64,000 bases of DNA, taken from NCBI RefSeq assembly GCF_004360155.1, contig NZ_SAIS01000001.1:558001-622000 (forward strand). Direction: 5' to 3'. The translations under genes and the position numbers were made by a program. The first letter of the stretch is position 1; each line of letters starts with the position of its first letter. Source of the DNA: Paraglaciecola marina (GTDB taxonomy: Bacteria > Pseudomonadota > Gammaproteobacteria > Enterobacterales > Alteromonadaceae). Below are positions 1-64,000 of the stretch, in pieces. The notes beneath the pieces are model-generated. The model made no database searches, was not told the DNA's origin, and saw nothing but the letters and a program-made list of their open reading frames with translations.

Positions 1-1014
1 TATTCCCGTGAAAACCCTTCACTATTCGAAGCCTTTCACGAAACAGATGTTAAATCAGTGGCCATCTCTGGTCGTCATGCACAAACTGAATTATTTGCCT
101 TGAATTACTCGGCACAGTTTATTGAAGACTCAATCGAATCAACGACCCTTGAAAACAACTTTACGTCACGTAGTTACTATAAGATTAGCCTGTTACCTGA
201 ATATCAAATGGCGTTAACTGCTGATCAAGATTTAACATTCCGCTTAGGCGGTACCTTTGACGATACAAATCGAGATGATTCTGAAGTTTCGCTGATAGCT
301 GATGTAACATGGGACAAGATTAACTCAGATAACACTTCGCAAACTGTTTACGTATCTTATGCACAAGCTAGTCAGGTGGCGGGTTATACTGCCATTGGTG
401 GAAGTGATACCGGTGGCTTATTCAGAAGTAATTACAATCTTGAACGAGAAACGACCCAAAATTTTGAAGTAGGTTTGGCATTAGATAAACACTCTTGGTC
501 CCTCGATTCTGCTATTTTTTATCGTCTTGATGATGGTCTAACCGATTGGACCTATAACTTAGACTCCACTTCTGCTCGTTCCGCAAACCCAGTGGACATA
601 GAGACTTTAGGATTAGAGTTATTGGTAACCAAGCATTTAGACAACGCAAAAATCATCACGAGTTATACGTTTCTCGATAAGTCAGAAGATTATGGCTCTA
701 CTGAGATTGACGCTAGTTTTTATGCGCTGAACTATCCCGATCACCGCTTAACCTTAGGGGCTGTGTGGAGCCCTACCGATATTGTTGAAGTACGCGTTGA
801 TAACGAGTGGCGTAAACATGAAGAAAACATTCTACGAAATGGTGACAATCAAGCTTTTTTTATGCACCTAACATTGAATATTGCTCCTTCGCAGTTTAAA
901 GGGTTAAACATTACACTTGCTGCCGATAACCCTTGGGGTGAATCCTTCGAAGAAGTCCCAGGTACACCTGGAAGGGGAGAGCAATACTCTATTACTGTTA
1001 GTTACCACTGGTAA
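1..1014 (+). CDS. TonB-dependent receptor, C-terminal barrel (5' end outside window)
   Basis: The frame is open from the left edge, so only the 3' part of the gene is here: 337 residues and a stop. The protein is a series of amphipathic beta strands rich in Asp, Asn, Ser and Tyr with long turns, and it ends in Tyr-His-Trp, the aromatic C-terminus typical of outer-membrane barrels. This fits the barrel of a TonB-dependent receptor, which imports scarce or bulky ligands across the outer membrane using TonB-ExbBD energy. The plug and TonB box, which might hint at the ligand, are outside the window. A GTG at 58 gives a shorter apparent frame but is internal, since the codons before it continue the same protein. 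A DMT permease follows after 50 bases on the same strand. The substrate cannot be told from this part. Confidence 0.85.
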   Translation, partial: YSRENPSLFEAFHETDVKSVAISGRHAQTELFALNYSAQFIEDSIESTTLENNFTSRSYYKISLLPEYQMALTADQDLTFRLGGTFDDTNRDDSEVSLIADVTWDKINSDNTSQTVYVSYAQASQVAGYTAIGGSDTGGLFRSNYNLERETTQNFEVGLALDKHSWSLDSAIFYRLDDGLTDWTYNLDSTSARSANPVDIETLGLELLVTKHLDNAKIITSYTFLDKSEDYGSTEIDASFYALNYPDHRLTLGAVWSPTDIVEVRVDNEWRKHEENILRNGDNQAFFMHLTLNIAPSQFKGLNITLAADNPWGESFEEVPGTPGRGEQYSITVSYHW

Positions 1015-1064
1015 AATGCGCTTAACTGCATAGCCATACTTAAATGAATTAGAGGTTTTTATAA

Positions 1065-1943
1065 ATGCTGTATTTAGTTATCACGACCTTGATTTGGGCG
1101 TTTTCCTTTGGGTTGATTGGTAATACCCTTAAAGGGTTAGATTTGTTGCAAGTGGCTGACACGCGGCTCTTACTCGCATTACTTGCTTTTATTCCTTTTT
1201 TAAAGCTCCGTGATACTAATTGGCTAGAAAAGTGGCAGCTTACCCTTATTGGAGCCATTCAATATGGTGTGATGTACACCTGTTACCTTTCGGCTTTTCG
1301 TTTCCTGCCATCTCATTTAGTGGCCCTTTTTAGTGTGCTTACGCCACTTTATATTGTGGTTATTAACGACCTACGTCAACGTAGTTTTTCGCCTAGGTAC
1401 ATACTGGCTGCAGGACTCTCTATTTTTGGTGCAGCAGTTATAAAATTTAACGAGATAGGTTCAAATGAAATTTGGATAGGTTTTGGTTTAATGCAAATAG
1501 CCAATCTGGCCTTTGCTTTTGGGCAAGTTTATTATCGCGATTGGAAGTTATCTCGACCACATATTAATAACAGCGCTGTGTTTGGCTTTTTATATTTTGG
1601 CGGAGCCGTATTCACTATATTAGCTACCTTGCTCCTTTCACAGCAAGCGCCAATCCCTAGTAGTGCAACAGCCACTCAGTGGTTGGTGTTAGTGTATTTA
1701 GGAGTAGTCGCATCGGGGCTGAGCTTCTTCTTTTGGAATAAAGGCGCAACCCTAACCAGTGTGGGGGTGTTAGCCACCTTCAATAATGCATTAGTACCAC
1801 TGGCCATGTTTACCTCTTTGTTTGTTTTTGGTGAAGCAAGTGGCGGCACACCAGAGCAGCTAGTGCGACTCATAATTGGTTCAATACTCATCATATTGGC
1901 TTTGGTTATCGCAAAGAATAGGGCAAACCCCCAGGCTAATTAA
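1065..1943 (+). CDS. EamA/DMT-family inner-membrane transporter
   Basis: A 292-residue, very hydrophobic protein with about ten membrane segments arranged as two repeated five-helix halves, the usual length and plan of the drug/metabolite transporter (EamA) superfamily. The N-terminus (MLYLVITTLIWAFSFGLIG) is the typical first EamA helix, and the second half has the family-like stretch around ASGLSFFFWNKG. Such proteins are secondary carriers that mostly export amino acids, metabolites or drugs; the substrate is unknown here. The ATG at 1065 is preceded by an AGAGG-like ribosome site. The gene lies 50 bases after a TonB receptor and converges on tusE. A second EamA protein lies at 29880-30758. 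Confidence 0.85.
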   Translation: MLYLVITTLIWAFSFGLIGNTLKGLDLLQVADTRLLLALLAFIPFLKLRDTNWLEKWQLTLIGAIQYGVMYTCYLSAFRFLPSHLVALFSVLTPLYIVVINDLRQRSFSPRYILAAGLSIFGAAVIKFNEIGSNEIWIGFGLMQIANLAFAFGQVYYRDWKLSRPHINNSAVFGFLYFGGAVFTILATLLLSQQAPIPSSATATQWLVLVYLGVVASGLSFFFWNKGATLTSVGVLATFNNALVPLAMFTSLFVFGEASGGTPEQLVRLIIGSILIILALVIAKNRANPQAN

Positions 1944-1998
1944 CGGTATGCTTATTATTAAAGGAAAGGGGGGAGTATAAATAGGTTAGACTATTCAA

Positions 1999-2337
1999 TT
2001 ACAAACATTTAGCTGGTTTAGGTAAACCGGCTATTTTTGTGGCTTGTTTAGCCGGGCCTTTTGGGAATAATTTGAACAAGTAACGACTATTGCCTTTCTC
2101 TTCACCAAATTCATTTTTCATAGCTTTTACTAAGGCGCGCATAGCTGGGCTGGTATTAAACTTTAGATAAAAACTCCTAACAAAATTCACGACTTCCCAG
2201 TGATTTTCTGTCAACTCAATACTTTCTGTTGCCGCTAGTACTGGCCCTAACTCAGCTTGCCAGTCATCTACATTTAGTAAATATCCTGCTTTATCTGTAG
2301 CAATGTTTTTACCTGCATACTCAATATAATATTCCAT
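1999..2337 (-). CDS. tusE: TusE, sulfur relay protein of tRNA 2-thiolation (DsrC/TusE family)
   Basis: A 112-residue protein of the DsrC/TusE family. The C-terminal arm ends GLPKPAKCL, so the conserved penultimate cysteine (Cys111), which takes the persulfide from TusBCD and passes it to MnmA, is present. The second cysteine about ten residues upstream, typical of DsrC partners of dissimilatory sulfite reductase, is absent, which favours the TusE role in making 2-thiouridine at the wobble position of tRNA Lys, Glu and Gln. It is the last gene of the tusD-tusC-tusB-tusE run and starts five bases after tusB ends. It converges on the EamA gene at 1065-1943 with no clear terminator between them. 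Confidence 0.9.
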
Positions 2338-2342
2338 AATAG

Positions 2343-2627
2343 TTACCAGCTGACGACTTTATTAAACTTGAGGGTCAATTCAACAAAGCCTCCATAATTA
2401 ATAGTTTGAATGTACTCGTTTACTAGAACTCCACGGGCTTCAGCATCTTCTTTTAGCATAAATACTTTGCCACTAAGCTGGCTTAGTTTATGACTGATGT
2501 CTTGATGCATAACCGCATAAACAGCATCTTGAGAAAGTAAAATTCCATCATTGTCAGCTAAACGTTGCAAACAATTTTGCAAGTTTAGGTCTTTAAAAGG
2601 GCTAGTTGTAAGCTTATGTAAGATCAT
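2343..2627 (-). CDS. tusB: TusB (DsrH-like) subunit of the TusBCD sulfurtransferase
   Basis: A small protein of 94 residues from the chosen ATG (MILHKL). A longer frame begins at 2654, but the family starts with a short Met-hydrophobic-His strand as here, and this ATG shares one base with the tusC stop (TAATG), the usual sign of translational coupling. It is the DsrH-like member of the cytoplasmic TusB2C2D2 hexamer that relays sulfur from TusA to TusE. It has no catalytic cysteine, as expected for TusB. Position between tusC and tusE supports the call strongly, because sequence conservation in this family is low. Confidence 0.85.
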
Positions 2628-2992
2628 TAAAAGCTCATTACATGTTGTTGGCAAGTCAGTAGAGTAGGTAACTCATGTAGTTCAATTAGGGTTATGTCTA
2701 CGCAAAGCTCTGACACTTTAATTCCTCTGCTTTCAAGGCTTTGTTTACAGACATAAATATTATCAATATCGTAAAACTCTAACGCTGGAAACGTCTTATG
2801 GTATGCCTTAGCATCTATGTTTGCAGGGGTTTGTTTTGACAAAAGCTGTAACACGCCATCTTCAATAAAAAACAGACTTACGTCTTGAGCAAAGTTACTC
2901 ATGGCCATAGCCATGTCTAGACTTTCTTGCCCATTTGAATTGCCATATGGGGCTGACTGATTGATGATGGCAAGGGTGTTTGAATCGCTCAA
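2627..2992 (-). CDS. tusC: TusC (DsrF-like) subunit of the TusBCD sulfurtransferase
   Basis: A 121-residue DsrE/DsrF-fold protein. The N-terminus (LAIINQSAPYGNSNGQESLD) has the family pattern of a first beta strand followed by a Pro-Tyr-Gly loop and a helix; a central FFIEDGVLQLL strand-turn is also typical. It is a structural subunit of TusBCD in the tRNA 2-thiouridine relay. Its ATG overlaps the tusD stop by four bases (ATGA) and its stop overlaps the tusB start by one, so the three genes are almost certainly translated together from one mRNA. Confidence 0.9.
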   Translation of the reverse strand: MSDSNTLAIINQSAPYGNSNGQESLDMAMAMSNFAQDVSLFFIEDGVLQLLSKQTPANIDAKAYHKTFPALEFYDIDNIYVCKQSLESRGIKVSELCVDITLIELHELPTLLTCQQHVMSF

Positions 2993-3378
2993 AACTGTAC
3001 CAATCTATCACTGTTTTTCATTAAAATTGCCAGCTCACCTAAGCCTACTGATTCAAAAGGTGCTGTAAGGCTAAAGTGCGGATTATCTGAATCTTGTGCA
3101 TCTTCGGTTGTGATAATACCCCGTTTACTCGCTGCACTTACGCACACCATTAAAGGCACCTTGTGATCATTAGCTAAGCTTTTCCAAGCAGCATACAAAT
3201 CAAACTCGTCAGACGGTGTTAGCTGCAAACTAGAACCATTTAACGTACCACTTTGATAGAAAAAGATACCGTTAACTGTGTGTTTAGCTTGTACAGCCGC
3301 AAGGGCAAAACGGTATGCACTATAAGCGTTTTGTTCGGAACAGGGGGCTGAGGTAACTAATAAGGTAAAAGATGACAT
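2989..3378 (-). CDS. tusD: TusD (DsrE-like), catalytic subunit of the TusBCD sulfurtransferase
   Basis: 129 residues from the ATG at 3378 (MSSFTLLVTSAP); an upstream in-frame codon at 3396 would add six residues that do not fit the family. The protein has the DsrE fold and the catalytic cysteine in the stretch VPLMVCVSAASKRGI, matching the position of the E. coli TusD active-site Cys that accepts sulfur from TusA. It heads the tusDCBE operon with four-base overlap to tusC. yccA lies just upstream on the same strand but a terminator (3396-3429) separates them, so the tus genes probably rely partly on read-through or on a promoter within the short gap. Confidence 0.88.
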   Translation of the reverse strand: MSSFTLLVTSAPCSEQNAYSAYRFALAAVQAKHTVNGIFFYQSGTLNGSSLQLTPSDEFDLYAAWKSLANDHKVPLMVCVSAASKRGIITTEDAQDSDNPHFSLTAPFESVGLGELAILMKNSDRLVQF

Positions 3379-3395
3379 AAGGGTGCAATGTACCA

Positions 3396-3429
3396 CAAAA
3401 AAAAACGCCCCAGCAAGCTGAGGCGTTTT
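3396..3429 (-). terminator. Rho-independent terminator after yccA
   Basis: An inverted repeat with arms 3402-3409 and 3422-3429 (AAAACGCC/GGCGTTTT) and an inner CAGC-AA-GCTG stem. Read on the minus strand it is followed by a run of eight T residues. It lies 24 bases past the yccA stop and just before tusD, so it should end or attenuate yccA transcription. Confidence 0.85.
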
Positions 3430-3452
3430 AAAAATGTAATTCTTTTTAAGAA

Positions 3453-4121
3453 TTAATCGTCGCTACTAAAGGCACCAAGAAGGTGTAGGATAGACGTAAA
3501 TAAGTTGTATATATTCAAATACATAGAAACAGTTGCGCGAATATAGTTTGTTTCGCCACCGTTAATAATACGGCTAGTGTCATATAAGATGAAACCAGAC
3601 ATGATGAAAACAATCGCAGCACTTACAGCTAAGCTCAATGCTGGAATGCCTAAGAAAATATTAGCGATTGAAGCTACAACAGCCACAATTAAACCAACAA
3701 TTAAAAACCCGCCCATGAATGAGAAGTCTTTCTTAGTCGTTAGTACATATCCAGATAAACCAAAAAATACTAATGCTGTCGCGCCAAAAGCTTGCATGAT
3801 TAACTCACTGCCACCTTGGAAACCTGCATAGTAATTCAAGGTATAACCTAGAGAACCGCCTAGCAAACCAGTAAAAGCAAAAACAAACAAAATGCCCATG
3901 GAACTTTGTGATGCTTTATTTAAGAAAAATATCATTACTAAAGCAGCAAGGTTCATCCCCAAGGCAATACCAGGAGAAATATTCATAGCTGCTGTTATAC
4001 CAGCACAAACTGCACTGAATGTTAGTGTCATCGCCAACAACATGTAGGTGTTACGAAGTACTTTGTTCGTTTGCAATACAGAAGCTTGACCTGTATTGCT
4101 ATAGGAAGATCTGTGTTCCAT
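3453..4121 (-). CDS. yccA: YccA-like Bax inhibitor-1 family membrane protein
   Basis: A 222-residue protein with seven predicted membrane helices and the Bax-inhibitor-1 (UPF0005) pattern, including the late ILYDTSRIINGG segment with conserved acidic residues near the C-terminus. E. coli YccA is a substrate and modulator of the FtsH membrane protease. The N-terminus (MEHRSSYSNTGQASVLQTNK) is polar and cytoplasmic, as in YccA. In E. coli tusE lies beside yccA, and in pseudomonads yccA sits next to tusDCBE; the same arrangement is seen here. The start ATG at 4121 is preceded by an AGAG ribosome site. A strong terminator follows the gene. Confidence 0.9.
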   Translation of the reverse strand: MEHRSSYSNTGQASVLQTNKVLRNTYMLLAMTLTFSAVCAGITAAMNISPGIALGMNLAALVMIFFLNKASQSSMGILFVFAFTGLLGGSLGYTLNYYAGFQGGSELIMQAFGATALVFFGLSGYVLTTKKDFSFMGGFLIVGLIVAVVASIANIFLGIPALSLAVSAAIVFIMSGFILYDTSRIINGGETNYIRATVSMYLNIYNLFTSILHLLGAFSSDD

Positions 4122-4296
4122 TGTATTCTCCAGAGAGGTAAATTAAAAAACTTTGTTCAGGATGTATTTGTATGGTGTTTACGTTACTTTTTCAAGTGTT
4201 AATGGTGATAATTCTTATTGTTAATTGGTAACACGGTGTAAATATGCTCAATCCGGCCAAACAATAATCAATCAAAACATTTTATTAAATTAACCC

Positions 4297-4325
4297 TTTA
4301 CAAGCCCTTAAAACGTCACTAATAT
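4297..4325 (+). promoter_or_regulatory. Predicted sigma-70 promoter of tRNA-Ser
   Basis: A TTTACA -35 box (4297-4302) and a TAATAT -10 box (4320-4325) are separated by exactly 17 bases. They lie about 70 bases before the mature tRNA, leaving a short 5' leader for RNase P removal. A/T-rich sequence upstream could act as an UP element. This is a sequence prediction only. Confidence 0.55.
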
Positions 4326-4391
4326 TCGCATCCTCAATTCGGGGACGTCGCAATAACTAGTTTAAAGCGCCTGACACGGGTTAAGAAAAAT

Positions 4392-4483
4392 GGATAGCTG
4401 GCAGAGCTCGGTTTAATGCACCTGACTTGAAATCAGACGTACGGTCAAACGTACCGGGGGTTCGAATCCCTCGCTATCCGCCA
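4392..4483 (+). tRNA. tRNA-Ser (anticodon UGA)
   Basis: A class II tRNA with acceptor arms GGATAGC (4392-4398) and GCTATCC (4473-4479), discriminator G4480 and encoded CCA (4481-4483). The anticodon loop CTTGAAA gives anticodon TGA, reading UCN serine codons. The long variable arm (about 20 bases with its own stem) and the GTTCGAATCC T-loop are as expected for tRNA-Ser. It stands alone between its own predicted promoter and a terminator. Confidence 0.97.
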
Positions 4484-4494
4484 CATTAAAAGTG

Positions 4495-4527
4495 AAAAGG
4501 CCCAACGTTGTTCGTTGGGCCTTTTTT
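4495..4527 (+). terminator. Rho-independent terminator of tRNA-Ser
   Basis: A strong GC-rich hairpin with arms AAGGCCCAACG and CGTTGGGCCTT (about 4497-4507 and 4513-4523) and loop TTGTT is followed by a run of T. It lies 12 bases after the CCA of tRNA-Ser. Confidence 0.9.
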
Positions 4528-5039
4528 CGTTTAACGGGGTTAGCGTCGGGATGAGACCCCTCGTAGTTTGACAAAAACTTCCGGAAAGCTTTTATTCACT
4601 ACATCCCTGTCGTTCACTCACTATGTGAGCTAGCTTAAAAGTTATTCTAATGTGTTCCGACAAATATTAGGGCGCTGCCTTTGGCTTGCGAACGAGCAGG
4701 CACATGAATGTGCCAGAGTGAATCCCTCGCAGTCACTTCTTTCAATTGTTTTTTCTCATCGGTTAATGTCTAGAATTTTTTTTAAAGTTCTCTATTGTAG
4801 TAATAAAAAAGCATCCCTTTTTTATAGCCAAATACTCACTAATCCTTCGTTAATATTCTATAAAATTTTCTTAGAGTAAATTAATGCCAAATATATTGAT
4901 TTTTAAGTATAAATAGTGAATTTAATCCTACTTCAACCGCATAGTTTTTATTATAATAATTGGCAATTTATAGGGCTTAAAAAAACATTAAAATGAATCA
5001 ATTTTTTCGGCCAGTAGTTTTATATTCTAGGAGCATTAA
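4528..5039. other. Intergenic region, no confident gene
   Basis: This 512-base stretch between the tRNA-Ser terminator and the fructokinase gene is A/T-rich in its right half. A 75-codon frame (4652-4879) has no recognisable domain. An 11-base copy of the tRNA-Ser T-arm end (GAATCCCTCGC) occurs at 4719-4729; it could be a trace of an integration event or chance. The fructokinase promoter must lie in the last 150 bases, where I find no box pair good enough to assign. Confidence 0.4.
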
Positions 5040-5999
5040 ATGAAGGTTATATGTGTAGGCGAAATGTTGATTGATTTTGTTTGTACTGATACCAATATGG
5101 GATTAGTAAACGGTGTTAACTACGTAAAAAAATCCGGTGGAGCACCTGCGAATGTAGCTGCCAGTATTGGTAAGTTAGGCGGAGAAGCATTACTAGTGGC
5201 ATCTGTTGGTAGTGATCCATATGGAGAGTTTTTGGTTCAAGAGGTTCAAAAATATCACGTTAATACTGATTATGTTAATACCCTTCCAATGTCTACTACC
5301 TTTGCTTTTGTCTCTTTAGCTGACAATGGTGAGCGTGAGTTTGCTTTTAATCGCGGAGCAGATGAGCAACTTGAACTGACTGCAACTGAAGTGAGTGAAT
5401 TAACGGATAATTCCATTTTACACTTAGGCTCGGCAACCGCATTACTCGGTGGCAGCTTAAGTGAAAGCTATTTAGCACTAGCAAAAGCAGCTAAAAATAA
5501 AGGCAATACTATATGTTTTGACCCCAACTACAGAATTGATTTGTGGCGTGGTAGAGATCAAGAATTCAAAGATGCCTGCAATACTTATTTTAAAATGGCC
5601 GACATGGTTAAAGTCAGTGACGAAGAGTTAACCTTGCTATCTGGCCAAGATGATATGAAGGCAGGCTGTCAGTTTTTTCATGATCAAGGCGTAAAAATGA
5701 TATTGGTTACCCTAGGCCCAGAAGGATGTTTGGTTTCACTAAATGGTCAACAAACTATAGTGCCAGCCTATGAAATTAATGCGGTTGATACCACAGGTGC
5801 CGGTGATTCATTCATTGGTGCTTTGTTATATAAAATGGCTCAAGCTGCACCCGGCGATAATTTTTATCAAGATGACATCGAAGAATTTGTGGCTTTCGCC
5901 GGAAAAGTCAGTGGCTTGGTATGTTCAAGTATAGGTGCTATGTCGGCTTTACCCACCTTAAGTGAAGTTGAATCTATGGATTTTACCATCAAACAATAG
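5040..5999 (+). CDS. PfkB-family fructokinase of the mannitol module
   Basis: A 319-residue PfkB/ribokinase-family sugar kinase of normal length. It has the N-terminal sugar-binding signature SGGAPANVA at residues 32-40 and the C-terminal signature DTTGAGDSF at 250-258, which holds the anion hole and the catalytic base Asp256. Among PfkB enzymes the combination and the neighbouring mannitol 2-dehydrogenase favour fructokinase: it would phosphorylate the fructose made from mannitol to fructose-6-phosphate in the cytoplasm. The ATG at 5040 has a good AGGAG site eight bases upstream. It is convergent with the SorC-type regulator and shares a bidirectional terminator with it, so it has its own promoter. 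Another PfkB sugar specificity cannot be excluded. Confidence 0.85.
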   Translation: MKVICVGEMLIDFVCTDTNMGLVNGVNYVKKSGGAPANVAASIGKLGGEALLVASVGSDPYGEFLVQEVQKYHVNTDYVNTLPMSTTFAFVSLADNGEREFAFNRGADEQLELTATEVSELTDNSILHLGSATALLGGSLSESYLALAKAAKNKGNTICFDPNYRIDLWRGRDQEFKDACNTYFKMADMVKVSDEELTLLSGQDDMKAGCQFFHDQGVKMILVTLGPEGCLVSLNGQQTIVPAYEINAVDTTGAGDSFIGALLYKMAQAAPGDNFYQDDIEEFVAFAGKVSGLVCSSIGAMSALPTLSEVESMDFTIKQ

Positions 6000-6004
6000 A
6001 TATG

Positions 6005-6031
6005 AAAAAGGGACGCTAGCGTCCCTTTTTT
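6005..6031. terminator. Bidirectional terminator between fructokinase and the mannitol operon
   Basis: A near-perfect palindrome with arms AAAAAGGGACGC and GCGTCCCTTTTT around a TA centre (6005-6030). It gives a GC stem followed by T on the plus strand and, read backwards, by T on the minus strand. It ends the fructokinase transcript and the eight-gene minus-strand operon. Confidence 0.9.
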
Positions 6032-6059
6032 ACTTGCAATAAAATCAACTAACATCGGT

Positions 6060-7019
6060 TTAATCAATACTTAATAATCGCTCAGCTGTGTATTCATTAG
6101 TTATTAAGCCATTGATCATTTTCGACCTAAGCGCCCCTAAAATTGCAAACACTTTTTCTTCACCTGCAGCAATTGCGTATACAGGGTTATCAGAGCCTAC
6201 TTTTAGTGGTGTACTGGCTACCCGCTGATTAACGGCGCAGTCGATTAATTGGCCATTTCTATCAAATACCCAACTGATCATTTCACCTACAGCACCCTTG
6301 GAGTCTAATTCATCTAACTCTTCGCTAGTGATAAAGCCATCTAAATGCAGGGGAGAATGAGCTCCTAAATCACCAACGCCCACAAAGGTTACGTCAGCGT
6401 TCGCAGCTAATTTTAGGTTATTCGCTACATAAAATTGGGCGTGTAATTGTTCTTTTTCAGCTTGGCTACGGGGTAGCACAGGTAAAGGCATAGGGTAATG
6501 TTTAGCATTAACATGTTCTGCCATGCGAACAACAACATCATAAGGGGAGGCTGAACCATCCGAAGCCATATTACCAAGCAAGGCAACAATTTTGTGTTGA
6601 TCGCAATCCAATGAAGAAAGCTCATCTACGCAGGCTCGTAATACTCTACCAGTACCCATGGCTAAAACCTTGGGGTGGGTGGATTTTAAATGCCTTTCAA
6701 TTTCGCTGGCGCCCGCTTGGGCTAAACCTAAGGTTGAATAAGGATCGGCAGCATCACTGGGTACCACTTCACATGATTGCAAACCAAAGCGACTTTTTAT
6801 TTTAACTGCCAAGTCCATACATTTGGCAACAGGGTGGTCGAGCCTCACTTTTATGAGTCCTTCACTAACCGACAAAGCAACCATTCGCTGTGCGGATTGA
6901 CGAGAAATATTGAGTTTTTTTGCGATTTCATCTTGGGTTTTACCAGCCACATAGTAAAGCCAGCCAGCTCGTGCTGCATCGTCTAACTTTCTGGTTTCCG
7001 TATTTGATAGCTTAGCCAC
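6060..7019 (-). CDS. SorC/DeoR-type sugar-responsive transcriptional regulator
   Basis: A 319-residue protein of the SorC family of sugar-binding regulators. Residues 17-55 form the helix-turn-helix (AGWLYYVAGKTQDEIAKKLN followed by SRQSAQRMV); the rest is the sugar-phosphate-binding, isomerase-like domain, with the typical MGTGRVLRACVDEL and VGVGDLGAHSPL stretches. The start is GTG, preceded by a perfect AAGGAG. As the last gene of the mannitol operon it most likely senses a phosphorylated or free polyol/ketose and controls the module. SorC-family proteins regulate sorbitol/mannitol ABC operons in alphaproteobacteria, which have a similar gene set. A candidate operator lies upstream of the first gene (15017-15039). 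Confidence 0.88.
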   Translation of the reverse strand: MAKLSNTETRKLDDAARAGWLYYVAGKTQDEIAKKLNISRQSAQRMVALSVSEGLIKVRLDHPVAKCMDLAVKIKSRFGLQSCEVVPSDAADPYSTLGLAQAGASEIERHLKSTHPKVLAMGTGRVLRACVDELSSLDCDQHKIVALLGNMASDGSASPYDVVVRMAEHVNAKHYPMPLPVLPRSQAEKEQLHAQFYVANNLKLAANADVTFVGVGDLGAHSPLHLDGFITSEELDELDSKGAVGEMISWVFDRNGQLIDCAVNQRVASTPLKVGSDNPVYAIAAGEEKVFAILGALRSKMINGLITNEYTAERLLSID

Positions 7020-7032
7020 TATTACTCCTTAA

Positions 7033-7734
7033 TTAATCTTTTGAAATTAGCGATGGTGCTAAGTCAAATAATTGTTTCCATTCATGTATTGTAACTGCAT
7101 CATCCTTAACGTTGCTAATTTCTGTTCTTAGATTTTTTAAATGACTTGCCCCTGCATATTTAATAACCGGCATATTAGCTGCTTTCGCGGCGGTTATACC
7201 AGCCGTAGAATCTTCTATCACTAAGCAGTCTTTAGGGTGGACTCCCATTTTTTGGGCCACATGTAAAAATATATCTGGCGCAGGCTTGCCTCTTTTGACT
7301 TCTGAGCTGGTAAACACACAATTTGTAAAATAGTCTGTGAGTTCAGTAACACTTAAAGCGTGCTTAACTCTTTCTGGGCTGCTACTTGTGGCAACACAAA
7401 TCGGTAACTTAAGTTGCGACAATAGTACTTTTAAGCCTGGAGTAGGGACTAGCTCCTTACTAAAGGTTTGCATGAGTGATTGATGATAATCATTTTTGAA
7501 TTTTTTGGGTAAAACAACTCCATAATCTTCTAGTATTTTAGCACTTACATGATCATAACTATGTCCTAAAAAGTGCCTGTCAAAATAGTCGCCAGAGGCC
7601 TTAGCGCCTAAATCATTGAGCATTTTTAATAATACTCTTTTACTAAGAATTTCGCTGTCAATCAGAACCCCATCACAGTCAAAAATTATTAGTTTGATAT
7701 GATTAAGTGTTAAAGACTTGCCAAAATTCGTCAT
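7033..7734 (-). CDS. HAD-superfamily sugar-phosphate phosphatase (beta-PGM-like)
   Basis: A 233-residue HAD hydrolase. Motif I is FDCDGVLIDSE (nucleophile Asp19, acid/base Asp21), motif II is the VATSSSPER segment, motif III the lysine in KRGKPAPDIF, and motif IV the LVIEDSTAGI segment. The helical cap between motifs I and II is the small type of the beta-phosphoglucomutase/phosphatase subfamily. It lies 13 bases before the SorC regulator gene and 34 bases after the mannitol dehydrogenase gene, so it belongs to the mannitol operon. It may remove phosphate from a hexose or hexitol phosphate, either as a side route or as protection against sugar-phosphate stress; the exact substrate is not evident. 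Confidence 0.82.
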   Translation of the reverse strand: MTNFGKSLTLNHIKLIIFDCDGVLIDSEILSKRVLLKMLNDLGAKASGDYFDRHFLGHSYDHVSAKILEDYGVVLPKKFKNDYHQSLMQTFSKELVPTPGLKVLLSQLKLPICVATSSSPERVKHALSVTELTDYFTNCVFTSSEVKRGKPAPDIFLHVAQKMGVHPKDCLVIEDSTAGITAAKAANMPVIKYAGASHLKNLRTEISNVKDDAVTIHEWKQLFDLAPSLISKD

Positions 7735-7768
7735 ACTACCACCGCCTGAGTTATTTCCAATTGCACAC

Positions 7769-9235
7769 CTAATCCATATATTGCGTAATGGTTTTAGTAG
7801 TACCTTGGGTCCAAAGCATGGTTAGCCAGGTTCCAAAGTGCTTTGCAAAAATTTTGTTATCACACAGTGTTCCAAATATGTCACGCATTTGCAAAAAAGC
7901 ATTTGCATCATGTTTCGCTAGAAGCGCTTGCTTCATTAATCTTGAAGCTTGCTGATCGTCTAAGGTTATTCCATTTTCAAGTTCGGCTGCCGCAGCACAC
8001 AGACGGCACCATAGCGCAACGACTAAAGCTAAGCCTTTACAGTCTTGCTGCATCTCAAGGTTGGCGGCAATTATGGGTAAAATAAATTTAGGTAAGCGGT
8101 TGGATGCATCCTGACAAAGCCGAGGCACAGTATCACGAACTTCTGGGTTACTAAAACGTGAATCAATTAAACTAAAGTACTCTTGAAAATCCACCCCGGG
8201 TACTGGCGCTAAGGTGGGGATAATTTCTTCAAGCACTAATTTCTGCAAATATTTGCTGATGAGTGGAGTGGCCATAACTTCATGCACTAACTCTATGCCT
8301 AAAAGTGCTGCGGGGTAGGCTATAGCCGCGTGACCACCATTTAAAATTCGTAGTTTCATTAGCTCATAGGGAGCGACATCAGGCACAAACTCAACCCCGA
8401 CTTTTTCTAGGGGAGGGCGACCATTCTTAAAGTTATCTTCTAGCACCCATTGTCTAAAAGGTTCACAAAACACTGGAGCTTGGTCTTCAATGTTAAATAA
8501 ACTGCTAAGCCTTTCTCGCTCAGTATCAGAGGTTGCTGGGGTAATACAATCAACCATCGAATTAGGAAAGGTTACGTGAGTTTCAATCCACTGTGCCAAT
8601 TGTTTATCTATGGCAGCGGCCATTTTTATCACAGCACGTTTTGCCACATTGCCATTGTGTGGAATATTGTCACAAGACATGATCGTAAAGGCCTTTATAC
8701 CTTGGTCACGACGAAGTTTAAGGGCAGCGATCAAGATACCAAATACCGTAGTGGGCTGAGTGAAATTATTGATATCGGCTTGGATTTCAGGATGATCTAA
8801 GTCAAAGCCGCCCGTTTTATCGTCCATATAATAACCACCTTCTGTGATGGTTAACGACACTATTTTAATGTCACTGTTGCTTAGGGCCTTAATTAAACTG
8901 CCTTCATCGTTTTCGATAAAGTCAATCATCGCGCCGCACACCTCAGCAGTGAGGCCCTGTGCATCCAATTCAACCACAGTTGTCAGCCAGTCCTGGGGTT
9001 TTAATTTATTGCGCATGGCCAAATCGTAAGACTTAGTACCTGCGCCACGTATTGCCCAATCGTGAGCCTCACCCGTGTTAAACAACTTGTGCAGATACAT
9101 GGCTTGATGGGCACGATGAAAATTACCCACGCCTATATGGATAATACCTGCGGTTAATTGCTCCCTAGTGTACTTAGGCTTATTCACTTCTGAGGACAAG
9201 GTATCTAGGGTGTGACTATTTAATTTAACGGACAT
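7769..9235 (-). CDS. Mannitol 2-dehydrogenase (polyol-specific long-chain dehydrogenase)
   Basis: A 488-residue member of the long-chain mannitol dehydrogenase family, which oxidises D-mannitol to D-fructose with NAD. The nucleotide-binding N-terminal part has IIHIGVGNFHRAHQ (residues 31-44). The family signature KLRILNGGHAAIAYP gives Lys294, Asn299 and His302, and Asn190 lies in SCDNIPHNG; these match Lys295, Asn300, His303 and Asn191 of the Pseudomonas fluorescens enzyme with a constant offset of one, so the active site is complete. D-arabinitol or fructuronate oxidoreductases are related, but the ABC transporter, fructokinase and porin next to it favour mannitol. It lies between the ABC ATPase gene and the HAD phosphatase gene in the operon. 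Confidence 0.92.
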   Translation of the reverse strand: MSVKLNSHTLDTLSSEVNKPKYTREQLTAGIIHIGVGNFHRAHQAMYLHKLFNTGEAHDWAIRGAGTKSYDLAMRNKLKPQDWLTTVVELDAQGLTAEVCGAMIDFIENDEGSLIKALSNSDIKIVSLTITEGGYYMDDKTGGFDLDHPEIQADINNFTQPTTVFGILIAALKLRRDQGIKAFTIMSCDNIPHNGNVAKRAVIKMAAAIDKQLAQWIETHVTFPNSMVDCITPATSDTERERLSSLFNIEDQAPVFCEPFRQWVLEDNFKNGRPPLEKVGVEFVPDVAPYELMKLRILNGGHAAIAYPAALLGIELVHEVMATPLISKYLQKLVLEEIIPTLAPVPGVDFQEYFSLIDSRFSNPEVRDTVPRLCQDASNRLPKFILPIIAANLEMQQDCKGLALVVALWCRLCAAAAELENGITLDDQQASRLMKQALLAKHDANAFLQMRDIFGTLCDNKIFAKHFGTWLTMLWTQGTTKTITQYMD

Positions 9236-9312
9236 TAGCGACCACTCATTATTAAATCACTGTGTCATAGTTAATGACACAGTGTGGCTTTGTTACAAGA
9301 ATCGGGTTTAAC

Positions 9313-10326
9313 CTAAATTTCAGTTAATGACGGTAAGGTAAGGCCTGTTTTGTCAAACCGTAAAATTTTGTTTTGAGCTGCGCTCAAGAAAACCTTGTCA
9401 CCATAGGTAAAGGGGCAATCACCGTCACTTTTAACGGTTAAAGTGCCAATTTTTTCTACATGGACATGCAAAAATGTTTCAGAACCTAAATGCTCAACCA
9501 CACCTACATTACCCGCCCACATGCCTTCATCATTTGATATTTTGATGTGCTCAGGTCGAACGCCAATAGAATGTGCACCGTCATTAGCCGTAGGTATGTC
9601 GATGAAGTTCATTTTTGGTGAGCCAATAAAGCCGGCTACAAAACGATTAACTGGATTTTGATACAATTCTAATGGCGTACCAACTTGTTCAATTACACCT
9701 GCATTGAAAACAGCGATTCGGTCAGCCATAGTCATAGCTTCTACCTGATCGTGGGTTACGTAAATCATGGTTGTCGCTAGGCTTTTATGCAGCTCAGAAA
9801 TCTCTAAGCGCATGTTGACCCTAAGCGATGCATCTAGGTTTGAAAGCGGTTCATCGAATAAGAATGCAGAAGGTTGACGTACAATAGCGCGGCCGATAGC
9901 AACACGTTGCCTTTGACCACCAGATAACTGCCCTGGCTTACGATCTAAGTAATCACCTAGGTTTAATATTTTTGCTGCTGATGCAATCTTTTGCTCAATT
10001 TCAGCAGGGGCAACCTTTGCTCGCTTCAATGGGAACGCAATATTATTACGCACCGTCATGTGCGGGTACAAAGCATAAGATTGGAATACCATAGCCAAGC
10101 CTCTTTTGGCTGGCGGGGTGTCAGTGGCATCTTGTCCGTCAATTTCAATGTTACCACTGGTGGTATCTTCTAATCCGGCAATCATGCGTAGCAAAGTCGA
10201 TTTACCACAACCTGATGGCCCTACAAAAACGATAAACTCACCGTCTTTAATATCTAAGTCTAATGGTTTGATAACGTTCACATCACCAAAGCTTTTTGTT
10301 ACTTGTTTTAATGTAATACTACCCAT
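9313..10326 (-). CDS. Polyol ABC transporter ATPase (MalK/UgpC type)
   Basis: 337 residues from the ATG at 10326, with GGAG 11 bases upstream; a TTG two codons earlier is less likely. All ABC ATPase motifs are present: Walker [10 protein letters not shown] (36-44), Q-loop, signature LSGGQ (134-138) and Walker B FLFDEP (155-160). A C-terminal TOBE/MalK-like regulatory domain after residue 235 ([12 protein letters not shown]) marks it as the CUT1/sugar type. It powers uptake through the two adjacent permeases, probably of mannitol or sorbitol. It is 12 bases downstream of the second permease gene and is the last transporter gene of the operon. Confidence 0.93.
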
Positions 10327-10337
10327 TTTCAATTCTC

Positions 10338-11168
10338 CTACTTAACTGCGCCGAAGCTTAATCCACGCACTAATTGTTTTTGACTAAACCAACCCAAAAT
10401 TAAAATGGGAACTATTGCCATAGCAGATGCCGCTGATAGCTTGGCGTAAAATAGCCCCTCTGGGCTTGAGTAACTGGCAATAAATGCCGTGAGTGGGGCT
10501 GCGTTGGCGGCCGTTAAAATTAAGGTCCAAAATGCTTCGTTCCATGCCAATATCACGTTCAATAATAAGGTTGACGCAATACCTGGTAAGGCAATAGGTA
10601 AAAGCACATGAAATACTTCTTCAATTATGGTTGCGCCATCCATCCGTGACGCTTCAAGAATTTCACTGGGGATTTCTCGAAAATAGGTGTAAAGCATCCA
10701 CACCATGATAGGTAAGTTGATTAAGGTCATAACAATCACTAAGCCAAGTTTGGTGTCTAGTAATCCAAAATCACGAAATAACAAATAAATGGGGATCAAC
10801 ACGCCAACTGGAGGCAACATTTTGGTTGATAACATCCACATTAAGAGGTTTTTAGTACGTTTAGTTTGTACAAAGGCCATTGACCAAGCCGCAGGGATGG
10901 CAATCAGTAACCCCAACAAACTTGACCCAATAGATATCACTACCGAATTCCAAAAATGCGTGAAATAAGGTGAGCGCTCTAATACGTCTCTGTAGTTTTC
11001 TAAGGTCCAATCAAACATAAATAAGCTTGGGCTAGCGGATATTGCTTCGGCTTCTGTTTTAAAGCTGGTAAGCAAAGTCCACAAAATAGGGAAGAATATC
11101 AAGCCACTAATGGTCCAAGCTAAAACTGTATAAATTAATTTTGATTTATGACTACTGGTAATTGCCAT
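10338..11168 (-). CDS. Polyol ABC transporter permease (MalG-like)
   Basis: A 276-residue inner-membrane protein with six predicted helices. The EAA loop that docks to the ATPase is visible as [20 protein letters not shown] followed by LLPIALPG. Length and motif match the MalG-like partner of CUT1 sugar importers. It starts three bases after the stop of the other permease gene and ends 12 bases before the ATPase start, so the three are translated as a unit. In the polyol ABC systems of alphaproteobacteria the same gene order (binding protein, permease, permease, ATPase, dehydrogenase) is found. Confidence 0.92.
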
Positions 11169-11171
11169 GAT

Positions 11172-12044
11172 TTAGCCCTCCAAGTTTTTGCCAATAAGGC
11201 GCATTAAGAAAATGGCTACAATGTTAGCTATGATCACCGCTACTATGCCTCCAGCAGACCCACCACCTACATCAAATTGCAGTAAAGATTGGGTATAGAT
11301 TAAATAAGTAATATTGGTTGACGCATATCCAGGTCCGCCGCTCGTTGTCACAAGAATTTCAGCGAAGATAGACAATAGAAATATGGTTTCGATTAGGATC
11401 ACAGCGGTAACAGCACGAGATAAGTGCGGTAACACTATGTAGAAAAACTTACTAAAAGGGCCTGCACCATCTAAATCGGCGGCTTCTAATTGCTCACGGT
11501 CAAGAGACTGAATAGCCGTTAATAAAATTAGGGCTGCAAAAGGTAGCCACTGCCAAGACACAATAATGATGATGGACAACAAAGGCACTTGTGCAAAAAA
11601 GTCAATTGGGTTCATCCCTAACCAAGATGAAAAGTGCGCAAACAAACCGTTAACTGGGTTCATCAACATATTTTTCCACACTAAGGCAGACACAGTCGGC
11701 ATCACAAAAAACGGTGCTAACACCATAATACGTACGTAATTTCGGCCCCAAATAGCTTGGTCAAGCAAAATGGCTAAACCTATGCCACCACAGATGGTAA
11801 TGGTTAACACACCGCCAACTAGTAATAATGTGTTGAAGAAAGACTCAGTGAAGGCTGGATCTGTAATAAAGAATTCGTAGTTTAGAAAACCAATGAACTC
11901 ATGTTCACCCGGTATGAGTAGATTGTAATCTAAGAAAGAAAAATACAATGTCATACACAGCGGTACAATCATCCACCCCAATAATAATAATACTGAGGGC
12001 ATCAACATAAACTTTGCCAATGTACGGGATTGGGTAGTCGCCAT
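11172..12044 (-). CDS. Polyol ABC transporter permease (MalF-like)
   Basis: A 290-residue inner-membrane protein with six predicted helices and an EAA loop (EQLEAADLDGAGPFSKFFYI, then VLPHLSRA). It is the MalF-like partner in a CUT1 carbohydrate importer. Its ATG at 12044 lies 86 bases after the binding-protein stop, and this gap holds a strong hairpin (12072-12116), which probably lowers permease expression relative to the abundant binding protein. The downstream permease follows after three bases. Confidence 0.92.
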   Translation of the reverse strand: MATTQSRTLAKFMLMPSVLLLLGWMIVPLCMTLYFSFLDYNLLIPGEHEFIGFLNYEFFITDPAFTESFFNTLLLVGGVLTITICGGIGLAILLDQAIWGRNYVRIMVLAPFFVMPTVSALVWKNMLMNPVNGLFAHFSSWLGMNPIDFFAQVPLLSIIIIVSWQWLPFAALILLTAIQSLDREQLEAADLDGAGPFSKFFYIVLPHLSRAVTAVILIETIFLLSIFAEILVTTSGGPGYASTNITYLIYTQSLLQFDVGGGSAGGIVAVIIANIVAIFLMRLIGKNLEG

Positions 12045-12071
12045 AATTAAGACCTTTTTAAAAATATAAAT

Positions 12072-12116
12072 AATGGGTAAGTTGCTAAGGGGGATGACCT
12101 TTAGAACTTACCCGTT
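12072..12116 (-). promoter_or_regulatory. Intercistronic hairpin between binding-protein and permease genes
   Basis: Arms GGGTAAGTT (12075-12083) and AACTTACCC (12105-12113) are perfectly complementary, and an inner CTAAGG/CCTTTAG stem with one bulged base extends the structure. There is no T run on the minus strand. Such hairpins in ABC operons commonly protect the upstream mRNA from 3' decay and lower downstream expression; that role is inferred. Confidence 0.6.
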
Positions 12117-12130
12117 AAATAAGCCAGCTA

Positions 12131-13438
12131 CTACTTAGGGTAGCGGGCTTTACGCATGGCTCGTTCTGTCAAACGTTGTGAACTAGCTAAAGCTTGTTTC
12201 ACTGTCATTCTGCCGGTAAGTGCAGCGCTAAATTGCTGACCTACTGCAGTTCCAATGCCTTGAAACTCAGGAATGGCAACAAATTGCACGCCAACATAAG
12301 GCACTGGGTCAACTGTAGGGTTAACAGGGTCGGCTGATTGGATAGAATCTAGTGTGATTTGCGCAAAAGGTGCGGCTTTTAGGTACTCTGGGTTTTCATA
12401 TAAAGATTTACGAGTACCTGGAGGCACTTTTGCCCAGCCTTTTTTAGACGCTACTAAGGCTGTGTACTCTTTAGAGGTAGCCCAGCTAACAAACTTCATG
12501 GCTGCATCTGATTTTTTGCTACTTGCAGGGATGGCTAAGTTCCAGGCCCATAACCAGTTACCACGTTTGCCTAAACCATTATCCGGAGCTAATGCAAAAC
12601 CTACTTTGTCAGCTACTTCAGAGTCTGTTTTGTTGGTAACGAATGCACCTGCCACTGTCGCATCAATCCACATGCCGCATTTACCAGTTTGGAATAAGGC
12701 TAGGTTTTCGTTAAAGCCGTTAGCAGAAGCTCCAGGAGGGCCTGACTCTTCCATTACATCAACATAGAACTGCAAGGTATCTTGCCATGGCTGAGTGTTA
12801 AACTGAGGCTTCCAGTTTTCATCAAACCAGCGAGCTCCAAATGAGTTAGACATAGAGGTGATTAAAGCGATGTTTTCACCCCAACCAGCTTTACCTCGTA
12901 AACAGATGCCGTAAATTCCGGCGTCTTTGTCTGTCATTGCTTTAGCCGCTTTACGAATAAAGGTCCAAGTAGGGGCCTTAGGCATCTCTAATCCAGCTTT
13001 TTCCATAAGGTCTGTGCGATACATAACCATTGAGCTTTCACCATAAAATGGGGCAGCTACTAGCTTATCGTTAATTGACAGGCCGCTTCTGATTGCTGGT
13101 AGTAAATCATCTTTATCATAGTCAGCGTCAAGGTTATCCAAAGGCTTTAACCAACCTTGCTTACCCCAAATTGGCACTTCATAAGTTCCTATTGTCATGA
13201 CATCGTACTGGCCACCTTTAGTGGCAACGTCTGTTGTCACTCGTTGGCGTAAAATGTTTTCTTCTAGGGTGACCCATTTAAGGTTAATGTCAGGGTTTTT
13301 AGCTTCAAAGTCAGAGCTTAATTCCTTCATGGTAATCATGTCACCATTGTTCACTGTGGCGATGGTAATTGTTTCTGCGGTAACGGCTGCGCTCATGGTT
13401 AATGCGCCGCAGGCTAGCATGGTTAATTTATTTAACAT
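12131..13438 (-). CDS. Periplasmic polyol-binding protein of the ABC transporter
   Basis: A 435-residue family-1 extracellular solute-binding protein. Residues 1-21 (MLNKLTMLACGALTMSAAVTA) form a Sec signal peptide with cleavage before ETITIATVNN. The mature protein has the two-lobed pattern of sugar-binding proteins, with KGGQYDVMTIGTYEVPIWG and the late KFVSWATSKEY segment. It would capture mannitol or sorbitol in the periplasm and deliver it to the adjacent permease pair. It lies between the outer-membrane channel gene and the permease genes. Hairpins on both sides (13468-13494 and 12072-12116) suggest independent tuning of its mRNA level. Confidence 0.92.
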   Translation of the reverse strand: MLNKLTMLACGALTMSAAVTAETITIATVNNGDMITMKELSSDFEAKNPDINLKWVTLEENILRQRVTTDVATKGGQYDVMTIGTYEVPIWGKQGWLKPLDNLDADYDKDDLLPAIRSGLSINDKLVAAPFYGESSMVMYRTDLMEKAGLEMPKAPTWTFIRKAAKAMTDKDAGIYGICLRGKAGWGENIALITSMSNSFGARWFDENWKPQFNTQPWQDTLQFYVDVMEESGPPGASANGFNENLALFQTGKCGMWIDATVAGAFVTNKTDSEVADKVGFALAPDNGLGKRGNWLWAWNLAIPASSKKSDAAMKFVSWATSKEYTALVASKKGWAKVPPGTRKSLYENPEYLKAAPFAQITLDSIQSADPVNPTVDPVPYVGVQFVAIPEFQGIGTAVGQQFSAALTGRMTVKQALASSQRLTERAMRKARYPK

Positions 13439-13467
13439 CGGGTAATCCCCTTATATTCAAAATTAAA

Positions 13468-13494
13468 GTCTCACCTAACTAGGCTAAATGAGAC
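13468..13494 (-). promoter_or_regulatory. Bulged hairpin between porin and binding-protein genes
   Basis: Outer arms GTCTCA (13468-13473) and TGAGAC (13489-13494) enclose an inner CCTA-AC-TAGG stem with a bulge on one side. On the minus strand it is followed by TTTAATTTT, so it may act as a weak terminator or as an mRNA-processing site after the porin gene. Confidence 0.4.
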
Positions 13495-13542
13495 GGTTTT
13501 GTGTTTATAATTTGGCTTAGTCGTCTATAGCCTAGTGAAATA

Positions 13543-14886
13543 TTAGAATTTCACTGATATTTCGGAAGTAAAGCCATCAAAGCCAGCGCCAATTTGGCCT
13601 CCAGAGTTAATGCCTTCGTCTTGGTCAACGTATTCAACTTTCAACAATGTTTTATCATTAAACCAGTAACCTGCAGCCACTTGTAAACGTTTAACCTTGT
13701 TGTCTGTTTGTTCGATAAGTTCAGAGGTGTTTTTGGCGTCGGCATAACGTGCAGCCACATAGAATTTGTCAGGAATGATGTAGTGCTGCGCTTCAACTAC
13801 GTAATATTCAACAGAAGATTCGCCTTTAATGACATTAACTGAGTCAAAGGTAGTACCGTCTGCATCTGCTACTCCATCTGTCCCAAAGTAGGTAATTCCG
13901 GCTAGCGCATTACCATCTGTGTCAGCAAAGGTGTAATCATCAGATGACTTACCAAGCATTAATATCACATTGGTATTAGCGCTAAATTGATAGGCTAAGT
14001 CCAATTCAACAATTGATTGGTTAAGGCCAGGCATAGCGCCCACATGGGTGTCACGTTCGCTTGAAGCAGACGCCGAGAAGTTATAGTTTTCACCATCACC
14101 GAAGCGATAGTTAGTCGTGGTTAAACCGTCAAGACTAGCGATGCCGTTTTCAAAGCGTAGTTGATCACCTTGGTTCGCTTGAAAAAAACTTAAACCGGCT
14201 TTAAATCCGTTGGTAAATTCTACTGCACCCTGGAGGCGATAGTTATAACCCCTGTCTTCTTGGAAAGCTTCACCAAAGCTTGATGTAGTCATATGGCCAG
14301 CCACTGTGTAACTGCGGATAGGGCCATCTTCAAATGATTTTTTATAAGCTAATTGGGCGCCGTTTTCTGCTGTGGCGTAATCGGTAATACCATTACCAAT
14401 AAGTGCATTGCCTTGGTTGTCGGCGCCGTCTTGAAAACCTTTAAACTGGAAAGGAGATGCACCAATGTTACCTAAACGAAGAGTTAAGTTTGAATCTTCG
14501 CTGGCATGGCCAGAAAGACCAAGTAACTCAAACTCTATTCCTGCAAAGTCTTGGTGAAATGAAAAGTCTCTGTCGCCGTTGTTACCAAAGTCATTAGGCT
14601 CTTCGGCAATATCTACATCGGCAGTGATGTAGTCGGTAATATGAAATTTAAACATCAGGTTAACTCTTAAGCGACCAAAACCGTCTGATTGCTCTTCGTC
14701 AACTGGGCGAAATGCACCTTCTTTAGCCTGAATGGCTTGGTAGTTTTGTAATGCTAAAAAATTAACTTCTGCTAAACCATCTAAAAACTCTTTAGCGAAT
14801 GCCTCCGAACTATGTATTTGTGCTCCTGTACTCACAGCTAATATCGCTGCTGGCAGGCCTAGCCTTCTTTTCATTTTATTTAACAT
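13543..14886 (-). CDS. Outer-membrane beta-barrel channel of the mannitol operon (porin-like)
   Basis: 447 residues from the ATG at 14886 (MLNKMKRRLGL); an upstream ATG at 14910 would add eight polar residues before the signal peptide. Residues 1-31 look like a signal sequence ending ...SSEAFA. The rest is alternating polar/hydrophobic beta strands rich in Gly, Asn and Asp, ending EISVKF with a C-terminal Phe, as in outer-membrane porins. I do not recognise a named family; it resembles alginate/carbohydrate-selective porins in plan. As first gene of the operon it is the likely outer-membrane entry route for the polyol, so the operon would span both membranes. Its function is inferred from position. 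Confidence 0.7.
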   Translation of the reverse strand: MLNKMKRRLGLPAAILAVSTGAQIHSSEAFAKEFLDGLAEVNFLALQNYQAIQAKEGAFRPVDEEQSDGFGRLRVNLMFKFHITDYITADVDIAEEPNDFGNNGDRDFSFHQDFAGIEFELLGLSGHASEDSNLTLRLGNIGASPFQFKGFQDGADNQGNALIGNGITDYATAENGAQLAYKKSFEDGPIRSYTVAGHMTTSSFGEAFQEDRGYNYRLQGAVEFTNGFKAGLSFFQANQGDQLRFENGIASLDGLTTTNYRFGDGENYNFSASASSERDTHVGAMPGLNQSIVELDLAYQFSANTNVILMLGKSSDDYTFADTDGNALAGITYFGTDGVADADGTTFDSVNVIKGESSVEYYVVEAQHYIIPDKFYVAARYADAKNTSELIEQTDNKVKRLQVAAGYWFNDKTLLKVEYVDQDEGINSGGQIGAGFDGFTSEISVKF

Positions 14887-14910
14887 GTTAGTGTCCTGTG
14901 TTTTATTCAT

Positions 14911-15549
14911 TTTTTAAATAAAAACTGGCAAATTTTTTAATGGTTTTACTTCAAGTATTGCCAATTTAACGGGTGAGCAATTAATCTTTCATTTAAACTA
15001 AAATACCTAATGGTGCATATGCTCAGCTGGTGAGCATATTCTCAGAATGATTTGTGAAGTTCAACCTTTTTCGTTACAAATTATTTACATTTTTAATTAA
15101 ATTTAATAATTCACATAAAAAACAAAGAGTTATTTATATGAATTATGTTAATGAAATAACTGTTTATTCTTGGGGGGAGATAGGATTTAAATTTTTTGAG
15201 AGTTAATAAGGTGAGTACAGAAACGAGTAAGCCACAAAAAGGCTATTCATTGCGCGAATAGAGAACTTCTACAAATAGATTCTTTCAAAAAGAACAAGTT
15301 TCCAAACAGGAATTGGATGGGAAGCTTATAGGGGGGTAAAAATCCTTTGTTTTTTAGAATGTTGCTTAATTGTTACTAATGATAGTCAGTGTGAGGTGGC
15401 TTGAAAGTGAGTTTTTAAACCTTAGGAAAATAGGGAAGTGATGCAGGGTTAGACAAAGCGCGTACATAAAATAAAATGTAGAAAAGCATAAAATAGTTAA
15501 GGTTAATGATCGGTAGAACACCTTGTTGTACCGATAAATTAGTCGGATA
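14911..15549. other. Control region upstream of the mannitol operon
   Basis: These 639 bases between the porin and the flavin reductase genes hold no confident gene. They contain the inverted repeat at 15017-15039 (see separate entry). A GTG-started 16-codon frame at 15211-15261 and a 68-codon frame overlapping the end of the flavin reductase gene have no support. The rest is A/T-rich without clear promoter boxes. Confidence 0.5.
15017..15039. promoter_or_regulatory. Candidate operator of the mannitol operon
   Basis: A nine-base perfect inverted repeat, ATATGCTCA (15017-15025) and TGAGCATAT (15031-15039), with a five-base spacer GCTGG. It lies about 130 bases before the porin start. SorC-type regulators bind as oligomers to palindromic sites, so the operon's own regulator is the natural candidate. 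I did not find a second clear copy in the window. Confidence 0.45.
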
Positions 15550-16041
15550 TTATTCGTGAGAAACCTTGGCATAAGTACCAGAGTGGAACACTAGGGGGTT
15601 ATTGCAACCAGCGGTTTCATAATCGAGTACTCTACCTACTAGAATAACGTGATCACCACCATCATATTCATGCTGGCAAATACACTGAAACCTAGCACTG
15701 AACTCAGGTAACAAAGGTACTTCACCTATGCCATAAGACACATCGATTCCTGTAAACTTATCATCACTTTTTGTGGCAAAGGTGTTAGACAAATCTTGTT
15801 GATGCTCACTTAAAACATGCACTGCAAAGTGATGTCCTTCACCAAATGATGGTAAAGAGCGAGCGCCTTTATCTATGCTCCACAAAACCAAAGGTGGGTT
15901 TAAAGACACAGTATTAAAACTACTGGCAGTCATTCCAATTAATTCGCCCGATTCATTTTTAGTGGTAATAATTGTTACACCTGTAGGAAACTTACCCAAA
16001 GCATTTCGGAAATCACGGGGATCGAACTCGGGTTGGGTCAT
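15550..16041 (-). CDS. Flavin reductase-like (split-barrel FMN-binding) protein
   Basis: A 163-residue protein of the flavin-reductase-like domain family. It has the typical opening FRNALGKFPTGVTIITT, the FMN-binding GMTASSFNTVSLNPPLVLWS loop, and the late GGDHVILVGRVLD strand. Such proteins reduce free FMN or FAD with NAD(P)H and supply a two-component mono-oxygenase. No oxygenase partner lies next to it, so its partner is unknown. It has an ATG at 16041. It is on the same strand as the mannitol operon but 640 bases upstream, so the two are probably separate. Confidence 0.88.
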   Translation of the reverse strand: MTQPEFDPRDFRNALGKFPTGVTIITTKNESGELIGMTASSFNTVSLNPPLVLWSIDKGARSLPSFGEGHHFAVHVLSEHQQDLSNTFATKSDDKFTGIDVSYGIGEVPLLPEFSARFQCICQHEYDGGDHVILVGRVLDYETAGCNNPLVFHSGTYAKVSHE

Positions 16042-16293
16042 GGGTATTCTCCTAATTATTGACGTTATTTGTGTCCCAAAAAATTCTTAAAATTATATTG
16101 AAACCATAAAGCAGCAAGCTTAAAGGTTCTTGATAAGTTTTAAAACAGTAATTATAGGGATAGTAGATATAAAAATTATGAAGAAACATAGTCACTTAGC
16201 TATGAAAATACATACGTTTTAATTCTAACTTGTTCTGAATGAACTTAATCTAGATCTGTTTTTTTAGATTTATGTTTTGGGTTTTAACCTTGA

Positions 16294-16572
16294 ATGATTT
16301 ATCCTAAATACACTCGAATAAAATGGCTAGATACCATCATGTTCTCTTCTAAAACTAAGAAACTCTCTACAATTTCAGCTCCACACCTTGCTCACATTCC
16401 AAGCAAGTGTCGATGTGGGGGACAGCCCACTAAACCACTGAAAGTTGCAGAAGTCTCTGATAGATGGGTGATAAAATGTAGAGTTGATGCTTGTTATGCG
16501 TATAATATCGGACAAGGACTGAATGACACGATTGCTGGTTGGAACCACTTAAGTACTCACTTTTATCGTTAA
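16294..16572 (+). CDS. Small Lar-like zinc-ribbon protein
   Basis: 92 residues from the ATG at 16294, or 77 from an ATG at 16339. The core holds two cysteine pairs, CRCGG and CRVDAC, about 26 residues apart, with WVIKC before the second pair and a final IAGWN. This pattern (C-x-C-G-G ... W-x-I-x-C-x4-C ... A-x-x-x-WN) resembles Lar-type restriction-alleviation proteins found in phages and genomes, but it is short and the match is by eye. It lies 46 bases before uvrY on the same strand. It may be a structural zinc protein of unknown role; antirestriction is only a suggestion. Confidence 0.55.
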   Translation: MIYPKYTRIKWLDTIMFSSKTKKLSTISAPHLAHIPSKCRCGGQPTKPLKVAEVSDRWVIKCRVDACYAYNIGQGLNDTIAGWNHLSTHFYR

Positions 16573-16618
16573 TAGGTAATTGTTTTTTAATACATAATAA
16601 TAAGTATGGAGTTGTTCC

Positions 16619-17263
16619 TTGATTAAACTGCTATTAGTTGATGACCACGAGTTAGTGCGCACCGGTATCAGACGCATATTAGAAGATGTAAAAGATTTTG
16701 ATGTCGTAGGTGAAGCCACTAACGGCGAAGACGCTGTAAAATTCTGCCGTCACAGTGCACCAGATTTAGTCTTAATGGACATGAGCATGCCCGGAATAGG
16801 CGGTCTGGAAGCCACCAAGCAAATTCTTCGTTTTTCAGAAAACACCCGAGTTATCGTTTTGTCCGTTCATAAAGAAAACCCTATTCCCGGAAAAGTCATG
16901 CAAATAGGGGCGTTTGGTTATCTAACCAAAGACTCTGAGCCTGATGAAATGATCAAAGCAATATATAAAGTATCGGCAGGGCAAAAGTATGTGTCTCCAG
17001 ACATTGCACAACAAATAGCCCTTGGACAGCTTAACTTAAATGACGATAACCCATTCGAGCAACTTTCTGAGCGTGAACTAGAAATTGCCATGATGCTGAC
17101 AAAAGGTGATAAAGTGCCCGATATTGCGGTTTATTTGAATATCAGTGCAAAAACCGTGAATACCTATCGATACCGTATGTTTGACAAGTTAAGTGTCAGC
17201 ACAGATGTAGAACTTACCCACTTAGCCTTGCGCCATAAGTTAATAGCATCACAACACCTCTAG
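16619..17263 (+). CDS. uvrY: UvrY/GacA response regulator of the BarA/UvrY system
   Basis: A 214-residue NarL/LuxR-type response regulator. The receiver domain has the acidic pair Asp8-Asp9, the phosphorylation site Asp54 (LVLMDMSMPG) and the YLTKDS lysine. The LuxR-type HTH is at about 145-210 (SERELEIAMML followed by SAKTVNTYRYRMF). It answers the sensor BarA/GacS and activates CsrB/C-type small RNAs in gammaproteobacteria. The start is a TTG, since the family begins Met-Ile-x-Leu-Leu-Val-Asp-Asp-His and no ATG lies near. It precedes uvrC by 12 bases, the conserved uvrY-uvrC pair. Confidence 0.95.
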   Translation: MIKLLLVDDHELVRTGIRRILEDVKDFDVVGEATNGEDAVKFCRHSAPDLVLMDMSMPGIGGLEATKQILRFSENTRVIVLSVHKENPIPGKVMQIGAFGYLTKDSEPDEMIKAIYKVSAGQKYVSPDIAQQIALGQLNLNDDNPFEQLSERELEIAMMLTKGDKVPDIAVYLNISAKTVNTYRYRMFDKLSVSTDVELTHLALRHKLIASQHL

Positions 17264-17275
17264 TTTTAAGCTACC

Positions 17276-19102
17276 ATGAGTGAAAACCAAACCTTTGACT
17301 ATCAAGGCTTTCTTAAAATCCTGACTAATCAGCCGGGCGTGTACCGAATGTATAATCAGAAAGAAGAAGTCATCTATGTGGGTAAAGCCAAAAACCTTAA
17401 AAAACGGGTATCCAGCTATTTTCGTAAAAATGTAGACAGCATTAAAACCCGTTCTCTGGTGAAGCAAATTTGTGAAATGGATGTCACAGTTGTTCATAGT
17501 GAAGCCGAAGCCTTTATTCTTGAAAATAATTACATAAAAAAATACAAACCAAGATACAACGTACTTTTACGTGACGATAAGTCTTATCCTTTTATCTTTT
17601 TGTCTGATCATACTCACCCAAGACTCAGTAACCACCGTGGCCCTAAAAAGTTAAAAGGTGAATACTTTGGGCCGTACCCCAGTGCATGGGCTGTCCGAGA
17701 AAGCCTACGCACCATGCAGCGCTTATTTCCAATTCGCCAATGTGAAGACAGCTACTACCGCGCTCGAACCCGCCCTTGTTTACAATACCAATTACAACGT
17801 TGCGCTGGCCCATGTGTTGAAGGACTCGTGTCTGACGAAGATTATTCTCAACAAGTACAACTGGCCCGCTTGTTTTTAAAAGGTAAAAACAAGCAGGTTA
17901 TAGAGTCTTTGGTGCAACAAATGGAAAAGGCCAGTAACGAACTTAGGTTTGAAGTGGCGGCCCGTTACCGTGACCAAATTGGCGCGTTAACTAAAGTACA
18001 AGAACAACAAGGGGTAAGTGGCGACCAACAAGAAATGGACGTATTTGGGTTTGCCTATCGTAATGGTATTGCCAGTATTCAAGGCATGTTTATCCGCGAC
18101 AATAAACTACTTGGCAGCAAAAGCTTTTACCCAAAGGTACCGGCAGACTCATCGGCCGAAGAAGTATTCGAATCTTTTGTTTTACAATTTTATTTAGCTG
18201 GTAACAAAGTGATACCTCAGCAAATTGTGATCCCCATTGAACTGAACGAACAAGTTGCTATAGAGAGTGTATTAAGTACAGAAGCAGGTCGAAAAATACA
18301 ATTTTACAAAGGGGTACGAGACGAAAAACGCCGTTACTTAGACTTGGCCAATACCAACGCAGAAAACGCTCTAATATCGAAACAGAGTCATCAAAAATCT
18401 GTATTTGCCCGTTATGTTGAACTAGAAAAAATCCTAGAGTTTGAACAACCAATTCAAAGAATGGAATGTTTTGATATCAGTCACACATCAGGTCAACAAA
18501 CTGTGGCATCTTGTGTGGTGTTTAATAGGGAAGGGCCCTATAAAACGGACTACCGAAAATTTAATATTGAAGGTATAACCCCAGGCGATGATTACGCTGC
18601 TATGGCTCAAGCGTTAGCAAGGCGCTATCGTGATGTAAAAGACCCTAATAAAATCCCCGATATTTTATTTATAGACGGCGGTAAAGGTCAACTAGCCCAA
18701 GCTGAATCATTTTTTGAAACTTGGACCCAAGAAAAAAAGCCAATGTTAATTGGTGTTGCCAAAGGCAGTAGCCGCAAAGCTGGCTTAGAAACGCTCATAT
18801 TAGCAGGAAGTCATGCCACCATCCCCATGCCCGGTGACAGCATCGCCTTACATTTAATTCAACATATTCGCGATGAATCACACCGATTTGCCATTACTGG
18901 GCACAGAGCAAGACGTCAAAAAGACAAAACCACCTCTAAATTGCAATCTATCCCAGGAGTAGGGGCTAAAAGGCGTCAAAGTCTATTAAAGTACATGGGC
19001 GGCCTACACGGTGTATTACAAGCCAGCAAAGATGAAATATCTAAAGTACCCGGTATCAGTGCAGACCTAGCCGATATTATTTATGACCATATTCATAATT
19101 GA
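17276..19102 (+). CDS. uvrC: UvrC, excinuclease ABC subunit C
   Basis: A 608-residue UvrC of full length. The GIY-YIG nuclease domain (about 20-97, GVYRMYNQKEEVIYVGKAKN) makes the 3' incision. A Cys-containing linker follows (CAGPCVEG), then the UVR domain that binds UvrB (about 203-240). The RNase H-like domain (about 380-535, containing MECFDISHTSG and LFIDGGKGQL) makes the 5' incision, and two helix-hairpin-helix motifs end the protein. It cuts the damaged DNA strand during nucleotide excision repair. It is probably co-transcribed with uvrY, as in enterics. Confidence 0.98.
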   Translation: MSENQTFDYQGFLKILTNQPGVYRMYNQKEEVIYVGKAKNLKKRVSSYFRKNVDSIKTRSLVKQICEMDVTVVHSEAEAFILENNYIKKYKPRYNVLLRDDKSYPFIFLSDHTHPRLSNHRGPKKLKGEYFGPYPSAWAVRESLRTMQRLFPIRQCEDSYYRARTRPCLQYQLQRCAGPCVEGLVSDEDYSQQVQLARLFLKGKNKQVIESLVQQMEKASNELRFEVAARYRDQIGALTKVQEQQGVSGDQQEMDVFGFAYRNGIASIQGMFIRDNKLLGSKSFYPKVPADSSAEEVFESFVLQFYLAGNKVIPQQIVIPIELNEQVAIESVLSTEAGRKIQFYKGVRDEKRRYLDLANTNAENALISKQSHQKSVFARYVELEKILEFEQPIQRMECFDISHTSGQQTVASCVVFNREGPYKTDYRKFNIEGITPGDDYAAMAQALARRYRDVKDPNKIPDILFIDGGKGQLAQAESFFETWTQEKKPMLIGVAKGSSRKAGLETLILAGSHATIPMPGDSIALHLIQHIRDESHRFAITGHRARRQKDKTTSKLQSIPGVGAKRRQSLLKYMGGLHGVLQASKDEISKVPGISADLADIIYDHIHN

Positions 19103-19185
19103 GCTTTGAAATATTGCCCGCATATGGGTTAATAGACCTTTCTTTAATCTAATAACTATAAACATAGGAAATACAGAGACGTTTC

Positions 19186-19749
19186 ATGTGGACTATTCCT
19201 AATATCATCACCATTATCAGAGTACTGCTAATACCTGTTTTTGTTCTAGTGTACTTTCTAGATTGGAAGTGGGCTCATCAAGCAGGGGCATTTATATTCT
19301 GGTTTGCAGCCATCACAGATTGGTTTGACGGCTATCTAGCCCGTAAACTAAACCAAACCACTGCCTTTGGCGCATTTTTAGACCCAGTTGCAGATAAACT
19401 CATAGTCGCCGTCGCTTTACTACTTATTACTCATAGTTACGCCAATGTATGGATAACCATTCCTGCGGTGCTTTTAATGTCTAGAGAAATTTATATATCT
19501 GCACTGCGTGAATGGATGGGCCAAAAAGGTAAACGGGACTTAGTAAAAGTATCTTTTGCAGGCAAAGCCAAAACCATGGCACAAATGTTAGCCCTAATTG
19601 GATTACTCTCAGAAATGGAATATTTTATGGGAGTTCAAATTTATTGGGTTTCCCTTGGATATATTTTGTTGTATTTTTCGGCAGTGCTGTCTTTTTGGTC
19701 AATGCTGGTGTACACCAAAGCAGCATGGGACGATCAAAAAAACTCATGA
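19186..19749 (+). CDS. pgsA: PgsA, phosphatidylglycerophosphate synthase
   Basis: A 187-residue membrane protein with the full CDP-alcohol phosphotransferase signature DG-x2-AR-x8-G-x3-D-x3-D, starting at DGYLAR and ending DPVAD. It joins CDP-diacylglycerol and glycerol-3-phosphate at the inner membrane, the committed step to phosphatidylglycerol and cardiolipin. The N-terminus MWTIPNIITIIRVLLIPVF is the standard first segment. It follows uvrC by 83 bases and precedes the Gly-Cys-Leu tRNA cluster, the same order as in E. coli. Confidence 0.97.
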   Translation: MWTIPNIITIIRVLLIPVFVLVYFLDWKWAHQAGAFIFWFAAITDWFDGYLARKLNQTTAFGAFLDPVADKLIVAVALLLITHSYANVWITIPAVLLMSREIYISALREWMGQKGKRDLVKVSFAGKAKTMAQMLALIGLLSEMEYFMGVQIYWVSLGYILLYFSAVLSFWSMLVYTKAAWDDQKNS

Positions 19750-19837
19750 ATTTAGGGAAAATCCATAGGCTTTTGTGCAAAATTAGCGCGTTCAAGTCAA
19801 AAATTAGCCAGTCAGTTCAAAAAGTTACTTTTTGTTG

Positions 19838-19865
19838 TTGACTCCCTTGTCTTTGAATGTAGAAT
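19838..19865 (+). promoter_or_regulatory. Predicted sigma-70 promoter of the tRNA cluster
   Basis: TTGACT (19838-19843) and TAGAAT (19860-19865) are spaced by 16 bases, about 75 bases upstream of tRNA-Gly. It would drive the three-tRNA operon independently of pgsA. Sequence prediction only. Confidence 0.55.
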
Positions 19866-19942
19866 GCAGCCTCAGTTTTAGGGAGCCAAACGATTTAACA
19901 ATCAGGCAACTGAAAAACAGAATAAAATGTAAAGTAAATTAT

Positions 19943-20017
19943 GCGGGAATAGCTCAGTGGTAGAGCACAACCTTGCCAAGGTTGGGGTCGCGAGTTCGAA
20001 TCTCGTTTCCCGCTCCA
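19943..20017 (+). tRNA. tRNA-Gly (anticodon GCC)
   Basis: Acceptor arms GCGGGAA (19943-19949) and TTCCCGC (20007-20013), discriminator T and encoded CCA (20015-20017). The anticodon arm CCTTGCCAAGG gives GCC, and the T-loop GTTCGAATC is normal. First tRNA of a Gly-Cys-Leu operon that matches the glyW-cysT-leuZ order of E. coli. Confidence 0.97.
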
Positions 20018-20075
20018 ATTTCTTTCATTTTGAAGGTTTTACTTAAAGTAGAAGTTTTATTTTAAGATAAGATTC

Positions 20076-20149
20076 GGCGGAATGGCAGAATGGCTATGCA
20101 GCGGATTGCAAATCCGTGGATCTCGGTTCGACTCCGGGTTCCGCCTCCA
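20076..20149 (+). tRNA. tRNA-Cys (anticodon GCA)
   Basis: Acceptor arms GGCGGAA (20076-20082) and TTCCGCC (20139-20145), discriminator T20146 and CCA (20147-20149). The anticodon loop ATTGCAAAT gives GCA. It lies 58 bases after tRNA-Gly in the same cluster. Confidence 0.97.
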
Positions 20150-20198
20150 TAAACGCTTAAGCAATACCAGCTTACTTTTTCGAGTAAGTACCCCCGAT

Positions 20199-20285
20199 GC
20201 CCGGGTGGTGAAATTGGTAGACACAAGGGATTTAAAATCCCTCGTTCGTAAGGACGTGCCGGTTCAAGTCCGGCCCCGGGCACCA
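20199..20285 (+). tRNA. tRNA-Leu (anticodon UAA)
   Basis: A class II tRNA with acceptor arms GCCCGGG (20199-20205) and CCCGGGC (20275-20281), discriminator A and CCA (20283-20285). The anticodon loop TTTAAAA gives TAA. A long variable arm with its own stem (CGTTCGTAAGGACG region) is present. It is the last tRNA of the cluster; no obvious U-tract terminator follows. Confidence 0.97.
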
Positions 20286-20498
20286 TTTAAAGTTATTGAT
20301 TACTATTAGTAACTCAAGAAACTCCAAATAAAAAACACAAAATAAACTAAACAATTAGATCAATTGCTTTTCTATTTTCATCGTAACTTTTAAAGCACGA
20401 TTAAGATCTTGCATGTCGCCCTTTAGAGCGTCACACCTCACATTAGGCCATTGTAATGTAGGTCGACATTTATGCCGTCAAATTTGCTTGAGGGGTCT

Positions 20499-21038
20499 TT
20501 ATGACTTAGGGGGAGGGGGAAATGATTTCAAAATGCTCTCTACTAACTCATTAATCTTTGATTGCAGTTCTACGCTATTACCCGAGTCTATTTCAATCTC
20601 GTCTATACCACTCCAGATAACCCTGTCACCTTGCTGTATATCGATTCTTAGGCTTTGATAAATTGTCTCTTGTTTACCCAATGGTAGGCTTAAAATACTG
20701 CCTAATGAAATCCCACCTGAGCGGTTTCCAAAACCAGTCCCTAGTCCAATAGAGAAGCTAGTATTACTTGGCTCTGTAGAGGTAACTGCAAAATAACTCA
20801 CAGCTATATCGCTTTGCGATGCCTCAGTCTTGTTTAGCCCTTTCGCGGTTAGGTTTTGCTCTATGCTCTTACTAAGTATAGTTGACCGCACTCGGTCTGG
20901 TGAGTCTACGGGCAAGTCTAGAGAAAAACTTTGTATATCCGAGAAACTAACAGCCTTATCGTAATCAATCTGCCTAGTAGTACTGCAGCCCCAACAAATT
21001 ACAGATACCATTAACAATAAAAATGTGCGTTTCATCAA
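20499..21038 (-). CDS. DUF4136-type outer-membrane or periplasmic lipoprotein
   Basis: A 179-residue protein with a lipoprotein signal (MMKRTFLLLMVSVICWGC, lipid on Cys18). The mature part fits the DUF4136 pattern: an early YDKAVSFSDIQSFSL strand, a central Ser-rich/Gly-rich stretch (GTGFGNRSGGISLGS), and a late RVIWSGIDEIEID strand followed by a C-terminal helix and PPPPKS. The function of this family is unknown. It stands alone, on the opposite strand from the tRNA cluster, with more than 200 bases free on both sides. Confidence 0.75.
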   Translation of the reverse strand: MMKRTFLLLMVSVICWGCSTTRQIDYDKAVSFSDIQSFSLDLPVDSPDRVRSTILSKSIEQNLTAKGLNKTEASQSDIAVSYFAVTSTEPSNTSFSIGLGTGFGNRSGGISLGSILSLPLGKQETIYQSLRIDIQQGDRVIWSGIDEIEIDSGNSVELQSKINELVESILKSFPPPPKS

Positions 21039-21343
21039 AGTTGAGTCCTGAGTAAATTGAGAATTTAATATAATGCGTACGCTTCAGTTACAAATAAAGA
21101 GTTCTAAATCCTTCATTAAGTTCACTCTTGTTTTTAAGCCTATCTACTAACTTATGCTAACGGGTCTAACCTTATGGTTTTCTGGTGATTGTTTAGCATC
21201 ACATAGAACAGCCGGTTACTAATGCCGTAAATTTTACCTGTGAGCAGCTTTAGATAGATTTTGCTTTAAAGGCTTACAAAGCAGAACCAAAGTGACTAGT
21301 GCTAAGTAGACTATTGGTTTTGTTTCAATTGAGACTAGCTAGC
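21039..21343. other. Intergenic region, nothing recognised
   Basis: About 300 bases between the DUF4136 and tetR genes. It must hold the promoter of the lipoprotein gene. I see no clear hairpin, repeat or coding frame. Confidence 0.4.
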
Positions 21344-21862
21344 TCACCGAGTGGCAAGTTTAAAATAACTGTGGTCATTAAGGGCTTTGCTTATCATCAT
21401 AGCACCTTCAAGCAAACTCACGGTGGTGATGGCAGCTTGCTCTGGGTCTGACTCGCCATTAGCGATATGCGCTGCTGTTAACCAAGCCAAATTTTTACTA
21501 AAAAAGCGTTTAACTTCTGTTTGTACTTTTTCGGGTAAGCTTTCGTTTTGAGCCCCTAAAAGGCCACATAAACACATTTTATTGTCATTCAATAAGGCGT
21601 GTTTGAAAATCTGCGTATAGGTATCAATTGGGTTTTTATCTTGTGCTTTAATTTGGTCCACATCACCCAATGCAGCCATAAATGCATCTGTATATTGATG
21701 AGCTAATTCGGCACCTAAATCTGCTTTAGTAGGAAAGTGGTAATGAACACTGGCACTCTTAATACCTACTTCGTTTGCTAATTCTCTAAAGCTAAAGTTG
21801 CTGTATCCACCAGCTCGTACTTTATCTTCTGCAATTTTTAACAGTTCTTCCTTCTTGCTCAT
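21344..21862 (-). CDS. TetR-family transcriptional regulator
   Basis: A 172-residue TetR regulator with the N-terminal helix-turn-helix GYSNFSFRELANEVGIKSAS followed by VHYHFPTKADL (about 18-48), the standard DNA-binding block. The C-terminal ligand domain has CLCGLLGAQNESLP, a pattern of the TetR_C/YcdC-like effector domain. It is 170 bases downstream of the CmcJ-like gene on the same strand. A nearby palindrome (21872-21889) may be its own operator, and the twin palindromes between the CmcJ-like and VOC genes are the likely targets. The inducer is unknown. Confidence 0.88.
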   Translation of the reverse strand: MSKKEELLKIAEDKVRAGGYSNFSFRELANEVGIKSASVHYHFPTKADLGAELAHQYTDAFMAALGDVDQIKAQDKNPIDTYTQIFKHALLNDNKMCLCGLLGAQNESLPEKVQTEVKRFFSKNLAWLTAAHIANGESDPEQAAITTVSLLEGAMMISKALNDHSYFKLATR

Positions 21863-21871
21863 GATTACCCC

Positions 21872-21889
21872 TTACATCTGTGAATGTAA
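21872..21889. promoter_or_regulatory. Palindrome upstream of tetR, possible autoregulatory site
   Basis: A perfect inverted repeat TTACAT-CTGTGA-ATGTAA lies nine bases before the tetR start codon. Its sequence differs from the twin sites at 22893 and 23056, so it may bind another factor. Confidence 0.35.
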
Positions 21890-22032
21890 TTATCTATTAG
21901 CGAATACTGCAATACAAGGGCTTTCATTGTCAGGCTATTCAGCCCTGTTTGGGTGTTAACATGAGATAAAACCACATTATTTTCACCTATAATCACATTG
22001 ACTCGCACTAGACAGTTTGATCGTTTAGTTCG

Positions 22033-22857
22033 CTATTGGTCATCAAAAAAAGCATAGGTTCTGGTTTCTATACTCTGGCGCGGCGTACCATGGTCGTCTT
22101 GGCCTGATAATGGAAAAGCCGTATGCATAGCAAAGCCCGCTTTAGATTTATCTGTATCAAACCCTTTAATTAGCATGGCTTCGCTTGAGTCCATATGAGA
22201 GTAAAAATACCATTTTTGGTTAGGGTTTTGTTTCACTGCAAAAATCTCACCTCGGTGCTTTTCACCTGTATTCATGTCGTTAAAGGCAATATGAGCGGTG
22301 ACAAGATCGTCTTCATCTAACGTCTTGTTGTCCATAAACGCTAATGGATCTTTTTGAACAACCCCCGCGATAGAGCGCCACACGTTAATTTGCACCATTC
22401 TTTTGCCTGCATACTTGCTCATTATGTCTGCGTCTAGTTCTGACTCAGCTCGAATAAACCCGGTTTCATAGGTGTAATCATTATGAATGTGGTACGCGGG
22501 GTGGCGGTTAGAGCCTTCAATACCGCGGCGTACAGTATGGTCAAATGCCACCACATGGCTTGCGCCAAGTTGCTTTTTAACTAAAGCTTCTACCTCTGCA
22601 TAATATGAGGCCTTTACCGCTGCTGAGTCTAAATAATCTACTTTTCTCGGTGTAAAGCTTACTAACTCAAAGCCCTGTTTGTCGACACTAAATGACACAT
22701 CAGGCAATGACCGAGCATCAATAATATCGGCATCTTCAAAGCCGTAATCATCGCTATATTCTTGTAGTTCGTTAAACCCCGAATAATTGATAACAGGCGT
22801 ATTCGTCGATTCTTTTTTAATGAAGTTAAGGGTTGTTTTTTCTGTCTTGTATTGCAT
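22033..22857 (-). CDS. CmcJ/NvfI-family putative hydroxylase/methyltransferase-like protein
   Basis: A 274-residue protein resembling the CmcJ/NvfI family, related to the cephamycin 7-alpha-methoxylation protein CmcJ and to fungal NvfI-like oxygenases. Key stretches are VAFDHTVRRG, the His-rich HPAYHIHNDYT (about 130-142), RMVQINVWRSI, the late YSHMDSSEAMLIKGFD and RTYAFFDD. Proteins of this group resemble non-haem iron oxygenases with conserved His and Asp residues; most are unstudied. The gene faces the VOC gene across a 317-base region with two near-identical palindromes. The substrate is not known. A role in detoxifying or modifying a small molecule is inference. Confidence 0.7.
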   Translation of the reverse strand: MQYKTEKTTLNFIKKESTNTPVINYSGFNELQEYSDDYGFEDADIIDARSLPDVSFSVDKQGFELVSFTPRKVDYLDSAAVKASYYAEVEALVKKQLGASHVVAFDHTVRRGIEGSNRHPAYHIHNDYTYETGFIRAESELDADIMSKYAGKRMVQINVWRSIAGVVQKDPLAFMDNKTLDEDDLVTAHIAFNDMNTGEKHRGEIFAVKQNPNQKWYFYSHMDSSEAMLIKGFDTDKSKAGFAMHTAFPLSGQDDHGTPRQSIETRTYAFFDDQ

Positions 22858-22892
22858 GACGATCTCTTACCTTTTTTAATTTTGAATTAGAC

Positions 22893-22908
22893 TACCTATT
22901 GATAGGTA
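22893..22908. promoter_or_regulatory. Operator-like palindrome 1 (CmcJ-like gene side)
   Basis: TACCTAT-TG-ATAGGTA, a perfect inverted repeat 36 bases before the CmcJ-like start. It matches the site at 23056-23071 in 14 of 16 positions, and both are preceded by AC. Probably bound by the TetR regulator encoded at 21344-21862. Confidence 0.65.
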
Positions 22909-23055
22909 TATTATTGTAGTGTGTAGGTTGCTGTCAATTATATTTTGTTTGAAAAATACTCATTAAATTTTTTCTGATGATTTTTGTATTTAAAATTCAC
23001 TTTAAATCAATGACTTATGTTTTGATTTTAGTTGTGTTGTTAAAAATAAATTGAC

Positions 23056-23071
23056 TACCAATTGGTAGGTA
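23056..23071. promoter_or_regulatory. Operator-like palindrome 2 (VOC gene side)
   Basis: TACCAATTGGTAGGTA shares 14 of 16 bases with the site at 22893-22908 and contains a perfect 14-base palindrome CTACCAATTGGTAG (23055-23068). It lies about 104 bases before the VOC start. Confidence 0.65.
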
Positions 23072-23174
23072 GGTATTGTTTGCTGCGTTCAAAACATGAT
23101 GTGTTTGCAAGGTGATAAACGAACTACTTGCAAATATGCAGTCACAATCAAGCTTAAAATAAGAGGGTTTCAAC

Positions 23175-23543
23175 ATGATCGGATACACTACAATTGGTTC
23201 AAAAGACCTAGACAAAGCAGTAGCATTTTACGATGGGCTATTAGGGTTAGTTGACGGAAAAAGAGTAATGGAAATGGACCGTATTAAGTTTTACGGGACA
23301 GAAGCGGGTGGTGCCATGTTGGCAGTATGTACGCCGTACGACAACAATCCACAAACGGCGGGTAATGGTCAACAAGTTGCTATTCCGGGAGGCTCTATTG
23401 AAGGTGCTCAAGCACTTTATAATAAGGCGATTGAATTAGGTGCAACTGATGCCGGTGAGCCAGGGCAGCGTTTCGATTTCTTTTATGGTGGCTACGTTTA
23501 TGATCTAGATGGAAACAAACTATGCTTTTTTCATATGACCTAA
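23175..23543 (+). CDS. VOC-family (glyoxalase/bleomycin-resistance-like) protein
   Basis: A 122-residue single-module VOC protein: paired beta-alpha-beta-beta-beta units, with SKDLDKAVAFYDGLLGL at the start and the closing YVYDLDGNKLCFFHM strand typical of the family. Family members bind a metal and a small substrate, for example as glyoxalase I, dioxygenase or drug-binding protein. It is divergent from the CmcJ-like gene and shares its operator pair, so the two are likely co-induced. A GC hairpin follows. The substrate is not evident. Confidence 0.85.
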   Translation: MIGYTTIGSKDLDKAVAFYDGLLGLVDGKRVMEMDRIKFYGTEAGGAMLAVCTPYDNNPQTAGNGQQVAIPGGSIEGAQALYNKAIELGATDAGEPGQRFDFFYGGYVYDLDGNKLCFFHMT

Positions 23544-23564
23544 TGTTATTAAGTCATACTGGTC

Positions 23565-23590
23565 AGGTCGGCTACATGCCGGCCTTCTTT
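23565..23590 (+). terminator. Terminator after the VOC gene
   Basis: Arms AGGTCGGC (23565-23572) and GCCGGCCT (23578-23585) with one G-T pair and loop TACAT, followed by TCTTT. It lies 21 bases past the VOC stop. Confidence 0.6.
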
Positions 23591-23711
23591 GGATATGACT
23601 TTTATTTTCACCCATAGTCAGTGACATGACTTTGTTTCACATTATTAATGGCACAGTAGCCCTTAGCTTAATATAAATTGATAATACATAGCAGGATGAA
23701 TTAAGAGGTAA

Positions 23712-24407
23712 ATGATGAAAATAGCAGCAGATTTTAAACAAAGAGAGTTAGTACATTCTGAATCTTTACCTTGGCTTAAATCTCCTATGCAAGGAGTCGA
23801 AAGACGTTTGCTAGAGCGAGTGGGCGACGAGGTGGCCCGTGCCACAAGTATTGTAAAATATGCCCCTAAAAGTAGTTTTTCACCCCATGTACACACAGGT
23901 GGAGAAGAATTTATTGTACTAGAAGGCGTATTTCAAGATGAGCATGGTGACTTTCCTGCAGGCTCTTATGTACGTAACCCGCCGCAATCTAACCACCAAC
24001 CCGGCTCAGATGAAGGCTGTATTATATTTGTAAAACTGTGGCAGTTTCAGCCTAACGACAGAACCCATATTAATATTCAGATGGATAATGCCGTGTCTCA
24101 GGCTGATGTAAACATGCCCGGTATATCGGTAGCACCATTATTTAAAGACGACTATGAAGAAGTCAGTGTGTTACACCTTGCTCCCAATACTGCTTATCAA
24201 CAAAATGTGGTACATGGGGCAGAATTATTTGTACTCCAAGGAAGTGTGGTAGAAAATAACGACCTACTTAGAAAGCACAGTTGGTTACGTTTACCGGTAG
24301 CTTCAACTATCAATGCACAAGCAGGCTCAGAAGGTGCAAAAATTTGGATAAAAACAGGGCACCTGTCAGATGTAAATAATCAAATCGAGAGGCTGCAAAC
24401 TGCTTAG
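23712..24407 (+). CDS. Double-cupin protein (ChrR-like)
   Basis: A 231-residue protein with two cupin units. The first has the metal-binding pattern HVHTGGEEFIVLEG (His, His, Glu) and a later NPPQSNHQPGSDEG with a His, near residues 60-105. The second (about 150-215) has VVHGAELFVLQG. This is the pattern of ChrR-like cupins, related to the anti-sigma sensor of singlet oxygen, but the N-terminal sigma-binding zinc domain is absent. It may bind a metal and a small ligand. It lies after the VOC gene on the same strand, separated by a terminator. Start ATG at 23712 or the next ATG at 23715, after an AGAGGT site. Confidence 0.8.
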   Translation: MMKIAADFKQRELVHSESLPWLKSPMQGVERRLLERVGDEVARATSIVKYAPKSSFSPHVHTGGEEFIVLEGVFQDEHGDFPAGSYVRNPPQSNHQPGSDEGCIIFVKLWQFQPNDRTHINIQMDNAVSQADVNMPGISVAPLFKDDYEEVSVLHLAPNTAYQQNVVHGAELFVLQGSVVENNDLLRKHSWLRLPVASTINAQAGSEGAKIWIKTGHLSDVNNQIERLQTA

Positions 24408-24495
24408 CGTTTTATGATTAAAACTAATCAAAGCCCACCCAGTTTAAAGCCCTAAATGTACGTCACTTTTAATCCGAAAGTTGCATTATCTAAAC

Positions 24496-24526
24496 AAAAC
24501 CGCCACTAATATTTAGCGGCGGTTTT
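24496..24526. terminator. Bidirectional terminator between cupin and FKBP genes
   Basis: Arms AAAACCGCC (24496-24504) and GGCGGTTTT (24518-24526) with an inner CTAA-TAT-TTAG stem. It stands between two convergent genes and can work in both directions. Confidence 0.85.
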
Positions 24527-24593
24527 ATGCTTTTTTAAAGGGCAAATAAGAAGGTTTTTGCTTACTTTGATTCAATAGGATAGGGGGGCTAGC

Positions 24594-25064
24594 TTATTGA
24601 ATCTCTAATAGCTCTACTTCAAAAATTAATAAAGAGCCTGCTGTAATTTTACCTGTGGATCTATCGCCATAGCCCAAGTTTGCAGGAATAAAAAATTTGA
24701 ATTTATCACCTACCACCATTAACTGAACGCCTTCAGTCCAACCAGTAATCACCTGATTTAACGCAAAGCTGATAGGCGAATCACGCTCTACCGAGCTATC
24801 GAATACTGTGCCATTTAACAAAGTACCGTGGTAATGCACTTTAACTTTAGAACGGGCGCTTGGATGAATCTTGCCATCCCCTTTGTTTAGTATTTCATAC
24901 TGCAAGCCAGACGCGGTTTCTTGCACCCCAACAACGGTTTTGTTAATGCCTAAAAACTCTTTAGCCGCCGCTTTGTTTTCAATGGCTAATTTTTTATTAG
25001 CAGCGGTTCGGTTGAAGTAAATCACCGCAACGGCAATTACAATAATGATTAAGATAAATTTCAT
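24594..25064 (-). CDS. FKBP-type peptidyl-prolyl cis-trans isomerase
   Basis: A 156-residue protein with an N-terminal membrane anchor (MKFILIIIVIAVAVIYFNR) and a C-terminal FKBP domain (about 55-156). The domain shows the classic VKVHYHGTLLNGTVFDSS, FALNQVITGWTEGVQLM and FFIPANLGYGDR stretches that form the active site. It speeds proline isomerisation during protein folding, here on the periplasmic side as an anchored protein. It has a strong terminator downstream and no evident operon partner. Confidence 0.93.
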   Translation of the reverse strand: MKFILIIIVIAVAVIYFNRTAANKKLAIENKAAAKEFLGINKTVVGVQETASGLQYEILNKGDGKIHPSARSKVKVHYHGTLLNGTVFDSSVERDSPISFALNQVITGWTEGVQLMVVGDKFKFFIPANLGYGDRSTGKITAGSLLIFEVELLEIQ

Positions 25065-25390
25065 GAAAATTCCTATTAAAAATATGGTGACTAACTAAGT
25101 TTTTAAGTCTCAGATTTAACAAATTTGGTTTGGGCGTTAAAACGGATTGAGTTAGATATGACTCATGTGAAGATTATACACTATTTACTTATGATGCTTA
25201 AGCTTGCCTAAACTTAAGCTGGTTCTTTTCTTTATTAATGACAGGCTGTTGTTGGTTGTCTTCTTTACTTTAAGACGTTGATTTAAATTATGGTTTTTAA
25301 ATTTTTTACAATGGATTTTGATAAGCGTTGATGCTTGGCAACAGATTTAGACCACTTATCCCCTAAGATAAGCGCCACACCAGTGGTAAG

Positions 25391-25426
25391 CCAAATACCG
25401 CTAGCTACAAAATTAGCGGTATTTGG
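25391..25426. repeat. 13-bp perfect stem-loop downstream of the SpoIIAA-like gene
   Basis: Arms CCAAATACCGCTA (25391-25403) and TAGCGGTATTTGG (25414-25426) are fully complementary around a ten-base loop. It lies 38 bases after the stop of the minus-strand gene at 25464. There is no T run on either side, so it may protect the mRNA 3' end or be a Rho-independent terminator of unusual form. Confidence 0.6.
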
Positions 25427-25463
25427 TTGTCTAATAAACTCGATATTATCTGAGCTAATATTA

Positions 25464-25883
25464 TCAGTGATGGAAAGCGTCAAGTAGTGAGTAGTCAAGA
25501 TCTCCATCAATGTTTAGCCTGAGCCATTGTGACGCATCCTGTGTACTTTTAAATATTCCTCCAGGAACACCGAATACCTTCTCTACACTCATGCCTTTCA
25601 TTCTATTAAAAGATGATTCTGGTGTGATATTAAGCATGGCCGTCACCCATTCTTTTATCGAATCACGAGCGCCACTATCGAGCCATTCTAAACTAAGTTT
25701 ACCTATATCTGATGTATGCCTAATAGCGATATCATCATGAAATATACGCACGGCAATAAATTTTCTACGTTGTGTAAATAGCTCATTCCAAACATTTAAT
25801 GCTTGTTTGTGTTCTTCAATATTGGGCTCTCCACTAAATTCGAAAACAATCAGTGGCCAATTGTCCATATTTATCGTGAACAT
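25464..25883 (-). CDS. SpoIIAA-like (STAS/SEC14-type) domain protein next to a TonB receptor
   Basis: A 139-residue protein whose pattern fits the SpoIIAA-like/DUF3478 group: an opening strand WPLIVFEFSGEPNIEEHKQA, a helix and RRKFIAVRIFHDD strand, and a final GVPGGIFKSTQDASQWLR with the typical A-x-x-WL ending. These domains are STAS-related and of unknown biochemical role. It starts nine bases after the stop of the TonB receptor gene, so the two are one operon. A role linked to the receptor's ligand or its signalling is inference. The assignment is by pattern only. Confidence 0.55.
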   Translation of the reverse strand: MFTINMDNWPLIVFEFSGEPNIEEHKQALNVWNELFTQRRKFIAVRIFHDDIAIRHTSDIGKLSLEWLDSGARDSIKEWVTAMLNITPESSFNRMKGMSVEKVFGVPGGIFKSTQDASQWLRLNIDGDLDYSLLDAFHH

Positions 25884-25892
25884 AGATTGCTC

Positions 25893-27968
25893 CTAATACT
25901 TAAGCTCTACACCAAGTTGAAATGTTCGAGGTTGGAGTAATACTGCCGTATCAAAATCGCTATCGGTCAGTTCGCTATCGGCAGAGGCTGTGCCAGAATA
26001 TTTAGCCACGGCTTTATCGGTATCAAATAGGTTTTTAACTACAGCAAAAACACGATATTTATCAGCTTGGTAGGATAACTGAGCATCTAAAACCACATAA
26101 GCGTCAGTTTCACCACCGGGGCGGTTATTGACATCTGTATAGTAACTATTTGAATAGCGCGTATTTAAGCTCGTTTGCCAATTGTTTTTTTGCCATGAAA
26201 AACCTAGTCTGGCGGTAAAGTTTGGAGCAGTGAGGAGTTCATTTCCTTCAACACCAGAGTCTGGGTAGTCGGTAATTTCACTATCGAGTAACGCGATATT
26301 CCCCCACAGATTGAAGCTATTTGTAATTAGTGCGGTTATGCCTAATTCTAATCCCGAGGTGTTAACTTTATCGGCATTGCGTACCACAAAGGCCTCATCA
26401 CTAGAATCATCTGGGGTGAGATCAAATGGTAATTGCATGTCTGTATATTGGGAGAAAAATAGGTTTTGGGTAGTCTGAATATGTCCGTCTAAATATTCTT
26501 GGCGGCCATAAAAATCGAATGTCCAAACAGATTCATCATCAAAAGAATAATTAACAATAGGGAACGCAAAGGTCACTCCTCCGCCACCTGCATTGTAACC
26601 TTTTGAAATTTGTAGCCCCCAGTTAATGTTTTCACTTGCTTGCCAGTTTACCCCTAACTTAGGTAGCAGTGCATAGTAGGTTTCATCTGAGTATATATCC
26701 ACTAATGATCCGGTGACATCGCCGCCTTCGCGCTTTCTATCTTCCTGTTCGTAACGCAGCCCCAAAGACAACTCAATTGTAGGTGACAGTGAAACAACAC
26801 TTTCGGCATAGGCGGCTAAGGTATCGGTTTCATCATCAAAGTTTTGCGCATCAATAAATTCAATGAACTCGTCTTGCCTAGCTTGGTAGTAATAAAGCCC
26901 CATAACGCTTGCCATACCTTCATTTTCATAATGCAACTGAGGTTCAATGACGTACTCAGTGGTGTCTATGGTGGCATTGCTTGTGTCTGGCGCGGCAGTG
27001 CGGGTAAACTCAAAATCAGTTACTGAAGTATTAATAGCGAAGTTCCACTTGTCATTTAGTGCCAAGTCATATTCAAGGGCGAAACTTGTCGTTTCGGGCT
27101 TGTGCTGTGGCTGTTCAGGGAAATTTGAACGGCGTTCATTAAAAGGTCGCACAATTATTTCACTATTCGGCCCTTGATATGATGTGTGGGCGAGGCTGAA
27201 CATTAGTTTAGAGTCACGCTCTGTATCAGGTAAATACAGCAATTTTCCCCGTAAAGACTTGCCTTTAATTTCGCCCGGGTTCTCAACACCAACATAGGAG
27301 TCATAACTAATAGAAGACTCTTTTTCAAACCAGTCTGCGGATACACGTAAAGCAAGGCGATCCTCACTAATGGGGATATTAATCATGCCTGATAGCTGTT
27401 TAGCGTTAAAGTTACCCAAAGCTACACGAGCTTTACCTGCAGACTCAAAAACTGGGTCATGGGTATTTATAACAACAGTACCTGCTATTGCATTGCGTCC
27501 TACTAAGGTACTTTGAGGCCCACGTAATACTTCGACTTGTTCAACGTCAAATAAGCCTAAGTCACCGAACACCACCTCATTGTAACTAGCGGGTCTGCCA
27601 TCCACCTGCCAACTCAACCTTGGTCGGCTACCAGCAAAAAATGCGTTGGCGTTCTCGGCTGGCCCTGTACCATCCACGCCGCGAACAGTTGGGCCTTTAC
27701 CCGTTCCTGTCACCAGAGATATATTACCGACTGAATCAAGCACATCCCGTAACGTAAGCAAACCCGCGTTATTTTTTAAGGCGTTTTGGTCAAACAGCTC
27801 AACACTGCTACCGCTTTTTAACACAGAACGTTCGATTAGCTCTGCGGTGATGACGATTGTTTCAATTGGCTCTTTATCTATATTCGGGGTTTCTTGAGCC
27901 GACAAGTATGGCGTCATTAACATGGGGATTGCACATAATGCGGCCTGACGTTTTTTTACATAAAACAT
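25893..27968 (-). CDS. TonB-dependent receptor (siderophore-type)
   Basis: 691 residues from the ATG at 27968 (MFYVKKRQAALCAIP), which begins a clean signal peptide; a further ATG at 28007 adds 13 residues. The TonB box ETIVITAE is followed by a plug (about 60-170, with VEVLRGPQSTLVGRNAIAGT) and a 22-strand barrel ending FQLGVELKY with a C-terminal Tyr. It imports a ligand such as a ferric siderophore across the outer membrane. It is divergent from an AraC regulator and co-directional with the SpoIIAA-like gene. Paired AraC plus receptor is the usual layout of siderophore uptake loci. Confidence 0.9.
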   Translation of the reverse strand: MFYVKKRQAALCAIPMLMTPYLSAQETPNIDKEPIETIVITAELIERSVLKSGSSVELFDQNALKNNAGLLTLRDVLDSVGNISLVTGTGKGPTVRGVDGTGPAENANAFFAGSRPRLSWQVDGRPASYNEVVFGDLGLFDVEQVEVLRGPQSTLVGRNAIAGTVVINTHDPVFESAGKARVALGNFNAKQLSGMINIPISEDRLALRVSADWFEKESSISYDSYVGVENPGEIKGKSLRGKLLYLPDTERDSKLMFSLAHTSYQGPNSEIIVRPFNERRSNFPEQPQHKPETTSFALEYDLALNDKWNFAINTSVTDFEFTRTAAPDTSNATIDTTEYVIEPQLHYENEGMASVMGLYYYQARQDEFIEFIDAQNFDDETDTLAAYAESVVSLSPTIELSLGLRYEQEDRKREGGDVTGSLVDIYSDETYYALLPKLGVNWQASENINWGLQISKGYNAGGGGVTFAFPIVNYSFDDESVWTFDFYGRQEYLDGHIQTTQNLFFSQYTDMQLPFDLTPDDSSDEAFVVRNADKVNTSGLELGITALITNSFNLWGNIALLDSEITDYPDSGVEGNELLTAPNFTARLGFSWQKNNWQTSLNTRYSNSYYTDVNNRPGGETDAYVVLDAQLSYQADKYRVFAVVKNLFDTDKAVAKYSGTASADSELTDSDFDTAVLLQPRTFQLGVELKY

Positions 27969-28103
27969 TGAGTGTTTCCATTGATTGCTATTGATAACTA
28001 TTCGCATTAAGATAATGTATCGAAACCCTTCGTGCCACTCCGCTTAGGCATAATTGCTCCAATTGCGGGAAAACTTAAGATCATGACGTATTAGGTATGT
28101 AAC

Positions 28104-28988
28104 TTGAAAACAAAGAACTGGCAGCAAGAGTTACAGAGTTTTAATTCACGCTTACAAGCCATTGGTGTAATACCTTCTATCGCCATTTCTGCACCCAAAG
28201 GACTGGGTTTGTTGGCCCATGCCGATTTTGCAGCGACAGAAGGCGTGTATGAACCGGCTAATTTCTTAATGATAAACCTGTGTACTGCACATGTTGGAAG
28301 AATGAAACGCTCGGGAGAAGGGCCTAGCTTGGAAGGGGTGATACGACCTGGTACGACTTTTATCGCACTCCCCAATACTGCGGCTCATGGTTATTGGTCA
28401 CGGACACAACAACTGGGGATTGCCATCAATCTCGACTCCTTGACAGAGCCATATAGTGAACGATTCACTTCGGATACATTATTACCAGCAGCTTCACAAC
28501 TACACAATGATCCATTGTTAACTTCGGTTATGACAGCAATGTTACGCGATGCAGAAGTGAACGGGGTATCTCAAGCCTTTTTTGAGCAAGGTATATATTT
28601 GTTACTCAATCACTTAGCTGAGCCTTGTCAACCTAACCTTAAGAAAAACCTTACTTATCCATTGAAAGGGCCGCGTTTACAGCAAGTACTCGACTTGATA
28701 GAAAGCCGCCTTAGCGATGATATTAGCGTGTCAGAGCTTGCAGAATTAGCAAGACAGGACGTCCGCAGTTTCACTCGTTCATTTAGCGCTGCTACGGGGT
28801 TCGCACCTTATGCTTATTTCACTTACAGACGAATGGAATTTGCCAAGGGTTTATTATCTCATTCGCCTTTTTCTATCACTGATATAGCCCAAACAGTGGG
28901 GTACGCTAACCCGAGTAAATTTTCAGCTGCATTTCGTCGAACCTATAACCTTACACCCAGCCAGTGGCGCAAGGATCAAAGAGGATAA
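28104..28988 (+). CDS. AraC-family regulator, divergent from the TonB receptor
   Basis: A 294-residue AraC/XylS regulator. The C-terminal 95 residues hold two helix-turn-helix motifs: SVSELAELARQDVRSFTRSF and SITDIAQTVGYANPSKFSAA, followed by TYNLTPSQWR, the family signature. The N-terminal 190 residues are the ligand/cupin-like part. The likely start is TTG at 28104, as no ATG lies near. It probably controls the divergent TonB receptor operon with the 96-base shared promoter region in between. The effector is unknown. Confidence 0.88.
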   Translation: MKTKNWQQELQSFNSRLQAIGVIPSIAISAPKGLGLLAHADFAATEGVYEPANFLMINLCTAHVGRMKRSGEGPSLEGVIRPGTTFIALPNTAAHGYWSRTQQLGIAINLDSLTEPYSERFTSDTLLPAASQLHNDPLLTSVMTAMLRDAEVNGVSQAFFEQGIYLLLNHLAEPCQPNLKKNLTYPLKGPRLQQVLDLIESRLSDDISVSELAELARQDVRSFTRSFSAATGFAPYAYFTYRRMEFAKGLLSHSPFSITDIAQTVGYANPSKFSAAFRRTYNLTPSQWRKDQRG

Positions 28989-29239
28989 ACTAGGAAGGGG
29001 GAAAAAGAACTACGAGTAAAAGTGGTCGTAGTTAATTTAAGTGAATTCAAGAGTTGAATGACCAAAATACGTTTTAGAGTTAGGGTCATCGAAGCCTAGA
29101 TTACATGGTTCAAATCTAATTATCCCTTCACCTCTATCACTTCAAGTTGGATATTACAAAGCAGCGCTTATCCGATAGCAATGCATTAACAGCTCAGCCA
29201 AGCTGGTTGTTTTAAGTCAATACTCAACCGAGTAAACCA

Positions 29240-29833
29240 TTACATACCATAAACAAAGGGTTGGCCTTTTTCAGCCATTGCTTTGTGAATGGGTTTTAGT
29301 GCATGTGTGTAGGATGCGAGTAATTCCATGGTGTATGTTGTGCGGTGGTGCATGGCTTCATCCATGCAATTATGGTCGTCACTCAAAATTGAGCCTATAT
29401 TGCGAAAAATCAAGTGATCGGGTAACAAGCATACATGATTGTTTTTACTGGCTGTCATGCGTAATTCACTTATTGGGTAAACGCCATTCACGCTTGCAGA
29501 TACGCTAACTAACAATGCAGGTTTATGTGCCAGCTCATTTGCGGTGGTTAACAGTAAAAAGTTTTTAAGTATTGGCGTGGCCATACCGTGCCATTCGGGT
29601 GTAATAAAAATAAAGGCATCTGAATTTACAAGTTGTTCAGCGACTTGCCTCCAAGGTTGCCACTCATCTGTAGCATTCCATACCCCTTCATTCCAAAAGG
29701 GCAGGTTAAGCTCACATAAATCCATTATATTTATGTGTTCATAGTTCGCGTTTCCTACTTTTTTTAAGTAGTGCGCGACGTTTAAGCTTTGTGATTTTGG
29801 ACGTTGACTGCCAGATATTATTGTAAGTTTCAT
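29240..29833 (-). CDS. NADPH-dependent FMN reductase family protein
   Basis: A 197-residue flavodoxin-fold protein. The N-terminus LTIISGSQRPKSQSLNVAHY has the FMN phosphate loop (S-x-R-x-x-S), and FIFITPEWHGMATPILKNFL matches the Pro-Glu-x-His/Asn-x-x-x-x-x-x-K active-site strand. Such enzymes reduce FMN, quinones, azo dyes or chromate with NAD(P)H. It follows the EamA transporter gene by 46 bases on the same strand, so they form an operon under a divergent MarR regulator. Its substrate is unknown; detoxification of an exported compound is a guess. Confidence 0.88.
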   Translation of the reverse strand: MKLTIISGSQRPKSQSLNVAHYLKKVGNANYEHINIMDLCELNLPFWNEGVWNATDEWQPWRQVAEQLVNSDAFIFITPEWHGMATPILKNFLLLTTANELAHKPALLVSVSASVNGVYPISELRMTASKNNHVCLLPDHLIFRNIGSILSDDHNCMDEAMHHRTTYTMELLASYTHALKPIHKAMAEKGQPFVYGM

Positions 29834-29879
29834 AGACGCCTCCTAGGGCGGTAAATTGATATTGATAACTCGGATGGGG

Positions 29880-30758
29880 TTAACATTTTTGTTTAGAAGA
29901 CGGTTGGATTGGCGTTACCATAATGATTGCTATGAATAGTCCAAGCACACCTAGCCATTGGGTAAGAGTTAAGGTTTCACCTAAGAATAGGTACCCAAGT
30001 AATACGGCTGATAGGCTACTTAAAAAGCCTAAAATTGAAACTGTTAGGGTTGGGAGCTTAGCTATTCCATTAAACCAAATTGCATAAGCAAACATTGCTC
30101 CCACTATAGATAAATAGCTATAGCCTATAACATTATTCAGGCTTAATTGTTTAGGCATGTCTTCAAGTAATAGGGCGACAGGTAATAACATTAACCCCCC
30201 TAACAGTAATTGCCATCCGGTGAAATTTAACAATGTCATGTTTTTAGGTCGCCCCCATTGTTTGGTTTTAACCACCCCGAGTGACATACTTATTGCGCCG
30301 AGTATTCCCATTACTACACCATCAACACTCAATGTAACGTGATAATTAAATAGCAATAACAACATGCTCCCCATTGCAAATACGCTGGCGATTAACTGCT
30401 GTATGTGTAATTTTTCCTTCAGTAATAAATAACTGAGCCCCATTACAATAATTGGGGCAATAGACATGACTAAAGCTGCCATTCCCCCTGGTAGGTGTGT
30501 TGCGGCATAAAATAAACAGTAAAAGAAAAACCCGATATTAAGGAAGGCGAGTATGAACATTCGGCCCCACCAATCTTTAGGTGGTGAGGCTTTTGTGATT
30601 AACAATAACGCTATTCCTGCGGGTAACGCTCTTAAAGTAGATGCGGTAAGCGGTGTGTCTAGTGGCAGCAGTTCACTTGTCACAATGTAGGTACTACCCC
30701 AAACAATGGGGGCTATTGCGGTTAATCCTATTGTTACGACTGCATGTGATTTTTTCAC
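29880..30758 (-). CDS. EamA-family transporter under MarR control
   Basis: A 292-residue protein with ten hydrophobic helices in two repeated halves. The opening IVWGSTYIVTSELLPLDTPL and the second-half GYLFLGETLTLTQWLGVLGL are typical EamA. It is probably an exporter. It faces marR across 120 bases with two TATCTTTT-type palindromes, and it is followed by an FMN reductase gene. The combination regulator-transporter-reductase suggests an inducible stress or resistance unit. Substrate unknown. Confidence 0.88.
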   Translation of the reverse strand: MKKSHAVVTIGLTAIAPIVWGSTYIVTSELLPLDTPLTASTLRALPAGIALLLITKASPPKDWWGRMFILAFLNIGFFFYCLFYAATHLPGGMAALVMSIAPIIVMGLSYLLLKEKLHIQQLIASVFAMGSMLLLLFNYHVTLSVDGVVMGILGAISMSLGVVKTKQWGRPKNMTLLNFTGWQLLLGGLMLLPVALLLEDMPKQLSLNNVIGYSYLSIVGAMFAYAIWFNGIAKLPTLTVSILGFLSSLSAVLLGYLFLGETLTLTQWLGVLGLFIAIIMVTPIQPSSKQKC

Positions 30759-30790
30759 AATATTTACCTTTAGAATACGTTTTTGTATTT

Positions 30791-30808
30791 TATCTTTTTG
30801 AAAAGATA
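30791..30808. promoter_or_regulatory. MarR operator-like palindrome (EamA side)
   Basis: TATCTTTTTGAAAAGATA, a perfect eight-base inverted repeat with two central bases, 33 bases upstream of the EamA start. The related site 30846-30865 shares the TATCTTTT/AAAAG core. Confidence 0.6.
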
Positions 30809-30845
30809 CTTTTTGTAGAGTATTGTCAATTTACTTTTAAATCAA

Positions 30846-30865
30846 GTATCTTTTGTAAAAGTTAC
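30846..30865. promoter_or_regulatory. MarR operator-like palindrome (marR side)
   Basis: GTATCTTTTGTAAAAGTTAC, an imperfect inverted repeat ending 13 bases before the marR ATG. It shares the TATCTTTT-N2-AAAAG core with 30791-30808; binding here should repress marR itself. Confidence 0.6.
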
Positions 30866-30878
30866 TTTTGGGGTGTGT

Positions 30879-31361
30879 ATGAACGACTCGGTAGATTTGA
30901 TTTTACAACAATGGAAAAACACTAAGCCTGAACTGAATTGCTCTGCTATGGGAATAGTTGGGCGTTTATTCAGAATTGAATCGAGTTGGAAAAAACAACT
31001 CGAAACGGTATTTAAACAACACAAGCTAAGTGGTATTGAGTTCGACATACTCGCTACCTTGTACCGTAGTCAAATACCTCTTACACCTACTGAGCTTTAT
31101 CAAACATTGATGTTATCTTCTGGTGCTATGAGTACGCGCATAGAGGCATTGGTTCAACGCCAGTTGATAGAAAGAATTTCAAGTGTTAAAGACCGCCGTA
31201 GTTGTAAAATCACCCTGACTGAAGAAGGTAAAACCATTATTGATACAGCCGTAACCGCACATGTGGCCAACATGGAAGTGCTGCTTAAGCCCCTTAAGCA
31301 AATGGAAAGAATTCAACTCACCTCATTGTTAAAAAAGATAGTGCTTGCAGATAAACTATAA
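30879..31361 (+). CDS. MarR-family transcriptional regulator
   Basis: 160 residues from the ATG at 30879; a GTG two codons earlier is less likely. The winged helix-turn-helix (about 60-125) has LTPTELYQTLMLSSGAMSTR as recognition part, then ISSVKDRRSCKITLTEEG, the conserved Asp-Arg-Arg wing. It is a dimeric repressor that answers small phenolic or oxidant ligands. It faces the EamA/FMN reductase operon and probably controls it and itself through the two palindromes in between. Confidence 0.92.
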   Translation: MNDSVDLILQQWKNTKPELNCSAMGIVGRLFRIESSWKKQLETVFKQHKLSGIEFDILATLYRSQIPLTPTELYQTLMLSSGAMSTRIEALVQRQLIERISSVKDRRSCKITLTEEGKTIIDTAVTAHVANMEVLLKPLKQMERIQLTSLLKKIVLADKL

Positions 31362-31556
31362 TTAAACATGTAGAGGCGAACGTTTTTAATGACAATATAA
31401 AAGTTGTCGAAACTAAAAGTAGTATTTGGTAGGGGTAACATCCCACATAACTCGCTTCTATTAGTTCTCTATTATCAACGACTTTATTCGTATGCCTTCC
31501 CCGATTACCGTATGATTGCCCCATAACGAGTAGATTCATTTTGTAAGGTAAATTCC

Positions 31557-31976
31557 GTGAAAATTAACACCAAAATATACAGGGCCGTTTATGGTCTGTC
31601 TGAAAAAATTATGGCCGCGGCTGATAGAGATAATCAGAAAGAGTTTGATAGGTATTTTGCTGAGCTTAAGGCCATTTGTGTAGATAACGAGAATACCCCT
31701 ACAGATCATCCCGAGCAGTGGGAAACATTGGCAGATTTTACCGATGACCTAGCCGAGGCTGTAATCGGATATCAAAAAGCGTTAGCAAAGGCTGAGGCGA
31801 TTAATTCGAAAGATCATATGTCGTCTATTGGGTATTCAATGGCTAGGTTGCAAGTTGAGTTGGGTGATACCAGCGCGGCCATTCAAAGCCTTGAAGCTGC
31901 AAAAGTCAGCGCTAATAAAATAGAAGATAACGAGCTCAAAACCGAAATACAGCAACTGCTTGAATCATTGGGTTAA
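31557..31976 (+). CDS. Uncharacterised TPR-like helical protein
   Basis: A 139-residue acidic, helix-rich protein with no signal peptide. The pattern LAEAVIGYQKALAKAEAINS followed by DHMSSIGYSMARLQVELGDT and AAIQSLEAAKVSAN resembles two degenerate TPR repeats. I do not recognise a named family. The start is GTG at 31557 with GTAAGG upstream. It ends 86 bases before the Rho-like gene on the same strand, so a link as partner or co-regulated protein is possible. TPR-like proteins often mediate protein-protein contacts. Confidence 0.6.
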   Translation: MKINTKIYRAVYGLSEKIMAAADRDNQKEFDRYFAELKAICVDNENTPTDHPEQWETLADFTDDLAEAVIGYQKALAKAEAINSKDHMSSIGYSMARLQVELGDTSAAIQSLEAAKVSANKIEDNELKTEIQQLLESLG

Positions 31977-32062
31977 GTGTAATCTTAAGCATTACTGTCA
32001 ACTTTACCCAAACGCAACCGCTAGCCAATCATCTAACATCTCATAGGGTACACACAGGCATT

Positions 32063-33034
32063 ATGGCCAGAAAAATATTATCGTTAAACTTGAAAAGAAA
32101 AAAAGTCAGTGAGTCTACTGACAGCCAAGTTAACAAAGCTGAAGTTAAACCATCGCCTGCAAAGAAACCTGTTGAAGACTCCCAATATCGATTTTTAAAT
32201 GGCACGGCGGTTAATCCTTATGAATGTATTCAACTGGCATTAGCCTCAGATGAGCCGACTATACGGGCCATGGATATGTTCACGCCAATTGGCAAGGGGC
32301 AACGTGGCTTGATTGTTGCGCCGCCTGGGTGTGGCAAAACCACCCTGTTAAAACATATATGCCAAGCTGTAGGGGCGGGTCACCCCGAGATAAAGCTATA
32401 TGCGTTACTGATTGATGAGCGCCCAGAAGAGGTAACTGATTTTACGCGCAGTGTGCCTGCTACGGTACATGCCTCATCTACCGATGAAAGTTATGCCCAC
32501 CACTTACAAGTTGCTAATAACTTACTGAATATCGCCCGTAAAGAGGCCGGAGAGGGTCATGATGTGATGATAGTGATTGACTCATTAACCAGACTCACCC
32601 GGGTACATAATGCCAAGCAAAAAAGCAGTGGTCGTACTATGTCGGGTGGCCTAGACGCAAAAGCGATGGAAATGCCACGCAAATTATTTGGCTCAGCCAG
32701 AAAAGTAGAAGACAGCGGCTCGCTTACTATTTTAGCTACGGTACTTGCCGATACCGGTAGCCGTATGGACCAAGTAATATTTGAAGAGTTTAAAGGCACA
32801 GGCAACATGGAGGTTGTATTATCCCGCGAGGCGTCACAGCAGCGAGTTTTCCCCGCACTAGATATCGCAAAAAGCAGTACACGCCGAGAAGAGCTGCTGT
32901 TAGACCATAAAACTCTGCCCAACATAAGAGCGCTACGTAGAGGATTAACTAGCCTTAAACCTGTTGATGGAGCCAGAAAACTGGTTGAATTACTTGATAG
33001 TTATCCAACCAATACCGAGCTGTTAAACCGCTAA
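32063..33034 (+). CDS. Rho-like ATPase lacking the N-terminal RNA-binding domain
   Basis: A 323-residue paralogue of transcription termination factor Rho. From about residue 45 it aligns to E. coli Rho with a constant offset of 92: Walker A VAPPGCGKTT (Lys92 = Lys184), catalytic Glu119 (= Glu211) in LLIDERPEEV, Walker B Asp173 (= Asp265), Q-loop SSGRTMSGGLDA, R-loop DTGSRMDQV (Arg234 for Lys326), EEFKGTGNME, and the arginines Arg261 and Arg274 (= Arg353 and finger Arg366). E. coli Rho has an N-terminal helical bundle and cold-shock RNA-binding fold (residues 1-118); here residues 1-40 are only a basic, Lys-rich tail. It should still hydrolyse ATP and form rings, but lacks the primary RNA site. 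Full-length rho must be elsewhere. Function unknown. Confidence 0.92.
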   Translation: MARKILSLNLKRKKVSESTDSQVNKAEVKPSPAKKPVEDSQYRFLNGTAVNPYECIQLALASDEPTIRAMDMFTPIGKGQRGLIVAPPGCGKTTLLKHICQAVGAGHPEIKLYALLIDERPEEVTDFTRSVPATVHASSTDESYAHHLQVANNLLNIARKEAGEGHDVMIVIDSLTRLTRVHNAKQKSSGRTMSGGLDAKAMEMPRKLFGSARKVEDSGSLTILATVLADTGSRMDQVIFEEFKGTGNMEVVLSREASQQRVFPALDIAKSSTRREELLLDHKTLPNIRALRRGLTSLKPVDGARKLVELLDSYPTNTELLNR

Positions 33035-33075
33035 CCTGAAAAGCGCCTTGCTGGAGTGGTTTTTATAGATAGACA

Positions 33076-33097
33076 AGTGCACTTTTGTAAGTGCACT
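33076..33097 (+). repeat. Perfect hairpin downstream of the Rho-like gene
   Basis: Arms AGTGCACTT (33076-33084) and AAGTGCACT (33089-33097) are fully complementary with a TTGT loop. It lies 42 bases past the stop and has no T run after it, so it is not a standard intrinsic terminator. It could stabilise the 3' end of the mRNA. Confidence 0.5.
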
Positions 33098-33270
33098 GCC
33101 AAAGCCATTCGTTATTACGTGCCATTACGTTTTAATCTTGCTAATTCGCTTATTTTATTTTTTCTTTACATGTTTAAAACACCTAATGATTCCCCATTTC
33201 TTTTAATATTTGTAACCCGCAAACCAAACTAGGTTAATATTGCCTTAGCAAGTTTTATTGAGATTATATA

Positions 33271-34374
33271 GTGCATTTATTAGAAGTAGAGTGTTTAGGT
33301 AAACCCCTTAAGTTAGAGGGTTCGATGGCGGGTTGGCAACAGCTTTTTTGGGGTGAACAGTGCGTGTCGCAAATTGATACGAGTGCCGCTACAAGTAATA
33401 ATGACGACCTAGAGGGAACACCTTTTTCCCATCAATTTACATTACAAAGCGAGCAGGGTGATATCCAGGTTGAGTTGAGTGGTGTACTTAACTGGCAGCC
33501 TTTTAAGTTGCAATTTACCTTGGTGGTAAATGACCAGCAAATAGAAGAAGGAACCCTTACCGAAAAAGACATAGAGCAAAGGCAGGTTACCCAAGGTAAA
33601 AAACAGCCAATGAAGTTTAGCTTTATTGGGATGGCGAGCTTGGGGTTAAAGCTGCTAAAAAGTGCCAAGGTGATTAAGGTGTTATTCGCTGCTGGTAGCT
33701 TAGCGGCTTATAGTTGGTTGTTTTCTATTGAGTTTGCCATTGCCCTTATCCTTTGTTTGGTGTTTCACGAATACGGACATATCAAGGCAATGAAATACTT
33801 TGGCTTAAAAACCAAAGGCATTTACCTCATCCCTTTTGTGGGTGGCTTGGCCTTAAGCGACAGCAAAATAAATACCCGTTGGCAAGATATCGTGATTTCA
33901 ATCATGGGGCCGTTTTTTGGCCTGATATTGTCTATGGCATGTTTATTGGCATATTGGATCACCGATATAGAAATACTTGCGGGCTTAGCGGTATTTAACG
34001 CCTTACTCAATTTATTCAATATGTTGCCTGTATTGCCCCTAGACGGTGGCCATGTATTAAAAAGCATCGCGTTTTCGGTCAACTCATGGGTGGGCATTAT
34101 TGCCTGTATATTGGGCGCGGTATTAGGTGTGTTTGTTAGTTACTATTTTGGTTTGGCTTTACTAGGTTTTTTGCTCGCCATAGGTAGCCTAGAGATATTT
34201 TTTGAATATAAACGCAGGCATTTAAGTGAACTGTTGCCATTAAATCGTTATGCACAGTTTGTTTCTGTAGCTTGGTACGTGGTTACAATAGGTGGCCTAA
34301 GCGCGATTATTTGGTTAGTTGGGCAAACCGGTAATGACGCCTTGTCTTTACCTTTGAAAATATTGGGTAGTTAG
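33271..34374 (+). CDS. M50-family (site-2) membrane metalloprotease
   Basis: A 367-residue protein. Residues 1-110 are a soluble beta-rich domain; the rest is membrane-embedded. The zinc motif HEYGH is at 166-170 and the third ligand is in LPVLPLDGGHVLK (Asp258). This is the signature of site-2 intramembrane proteases such as SpoIVFB. These cut substrates inside the membrane, often anti-sigma factors. The start is GTG at 33271. The gene lies 237 bases after the Rho-like gene, so a link is not clear. The N-terminal soluble domain may be a regulatory or substrate-binding part. Confidence 0.88.
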   Translation: MHLLEVECLGKPLKLEGSMAGWQQLFWGEQCVSQIDTSAATSNNDDLEGTPFSHQFTLQSEQGDIQVELSGVLNWQPFKLQFTLVVNDQQIEEGTLTEKDIEQRQVTQGKKQPMKFSFIGMASLGLKLLKSAKVIKVLFAAGSLAAYSWLFSIEFAIALILCLVFHEYGHIKAMKYFGLKTKGIYLIPFVGGLALSDSKINTRWQDIVISIMGPFFGLILSMACLLAYWITDIEILAGLAVFNALLNLFNMLPVLPLDGGHVLKSIAFSVNSWVGIIACILGAVLGVFVSYYFGLALLGFLLAIGSLEIFFEYKRRHLSELLPLNRYAQFVSVAWYVVTIGGLSAIIWLVGQTGNDALSLPLKILGS

Positions 34375-34457
34375 GTTTATTAGCCTTAACTAGTCAGTTA
34401 AACGCTAATAATTTACCGGTTAGTTCTAAACCAAAATCTGGTTTTAAACGTATTACT

Positions 34458-34482
34458 AAAAGCAGCCTAGTGCTGCTTTTTT
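34458..34482 (+). terminator. Terminator after the M50 protease gene
   Basis: Arms AAAAGCAGC (34458-34466) and GCTGCTTTT (34472-34480) with a CTAGT loop, followed by TT. It lies before the photolyase-like start. Confidence 0.85.
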
Positions 34483-34526
34483 ATTTTCTAACGTTTAAAC
34501 ACCACACCGGATACCAAGATACAAGC

Positions 34527-36134
34527 ATGAGCACAGCCGCCCAAACACCAACAAACGTGGCCATTTGGTGGGTTAAAAGAGACCTTAGACTTTTCGATAA
34601 CGAAGCGTTAACTCAAGCCTTGGCCCATAGCAAGATTGTTATTCCGGTATTTTTACAAGAGCCATTACTACTAAACGGGCCAGACTGGGGAGCGTTTCAT
34701 GCCCATGCCTTACAAACTGGGGCTAATGCTCTAAGCCAAAACCTCAATCACTTTGGAAGTGGCCTGTTAGTCTTTAAGCTGTCGCCAATAGAAGCAGTGC
34801 AATATATTAACGCCGCCATCAGCGAGCTTGGTTTTGTAGTAAACCAAGTTTACTCCCATGAAGAAACGGGATTAACCCATACGTTTGAGCGTGATAAAGC
34901 CTTTAAGCTTTGGTGCGATAACAATCATATAAAATGGCATGAATACACCAACAATGGTGTGGTTCGTGGCCCTATGAACCGAGATTACTGGGACAAACAC
35001 TTTAAAGGCCACATATTCAAACCTCTACTTAAAATACCCAAAGACACCTTACTTGCTAGTTTCCCTGATGTGCTTAAACACGCTTTTTTCAAGCATTTAC
35101 ACCCCAACCACCCAGCCTTAAAACTTAACTCCTTTGCCGCCGAATACTCATCTGTAAGCGAAAGGTATGCTAGGTCTACACTCAAAGACTTTTTATGGGT
35201 ACGCGGTAAAAAATATCGGGGCGGAATAAGCAGTATGAACAAAGCCCCCAGCGCCTGTTCAAGGGTGTCGACTCAGCTAGCGTGGGGCGCGTTATCGCTA
35301 AGGGCCGTATTTCAAGAATGCGATATTAGGTTACAACATTTAATTGAAGCCCAGCGCGCTACACCAGAACTTAATCATAAACAATGGATATCGAGCTTAA
35401 GAAATTTCACCTCGCGGCTTTTTTGGCATGCTCACTTTGTACAAAAGCTAGAGAACGAAGTCGAAATGGAAGTGCAAGCGGTTAACCCAGCCTTCAGAAC
35501 CGGTTTGCCCTATACCACCAAACAAGATGACGAAACCGAGTACACCAAACGGCTTCAAGCATGGTTATATGGCGAAACTGGGTTTCCGGCCATTGACGCT
35601 GCTATGCGCTATTACCAAAAATATGGATGGTTGAATTTTAGATCCAGAGCCATGATCACCAGCTTTGCATGTAATGCCCTAAGGCTACCATGGCAAACAG
35701 TTATGTATGAGTTGTCTAAACTAATGGTTGACTACGTGCCCGGTATACATGTGTCGCAAATTCAAATGCAGGCGGGTATTACAGGCATTAATTCAATTAG
35801 AATATATTCCCCGCAAAAACAGCTAACCGATCATGACCCTCAATGCCACTTTGTGCGCAGCATGATACCCGAGCTACGCCCTCTGAAAACTGCACAAATC
35901 ATGGCTCTCAATCACGAAAACGTGGCACCTCAATATACAAAGCCAATAATTGATTTTAAGCAAGAGTCGAAAATAATGAAAGACGCTCTTTATGGAATAT
36001 CTAAATCTGTAAGGGGGAGAGAAAACGCCAAACAAGTATTTAAAAAACACGGTTCTCGTAAACGCACCGGTACCAAGAGCAAACCTAAGCAAAAAGCCGG
36101 CGAACCAAACACACCGCAGTTAAAATTGTTTTGA
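34527..36134 (+). CDS. Photolyase/cryptochrome-family FAD-binding protein, divergent
   Basis: 535 residues from the ATG at 34527; a frame opening at 34470 runs through the terminator. The N-terminal alpha/beta domain (VAIWWVKRDLRLFDNEAL) and the FAD domain (ETGFPAIDAAMRYYQKYGWL) match class I photolyases. The Trp equivalents of E. coli W306 (GWLNFRSR) and W359 (RLPWQTVMYEL) are present, but the NNNGGWQW block that holds W382 and Asn378 is replaced by HVSQIQMQ, so the proximal Trp of the photoreduction chain is missing. DNA repair ability is thus uncertain; it may be a cryptochrome-like light sensor. It has a basic C-terminal tail. It ends 12 bases from the convergent ankyrin gene. Confidence 0.82.
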   Translation: MSTAAQTPTNVAIWWVKRDLRLFDNEALTQALAHSKIVIPVFLQEPLLLNGPDWGAFHAHALQTGANALSQNLNHFGSGLLVFKLSPIEAVQYINAAISELGFVVNQVYSHEETGLTHTFERDKAFKLWCDNNHIKWHEYTNNGVVRGPMNRDYWDKHFKGHIFKPLLKIPKDTLLASFPDVLKHAFFKHLHPNHPALKLNSFAAEYSSVSERYARSTLKDFLWVRGKKYRGGISSMNKAPSACSRVSTQLAWGALSLRAVFQECDIRLQHLIEAQRATPELNHKQWISSLRNFTSRLFWHAHFVQKLENEVEMEVQAVNPAFRTGLPYTTKQDDETEYTKRLQAWLYGETGFPAIDAAMRYYQKYGWLNFRSRAMITSFACNALRLPWQTVMYELSKLMVDYVPGIHVSQIQMQAGITGINSIRIYSPQKQLTDHDPQCHFVRSMIPELRPLKTAQIMALNHENVAPQYTKPIIDFKQESKIMKDALYGISKSVRGRENAKQVFKKHGSRKRTGTKSKPKQKAGEPNTPQLKLF

Positions 36135-36146
36135 AGGGCTTACTCT

Positions 36147-37256
36147 TTACTCACCCAAGATTTCGATTATTTCTGTAAGTTTCTTTTTCTTGGCGATTTC
36201 TATTGGGGTGAGTCGTGGTGGCACATAGTCTTTGGTTTTGAAGTTTGCCTCGTAACGCCATTTCAGTTTTGAGGGCTCGCTAATGGTTGTGCGGTCAGCG
36301 CCCAGTGCTAGTAATTGCGATACCAGCTGTGGTTGATTAGCTTCAACGGCAGCATGGAGTAGTTGCTGGCCATTTCGGTCAAAGGCTGTAAGAGTTTGTT
36401 TGACTCTGTCTGCTGCCATTAATAAATTCAACTCACTGGCAAACCAATTCAAGTATTCGTAATTGGATGTGTACAGGGCAAGTTGTGGCGCGCTGGTGCC
36501 ATCTTTAGCCTTGGCGTGTAAATCAGCGCCAAGAGTAATAGCGGCTTTTACCGTGTCTAAATTATGGCTTTTTATGGCAAAAAACAGTGGACTATAACCT
36601 TGTTGGGTTTGCTGATTAATCTTGGCACCTTGGTTAACAAGGTATTTTAGGTTTTCGGTGTTACCGATATTAGCGGCAAACATTAAGGGGGTTTGTCCGT
36701 GCTTATTTTGGGCGCTGATGTTAGCACCTAGGTTAGCCATTGTTGCAAGGTCGATACTTGAGGCTGAGCCTGCGCACAATTGAAAGGCACTGGTGCCGTC
36801 CTCTATGGTTGAATTTGGATTAGCGCCTTTGTTTAACAGGGCGTTGATGATGGCAGAGTTGCCGTATCTGCACGCTTGGATGATGGGGGTAAAGCGATTG
36901 CTATTTGTAACCTCTACCGCTGCGCCTTTTTGTAATAGCAGTTCTACTAATTGTGGCTCTTGGGTTTCTACGGCCCAGGCTAGTAGGCTTGAGTTGTCTG
37001 GCAATAATCGATTGATATCTATCTGAGTGCTTAAGGTGTCTACCTTGGCGATATCTAAATTTAAGATGGCCTGTTTGGTATCAAGCAATAGCTGGTTATG
37101 TTCTTTATTGCTCAGTTTTGCCACAGTAATGCTTTGGTTTGATTCACTATTACAGCTCATTAGTTGGCTAAGCGCTAAGGTAATAACACACACTTTTAGC
37201 GTGGCATATAGAAGGCTGCTCTTGTTGTTTTTGTATGGCAATGGTTTGAATGTCAT
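36147..37256 (-). CDS. Ankyrin-repeat lipoprotein
   Basis: A 369-residue protein with a lipoprotein signal ending LSQLMSC (about residues 1-35). After it come about seven ankyrin repeats (for example SLLAWAVETQEPQLVELLLQ and TPIIQACRYGNSAIINALLN, each with the TPL-like start and GA-x turn). Ankyrin repeats bind proteins. It follows the DUF1552 gene by 10 bases on the same strand and is part of the DUF1592-DUF1552-ankyrin operon. It probably sits in the outer membrane or periplasm and may bind its partners there. Confidence 0.85.
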   Translation of the reverse strand: MTFKPLPYKNNKSSLLYATLKVCVITLALSQLMSCNSESNQSITVAKLSNKEHNQLLLDTKQAILNLDIAKVDTLSTQIDINRLLPDNSSLLAWAVETQEPQLVELLLQKGAAVEVTNSNRFTPIIQACRYGNSAIINALLNKGANPNSTIEDGTSAFQLCAGSASSIDLATMANLGANISAQNKHGQTPLMFAANIGNTENLKYLVNQGAKINQQTQQGYSPLFFAIKSHNLDTVKAAITLGADLHAKAKDGTSAPQLALYTSNYEYLNWFASELNLLMAADRVKQTLTAFDRNGQQLLHAAVEANQPQLVSQLLALGADRTTISEPSKLKWRYEANFKTKDYVPPRLTPIEIAKKKKLTEIIEILGE

Positions 37257-37266
37257 AGGTTAACTC

Positions 37267-38646
37267 TTAGGTTATTAGGCCGGCAAGGGGTTCGGAACTA
37301 TCACCAAAGCTTTGAGCCGGTACGCCCATTTGCTGTAAAACCGAAAGTAGTAGGTTGCACATAGGCGTATGTTTTTTGTTCGCTATGTGGCGGTTACCTT
37401 CTAATCCGCCTCCTGCAAGAATAATGGGTAAATCCATGTGGTCATGGTAGTTAGACTCTCCGATACAGGCACCGCGGATCACAAAGGTATTTTCGAGTAA
37501 ATTGGAATCGCCGTCGGGAATACTGGCCATTTTTTCAAGGTAATCAGCAAACAATTGCATGTGATAGGTATTTACCCTAACTAGCTTGTCTATGTTGTCG
37601 GGGATATTTGCGTGATGACTTAAAGCGTGGTGGCCGTCTGGGATACCAAGGTTATTGTAAGCATGATTACTTAGCTCTCGCCCTAACATAAAGGTACTCA
37701 CTCGGGTCATATCGGTTTGTAGCGCTAGCATTTGCAGGTCTAACATGATTTTGACATGTTCTTCGTAGTCACTAGGGATGTTTGCGGGCACGGTAAAACC
37801 TTCTAGATTCATTTCTATTGTGGTTTCTCGGGCTTTGGTGATGCGTCGCTCTACGTCACGGATAGATTCAAGATATTGCGCCATTTTGTGACGGTCATTC
37901 ATGCCAAGGTTTTGGTTTAAACGTTTAGCTTCTCCGTTTATAAAATCAAGAATACTACTTTTTTGTGCCAATCTTTTTTGACGGGTGGCTTCGTCAATTT
38001 GATTGCCATCTCCGAATAGGTGTTCAAACACGTCGCTTGGGGTAACCATTGCAGGTAAGGCTTGGGTTGGGCTGCGCCAAGAGATGGTATTGGTGTAGGT
38101 GCAGCTGTAGTTGATATCACAACTGCCTAGTAAGCTGGGTGGCTCTATGCCCAATTCAAGTGAGGCTAATTGGGTATCTTTAGCAAAATATTGTGCCGCG
38201 ACTTGATCAGCTGATATACCACAGTATATGTCTGCGCCTTCGGTGGCTTTAGCATGGGCACCCGTTAAAAACGCTGGGCAACTGCGCCCATGGCCAGCTG
38301 ATGGATCGCCAAAGGCACTGGCTTGATAATGCCCTAACCCTGACACTAGCGTGTATTTTTCTCGCATTTTTTCAAGGGGTTGTAGGATAGGCGTGGCTTG
38401 GTAGTTTTTACCCGCTGTGGTTGGTGTGTAACGCTGCATCCGCATACCGTTGGGTGAGTAAAATACCGTCATTCGCTTGGGGCGTTGTTCAAAGGATTTA
38501 GCCATAGCCGTTGGCAAGAGTGACTCCATTACTGGAAGGGCAACTGCGGCACCTAGGCCTTTTAACAACACGCGCCGAGATGGCCCACTGTGTTCGCTGC
38601 TATTGGTACTGCTACTAAAGTGCTTTAGCGATCTGTTGGTTTTCAT
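37267..38646 (-). CDS. DUF1552 protein with Tat signal
   Basis: 459 residues from the ATG at 38646; longer in-frame starts exist, but this one places a Tat signal (SRRVLLKGLGAAVALP) near the N-terminus. The Tat motif implies export of a folded protein, perhaps with a cofactor. The rest has the DUF1552 pattern: RMTVFYSPNGMRMQRYTPT, a Ser/His-rich LSHHANIP region, and an FVIRGACIGESNYHDHMDLP stretch with conserved His. The family is related to alkaline-phosphatase-like DUF1501 proteins and is usually encoded beside DUF1592 proteins. It overlaps the end of the DUF1592 gene by 32 bases, so the two are coupled. Confidence 0.82.
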   Translation of the reverse strand: MKTNRSLKHFSSSTNSSEHSGPSRRVLLKGLGAAVALPVMESLLPTAMAKSFEQRPKRMTVFYSPNGMRMQRYTPTTAGKNYQATPILQPLEKMREKYTLVSGLGHYQASAFGDPSAGHGRSCPAFLTGAHAKATEGADIYCGISADQVAAQYFAKDTQLASLELGIEPPSLLGSCDINYSCTYTNTISWRSPTQALPAMVTPSDVFEHLFGDGNQIDEATRQKRLAQKSSILDFINGEAKRLNQNLGMNDRHKMAQYLESIRDVERRITKARETTIEMNLEGFTVPANIPSDYEEHVKIMLDLQMLALQTDMTRVSTFMLGRELSNHAYNNLGIPDGHHALSHHANIPDNIDKLVRVNTYHMQLFADYLEKMASIPDGDSNLLENTFVIRGACIGESNYHDHMDLPIILAGGGLEGNRHIANKKHTPMCNLLLSVLQQMGVPAQSFGDSSEPLAGLIT

Positions 38647-41185
38647 TGTTAGCCTCTGGAGCTTTTTTATAGTTAAACGGAGTACTGCTAACAACCGCTT
38701 CGATAATAGAGTGGATTCGGTAATCTTTGGTGCTTGCTTGTGTGGCAATGTTTCTAATGATTGGCTGGTCGTAGGGTTCTAAGCCTCTGCCAAGTGCATA
38801 GGTGAGTAGTCGGTCGGTAAAGGCTTGGGTAAAACGTTCTCTGCGGTCCCACAACACAGACTGTAAGCCATCTAAGCCTTCAAACTTGCTGCCATCTGGC
38901 ATTTGTGCGGTAACATCAATCTCTTGGTCAGCGTAGCGTGTTCTAAAGGCACCAACCGCATCGTATTTTTCTAGGGCTAAGCCTAGGGGGTCCATACGTA
39001 CATGGCATGACGCACATACTGGGTCAGCCCTGTGTTTAGCAAGTTGCTCTCTTGCAGACAAGGCGATGCCATCATGCTCAGCGATTAATGCAGGTACGTC
39101 TGGCGGCGGGGGAGGAGGGCTGGCAGCGAGCAGGTTATCTAAGATCCATTTACCCCGTTTCACAGGAGAGGTGTGATTTGGGTTTGAGGTTAAGGTTAAA
39201 ATACTGGCATGTCCTAATAAACCACCGCGGTTAGGATAGTGATTGAGCGATACTTTTCTAAATGCTGTGCCTTTAACGCCAGTAATTCCGTAATGCTTGG
39301 CTAGCTGCTCATTTAGGTAGCTGTAGTCTGCATTTAAAAAATCAAAAATGGGCTGGTTGTCTTTTAATATACGGGTGAAAAACAATTCGGTTTCCCGCTG
39401 TACAGATTGCCTTAATGGCACATTAAATTGCGGAAATTCAAATACATCAGGAAAGTGGTGGGGCAGGTTACGTAAGTACAGCCATTGTCCTGCGAAATTA
39501 TCAGTAAGTGCCTGGGCTTTACTAGACTGCACCATGCGCTTGATTTGTTGGCTTAAAACCTCTGGCTCTCGCAGTGTCCCCTTTGCGGCTAAAATACTTA
39601 ATTCTTTATCGGGTAGGCTGCTCCATAAAAACAAAGCCAGTCGGCTAGCAAATTCATAGTCGTTGATCTTATAAACAGTGCCCGGTGTCGTATTGGTTGG
39701 AGTGGGTTCTTGAACATATAAAAAGCTGGGAGCAACGAGTAAGGCTTGTATTGTATTGGCTATGCTTGCTTTAAAGTTTAAGTCTGCTCTGGCTTGTTTA
39801 AAAACCTGAAGCAAAGGCTGAATATCTGCGTTTGTGGAGGGGCGGCGGTATGCTTGGGTGGCTAGGTTTTCAATAATGTTGGTTGCGCAGTCTAGCTCTT
39901 GTTCAGATATTGGCTCTGGGTTTGTAGTAACAGTGTTGGGGGTGCAGATAAATATCTTACGGGTGCTTGCTGTCTCGCTATTTTTACTGGTTTTATTGTT
40001 TGCTTGGTGTTTTAGGACTGTTTCGAGGGGGCCAATCACTTCTATTTCGAGTACATCTCGCAAAAAAGCAGCTTGAGAAAAGCGCGGGAACATATAATAA
40101 GAGGGCACCTTTTTAGAATACACAGGTGCGCCATCAAGGATAAAGTCTAGGTCGAGAAGGCTTGGGTCTCTGTCTGGCAGCACTACGTAACTTGTGCCTT
40201 CACGCACAGTTGGGACATGTTCGCTCAAAGCTAATCGTTTCCTAAAACTCAATCCTATAGTGTGATTACCGGCTACTAAATTGAGTTTGTAGCTATGACG
40301 GTGAATATCCATGCGGTCTACTTCATTGGTAGTATTGGCATTAATAAATCCTGCAATTTCATAAACACCTGTTATTGGGGCATAAAACTCAAAACTGCCT
40401 CCTCCACGGGAGTCCAACGGCAATTGATCGCTCATTCGCAGGTCAAATGAAGGGATACCGCTATTCTTTTTAGAGCCATCTTTGGGTACTAGATAATTTT
40501 GTTTACTAGGGGTTGTGCCTGCTAGGCCAGTGGCAAGCTTGCTGAGTTTACCGGCTACGGATAAATACCGTTCTAGTAGTGTGGTTGATACGCCTAATAC
40601 ATCAGCATTATTGTCAAAGCCATAGCCCGAGTTGTCACCGGGAAGAGATTGGCTAATATCAATATCTAGTGCCAGCAAATCTCTTACTGAATTAGCGTAT
40701 TCGCTGCGGTTTAAGCGGCGAATGGTGGCACGGCCAGGATTAGGATTAAGTTCACTGTAGTTATCTAAAGAAGTCTGTAGCCAAGTTAAAAATGAGGATT
40801 TTTGCTCAGGGGTAAGAGGCTCTTTGTCAGCTGGTGGCATGTCACCCATGGTTACAGATTTAAGCATGGCCTCCCATAGTCTTTGGTTGTTGCCAAGTGA
40901 TACATCGCTAACGTCAACATCTTCTACAGACCAGTTACCATCAAAAATATAGTCATTGTGGCAATTTTCGCAGCGGTCATTAATTAATTCGGCTGCTTGA
41001 TGCTTTAAAAAATCTAAATCTATTGTTTTTGAAAAAGAACTAGGGGTATATCCCAATAGGATCGAGCAAATCAACATAAACGAACCGGCACCTTTATTTA
41101 AGGTGAGGCTTTTTGGGAGCATATCAAAGGCCATTTGCACTCTCTTTGAGCAATTGCGGGTATTTAAAACACGACTAATGTACAA
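38615..41185 (-). CDS. DUF1592-type multi-domain c-haem protein (DUF1587/1592/1588/1585)
   Basis: An 856-residue protein, with translation from 41185 or a nearby later ATG. After a hydrophobic leader near residues 30-50 it has a cytochrome-type haem motif CENCH (early), a DUF1587-like block with TIRRLNRSEYANSVRDLL, the DUF1592 core (YEFASRLALFLWSSLPD), and the DUF1588/DUF1585 end with CASCHVRMDPLGLALEKYDA, a second CxxCH. This planctomycete-type architecture is exported and may transfer electrons. It is the first gene of a three-gene operon with DUF1552 and ankyrin proteins. The substrate and reaction are not known. Confidence 0.85.
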   Translation of the reverse strand: MYISRVLNTRNCSKRVQMAFDMLPKSLTLNKGAGSFMLICSILLGYTPSSFSKTIDLDFLKHQAAELINDRCENCHNDYIFDGNWSVEDVDVSDVSLGNNQRLWEAMLKSVTMGDMPPADKEPLTPEQKSSFLTWLQTSLDNYSELNPNPGRATIRRLNRSEYANSVRDLLALDIDISQSLPGDNSGYGFDNNADVLGVSTTLLERYLSVAGKLSKLATGLAGTTPSKQNYLVPKDGSKKNSGIPSFDLRMSDQLPLDSRGGGSFEFYAPITGVYEIAGFINANTTNEVDRMDIHRHSYKLNLVAGNHTIGLSFRKRLALSEHVPTVREGTSYVVLPDRDPSLLDLDFILDGAPVYSKKVPSYYMFPRFSQAAFLRDVLEIEVIGPLETVLKHQANNKTSKNSETASTRKIFICTPNTVTTNPEPISEQELDCATNIIENLATQAYRRPSTNADIQPLLQVFKQARADLNFKASIANTIQALLVAPSFLYVQEPTPTNTTPGTVYKINDYEFASRLALFLWSSLPDKELSILAAKGTLREPEVLSQQIKRMVQSSKAQALTDNFAGQWLYLRNLPHHFPDVFEFPQFNVPLRQSVQRETELFFTRILKDNQPIFDFLNADYSYLNEQLAKHYGITGVKGTAFRKVSLNHYPNRGGLLGHASILTLTSNPNHTSPVKRGKWILDNLLAASPPPPPPDVPALIAEHDGIALSAREQLAKHRADPVCASCHVRMDPLGLALEKYDAVGAFRTRYADQEIDVTAQMPDGSKFEGLDGLQSVLWDRRERFTQAFTDRLLTYALGRGLEPYDQPIIRNIATQASTKDYRIHSIIEAVVSSTPFNYKKAPEANNENQQIAKAL

Positions 41186-41442
41186 GTGCTGTAATTCAGC
41201 AACTACTGTGCCATAAGTAGTCTAAGTGGTCAGGAAAATAATTTACCGTAACTTATTGCTATAGTTGGCTTTTTATAGATTTGGAGTGATTACTTTTGGT
41301 GTGTCTTGCTTGTTTGACTTAGGTGAACGGGGCCTAGTAAATATGTTTTTGGATGCTTTACCTGACCTAGATCAATAGTGTCTTGGTTTGCTTACATATA
41401 ATTAACATAATGATTAAAGGTTACTTAAAAAGGAGTACCACT

Positions 41443-41694
41443 ATGCAAGTAGATAAACATACATTACTTAAAGATTTTCCAGACCATCACCATACTATTC
41501 GTCACCTTAAAATGAATGATGCCCATTTTGCTAAGCTGTTTGATGAGTACCATGAACTTGAAAATGAAGTACACCACATTGAGAAAAACGATGAAGCAGT
41601 ATCTGATGATTATTTAGATGCAGCTAAAAGCCGTCGAGTGCATTTGAAAGATGTACTGTTTAAATATGTACAAAGGGCAGAAAGCGAACTCTAG
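41443..41694 (+). CDS. YdcH-family (DUF465) small protein
   Basis: An 83-residue protein from the ATG at 41443, with an ideal AAGGAG eight bases upstream. It is rich in His and acidic residues (FPDHHHTIRHLKMNDAHFAK) and ends with a helix LKDVLFKYVQRAESEL, the YdcH/DUF465 pattern of two antiparallel helices. The function of this small cytoplasmic family is unknown. It is monocistronic, with a strong terminator after it. Confidence 0.88.
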   Translation: MQVDKHTLLKDFPDHHHTIRHLKMNDAHFAKLFDEYHELENEVHHIEKNDEAVSDDYLDAAKSRRVHLKDVLFKYVQRAESEL

Positions 41695-41718
41695 CCGTTA
41701 CAAATAACTATTGTTATG

Positions 41719-41750
41719 AAGGCTTAAACTTTTGATAGAGTTTAAGCCTT
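41719..41750 (+). terminator. Terminator after ydcH
   Basis: A 12-base perfect stem, AAGGCTTAAACT (41719-41730) and AGTTTAAGCCTT (41739-41750), with loop TTTGATAG, followed by A/T-rich sequence. It is 24 bases past the ydcH stop. Confidence 0.8.
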
Positions 41751-41948
41751 ATTATATTTAGGTTAACCGACAGATATTAAATATCTCTCCTTACTTATCT
41801 TTAAAAATTATTTTGTAAGCAATTGCATTGTTCAGTAAAGGTTCATTATTGAGCTGATAATATAAAGTAACTTGATGTTTAGTTTAAGTCGGTTAACGTA
41901 TTGGTTTATCAATGTTTTGAAACTTATCTGCGCTAGTTTGGAGAATGT

Positions 41949-42434
41949 ATGAATATGTTAAAGGTTACTTTCGTTTTGGTCGGGGTATTAATTTTAACGT
42001 CATGCTCAAGCTTGGGTGTAGATTTGCCGAGCCATGATGAATTATTACGGATAGAAACAGAACAAGATGGCAGAGCTTGTGTTCGCCAGCGCAGTATACG
42101 AGGGTATGGCTCGTTGGATGATGACGTGATTAGCATTAGTAGTAGTGGTAAAAAACGTTATTATTTAGCCACGACTTTTATGAACTGTAATTCTTTATTG
42201 ACTAGTTTTAAGGCTGGTTTTAAAGGGGATTTTTTTGAAGTGTGTGGTGGTCGTAATGATAAGATTATTACTTCTGATGAAGCTTGCCCCATAAAAAGTA
42301 TTTTTGAATTTGAAAACCGAGAGGCCGCATTTGCTGCTTACGAAAAAGTTGAAAAAACTCGTGATGATCTAAGAGCTGATGCTAAGAAAGAGCAAGAAGA
42401 AAAAGAAAATGCGCTAAAAATTTCCGCAGATTAA
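41949..42434 (+). CDS. DUF6491-like lipoprotein
   Basis: A 161-residue protein with a lipoprotein signal MNMLKVTFVLVGVLILTSC. The mature part has four spaced cysteines (RACVRQRSI, FMNCNSL, FEVCGGR, EACPIKS) in the DUF6491 pattern, with YYLATTF near the middle and a C-terminal charged helix. Family function is unknown; it is a putative periplasmic or outer-membrane lipoprotein. It stands between ydcH and the MFS gene with gaps of about 250 and 150 bases. Confidence 0.72.
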   Translation: MNMLKVTFVLVGVLILTSCSSLGVDLPSHDELLRIETEQDGRACVRQRSIRGYGSLDDDVISISSSGKKRYYLATTFMNCNSLLTSFKAGFKGDFFEVCGGRNDKIITSDEACPIKSIFEFENREAAFAAYEKVEKTRDDLRADAKKEQEEKENALKISAD

Positions 42435-42584
42435 CTTTTAATCTTTTGGGGATTGGGGTTGTCTAACAGCCCCCTAATGTTTTTACTTTATTTCGATTTA
42501 TTCTGACCTACCTTAAATAAAACTATTATTCTTCTATACAATCGTAATTGCTTCACTATGATCTCTTTCTCATATTACATATAA

Positions 42585-43985
42585 GTGTTTTCTATTTTGC
42601 CCCAGTCTGCTGCCGAAAAATCTGTTTTAGCTAAATTTGCCCTGATCATTGTGTGTTTGGGATCCATTATTGGCCCTTTGGGTATGGCGTCTGTGAATAT
42701 TGCCATTCCTGATATGGCAGCTGATTTACAAGCTAATGCGAAAATGGTGTCTTGGTTACCTACCTTGTTTATTTTAAGCAGTGTGGTGTTTATGTTACCG
42801 GCAGGTAAGTTGGCTGATAACTATGGTCGCAAGCGTATTTATAGTTATGGGTTAGCATTAAATGCTTTTTCGTCTCTAATGTGCGGTGTGAGTGGCAGTA
42901 TGGAGTGGGTATTGTTTTGGCGCTTTGTGCAGGGGCTTGCGTCTTCAATGATTTTTGCCACGGGCATTGCCATCATTACTTCGGTTACACCATCTCATAA
43001 GCGCGGTGCAGCGTTGGGTTTGGCATCAGCGTGTATCTATATTGGCTTAACTATCGCACCAGCAGTAGGAGGCTGGTTAACTGAGTTGTGGGGGTGGCGA
43101 GCGGTGTTTTTGTTTCAGGTACCCATAGTTATTGCCTTGTTGATTTTAATAAAAATGCGCCTTGAAGGTGAGTGGAAGAACGACGATAGAACCAAGTTTG
43201 ACTGGTGGGGAACCGGCATTTTTGCTTTGTTTGCAAGTTCGCTCGTATATGGTCTAAGTATACTGCCGCAAATATTAGGCGTAGGCATGCTTGTGTTGTC
43301 TGCTGCAAGCTTAGGTATGTTTGTGCTACATCAAAGCCGTAGCCGCAAGCCTCTTATACGGGTACAAATGTTTCGCGATAGTCGGGTGTTTTCTATGTCT
43401 TTGTCTACCTCACTATTGATGTATGCCAGTAACTTCCCCTTGGTGTTTTTAATCAGTTTATATTTGCAGTATGTGAAAGGTTTTACACCTTCTCATGCTG
43501 GTCAGATAATATTGCTGCAAGCGTTATCAATGGCGATATTGGCACCAATTTCTGGAAAGCTAGCAGATAAGTTCGAAGCTAGGCTTATCTCGACATTAGG
43601 TTGTGTCATAGTGGGGATAGGGTTAGCTGTACTGAGTACGATTAGCACTGAAACTAGTATTATGTATATTGCTATTTCGTTATTATTGATAGGAATTGGC
43701 TTTGGGTTGTTTTCTACTCCTAATAATAATGCCATTATGGGGGTTGTTAAGCCTGATGAAGTTGGGGTGGCGTCTGCTTCTTTAAACTTGTCACGGACTA
43801 TTGGTAATCTGTTTGGTATGAGTTTGGTTAACTTGATGGTGCATTTTTATATTGGAGATGCACAGTTTAGTGCTGAGCAAAATCCAGCTTTGATTCAAAC
43901 TTTTGATATGGCTTTGATGATGTCTCTTAGCTTTGTCTTGGTAGCGAGTGCCTTGTCAGCTCTACGAGGTAAATCAGGGGCTTAA
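42585..43985 (+). CDS. MFS transporter (DHA-type efflux)
   Basis: A 466-residue inner-membrane protein with about 14 hydrophobic helices. Motif A is ADNYGRKRIYSYG and motif C-like glycine-rich SACIYIGLTIAPAVGGWLTE, the DHA1/DHA2 drug-proton antiporter pattern. It probably exports drugs or other small compounds. The start is GTG at 42585; the ribosome site is weak, so a TTG at 42597 is also possible. It is followed after 52 bases by a broken FMN reductase gene, a pairing similar to the EamA/FMN reductase operon at 29240-30758. Confidence 0.85.
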   Translation: MFSILPQSAAEKSVLAKFALIIVCLGSIIGPLGMASVNIAIPDMAADLQANAKMVSWLPTLFILSSVVFMLPAGKLADNYGRKRIYSYGLALNAFSSLMCGVSGSMEWVLFWRFVQGLASSMIFATGIAIITSVTPSHKRGAALGLASACIYIGLTIAPAVGGWLTELWGWRAVFLFQVPIVIALLILIKMRLEGEWKNDDRTKFDWWGTGIFALFASSLVYGLSILPQILGVGMLVLSAASLGMFVLHQSRSRKPLIRVQMFRDSRVFSMSLSTSLLMYASNFPLVFLISLYLQYVKGFTPSHAGQIILLQALSMAILAPISGKLADKFEARLISTLGCVIVGIGLAVLSTISTETSIMYIAISLLLIGIGFGLFSTPNNNAIMGVVKPDEVGVASASLNLSRTIGNLFGMSLVNLMVHFYIGDAQFSAEQNPALIQTFDMALMMSLSFVLVASALSALRGKSGA

Positions 43986-44037
43986 AACATAATTTTAAAT
44001 AGTTTTAGTTTTTCTTATGTTGTTAGCTGATTGATGT

Positions 44038-44694
44038 ATGAGAGTGAGTGTTGATATGAAAATTTTGGTTTTTTTGGGAACGGTTCGTGATAGTACCCCA
44101 CCTAAACCTGCTCGGTTGGGTGTCCGTGTTGCGAATGTGTGTATGGAATGTTTTCGTATTGGTTATTCTCAGTTAGACGTCGAGTTAATTGATGCCCTTG
44201 ATTACCCCTTAGAGACTGTTTTTAAGCCTCACTTTACTTATTCAGAAGAGGGCGCCTGAACAACTAGACGAGCTGGCTAAAAAGATTGCTAAGGCAGATG
44301 GCTTTATGATGATTAGCCCTGAGTACAACCATTCAATGAGTCCTGTATTGGCGAATCTTTTGAATCATTTTGGTAGTTCACTGTTTTCATATAACCCTAG
44401 TGCCCTAGTGACATACTCGGTTGGGCAGTGGGGGGAATGCGTACTTTTTTGGCTGAGCTGGGGTGTTTATCTGTGTCTGCTATGATCCATGTGCCTAATG
44501 CACAACAGGTTTTTACTGAAGACGGAGCGATGCAGATTGATGAAAGCCAAACAGATTGGTTTACGTATTTTGGTCGTACTTTTAAGCAGCTTATTTGGTG
44601 GGCAGCCGCTACTCAAAAACATAGAGAAGCAGCAGACCCTCATAATATGCTTAACGGTTTTAAGATGGATCCAAAACAAAGGAATGCCCCCTAA
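44038..44694 (+). pseudogene. NADPH-dependent FMN reductase gene with two frameshifts
   Basis: Three frame segments read as one flavodoxin-fold protein. The first (from ATG 44038) begins MKILVFLGTVRDSTP, the second holds SPEYNHSMSPVLANLLNHF, and the third GGMRTFLAELG. They join only if one G is removed at the GGG run 44250-44252 and one G is added to the run of six G at 44430-44435. Both lesions lie in G runs and cancel each other. The full protein would be about 218 residues. This may be a real pseudogene or a sequence error in homopolymers. It follows the MFS gene by 52 bases. Confidence 0.8.
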
Positions 44695-44832
44695 CTTAAA
44701 ATTACCATAGAATCTGATTTTGTATCGATTTTAAAGGTTATTTTGTAAGTTAATGAAATGTTGTTAACATGTGTCGCTTTTTACATTTTGGCGGTAAATG
44801 CCGGAAAACGAATGAGAGTTGGAAATTGAAAC

Positions 44833-47253
44833 ATGCTGCATGACTGCAATTTGTACCAATGGGTTGTTGGCTTATCTATATTTACAAGAAGGTTAGCTAG
44901 CAAACACTTGGTGTCTTTTAGTCGCAAACCCTTATTGGGTTTGTTGTTTTGTACTTTTTTATTGAATTCTGTTGAGGTTTTATCTCAACAGAATAATGGG
45001 CAAACCAGTATTGTTGGGATTGAATATGAGCGCCTTTCTGATGCTGAGCTACTTGATATGGCTGAGTATTTTGAAGATAGTGATTTGCATTTAAGCCAGC
45101 AATTGGCAATTAAAGCTCTGAACAAATCCATAGAAAATAACGATTCGATTTTGAGTGCTAAAACACATAGGTTTTTGGGCAATTTTGCTGAAAACGCAAA
45201 AGACTTTGAGTTAGCCGCCAGCCATTTTTTAAAAGGGGCGCTCATATATAAAGAAGAGGAGCATCAAGAAAATTTTATTAAAATGTCTCTTTATTACACT
45301 AAGGCTTTGTTAAAGCAAAAGCTTTATGAGAAAGCCGTAGATGTCATCACTGAGCTTTTACCCATAACACTAGAATATGGTGATGAACCACTTATTGGAC
45401 GCTCTTTGATACTGCAGGGGGATGGATTATACAAGAGCAAACGTTATGAGGATGCAATTGCAGCATACTCAGAAGCTACAGCCTATCTCACTGGTCATGA
45501 TGAGGTTATACAGAAGTTTCTTGGAAATACTTATAAACAACTTGCTCAGTCTTACAAGCGTTTAAAAAATAGAGAAAATACTGCCCTTTATTATAAAAAA
45601 ACTTTGGACGTTTACACTGCTTTACGTGACCAAAGATTAATTGCACGAACTTTAAATACATTGGCTGAAGCAGAGCGTCATTTAGGTAATTATGTTATTG
45701 CTTTGGATTACTCAATTCGAGGCATAGAGCTTCATAAATTACTTGATGATCCTGAGGGGCGAGCAAAGGCTTTAACTGGAGCTGGAATAATATACAGATA
45801 TATTGGACGTTATAAAAAGTCTTTAAAACATATTCACGAAGCTCACCTTTATTATAAAAAAGTGGGTGATAATAGCGGTCTTGCTAAGACTTCTAATCAA
45901 ATGGGGCTTATATATACTAGGCTAAAACAATTTGCTCAAGCGCGTTCGTTTTATCAACTAACAGTTGATCTGCCCAGAGCTGAAATAGATGCTAATACGT
46001 TAGCAACAGCCCTAAGAGAACTTGCTGTAATTGACTTAAATAATGGAGATTTTGAAACTGCGTTAACTATGGCAAAAAAAGCTCTTAACACCTATCAAGC
46101 TGAAAATGACAGAAATAAACAAGCCTTAGCTTTACGTATTATTGGGAATATTTATCGAGATGCGGGTGACCAGGCCAGTTCGATTCATTTTTATAGGAAG
46201 TCCTTAACTATGGCATCTGATATAGGTAATAAAATATATGAAGCTAAAGCGAAAACAGCTTTAGCTGGGGTCTTAATTGGTGAAAATGCAGATGAGGCCA
46301 TAAGCTTACTCATAGAAGCGGTTGCGACCTCAGAAGAGATAAATAATAAACTTCAGATGTTATACGCCTATCGTTTGCTAATTGAAGCTGAAAAGGTAAA
46401 GGGAGATATTGCATCGGCATTAGACTACGCAGAGAAAGAAATTGCTTTAAGCCGCCTTATTCAAGAAGAAAATGAAAGTAATGAGCTGGTGTTGCAAAAA
46501 GCAAGTTTGTATTCCCATAAAATGGAGATTGAGTTGGAATCTCTAAGAGAGAAAGCAAAGTTAGATAAATTAGAGTTAGAAAGAAAAAACAATGAAATAG
46601 AAATAGCTGGGCAAGCTCAGAAAATTTCAGAGTTAGAACTCGTAAAGAATCAATATGCCAGTATCGCTCTAGTGGCATTATTAATTGTTTGTTTATTTAT
46701 AGTTTTAGCTGTTTATAGGCGCTTTAATGATTCCAAAAAACGTAACAGGGAGTTAGATTATTTAGCCGCACGTGACCCTCTTACCAACTGTTACAATCGA
46801 CGGGTTTTATTTGAGCTTATGAGTCGTGACTTCGCGAGTTTAGAGCCTTTAAATGAGTATTGTGTGATTATGATAGATATCGATCATTTTAAGAGAGTAA
46901 ATGATACTTATGGGCACAGTATTGGAGATGAAGTGATTCGTGGTGTCGGCGACTTATTACAAAATGCTGTAAGGCAAAATGATATTGTTGCTCGATATGG
47001 CGGTGAAGAATTTTGTGTTGTACTTCCAAGCGCTTCACAGCACCAAGCTATGCGTATCTCTGACACTATTCGTTCACAAATTGAAAGCAGAACGTTTGAA
47101 AATGTAGCTATCACAGCTAGTTTAGGGGTTTCATCCATTAAATTTAAAGCAAAGAGCCCTTCTGAGTTAATTAATCAGGCAGATGTTGCCTTGTTTCGAT
47201 CTAAATCTTTAGGCCGTAATCAAGTAACATTTTGGGATGAGACTTTAGCATAA
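44833..47253 (+). CDS. TPR-containing membrane diguanylate cyclase (GGDEF)
   Basis: An 806-residue protein. A signal or anchor lies near residues 30-50, then a long TPR array (about 80-530), a charged coiled coil, one membrane helix near 610-635 (IALVALLIVCLFIVLAVY) and a C-terminal GGDEF domain. The catalytic motif is GGEEF (in ARYGGEEFCVVLP) and the allosteric I-site RQND lies five residues before it, so the domain should be active in making cyclic di-GMP and subject to product inhibition. The periplasmic TPR part probably senses a ligand or protein partner. It has its own 5' gap of about 140 bases. Confidence 0.92.
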   Translation: MLHDCNLYQWVVGLSIFTRRLASKHLVSFSRKPLLGLLFCTFLLNSVEVLSQQNNGQTSIVGIEYERLSDAELLDMAEYFEDSDLHLSQQLAIKALNKSIENNDSILSAKTHRFLGNFAENAKDFELAASHFLKGALIYKEEEHQENFIKMSLYYTKALLKQKLYEKAVDVITELLPITLEYGDEPLIGRSLILQGDGLYKSKRYEDAIAAYSEATAYLTGHDEVIQKFLGNTYKQLAQSYKRLKNRENTALYYKKTLDVYTALRDQRLIARTLNTLAEAERHLGNYVIALDYSIRGIELHKLLDDPEGRAKALTGAGIIYRYIGRYKKSLKHIHEAHLYYKKVGDNSGLAKTSNQMGLIYTRLKQFAQARSFYQLTVDLPRAEIDANTLATALRELAVIDLNNGDFETALTMAKKALNTYQAENDRNKQALALRIIGNIYRDAGDQASSIHFYRKSLTMASDIGNKIYEAKAKTALAGVLIGENADEAISLLIEAVATSEEINNKLQMLYAYRLLIEAEKVKGDIASALDYAEKEIALSRLIQEENESNELVLQKASLYSHKMEIELESLREKAKLDKLELERKNNEIEIAGQAQKISELELVKNQYASIALVALLIVCLFIVLAVYRRFNDSKKRNRELDYLAARDPLTNCYNRRVLFELMSRDFASLEPLNEYCVIMIDIDHFKRVNDTYGHSIGDEVIRGVGDLLQNAVRQNDIVARYGGEEFCVVLPSASQHQAMRISDTIRSQIESRTFENVAITASLGVSSIKFKAKSPSELINQADVALFRSKSLGRNQVTFWDETLA

Positions 47254-47307
47254 TGATGCTGGTGAAGTGGCGTTATTCTTGTCAGTCTAAGTGTAAGGGT
47301 GTGGTAT

Positions 47308-47934
47308 ATGACTGATGCTAATACTGTTATTGTTCTAGATTTTGAAACCACGGGTTTGTCACCAGACTACGGTGATAGGGCCATAGAAATAGGTGCTGTG
47401 AAGATTGAGTCTGGGGTGATCGTTGAGCGCTTTCAAGGGTTAATGAACCCAGGTAAACCTATTAGTTCTTTTATTGAAAATTATACGGGTATCAATAATT
47501 TTATGCTCAAGGACGCGCCACCTTGTGAGGATGTTATGGCGCAGTTTGCAGATTTTATTGCCGGTTATAATTTAGTTGCTCACAACGCATCCTTTGATAA
47601 ACGCTTTTTGGATTCTGAGTTTGCAGCTATTTCTGAGTCTTATTCTGGGCAGTTTTCATGCTCTATGTTGATGGCTAGGCGTATATATCAAGACGCGCCC
47701 AATCATAAGTTGTCATCTTTAATCAGTTATACGGGTATTGAGTCACAGGGTGGGTTTCACCGGGCTTTATATGATGCTGAAATGACAGCCAAATTCTGGT
47801 TGGTGATGCTGGCAGATATGGAGCAGCAATATGGTATGTCGTCGATCCCTTTTTCATTAACTCAAAAGCTTACTAAAACTCCCAAGCAACAGGTTGCTAG
47901 GCTAATGCACAATGAAAAGGCTATGTATGGCTGA
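47308..47934 (+). CDS. DEDDh-type 3'-5' exonuclease
   Basis: 208 residues from the ATG at 47308; a GTG at 47299 adds three. Exo I motif is VLDFETTGLSP, Exo II LVAHNASFDKRFL, and Exo III HRALYDAEMTA, so all four acidic ligands and the catalytic His are present. This is the DnaQ-like exonuclease fold, as in the DNA polymerase III epsilon subunit or ExoX. It probably trims single-stranded DNA or RNA. It overlaps the next gene by eight bases, so they form an operon. Confidence 0.88.
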   Translation: MTDANTVIVLDFETTGLSPDYGDRAIEIGAVKIESGVIVERFQGLMNPGKPISSFIENYTGINNFMLKDAPPCEDVMAQFADFIAGYNLVAHNASFDKRFLDSEFAAISESYSGQFSCSMLMARRIYQDAPNHKLSSLISYTGIESQGGFHRALYDAEMTAKFWLVMLADMEQQYGMSSIPFSLTQKLTKTPKQQVARLMHNEKAMYG

Positions 47935-48346
47935 AAACAAAACTCAGGCCAATGCCAGCAATGTTATAGATTTTATTGCTTCTATTGAGCACAAGCAAAG
48001 AGCAGCAGATGCTTTAGTGTTACTTGATATGTTTGCTGAGATTACGCAACAAAGAGGCGTGATGTGGGGCAACAGTATTATCGGGTTTGGGACTTATTCC
48101 TATCAGAATGCAGATAAGAAACAACATCGGTCTTTACGTACTGGCTTTTCTCCTCGTAAACAAAACTTAGCTTTGTATATTATGATGGGATTTAGTGAGC
48201 TGAAACCTAAGTTACTGCAATTAGGAAAACACAAAATAGGTAAGTCTTGTTTATATATCAACAAATTAAGTGATGTTGATACAGACGTTTTACAAAACAT
48301 TATTAAGTCATCCTTAGATGAAATGGATAGAAAATATCCTCACTAG
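47927..48346 (+). CDS. DUF1801-family protein
   Basis: 139 residues from the ATG at 47927 (MAENKTQANASNV); an earlier in-frame ATG at 47912 is inside the preceding gene. It fits DUF1801, a YdhG-like fold: VIDFIASIEHKQRAADALVL, GVMWGNSIIGFGTYSYQ and LYIMMGFSELKPKL, with CLYINKLSDVD near the end. The biochemical role is unknown. The overlap with the exonuclease gene suggests translation coupling. Confidence 0.85.
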   Translation: MAENKTQANASNVIDFIASIEHKQRAADALVLLDMFAEITQQRGVMWGNSIIGFGTYSYQNADKKQHRSLRTGFSPRKQNLALYIMMGFSELKPKLLQLGKHKIGKSCLYINKLSDVDTDVLQNIIKSSLDEMDRKYPH

Positions 48347-48480
48347 TAGTGTCAATCTGAATAATATTTAGTTTTAAATATTAGCCTTTCATTCGCCACA
48401 AAACTGCAATTTTACCGTTATAAATATGTCATACAGGGCCTTTATGATACCTGCAAATTATATTTCTATTTACAGGTATT

Positions 48481-50178
48481 ATGTTGCAACCTTTATCACG
48501 ACGTCACTTTTTATCCTTATCTGCTACCTCAATCGGTAGCATGGTTTTATCTACTAGTTTAACAGGGTGCGCTATTTCAAGTGCCAAAGAGGATGACTTA
48601 AGTGATGTAGAGTTTAGCCACGGTATTGCCAGTGGTGATCCTTTGCAAGGCTCGGTGATTTTATGGACTCGGGCATTACCCCAAGACGGTGCAGTTTCTG
48701 CTCGCTTGGTTTGGGAACTAGCAACAGATAATAACTTTACAAATATTGTGCGCTCTGGGCTGGTGGATTCTTCTGAGTCTAGAGATTATACGGTTAAAGT
48801 AGACGTACAAGAGTTAAACCCTGCCACTGAGTATTTCTATCGCTTTAAAGGTCGTCAGCAAGTCAGTATGACAGGCCGCACAAAAACCTTACCATCAACT
48901 AACCCAGAGCAGATCAAGTTTGTTGTGGTGTCATGTTCTAATTACCCTGCAGGGTACTTTAATGCTTATCAAGAAGCTGCCAAAACCCCTGGTTTAGACG
49001 CGGTATTGCACTTAGGTGATTACATTTATGAGTATGATGCTAAAGGCTATGCTACACAGCGAGCAGCCGAAATAGGGCGAGAGTTTGCATCTGATAATCT
49101 TGGTGAGCTGCTCACCCTTGAGGATTATCGTAACCGATATGCCATTTATCGCACGGACAAAGGCTTAACTGCGCTGCATGCTGCGGCTCCATTTATTGCT
49201 GTGTGGGATGACCACGAAATCATGAATGATACTTGGTCGGGTGGGGGAGAAAACCATAACCCTGGCGAAGGTGACTTTTATGAGCGCCGCGCTGCGGCAA
49301 TTCAGGCTTATTACGAATGGTTACCTATCAGGCCGCCTAAAGGGGATTTACAACCTCATATTTATCGTACCTTTGATTTTGCTAACTTGTTGTCATTGCA
49401 CATGTTAGATACGCGAGTCATAGGTCGAGATGAACAGCTTGAGTACAGTCATTACATCAACAAAGATACCCAACAGATGGATAGTGAAGGGTTCATTGCT
49501 GATTTACAGAATAAAAATAGAAGTTTACTAGGTAAAGCGCAGTTTGATTGGTTGGTTAATTCGTTGAAAACCTCTGAGGCCAAATGGCAGCTATTAGGAC
49601 AGCAGGTGTTAATGGGTAAAATGCTTATTCCTGGGGCAATGTTAAGTCAGCTTGGTAAGAAGGACGCAGCAGCGTTAATGACAAAGTTAACGAGTATAAA
49701 AGTTAGATTACTCAAAGGTGATGCATTAACGGCACAGGAGCAAAGTTTAATTGATACTGTTTTACCCTATAACTTAGATGCGTGGGACGGTTACCCGGTT
49801 GAAAGAGAAAAGCTATATACCGCTGCTGCTAATTTAGGTAAAAAACTGGTTGTGGTGGCCGGTGATACCCACAATGCGTGGACTAGCCAGTTAACCAATA
49901 ACAGAGGAGATACTGTGGGGATTGAATTTGCAACACCTGCGGTAACCTCACCGGGAATTGAAACTTACCTTAAATTAGATGAGCAAGGTGCCAAACAAAC
50001 CGCACAGGCACTAACCTTATTGATTGATGATTTGCAGTATTGTGATTTGCATCAAAGAGGGTATTTGCAGCTTACTGTTACGGAGCAAAATATTGATGCG
50101 ACTTGGCGTTTTGTTGATAACATTTTGTCTACGGATTATACAATATCAAACGAACATCAAGTAAGTTACCCAGAATAA
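48481..50178 (+). CDS. PhoD-like alkaline phosphatase D with Tat signal
   Basis: A 565-residue protein. The N-terminus SRRHFLSLSATSIGS is a Tat signal, and LTGC in the same leader suggests a lipid-anchored form. The catalytic core has VSCSNYPAGYFNAY, LHLGDYIYEYD, WDDHEIMND and VVAGDTHNAW, the PhoD motifs that bind iron and calcium. It releases phosphate from phosphodiesters and monoesters outside the cytoplasm. Single gene, with a strong bidirectional terminator after it; a phosphate-starvation promoter was not evident. Confidence 0.9.
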   Translation: MLQPLSRRHFLSLSATSIGSMVLSTSLTGCAISSAKEDDLSDVEFSHGIASGDPLQGSVILWTRALPQDGAVSARLVWELATDNNFTNIVRSGLVDSSESRDYTVKVDVQELNPATEYFYRFKGRQQVSMTGRTKTLPSTNPEQIKFVVVSCSNYPAGYFNAYQEAAKTPGLDAVLHLGDYIYEYDAKGYATQRAAEIGREFASDNLGELLTLEDYRNRYAIYRTDKGLTALHAAAPFIAVWDDHEIMNDTWSGGGENHNPGEGDFYERRAAAIQAYYEWLPIRPPKGDLQPHIYRTFDFANLLSLHMLDTRVIGRDEQLEYSHYINKDTQQMDSEGFIADLQNKNRSLLGKAQFDWLVNSLKTSEAKWQLLGQQVLMGKMLIPGAMLSQLGKKDAAALMTKLTSIKVRLLKGDALTAQEQSLIDTVLPYNLDAWDGYPVEREKLYTAAANLGKKLVVVAGDTHNAWTSQLTNNRGDTVGIEFATPAVTSPGIETYLKLDEQGAKQTAQALTLLIDDLQYCDLHQRGYLQLTVTEQNIDATWRFVDNILSTDYTISNEHQVSYPE

Positions 50179-50197
50179 GTGGGACTACGAGCAATAA

Positions 50198-50223
50198 AAA
50201 AGGGAGTCAATTGACTCCCTTTT
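50198..50223. terminator. Bidirectional terminator between phoD-like and MYG1 genes
   Basis: Perfect palindrome with arms AAAAGGGAGTCAA (50198-50210) and TTGACTCCCTTTT (50211-50223). It sits between two convergent genes and acts in both directions. Confidence 0.9.
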
Positions 50224-50241
50224 ATGTCAGGTTTTTAAATT

Positions 50242-51108
50242 CTACTGAAGGGCAATGGATGCCATCTTCATGGTGCTTTCAAAGGACTCAGCTCCGGCAA
50301 TAAATAAACCATTATGACAAAACATAGCATCAGCAATACCAGTGGCTTGCTGCAATGCTTCATCTGATAAGCCTGCCCATTTTTTTGGTAGAGACTTTCT
50401 GTTTTCAAAAGAACCTGGTTCGACAGGCACAGTTTGAATTCTCCATTGGCCCGTATCTGAAGGATAAATAACGTACAACGCTTGTTCTGATAAGGCATGG
50501 ACTGTTTTTTTCCAAGGGGTGTATTTCTCTAACACAATTACCCGTGGGTCTGTTGCGTTTGCAATGGCTTCGGCCACGATAGACTTGGCATTAATCCCGC
50601 CACTTGCTGCTGCAATAAAGCGCTTTAAGATGCGAGATGCAAAGGTTACGGCTTCATTAAAGCAGTCGTCATACTGACTGTCTTCTTGCCATGTTGGGTT
50701 GAACATTGAAATGGTTTGGCTAAGGCTAATACCTTCTGACACACCTTCTGCGTATCCACAGTCTATTGCATCAATAGTTGATACTAGCCCTGCATCAATG
50801 GCATCGGCGACTTCTTGGTTTCCTTCGCAAAGTGCTAAGCCATATTTTTGCCAAATTAAACCAAAGGACGAAAAGGGGATGCCATTTTCACGGGCGCCGG
50901 CCCCACCTCGTTGATGGTGGTCAAAACGTCCTGCATCTGGATCATATTCTCCGCCTACATCTATTACGATATCAGCCTTGGCTATGACGTCTTTTTTACG
51001 GGTTCGTACTAGGGTAAAGCTCGGGTAAATGTTTTTAAGTGTGGCAACGCTAAATACGTCATCAGCATGAAAATTACCACTGTGGGTAACTATGGTTTTA
51101 TCTGTCAT
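50242..51108 (-). CDS. MYG1-family metal-dependent phosphohydrolase/exonuclease
   Basis: A 288-residue protein of the MYG1 family. Metal-binding motifs are IVTHSGNFHADDVFSV (His, Asp-Asp) and VDVGGEYDPDAGRFDHHQ (Asp, DHH), with later AIDCGY. Eukaryotic MYG1 is a 3'-5' exoribonuclease; bacterial members belong to the DHH superfamily. It probably hydrolyses RNA or a small phosphodiester. It stands alone, convergent with the PhoD gene. Confidence 0.88.
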   Translation of the reverse strand: MTDKTIVTHSGNFHADDVFSVATLKNIYPSFTLVRTRKKDVIAKADIVIDVGGEYDPDAGRFDHHQRGGAGARENGIPFSSFGLIWQKYGLALCEGNQEVADAIDAGLVSTIDAIDCGYAEGVSEGISLSQTISMFNPTWQEDSQYDDCFNEAVTFASRILKRFIAAASGGINAKSIVAEAIANATDPRVIVLEKYTPWKKTVHALSEQALYVIYPSDTGQWRIQTVPVEPGSFENRKSLPKKWAGLSDEALQQATGIADAMFCHNGLFIAGAESFESTMKMASIALQ

Positions 51109-51294
51109 TGTTGTATAGCCAAGTAAAAAGGAATAGGACGGTATAGAGGGACCGTTTCATTTAGGATGTTATTTACTAATATAAATCACAGAGGCGATTT
51201 TATACGAAAAGCACTGTTAAAAGCAGTGAGTCATAGTGAATTTATAAAAAACAATTGTTTTAGGTAAGTATACCACTCGACGCTCTAGTTCAGA

Positions 51295-51864
51295 TTAAAT
51301 GATACAAGATACTTCATAAACATGCAGTGTTGTTTTTACAACCTGATTAGGATCAGCCGCTGAACTTGATAGCATGATTCCTTCTGCTAATAGTTCTATG
51401 TTTGTGGCTAGTGTTTCGCAGTCTAAGCCTATTTTTTTGAGGCTAAGTTGGCCGTTGTCGGTAGCTCGCTGTAAACGTATTTGAATGGCACGCCTTGTTT
51501 TTATGCGACTTTGTTCTAGTAAATCTTGGCAATAAGAATGGCCTGCGAGGATCAAGTCTGACTTGATCATCGCATTAGGAATGTTGTCAAATACTTCGGT
51601 GCAGCGTCTTGCCAAAAACTCGTAGGTGTCATTCCAAAATAACCCAGTTTTATTGGTATATTCTTGAATCTCCGTATCTTTATCTAATAGATAATTTTCT
51701 AAAGTGGCTCTAAATAACACCTCCTTTGAAGAAAATTGCTTATGAATTGTCACTCTCGATACGCCAGAGTAACGGCTGATCATGGCAATACTCGTTGCGC
51801 TGTATCCATGTAGAAAGAAGCATTCTTTGGCGGTATCAAATATTTTTTGGGTACTTTTTAGCAT
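51295..51864 (-). CDS. TetR-family regulator of the RND efflux operon
   Basis: A 189-residue TetR regulator. The helix-turn-helix is at about 18-48 (GYSATSIAMISRYSGVSRVT, then IHKQFSSKEVLFRATLENYL). The C-terminal effector domain has no clear class. It is divergent from the RND adaptor gene with a 137-base gap that holds an inverted repeat and a short direct repeat (51925-51950). It is the likely repressor of the efflux operon, released by an unknown ligand. Confidence 0.9.
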   Translation of the reverse strand: MLKSTQKIFDTAKECFFLHGYSATSIAMISRYSGVSRVTIHKQFSSKEVLFRATLENYLLDKDTEIQEYTNKTGLFWNDTYEFLARRCTEVFDNIPNAMIKSDLILAGHSYCQDLLEQSRIKTRRAIQIRLQRATDNGQLSLKKIGLDCETLATNIELLAEGIMLSSSAADPNQVVKTTLHVYEVSCII

Positions 51865-51924
51865 TTATCTCTGCCTTAATTTCAGGACGCTAGTTTACCT
51901 GAATCAGTTTATTTTTCAATTGGG

Positions 51925-51950
51925 TTTACACTTAGTGTTAATGTGTTAAT
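51925..51950. promoter_or_regulatory. Operator-like repeats between tetR and RND genes
   Basis: An imperfect inverted repeat TTTACACTTAGTGTTAA (51925-51941) overlaps a perfect tandem repeat GTGTTAAT-GTGTTAAT (51935-51950). It lies between the two divergent starts and could be the TetR operator. Confidence 0.45.
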
Positions 51951-52001
51951 ATCGCGGCAAGTTAGTTGATGTGCAATTGGCGTAATTTTTTGGAGAATAG
52001 G

Positions 52002-53048
52002 ATGAAACAGTGGATCTTTATAGGTCTGATAATATTGTGTCAGAGTTGTAGTGAGTCAGAGGTTGTTGAAGTAAAAGAAGAGCCGGTTGTGGTGCAAACT
52101 TTTACTGTGGTTGAGAAACCAAGTAATGATGCCTATGAATTTCCTGCTGTTGTTTCTGCTGTTAAAAATGTGGAGCTCAGATTTGAAGTGGCAGGACGCT
52201 TGATTGCTACGGATTTAGTGAAAGGTCGAAAAGTCGAAAAAGGTCAGGTATTAGCTCAAATTGATCCTGCTCCTTATGAGCGCAAAGTGAAAGATAGAGA
52301 AGCTAGACATGAGCTTGCCACTAATGACTTGAAACGTATTGAGACACTCTACAAAACTGGTGGCGTATCACCTAGTGCTTACGATAATGCCAAAACTCAA
52401 TTCGAAACTACCCTTTTAGACCTTAATAATGCCAAACAAGATCTGAGTTATACCGAAGTTACCGCACCATTTGATGGTTTTGTATCTGACAGATATGTTG
52501 AAAACGACAGTTATGTGCAAGTGGGCCTGTCTATAGCCACTATACAAGATCGTTCAAGTTTGTACTTTTCGTTTGATGTGCCAGAACGAGTAATGACCTT
52601 GAATCATGGCAATAAAGACGTTTTAGCAACGGCTCGTATCATAGGTGTCGAAGATCAAATCTATACTATTCATTACGTAGAGCACGAAGCTACACCTGAT
52701 CCTATTACTCAGACTTACAATGTTACCTTTGCTATCGATAACGCCAAAGAGACGTTATTTATTCCAGGATCTAGGGCAATGGTCACAATTGAAACTAAGG
52801 TTAGCAAAGCTAATGTTATTGCAGTGCCTGTATCGGCTGTATTTGGTGATAGTGAGTCGGGGTTTGCTGTGTGGTGGTTTGACGAAGCGCAGAGCAGAGT
52901 GACTAAAAAGACAGTTACTGTTAATGGAATTTTCGACAAATACGTTCTCATCGGTACTGGTTTAGCGGCAGGTGATAAAATTGTATCTGCGGGTGTGACT
53001 AATTTGCGAGATAACTTACTCGTTCGTGAGTATAAGGTAGCGCCATAA
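52002..53048 (+). CDS. RND efflux periplasmic adaptor (membrane-fusion lipoprotein)
   Basis: 348 residues from the ATG at 52002, with GGAG eight bases upstream; a longer frame from 51966 is unlikely. The N-terminus MKQWIFIGLIILCQSC is a lipoprotein signal. It has the biotinyl-lipoyl hairpin (VELRFEVAGRLIATDLVKGR then VEKGQVLAQIDPAPYE), a coiled-coil hairpin and a beta-barrel (GSRAMVTIETKV). It links the inner-membrane pump to an outer-membrane channel. Its stop shares one base with the RND start. No outer-membrane factor gene is adjacent. Confidence 0.93.
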   Translation: MKQWIFIGLIILCQSCSESEVVEVKEEPVVVQTFTVVEKPSNDAYEFPAVVSAVKNVELRFEVAGRLIATDLVKGRKVEKGQVLAQIDPAPYERKVKDREARHELATNDLKRIETLYKTGGVSPSAYDNAKTQFETTLLDLNNAKQDLSYTEVTAPFDGFVSDRYVENDSYVQVGLSIATIQDRSSLYFSFDVPERVMTLNHGNKDVLATARIIGVEDQIYTIHYVEHEATPDPITQTYNVTFAIDNAKETLFIPGSRAMVTIETKVSKANVIAVPVSAVFGDSESGFAVWWFDEAQSRVTKKTVTVNGIFDKYVLIGTGLAAGDKIVSAGVTNLRDNLLVREYKVAP

Positions 53049-56000
53049 TGGATATCGCTCGTTATTCACTTACTAGGCCCGTCAATATATGGTTGCTGGC
53101 CATAGTGTGTATTATCGGCGGCTTGATCGCCCTTGGAAGTATCGGTCGATTAGAAGATCCCGCTTTTACTATTAAACAATCAATGATAATGACCTATTAT
53201 CCTGGGGCGAATGCAGAGAAAGTTGAAAAAGAATTAACTGAACAAATTGAGATTGCGCTACAGAAAATGCCGCAGTTGAAACGTTTGGTTTCAACTAGTA
53301 AACCCGGTGTGTCGCAAATTAGAGTTGAAGTACTTTCAACATACGATACAGAAGAGTTACCCCAAATTTGGGATGAGCTGAGAAAGCGGCTACGAGACCT
53401 GCACTCCTCTTTACCAATTGGTACGTCTACGCCTTTGGTTATTGATGATTTTGGTGATGTGTATGGATTGTATTATGCGCTGACTGCACCAGACTTTTCT
53501 CCCTATCAAATTAGAGAGTTTTCTCGGGTTATTCGCAGAGAGTTACTGACTATTGATGGTGTAGCAAAAGTTGATGTTAATGGTATTTTAGAAGAAGAAA
53601 TTGTTGCTACTTTTGATACTTACCAAATAGCTGGGTTAGGTTTGTCGTTTCCTGATATTACGCAACTTTTAAACAATAATTTGCAACCTTTTACCGGTGG
53701 TAGGTTATTGGTGGAAGGTAAGCAAGTTAGGATTTCCTTAGCTGATTCTAAAAATAAAATAGATGAAATAGGAAATCTATCCATTGTTTTACCTGGAAAT
53801 AATGCGTCTATAAAGCTTCGAGATATTGCCGAAATTAGCATCCAGCCTCTAGAAATCCCTCAAAGTATCATGCGTTACAACGGCAAAGATGCTACTACAT
53901 TTGCAGTGTCAGCTAAGTTTGACGTAAATATTGTGGATGTTGGGAAAAAAGTAAATCAAAAGGTTGAAGAGCTAATGAAGTCTCTTCCTGCTGGCATAGT
54001 TGTTGAGCCTTTATATGACCAAGCGGGAATTGTAGAAGAGGCCGTAGATGGTTTCATTCTCAATCTAGAAGTGTCCGTGTTAGTCGTAACCTTAGCTTTA
54101 TGTATTTTTATGGGGTGGCGCTCCGGTGTAGTAGTTGGGGTAACCTTACTTATTACTGTACTTGGAACAGTATTATTGATGTGGCTTAGTGAGCTACGTT
54201 TACAACGTATATCCTTAGGGGCAATGGTTATTGCCATGGGGATGTTAGTGGATAATGCCATAGTGGTAGCCGAAGGTATGATGATGCGTATGGCCAAAGG
54301 TAAATCGGCTATGGAAGCGGCTAGTTTTATTGTGAAGCGAACCCAGTGGCCTTTATTGGGTGCTACCGTAATCGGCATTATGGCGTTTTCTGGAATTGGA
54401 TTATCAAATGATGCTACCGGCGAGTTTTTGTATTCACTTTATGCAGTGGTATTGATTTCCTTGTTACTTAGTTGGGTATTCGCGGTGACATTGACCCCAT
54501 TATTAGGCAAATATTTCTATAAAGTTGGCGAAGAAGTTACCACGGAGCCTAAGTTATCAGCTTTATCTAAGGGATATTTGAGCTTTTTAAAATTAGCCTT
54601 ACGTTTTAGATGGGTGAGCTTGGCAGTATTGATTATTATTACCATAACCGCTTACGCTAGTTTTGGAATGATAAAACAAGGTTTCTTCCCGCCTTCAAAT
54701 GCTCCGGTGTTTTTTATTAACTATTGGAGCCCACAAGACAGAGATATTCGGGAAACAGAAATTAATATGATAGAAGGTGAAAAAATCATATTAGCTGATG
54801 ACAGTGTTTCTTCGGTTGCTACTTTTGTGGGGCGCGGTGCTGAGCGATTTACCTTGTTGTATAGCCCTGAATTACCAAATGAAAGTTATGGCCTGTTTTT
54901 GGTAAGGGTTGAAAACGCAGAAGATATTCCAGCAACCGCCGAGGCGTTAACTAAAGAGCTACAGGCTGTAGATCCAGAGGGGCGTTATTATGTGAAGGTG
55001 ATTCAGTTTGGTCCTTCAGCAGAAGCTAAGTTGCAGGTTAGATTTTCGGGCCCTGATCCAGAAGTTTTACGAGACCTCGCAGCCCAAGCTAAGGATGTTT
55101 ACATTGATGATCCTTCTATTGGTAATGTTAGGGATAATTGGAGAGAGAAGGGCTTTATTCTAACCCCACAGTACGATGAAATTACTGCTGGTTTAGCCGG
55201 TGTATCAAGGTTAGATTTCTCAGAGGCAATTCAATTTGCTAGTAGTGGCTTACAAATTGGGCAATTGCAGTTTGGAGACTATTTGTATCCAATTATTGCT
55301 AAGATTCGCATGCAAACTGAACCTGAATTATCAGACATACAAAATAGTATGGTGTGGAGTAGCAGTCAAAGGCGATATATTCCGTTTCAACAGGTATCTA
55401 GTGGTATTAAGTATGAAAGCGAAGAGCTGTTAATTCAAAGAAGGGATCGGGTACGTACTATTAGTATATCCGCTGAGCCTGGTGCAAATGAAACTGCTGG
55501 TGCTGCATTTGCTAGAGTGAAACAGCAATTAGAAGACATTCCTTTGCCCGTTGGTTATTCATTAGAATATGGCGGCGAGTTTGAAACAGCAAACGAAGCA
55601 CAACAAGCTTTAGGTGCTGGTTTACCATTAGGGTTTTTGGTGATGTTCTTGATAAGTGTGGTCTTGTTTGGTCGGGTTAGGCAGCCTTTAATTATTTGGT
55701 TAATTGTACCCATGGCTATTGTGGGTGTGGTTGCTGGCTTATTAACTGCTGATATGCCCTTTGGCTTTATGTCTTTGTTAGGGTTTTTAAGTCTGTTTGG
55801 TATGTTGATCAAAAATGCGATTGTATTACTAGAAGAAATAGACCTGCAAATTGGAGAGGGCAAAGAGCCATTACATGGCTTGATTGAAGCCAGCGTGAGT
55901 CGTTTACGCCCAGTTGCTTTAGCCGCTATTACAACCATTTTAGGGGTGATGCCGTTGTTGTTTGACCCCTTCTTTGCTGATATGTCTGTGACGATAATGG

Positions 56001-56092
56001 GAGGCCTAGCCTTCGCAACACTATTAACTTTGGTTGCTGTGCCGGTATTTTATAGTTTGTTTTACCGGATACCTTTTAGGAAAGATTATTAA
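53048..56092 (+). CDS. RND efflux permease (AcrB/HAE-type)
   Basis: A 1014-residue inner-membrane pump with about 12 helices and two large periplasmic loops. It has the Gly-rich helix MVIAMGMLVDNAIVVAEGMM (with the acidic residue of the proton relay) and the start DIARYSLTRPVNIWLLAIV. It uses the proton gradient to extrude drugs or other toxic compounds. Length and plan are standard, and the start overlaps the adaptor stop by one base. It is the last gene of the TetR-controlled operon. Confidence 0.94.
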   Translation: MDIARYSLTRPVNIWLLAIVCIIGGLIALGSIGRLEDPAFTIKQSMIMTYYPGANAEKVEKELTEQIEIALQKMPQLKRLVSTSKPGVSQIRVEVLSTYDTEELPQIWDELRKRLRDLHSSLPIGTSTPLVIDDFGDVYGLYYALTAPDFSPYQIREFSRVIRRELLTIDGVAKVDVNGILEEEIVATFDTYQIAGLGLSFPDITQLLNNNLQPFTGGRLLVEGKQVRISLADSKNKIDEIGNLSIVLPGNNASIKLRDIAEISIQPLEIPQSIMRYNGKDATTFAVSAKFDVNIVDVGKKVNQKVEELMKSLPAGIVVEPLYDQAGIVEEAVDGFILNLEVSVLVVTLALCIFMGWRSGVVVGVTLLITVLGTVLLMWLSELRLQRISLGAMVIAMGMLVDNAIVVAEGMMMRMAKGKSAMEAASFIVKRTQWPLLGATVIGIMAFSGIGLSNDATGEFLYSLYAVVLISLLLSWVFAVTLTPLLGKYFYKVGEEVTTEPKLSALSKGYLSFLKLALRFRWVSLAVLIIITITAYASFGMIKQGFFPPSNAPVFFINYWSPQDRDIRETEINMIEGEKIILADDSVSSVATFVGRGAERFTLLYSPELPNESYGLFLVRVENAEDIPATAEALTKELQAVDPEGRYYVKVIQFGPSAEAKLQVRFSGPDPEVLRDLAAQAKDVYIDDPSIGNVRDNWREKGFILTPQYDEITAGLAGVSRLDFSEAIQFASSGLQIGQLQFGDYLYPIIAKIRMQTEPELSDIQNSMVWSSSQRRYIPFQQVSSGIKYESEELLIQRRDRVRTISISAEPGANETAGAAFARVKQQLEDIPLPVGYSLEYGGEFETANEAQQALGAGLPLGFLVMFLISVVLFGRVRQPLIIWLIVPMAIVGVVAGLLTADMPFGFMSLLGFLSLFGMLIKNAIVLLEEIDLQIGEGKEPLHGLIEASVSRLRPVALAAITTILGVMPLLFDPFFADMSVTIMGGLAFATLLTLVAVPVFYSLFYRIPFRKDY

Positions 56093-56181
56093 CAGCTAAA
56101 GATTATAATTGTTTTAAGATCCTTGGGCCGGAGTAAACTTTTCGATTTACTCTGGCCTGAGTTGTTTTATAACCTTGTGTT

Positions 56182-56810
56182 TTAATGGTTATTCTGAATG
56201 TTGAAATACACAATTTCGGACAGAGTTTTGGCCTGATTTAGCGCTGGAACGGCTCGTTTAAATAAGCTGTCAAAGTTGTCATCTAGTTCCATTTTTGCAT
56301 ATTGGTACACCATAACAAAGTCCATTAAATATAAATAATCTTCTAAAAATACCACTAATACACTGCGTAGAGCTAAACTGAAAATGTTGTAAAAAGCATT
56401 TTCGGTACAAGCAATCCACATGTGAGGTAACACTAAAAAGAATATTGCAAATGAACTATCAATAGACTGAGTAAGTTTCACTAACAACATTTCAAATCTT
56501 CTTTTTGGGTAGATATGCCTGAGCCCACTAAAAATAGTGGGCTAAGTATAATGAGGCCAGCCAATTCACCAATCCAAAAGGGTAACCAGATTTCAGATAC
56601 TTCTTGGATGGACATCATATCCGACACAATTAGTGCGCTTAAAACTAAGGTTGTGGCAATGAGTGCAGACACCGCTGCGATTAATAAGAAGCTAAGAATA
56701 GACTGGGGTAAAGTAAGCTGTTTTGTTTCAGTTAGCCAAAGTAGTAGTCGACTGCCTAAATAGGTAGGGAATGATATGGGCAAGCAACCTTGGATAACAT
56801 ATAAATTAGC
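56182..56810 (-). pseudogene. Degenerate MASE1-type membrane sensor fragment
   Basis: Two minus-strand frames, 56481-56810 and 56182-56490, together resemble the C-terminal half of a MASE1 membrane sensor domain. The first has VSEIWLPFWIGELAGLIILS, like the MASE1 W-x-x-WWLGD-x-x-G block; the second has FFLVLPHMWIACTENAFYNI. They are out of frame with each other. There is no start: the frame is closed by a stop at 56811-56813, and no signalling output domain follows the second part. So both ends are lost. It abuts the PEP-CTERM remnant. The MASE1 call rests on pattern only. Confidence 0.5.
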
Positions 56811-57023
56811 TCAGTTAATCTGATAATTACTATTGGTAAGTGCAGAACATTAACATTTAATTGGTCAGGCATTGATATGTTAAGAATAAATGACTCTGGT
56901 AATCATTTTGTTATGGATAACATGGTAATAAATGCTGGCGTTGAAGAAGTTCCTGAGCCAGCATCTATAGCAATTCTTGCATTAGGCTTATGTGGATTAG
57001 CATCACGACGTTTTAAAAAATAA
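56805..57023 (+). pseudogene. 3' remnant of a PEP-CTERM exported protein gene
   Basis: A plus-strand frame open from 56805 to a stop at 57021-57023. The protein ends with a PEP-CTERM tail: EEVPEPASIAILALGLCGLA followed by SRRFKK, i.e. Pro-Glu-Pro, a hydrophobic helix and an Arg-rich end. Before it TFNWSGIDMLRIND and NHFVMDNMVINAG match the last strands of typical PEP-CTERM proteins. The part before 56805 is missing, and an ATG at 56877 would give a 48-residue peptide only. PEP-CTERM proteins are processed by an exosortase; no exosortase gene is in the window. Confidence 0.7.
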
Positions 57024-57078
57024 CCAGTATTAAAGGTTAATAGTTTAAACGTTAATAACGTAATTAAACCGTTATTTT

Positions 57079-57111
57079 AAAGGGGTATCAATGTGATTTG
57101 ATACCCCTTTT
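57079..57111. terminator. Bidirectional terminator after PEP-CTERM remnant / TonB gene
   Basis: Arms AAAGGGGTATCAA (57079-57091) and TTGATACCCCTTT (57098-57110) with loop TGTGAT, followed by T. It lies 37 bases after the TonB receptor stop on the minus strand and 56 bases after the PEP-CTERM stop. Confidence 0.85.
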
Positions 57112-57147
57112 CTATGTAGTGCTTAAATTAAGTTTATGTTTTAGTTG

Positions 57148-59511
57148 TTAATTTCCAAAAGACATTGAGAAGTCTATACCTACAAACCTTGGCGGTCCTG
57201 CTACAAAGGTTGGGTTACCAAAACTGCCGCCTGTATTACCCGCGTCAACTAAATACTCTTTGTCGAACAAATTGCTAGCGTACAAACTCAGGTTCCAGCC
57301 ACTCTCTTGGTTAGCAATACCAATTCTAGCGTTAACTAAACTGATTGCGTCTTCACTGATATCTAAACCTGAAATAGGTGCATTATCTGGTTCAAAGTAT
57401 ATGTCTGAGCGATAACTGTATATCAAAGAGCCCGTCAAACTATAGTTGTCTGACAACTCTTGGTTATAAGACACTCCGGTACTTGCAGTCCATTCTGGTT
57501 GTAACCTAAAACGATTGCCGGCCAGTTCGCCATTGGCGCTATCGTCATCGATTGTGGCGTCTATGTAGGCTAAGTTTGCAAATACGTCAAAGTTATCACC
57601 CACTAGTGCTCTTACTTCAGACTCGAATCCAAAGTTTGTTGCAGAGCCAGCATTGGCAGTAAAGAAGTTACCTGCATCGTCTTGTTGAGTTACTTGGAAA
57701 TCAGAGTAGTCTTGATAATAGACAGATGCAGAGTAAGTAACAGTACGGTTTAGTGCTTGGCCTTTCACGCCTGTTTCTGCATTCCAGATAATCTCTGCAG
57801 GTACTAAGGTGACATCTGCTACAACATTGCCATCTTCATCTGTGGTAGAGCTTACATCTAAAACTTCTGAGCGACGGCCTTTTGAGATAGTTGCGTAGAT
57901 ATTGGTGTTGTCGCTTAGTTTATAAAGCATATTAAAGCGCGGTAACCAGTCGTTAAATTTATCTGTTGCTTCAAGTACTACACCATCGGTATTAACCACA
58001 GGTAGAAGCGGCCCAGGTGCGCCAATACTTGTTAGTATGAAGGAGTCTGGCGCAACTGAGCTATATCCACTGGTTTTATCTTCACTGATATAGCGAATAC
58101 CGGCTGTAAGCTCTAAATCTTGACTAACTGCATAAGTAAAATCTGCAAATACTGATAATGAATATGTCTCACCAAAATTACTGAATACCGCGGCATAAGG
58201 TATTTCAGTTAACGCGCCTTCTGTAAGTGCCGGTGTTAATTGATTTACAGAGCCATCTGCATTAATACAAGGTAGGCCAGTGCCTAATGCACCTAAACAG
58301 TTTAAATAAATCGACTCTTCTGTGCTAAAAGGTACGGCCTGACTTCCATCTTCGGTAAAGTAACTAATTCCAGCGATGGTGGTCAGCTTTTCACCTGAAT
58401 GTAGTAATCTAAATTCTTGGCTAAATTGGTCGCCTTGTGCATCTTCTGCAAATTCTAAAAACCATGCTTGGGTTCCGTCACCATCAAAAATCTCTAACGA
58501 GTCGAAACTACGAGTGGCTGATACTGATGTAAACGTGAGACTGTCAGATATTAACCATTCAACTGTTAGGTTAAGATCCTCTGTTGTGCGGTCTACGCCT
58601 AGTTTTTCAGCACCTAATACTTCAGCAGAGTAGGGGCTACCTGATAATTCAACGAAACTATAAGGACTAGTATCGCCACCTGTTGGTGCGTAAAGCCCAT
58701 TTTTAAAAGAGGTGCCAGAGTCTTGGTTTTCTTCATGGGTATAGGTTAAATCTGCAGTGATTGCTTCGTTAGGAGTGAATCTTAATGAAGCACGATAAGC
58801 TGTGCGCTCAATTGCATGCATGTCATCTTGCTGAGTACCATCAACAGATTGTGAACCTTCTTCACCTGCTATATTTTTAATGTAACCGTCACGTTCGCGG
58901 TAGCTAAATGCAAACCTGCCTTGAAGTGTATCGTTACCACCAGTTACGTAGCCTTTAACTTGCTTCGCTGCAAAGTTTCCTGCGCCTATGGTTACCGCTG
59001 CTGAAAAGTCTTCTTCTGGCTTGTTCGTAATGACGCTTAACGCACCCACTGAAGCCGCCGTGCCAAATAAAGTAGCTTGAGGGCCTTTAACTACTTCAAC
59101 CCTTTGTATGTCGAACATTTCAAAGTATGAACCACGTGAGCGAGAAATATCTGCACCATTGTAATAGATTGATACACGGGGAGAGGCTTGTGATGAGCCG
59201 CTATCTGAGGTGATACCGCGTATTACAAAGCCAGGGTTGTTTGGGCTTTGTTCTTGAATCACTAAGCCAGGAGTAATTTCAGATAATGTATCTAATTCAC
59301 CCACACCGATAGAGTCCAAAAAGTCACCATTGTAAGCACTAATACTGGCTGGAACATCTTGGATGGATTGCACTCGTTTTTGAGTTGTAACGGTTATTTG
59401 TTCTATTTGTTGGTCGCTGGCTTGTTGTGCATTTACTTGAACGCTCAGTGCTGCACTTATGAGTATGGACAATTTACTTAGTCTAGGTATGAGTGATTTT
59501 GTGTGTTTCAT
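57148..59511 (-). CDS. TonB-dependent receptor
   Basis: A 787-residue outer-membrane receptor. A signal peptide ends near residue 28 (LSVQVNA), then a TonB box-like IEQITVTTQKR, a plug (about 50-160, with VEVVKGPQATLFGTAASVGA) and a 22-strand barrel ending FVGIDFSMSFGN. It imports an unknown ligand. The closeness of the PL17 lyase gene (288 bases upstream on the same strand) suggests a carbohydrate-related or iron ligand, but the plug does not settle it. The terminator at 57079-57111 follows. Confidence 0.9.
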   Translation of the reverse strand: MKHTKSLIPRLSKLSILISAALSVQVNAQQASDQQIEQITVTTQKRVQSIQDVPASISAYNGDFLDSIGVGELDTLSEITPGLVIQEQSPNNPGFVIRGITSDSGSSQASPRVSIYYNGADISRSRGSYFEMFDIQRVEVVKGPQATLFGTAASVGALSVITNKPEEDFSAAVTIGAGNFAAKQVKGYVTGGNDTLQGRFAFSYRERDGYIKNIAGEEGSQSVDGTQQDDMHAIERTAYRASLRFTPNEAITADLTYTHEENQDSGTSFKNGLYAPTGGDTSPYSFVELSGSPYSAEVLGAEKLGVDRTTEDLNLTVEWLISDSLTFTSVSATRSFDSLEIFDGDGTQAWFLEFAEDAQGDQFSQEFRLLHSGEKLTTIAGISYFTEDGSQAVPFSTEESIYLNCLGALGTGLPCINADGSVNQLTPALTEGALTEIPYAAVFSNFGETYSLSVFADFTYAVSQDLELTAGIRYISEDKTSGYSSVAPDSFILTSIGAPGPLLPVVNTDGVVLEATDKFNDWLPRFNMLYKLSDNTNIYATISKGRRSEVLDVSSTTDEDGNVVADVTLVPAEIIWNAETGVKGQALNRTVTYSASVYYQDYSDFQVTQQDDAGNFFTANAGSATNFGFESEVRALVGDNFDVFANLAYIDATIDDDSANGELAGNRFRLQPEWTASTGVSYNQELSDNYSLTGSLIYSYRSDIYFEPDNAPISGLDISEDAISLVNARIGIANQESGWNLSLYASNLFDKEYLVDAGNTGGSFGNPTFVAGPPRFVGIDFSMSFGN

Positions 59512-59732
59512 TATTGTATTTCTCTATTTTTATAAAAGCGGTTTCCCCGAAGCAGGCCAAACTAAGAGTTTTATAAGACGATTCCATGACACTAAAATGA
59601 CATTATTGTGAATTCAATTGCTTTGTTAAGTGTTTGTTAATTAATAGGATTTCTTAATGAGTGGTTGACCAGCTGAGTTGCTAAACTAACTTCAACTGCT
59701 GTAGTGAGCAATTAATACTGAGATATATAAAT

Positions 59733-59769
59733 GAAAAGACCCTAATATCAGTGTTTGAAATTAGGGTCT
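59733..59769 (-). terminator. Terminator after the PL17 alginate lyase gene
   Basis: Arms AGACCCTAAT (59737-59746) and ATTAGGGTCT (59760-59769), followed on the minus strand by TTTTCAT. It lies 30 bases past the lyase stop. Confidence 0.75.
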
Positions 59770-59799
59770 GAAGTGATGTTTTCTATTTAAAGGAAGTTA

Positions 59800-62043
59800 C
59801 TACTTTGCGAAGTAATAAGCACCTTTCCAACGATAAGACTTACCATCAATTTTAAGTTTATGACTTTTAGACATGGATGGATTTTTGTTAGATAAAATGA
59901 AAATACTGGATTGTCCATTTACGTCATCAATAGATACGGCTGTGTACTTAGCGTCATCATGAATGACCTTAAGTTCCGCAACACTACTAGTAGAGTTTAC
60001 AGATAACTCTGATACTGGGCTGTAACTGCCGTGCGGCTCAATAATCGAGGCAAAAGTAGTGTTGTGACTACCTTTTCTACGGATCATGAAAGCGGCTTCT
60101 CGGCGCAGGTTAAAGTCAGGATCGTTGGCACCCATTCGGGTAAGTAACAATTCATCATTCTTATCTGTAGCAGCAGTTAGGGTGTAGTATTTGCCATTAC
60201 CTAACCATGAAAACTGCGTGCTATCAGATGCTGGTTTACCTTTACCCTCAAGATATAAATGCTGATAACCATTTTTTTCACCTAAAGGTTTCAAAACTTT
60301 AGGTGAGTCATACTTAAAGTTATCACTAAGTACTTGTCCCATGTAATAGAAAGGAAGGTCGTATTGATTTATCTCATCAGATTCTATTTTCATAATATCT
60401 AACAAATATGGCTTCTCAAAACCGTCAGTTTTAATAATTGCCATAGTTCTATGCATGTCTGTGCCGGGGTAAGCGTTGCTTTCAGTAGCACTGACAACTT
60501 GTACATTTTTGTTGGAGTCATCATAAAAATATAAGTCTGAATGATGTTGGCTAGCGATTTCATATTTGCCACCAAAATGCATCTCTTCATTTTGTGAGAT
60601 AGTGTTGTGGGCTATGGTAGTTTTAGCCCAAGTTTTATTCTCTTTTAAGTAATTACCGCCACCTTTTTGACCTATATTAACAAAACGAGCTAAGCCGTAG
60701 TCTTGTAACACTTCATCGCCTTTTTCATACAAAGAAAAAGATAGTTTGTCGTAATGTCCGTGACTTAAGCCTTGGGCTGCATATTTAAATACTAAGGTTA
60801 AGTCTTCATTGCCGTATCTTAAGACACCCACACCACCTTGATCACCGTTTTGGCCATCAGTTAGGTTAAGGGAGTTTTTAACGAAAGGTTGAGCTTTGCC
60901 ATCACGAATACCCATAGCTACAGCGAGGCCTGATTGGTCTAGTAGTACTTTATTTTGTTTTTCAGCAATACTTAGTAACTGTGGGTTTTTATCACCGTAC
61001 TGGTAGGCTATATCAACCGCTGTCACTAAAGCAGGGGTGAAGTACGACATACCTTTCTGACCGTCGTTTAATGGGAAGAATTCACCATCAGAATCTGTCA
61101 AATTTAAAAGTGCATCCACCCCTTTTAATAACACATTATCTTTATGTGAGAATACCTTCATTTCTGGTTTTACATTGTTCATGGCTAAACCAAAAATTAA
61201 GAATGGATACATAGCATAACGTTGGTAATAAGGGCCTTCGGTGTAATATCCATCAGGTGAGAAGGGGTCTTCTAAGTTAGCAATAAAGCCTTTCTTTTGC
61301 CCTTCAACTTTAATTGTACCGCCGTCATTGTCTACGCCGCCAATTGGTAGGCCGTCATCTTCGATGCCGTATAAAGCTCTGTCTAGTAACTCTTTGTCAT
61401 CCATTACTAGGGCAATCATTCCAACTGCGGCATTACCCCAAGTACTATGATTATGGACACGATTGTAAAATTTAGGATTCTCTAAAGAAATGTAATCTGC
61501 AAAGGGTCTAAATAAGTTGTTTTCTAGCTTGTCTCGCTCGTGCTCTGAAAGCGTGTCGTAAATTGCGTCATACGCTTGAGCCATATAAACCAACCAATTA
61601 CTGTCGTTCAGACATTGCCAGAATAACTTACCTCTAGCATAAGAACGCTCTTGCGGATGTACTGGTAAATTTTTGTACATGGCTTCGTATTGAAACAACA
61701 TGTCGCGAACATATTTGGCGTATTTGTCATCTTCTAATATTTGGTAAAGTGCGCCAGCTTTTTGAGCGATAAAAAAGTTTAATTTGTGTCTTTGGTGGGT
61801 ATAACCTCCTGAAAAGTCTTTTGGAATTGGGGTGTCGATGCCCGATGCAATTTCAGCGTCAACCTCTTCTTTTACGCTTTGTACTGACGCGTCAAATAAA
61901 GGTACGTTACCTAGGTTTTGTCTGACCTTTTCCATCCCGGCTTTGGTCATAATCAAGTTAGGATGTTCCTGCGACTGAACGGTAAGGGGGGTAGTCAGTG
62001 TCGCTGCCATTAACAATAGGGCAGAGATTTTCATTTTGCTCAT
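59800..62043 (-). CDS. PL17 oligo-alginate lyase (heparinase II/III fold)
   Basis: A 747-residue protein with a signal peptide (about 1-24, ending TVQSQ). The N-terminal alpha/alpha-toroid has the NH pair in VHNHSTWGNAAVGM (about 198-199) and the Tyr-rich DGYYTEGPYYQRYAMYP (264-280), which holds the proposed catalytic Tyr. The C-terminal heparinase II/III beta-sandwich begins with AAQGLSHGHYDKLSFSLY, a conserved metal/active-site block. This fits family PL17, exolytic lyases that cut alginate oligosaccharides to unsaturated monomers. It is probably periplasmic or lipid-free exported, and acts between the receptor-mediated uptake and monomer catabolism. Confidence 0.88.
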   Translation of the reverse strand: MSKMKISALLLMAATLTTPLTVQSQEHPNLIMTKAGMEKVRQNLGNVPLFDASVQSVKEEVDAEIASGIDTPIPKDFSGGYTHQRHKLNFFIAQKAGALYQILEDDKYAKYVRDMLFQYEAMYKNLPVHPQERSYARGKLFWQCLNDSNWLVYMAQAYDAIYDTLSEHERDKLENNLFRPFADYISLENPKFYNRVHNHSTWGNAAVGMIALVMDDKELLDRALYGIEDDGLPIGGVDNDGGTIKVEGQKKGFIANLEDPFSPDGYYTEGPYYQRYAMYPFLIFGLAMNNVKPEMKVFSHKDNVLLKGVDALLNLTDSDGEFFPLNDGQKGMSYFTPALVTAVDIAYQYGDKNPQLLSIAEKQNKVLLDQSGLAVAMGIRDGKAQPFVKNSLNLTDGQNGDQGGVGVLRYGNEDLTLVFKYAAQGLSHGHYDKLSFSLYEKGDEVLQDYGLARFVNIGQKGGGNYLKENKTWAKTTIAHNTISQNEEMHFGGKYEIASQHHSDLYFYDDSNKNVQVVSATESNAYPGTDMHRTMAIIKTDGFEKPYLLDIMKIESDEINQYDLPFYYMGQVLSDNFKYDSPKVLKPLGEKNGYQHLYLEGKGKPASDSTQFSWLGNGKYYTLTAATDKNDELLLTRMGANDPDFNLRREAAFMIRRKGSHNTTFASIIEPHGSYSPVSELSVNSTSSVAELKVIHDDAKYTAVSIDDVNGQSSIFILSNKNPSMSKSHKLKIDGKSYRWKGAYYFAK

Positions 62044-62248
62044 CAGCAGTAGCTCCGATTTTATTTAATGTAAGGTATTTTTCATTTTTTGGTTAGCCGA
62101 TAATGCATGGTTATCGTCTTAATGATTTTTATTAGTGATCCACCTATTAGATATTAAGTTGTTTAGGTTGGCAATGTAAGTGCTCGACTATACATGTTGA
62201 AACACCTCATAATCCTTATCCAAATAAAAACTTAACCTTGTATAAATG

Positions 62249-62274
62249 CTAACCCCAGCAATAGCTGGGGTTAG
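62249..62274 (-). terminator. Hairpin after the right-hand TonB receptor gene
   Basis: An 11-base perfect stem CTAACCCCAGC (62249-62259) / GCTGGGGTTAG (62264-62274) with loop AATA. It lies 48 bases past the receptor stop on the minus strand. The T tract after it is weak (CATTTATAC), so it may be a partial terminator before the lyase gene. Confidence 0.6.
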
Positions 62275-62322
62275 TTTAATACTTTTATGTTTTCACGTAT
62301 GTGTGAAAGTCATTATTACATC

Positions 62323-64000
62323 TTAGAAGCGGTAGCTTGCACCGAATGTAATACGACGGTCTGCTAAACCTTGGAAACAAAGGATAGCACCTTCGTTAAC
62401 ACAAGACTGGCTTACTCCTTCTTTATTTAAGTTAACTGCTTCCACACCTAGATTTAGGTTTTCATTCACGTCATAACTAACACTGGCATTAAGTTGGCCA
62501 CGGTCATGAGTAACAACTGGGAAACCTAATGTAGAGTTACGTGATGCGCCACCCGCAGTATCATCAGTACGGAACGCTTCACGCCATGTGTAACGTAGAC
62601 GTGCTGATAATCCATATTTTTCGTAGTATGCAGTAATGTTATATGCATTCTCAGAAAAGTCTAATAGGCCTTGAACAGCTGTATATGTCACAAAATCAGC
62701 ATCGTCATAAATACCGTTAATTGCATTGAAAATATCTGTACCACGGGTAGCTGATTCGTTAACTACAGAGCCACCTTTGTACTCTTGGATAGTGTAGTTT
62801 GCTAAGAAACCAAAACCAGACGCCCAACCTAACTCGTCTTCAAAGCTTGATAAGTCATACTGAACAGCCATTTCAATACCCGTTTGAGTAGTTTTTGCAC
62901 TGTCGTTAACGTCAGTTTGTAAATCAACACATGCACCAGTTACACCTAAAGGAGCCAAGAAGTCATCACCTGCTGCAATAGGGTTAAAGAATCCGCCACC
63001 AGGACATGAAGTGTCAGTGTATTCAAAATAACCATTTGCATCTGTTGGAGATGAATCTAAGGTGCTAACAAATAAGTTACTGATTTCTTTGTCAAAGTAG
63101 CCAATACTTATTACAGCGGCCTCAGCGAAATACCATTCTGCAGATATATCTAGAGTCGTGATTTCTTGTGGCTCTAAACCTGGGTTTCCAACATTTACAG
63201 ATTGGTTAATGTTTGGATCAAAAGACACTGAGGTGTTTAATTGATCAAAGTCAGGACGACGAATATCTTGCCCCCAACCTAAACGTAGAACCACGTCATC
63301 ATGTGGTGTAACTACTAAATTCAGTTTGGGTAATGTAAAGCTATAGTCACCAGAAATAGTGGTCAATGTATTGCCAGCATCGGTGACGGTGTTACCCGTT
63401 GAATCAACTGATGTCTCTATGTGTCTAACACCAAAGTTACCAACAACATAGTCAAATTCAAAATTAGCTTGGGCATATATTGCCAAAGTTTCTTCAGAAA
63501 TATTAAAGAAAGCAGTAGAGTCCGGCTCTAAGTTTGACAAATCAGGTGTGTCGTCATGGGCAATCAAAGCAGCTTCTAAGGTTTCAATAACATAATCTGG
63601 GTTTTTAAACGCTAGATCTGGATCAATGATTACGAAGTTACGAATGGCCAATTCACGACCATCAGCATCACCAAAGTTGCTTGGCCCTTGAACAAGTAAC
63701 TCAGAGAACAATGAGCCACTTGGACTATCTGCCATTTGACTAAATCCGCCGATATTATCAGATATATCGTTGAATGTACTTTCACGTTCGCTAAAGCGGA
63801 AACCAAAATCAATTGACGTCACTGGTGAATCATCTAAGTAATAGGAGAAATCAGCACGTAATGCATCCAATGAGTTTTCTGTTTCATTACGACCAATTTG
63901 AACTTGGTCTAAAACAACATGTTCACCTGATGTGTCTGATAATTGGTCAACTGTTGGTGCATAGTCTGAATCAAAGTTGATACCAAATGTTAATGCACCA
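62323..64000 (-). CDS. TonB-dependent receptor (5' end outside window), upstream of PL17 lyase
   Basis: The frame is open to the right edge, so only the C-terminal 558 residues or so are here. A TTG at 63870 is internal, as the codons further upstream continue the same protein (GALTFGINFDSDYAPTVDQL). The barrel strands include VVLRLGWGQDIRRPDFDQLN and NPGLEPQEITTLDISAEWYF, the pattern of large alteromonad sugar-type TonB receptors, and the C-terminus is GASYRF with a terminal Phe. The next gene on the strand is the PL17 lyase, so this is the likely outer-membrane importer of alginate oligomers. Confidence 0.9.
   Translation of the reverse strand, partial: GALTFGINFDSDYAPTVDQLSDTSGEHVVLDQVQIGRNETENSLDALRADFSYYLDDSPVTSIDFGFRFSERESTFNDISDNIGGFSQMADSPSGSLFSELLVQGPSNFGDADGRELAIRNFVIIDPDLAFKNPDYVIETLEAALIAHDDTPDLSNLEPDSTAFFNISEETLAIYAQANFEFDYVVGNFGVRHIETSVDSTGNTVTDAGNTLTTISGDYSFTLPKLNLVVTPHDDVVLRLGWGQDIRRPDFDQLNTSVSFDPNINQSVNVGNPGLEPQEITTLDISAEWYFAEAAVISIGYFDKEISNLFVSTLDSSPTDANGYFEYTDTSCPGGGFFNPIAAGDDFLAPLGVTGACVDLQTDVNDSAKTTQTGIEMAVQYDLSSFEDELGWASGFGFLANYTIQEYKGGSVVNESATRGTDIFNAINGIYDDADFVTYTAVQGLLDFSENAYNITAYYEKYGLSARLRYTWREAFRTDDTAGGASRNSTLGFPVVTHDRGQLNASVSYDVNENLNLGVEAVNLNKEGVSQSCVNEGAILCFQGLADRRITFGASYRF

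Follow-up and report, generated by a model that had tools for sequence, protein, structure and literature searches.

The region analysed, hereafter the window, is the whole 64,000-nucleotide stretch at positions 558,001 to 622,000 of contig NZ_SAIS01000001.1 of Paraglaciecola marina. It contains a gene, here called short rho, that encodes the motor domain of the transcription termination factor Rho without the N-terminal domain that normally precedes it. The gene, its parts and its neighbours are arranged as follows.

31557-31976, + strand: TPR-like protein of 139 residues; a TPR-type match was obtained only with its Halomonadaceae homologue
32028-32062, + strand: leader of short rho, a block of about 35 nt conserved in most relatives and diverged in the window copy
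32063-33034, + strand: short rho, ATG to TAA, 323 residues; Rho motor domain, N-terminal domain absent
32063-32098, + strand: conserved N-terminal tail motif MARKILSLNLKR, with the family form M[TA][RK]KxLSLxxK[RK]
32099-32191, + strand: Lys-rich variable linker ending at the conserved Phe44, defined from alignments and of low pLDDT
32318-32344, + strand: Walker A motif APPGCGKTT, residues 86-94, with Gly89 in place of Lys181 of Rho
32609-32647, + strand: Q-loop region NAKQKSSGRTMSG, residues 183-195, with Lys187 for Pro279 and Arg191 for Lys283; the structural model is uncertain at 188-195
32750-32770, + strand: R-loop DTGSRMD, residues 230-236, placed by the alignment of 90 short sequences and 37 Rhos
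33271-34374, + strand: M50-type membrane metalloprotease, found elsewhere in relatives

The window also holds a Gly-Cys-Leu tRNA cluster at 19943-20285 and a separate tRNA-Ser at 4392-4483.

The closest NCBIfam model to the window protein is a Rho model, NF006886 (PRK09376), which it matches with 363.7 bits (cut-off 315); against TIGR00767 it scores 329 bits, below the cut-off of 509.45. Pfam matched the ATPase domain and generic P-loop families. Neither the N-terminal helical bundle (Rho_N, PF07498) nor the cold-shock RNA-binding domain (PF07497) was matched at E<=10, a search in which HMMER filtering discards many matches with an E-value higher than about 0.1, and the absence of both folds is as the original prediction for this locus had it. 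That prediction had also proposed an ungapped alignment with E. coli Rho from residue 45 at an offset of 92. The offset stands, with HMMER pairing residues 62-319 with Rho 154-411 without a gap, but the alignment does not reach back so far, as MAFFT places a three-residue gap upstream of about residue 61 and gives an offset of 92 at 263 of 314 aligned positions. An AlphaFold2 model built from 57 homologues has a mean pLDDT of 79, falling below 50 at residues 1-37 and in the Q-loop (188-195); the 50 best PDB matches to it, among the matches listed, are all Rho, over about 280 columns. A full-length Rho of 421 residues is encoded in the same genome (G000:C2:375320) and is about 49% identical to short Rho across residues 61-320, within the 45-50% identity that short Rho displays to the Rhos of the order. 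The protein is thus what had been proposed: a paralogue of Rho, encoded alongside a normal Rho, in which the ATPase domain is intact and the primary RNA-binding domain absent.

By homology, the gene is a member of a marine gammaproteobacterial family and not a one-off truncation. The 92 short rho loci read encode 87 distinct proteins, and the family spans 314-339 residues. Carriers account for 11 of 22 Paraglaciecola genomes, all 11 of which also display a separate match to full-length Rho, for 26 of 295 genomes (8 of 52 genera) in the family, and for 2 of 369 genomes, its own included, in an even sample of the class. A search of genome_contigs with two short peptides gave 429 stretches, of which 223 encoded a relative; the best 80 of the 223 were kept, and all are short forms. 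They derive from Colwellia, Shewanella benthica, Glaciecola, Paraglaciecola, Amphritea, Neptuniibacter, Marinomonas, Halomonas/Vreelandella, Marinobacter, Osedax symbionts and others. One genome (G332) contains three copies (L086, L087 and L088), two of which share flanking genes.

A concealed upstream domain, or a frameshift joining the gene to an upstream cold-shock domain, is rejected: the whole spacing to the preceding gene is 86 nt, the start motif is conserved and neither Rho_N nor PF07497 is matched. Indeed 76 of the 80 kept relatives combine the start motif M..[KR]KxL with a length of at least 300 residues; one of the other four begins MAREIL and three are apparently cut by contig ends. 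An in-frame stop lies within 8 codons upstream of the start in 73 of 90 motif-bearing sequences, the window copy being among the 17 without one.

The 90 short sequences, which represent 85 distinct proteins, were compared with 37 ordinary Rhos. The catalytic residues singled out by the original prediction, Lys92, Glu119, Asp173, Arg261 and Arg274 (E. coli Rho K184, E211, D265, R353 and R366), are the same in all 90, as are, in E. coli numbering, L208, D210, R212, S266, R269, T323 and G324; the loop glycines G287, G288 and G324 are likewise kept in 90 of 90. The arginine at the R-loop lysine (Arg234, K326 in E. coli) is present as described, but is nothing unusual, since 11 of the 37 ordinary Rhos also have Arg there; among the short sequences the position is Arg in 78, the uncharged Gln in 11 and Lys in one. 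Three changes had not been mentioned, namely Gly89 for Lys181, Lys187 for Pro279 and Arg191 for Lys283. Position 181 is Gly in every short sequence and Lys or Arg in every Rho, K283 has become Arg and T276 Ala in 90 of 90, P279 has given way to Lys or Arg in 89, V278 to Gln or Arg in 83 and Y274 to His in 92%. At a threshold of at least 85% within each set, 47 positions are fixed differently between short Rho and Rho, although the alignment is uncertain up to residue 49, a stretch that takes in seven of them. The catalytic residues have thus stayed the same, and it is the RNA-facing loop that has been rebuilt. The Q-loop of short Rho is more basic than that of Rho, as judged by residue identity rather than by the electrostatics of a ring.

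We read this combination as that of a motor adapted to engage nucleic acid in another way; the alternative is a crippled or regulatory subunit. The E. coli Rho mutants P279S/L and Y274D are defective in termination and have lost RNA function at the secondary site (PMC1950744). Since short Rho is changed at the same two positions, its motor might have lost much of its ability to hydrolyse ATP in response to RNA. Also arguing against an active motor with a loading route of its own are the 11 of 90 sequences with Gln at the R-loop lysine, and the fact that no conserved gene for a loading partner was found across 86 loci.

The N-terminal tail is conserved, followed by a variable linker and unstructured in the model, as a peptide that docks on a partner or binds nucleic acid would be. 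It may resemble basic segments of FinO and IF-2. A search for the motif through 2.1 Mb of DNA listed no protein other than short Rho, and a degenerate form of the pattern gave 10 matches in the P. marina genome against 9 in a reversed control, with none of the 9 matches inspected sitting in an open frame of more than 51 codons.

It could be argued that short rho is a decaying or artefactual truncation of rho without function. A clear remnant does exist in one relative, P. arctica (G019), and in the tree the window copy has a long terminal branch (0.42), besides a diverged leader that has largely lost the conserved block. Set against this, however, are the 87 distinct homologues, nearly all with the start motif and with motor residues intact, and a dN/dS far below 1: the value is 0.03-0.10 in 11 of 11 pairs of short rho genes, with dS above 1 in three, and 0.06 in the pair that includes the window copy, at a dS near saturation. 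These ratios point to strong purifying selection, which makes a dead subunit hard to accept as the explanation, and we regard decay as close to negligible.

In a tree constructed by a quick method, unrooted and with long branches in play, 75 short sequences and 32 Rhos are parted by a single branch (SH-aLRT 100, about 3.4 changes per column), and the phylogeny thus sets the paralogue apart from Rho. The 11 Rhos of Paraglaciecola in the tree are nearly identical to each other. Shewanella benthica copies fall among those of Colwellia, and an AU test rejected the Colwellia sequences as one clade (p 0.021, for a group chosen after the tree had been seen). For the 11 Paraglaciecola sequences a single clade was not rejected (p 0.58), the constrained tree being better than the quick free tree, and horizontal transfer inside this genus is not claimed for that reason. 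Judging from the tree and the distribution, the spread of short rho is patchy and partly horizontal.

Within Paraglaciecola the gene occupies several settings. Four loci (G001, G016, G017 and G020) have flanking sequence in common and three (G009, G012 and G015) have a common upstream gene; neither these flanks nor this upstream gene are found at the loci of the window, G004 and G010 or around the intact P. arctica copy. The P. arctica remnant (L220:2102-2232; G019:C30:5101-5231) comprises the leader and the first 35 codons with a stop soon after, and it occupies the locus of G001, G016, G017 and G020, the intact short rho being elsewhere. This is evidence of loss, from which duplication or relocation may be deduced. 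Flank searches did not find a clean empty insertion site. Where these searches compared copies from different loci, their shared DNA mostly starts 14-29 bp before the ATG and stops at or just before the stop codon.

The block before the ATG is conserved across genera, with the aligned consensus AAAcAcTTAATTcTCtAGAGcTATAAAcCgATATC from 83 loci, and short rho thus apparently carries an expression signal of its own when it moves. A -10-like TA[GT][AG]CT lies between -75 and -38 in 20 of the 83 loci, compared with a mean of 3.5 in base shuffles, although the loci are related and the 20 matches are not independent cases. No clear Shine-Dalgarno sequence was visible by eye between about -38 and -1 in these loci.

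Neighbouring genes do not display comparable constancy. The original prediction had nominated the TPR-like protein encoded 86 nt upstream as a candidate partner, a proposal that the relatives do not bear out. Over 86 short rho loci, and within the flanks fetched, this gene is near short rho only in the window and in three Halomonadaceae loci, at 1.5, 4.8 and 9.2 kb; in G009, G012 and G015, which have both genes, they are on different contigs or about 1.8 Mb apart, and by DNA-level match the TPR-like gene is present in two genomes (G002 and G006) that lack short rho. The Halomonadaceae loci with a close homologue less than 10 kb from short rho are L169, L174 and L175. The M50-type protease gene is not linked to short rho, as it is located elsewhere in relatives; G012 has two copies of it about 16 kb apart at another locus.

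No family of neighbouring genes accompanies short rho at more than 15 of the 86 loci compared, and the families that recur are from few lineages. Within four genes of short rho, a DEAD-box helicase occurs at 15 of 86 loci, 14 of the 15 being one orthologue (73-97% identical), and an RsuA-like pseudouridine synthase at 10 of 86. Most of these loci are in Oceanospirillaceae and Halomonadaceae, Glaciecola and Colwellia contributing one case each, and common descent accounts for most of the recurrence. Adjacent genes were scanned for 99 of 112 deduplicated entries, the other 13 being left out of the alignment. Pfam matched 157 families in these 99, the commonest being GGDEF (4 of 99); PADLOC matched 73 families, none in more than 2 of 99, and PHROGs 80, none in more than 4 of 99, the first 25 families being listed in each case. 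As the neighbours have no common theme, we reject the idea that short rho generally sits in a defence island or prophage.

These neighbours bear on the proposal that short Rho is an RNA-metabolism factor for cold or deep-sea life, active in ribosome assembly or RNA unwinding and not in transcription. Many of the best 80 of the 223 relatives are from Colwellia, Shewanella benthica, Paraglaciecola and DT-labelled MAGs, which we take to be mostly cold or deep-sea lineages, and the helicase and the pseudouridine synthase would suit such a function. It should be emphasized, however, that the counts for both genes come from few lineages, that the deduplicated neighbours are without a common theme and that the best-scoring 80 of 223 loci are no fair sample of habitats. 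Halomonadaceae and Marinobacter, presumably not cold specialists, carry short rho too. We consider this explanation very unlikely.

Carriage by mobile elements was also surveyed. Of 485 plasmid records with a match one exceeded 60% identity, a copy from Spartinivicinus ruber (L095:12001-12960, NZ_CP048880.1) that is 73% identical and is annotated by NCBI as plain Rho. The plasmid bears capsid, tail, terminase and holin genes and is thus a phage-plasmid, on which short rho is a lone opposite-strand gene between the holin and small genes. A HEPN-domain gene lies about 6 kb from it. The 22 records matched in a phage collection are all below 60% identity, consistent with ordinary Rho, and a scan of IMG/VR with two short peptides returned no short rho. 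On a Kitasatospora plasmid (AP028456.1, L190:961-2391) a Rho-like gene annotated as a hypothetical protein forms a long branch in the tree.

The S. ruber copy, lying beside a holin gene, and the scattered, partly horizontal distribution lend some credit to a selective terminator, whose tail would bind RNA polymerase, NusG/NusA or the ribosome and bring the motor to particular transcripts such as those of foreign genes, with a moron-like or exclusion role on phage-plasmids. This phage-like carrier is the only one found, however, and the IMG/VR scan gave none. PADLOC and PHROGs, moreover, gave no strong full-length match to the protein, their best matches being partial and P-loop-centred (mad8, 4.9e-7, residues 63-158; phrog_168, 7.3e-5), and no PADLOC family recurs in more than 2 of 99 adjacent genes. 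Such a role seems to us improbable.

The explanation we favour, at about even odds, is that short Rho is a stand-alone accessory ring motor of the Rho family with its own loading route, acting apart from Rho. Short Rho would assemble its own hexamer, nucleic acid entering the central channel would trigger ATP hydrolysis, and the ring would translocate on RNA. Because the domain that captures C-rich rut RNA is absent, loading would depend either directly on the basic tail together with the more basic Q-loop, or on a partner on which the M-T-R-K-x-L-S-L tail docks and which hands over the RNA. Such a motor would not be a general termination factor but would remodel particular RNAs or terminate selectively, on transcripts or at moments left alone by Rho.

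The same residues have also to be weighed in the light of the chief competing proposal, in which short subunits join or stack on Rho hexamers and thereby lower, redirect or time the activity of Rho, in the manner of a naturally occurring dominant-negative or adaptor subunit. The two proteins have the same fold, and K336 (89 of 90), R353 and R366 (both 90 of 90), which we take to lie at the Rho subunit interface, are kept. Full-length Rho accompanies the short form in all 11 Paraglaciecola carriers, and the altered positions are ones whose mutation stops E. coli Rho terminating, as stated in the available portion of PMC1950744. A poison subunit, however, should not need E211, D265 and K184, all of which are invariant under strong selection. 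Contacts between Rho protomers, as described in the accessible part of a study of Rho conservation (PMC11829017), also use the N-terminal domain and connector, which are missing here. The identity of about 49% to the resident Rho, when the Rhos of the genus are nearly identical to each other, is weak evidence against co-evolution. Modulation of Rho by short Rho is thus, in our estimation, doubtful.

Few bacterial motors have been studied as closely as Rho, and the loading of its ring is generally ascribed in large part to the N-terminal RNA-capture domain. A family that occurs in nature and is maintained by selection without that domain would show what a bare ring can do and how it is loaded, and whether cells tune termination with partial Rho subunits. 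In the open-access literature, to which the search was largely confined as subscription papers were mostly outside its scope, no description of a Rho paralogue lacking the N-terminal domain was found among the titles and abstract openings listed, and short Rho probably does something described nowhere in the literature searched. The main text of a comparison of piezophilic Colwellia genomes, in the part available, does not contain the whole word 'Rho' (PMC7542103). The conservation study, as far as its accessible text describes, gathered candidates by PF07497 and obtained 632 sequences of 355-857 residues (PMC11829017); proteins of 314-339 residues without this domain would escape such a census. 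The family therefore falls into a blind spot, since an NCBI model files it as 'Rho' and a census based on PF07497 skips it. Tentatively, short Rho may represent a second class of Rho-type motor that evolves independently, no longer depends on rut recognition and is re-targeted by a docking peptide; it would spread as a bare gene among marine Gammaproteobacteria and on a phage-plasmid, add an RNA-translocase activity to its host and escape censuses that search for the lost domain.

Among known systems, the export ATPases FliI/SctN and F1 beta belong to the same ATPase superfamily as short Rho but match it far worse (E of about 1e-25 or worse, compared with 1e-108). The Rho inhibitors Psu and Rof have folds unrelated to Rho. 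Their outcome would match that of short Rho if the latter modulates Rho, although they are, in the partial account available, other proteins that bind Rho from outside. A shortened Rho paralogue has also been named in NF041509, 'paralog_Rho2, transcription termination factor Rho, short form', a model of 360 positions. The window protein scores 298.4 bits against it, under the cut-off of 628, and covers only model positions 62-358, whereas ordinary Rhos align from position 3 or so; to judge from these coordinates, most of the RNA-binding domain is probably retained in the model, unlike in short Rho. None of 274 sampled gammaproteobacterial genomes contained a member above the cut-off. With Rho itself, short Rho has in common the RecA/F1-type ATPase domain, Walker A and B motifs, catalytic Glu, arginine finger and R-loop, although K326 of that loop is Gln in 11 of 90 sequences; it differs in being without the N-terminal helical bundle and cold-shock RNA-binding domain, in the substitutions K181G, P279K/R and K283R, and in forming a separate clade on a long stem.
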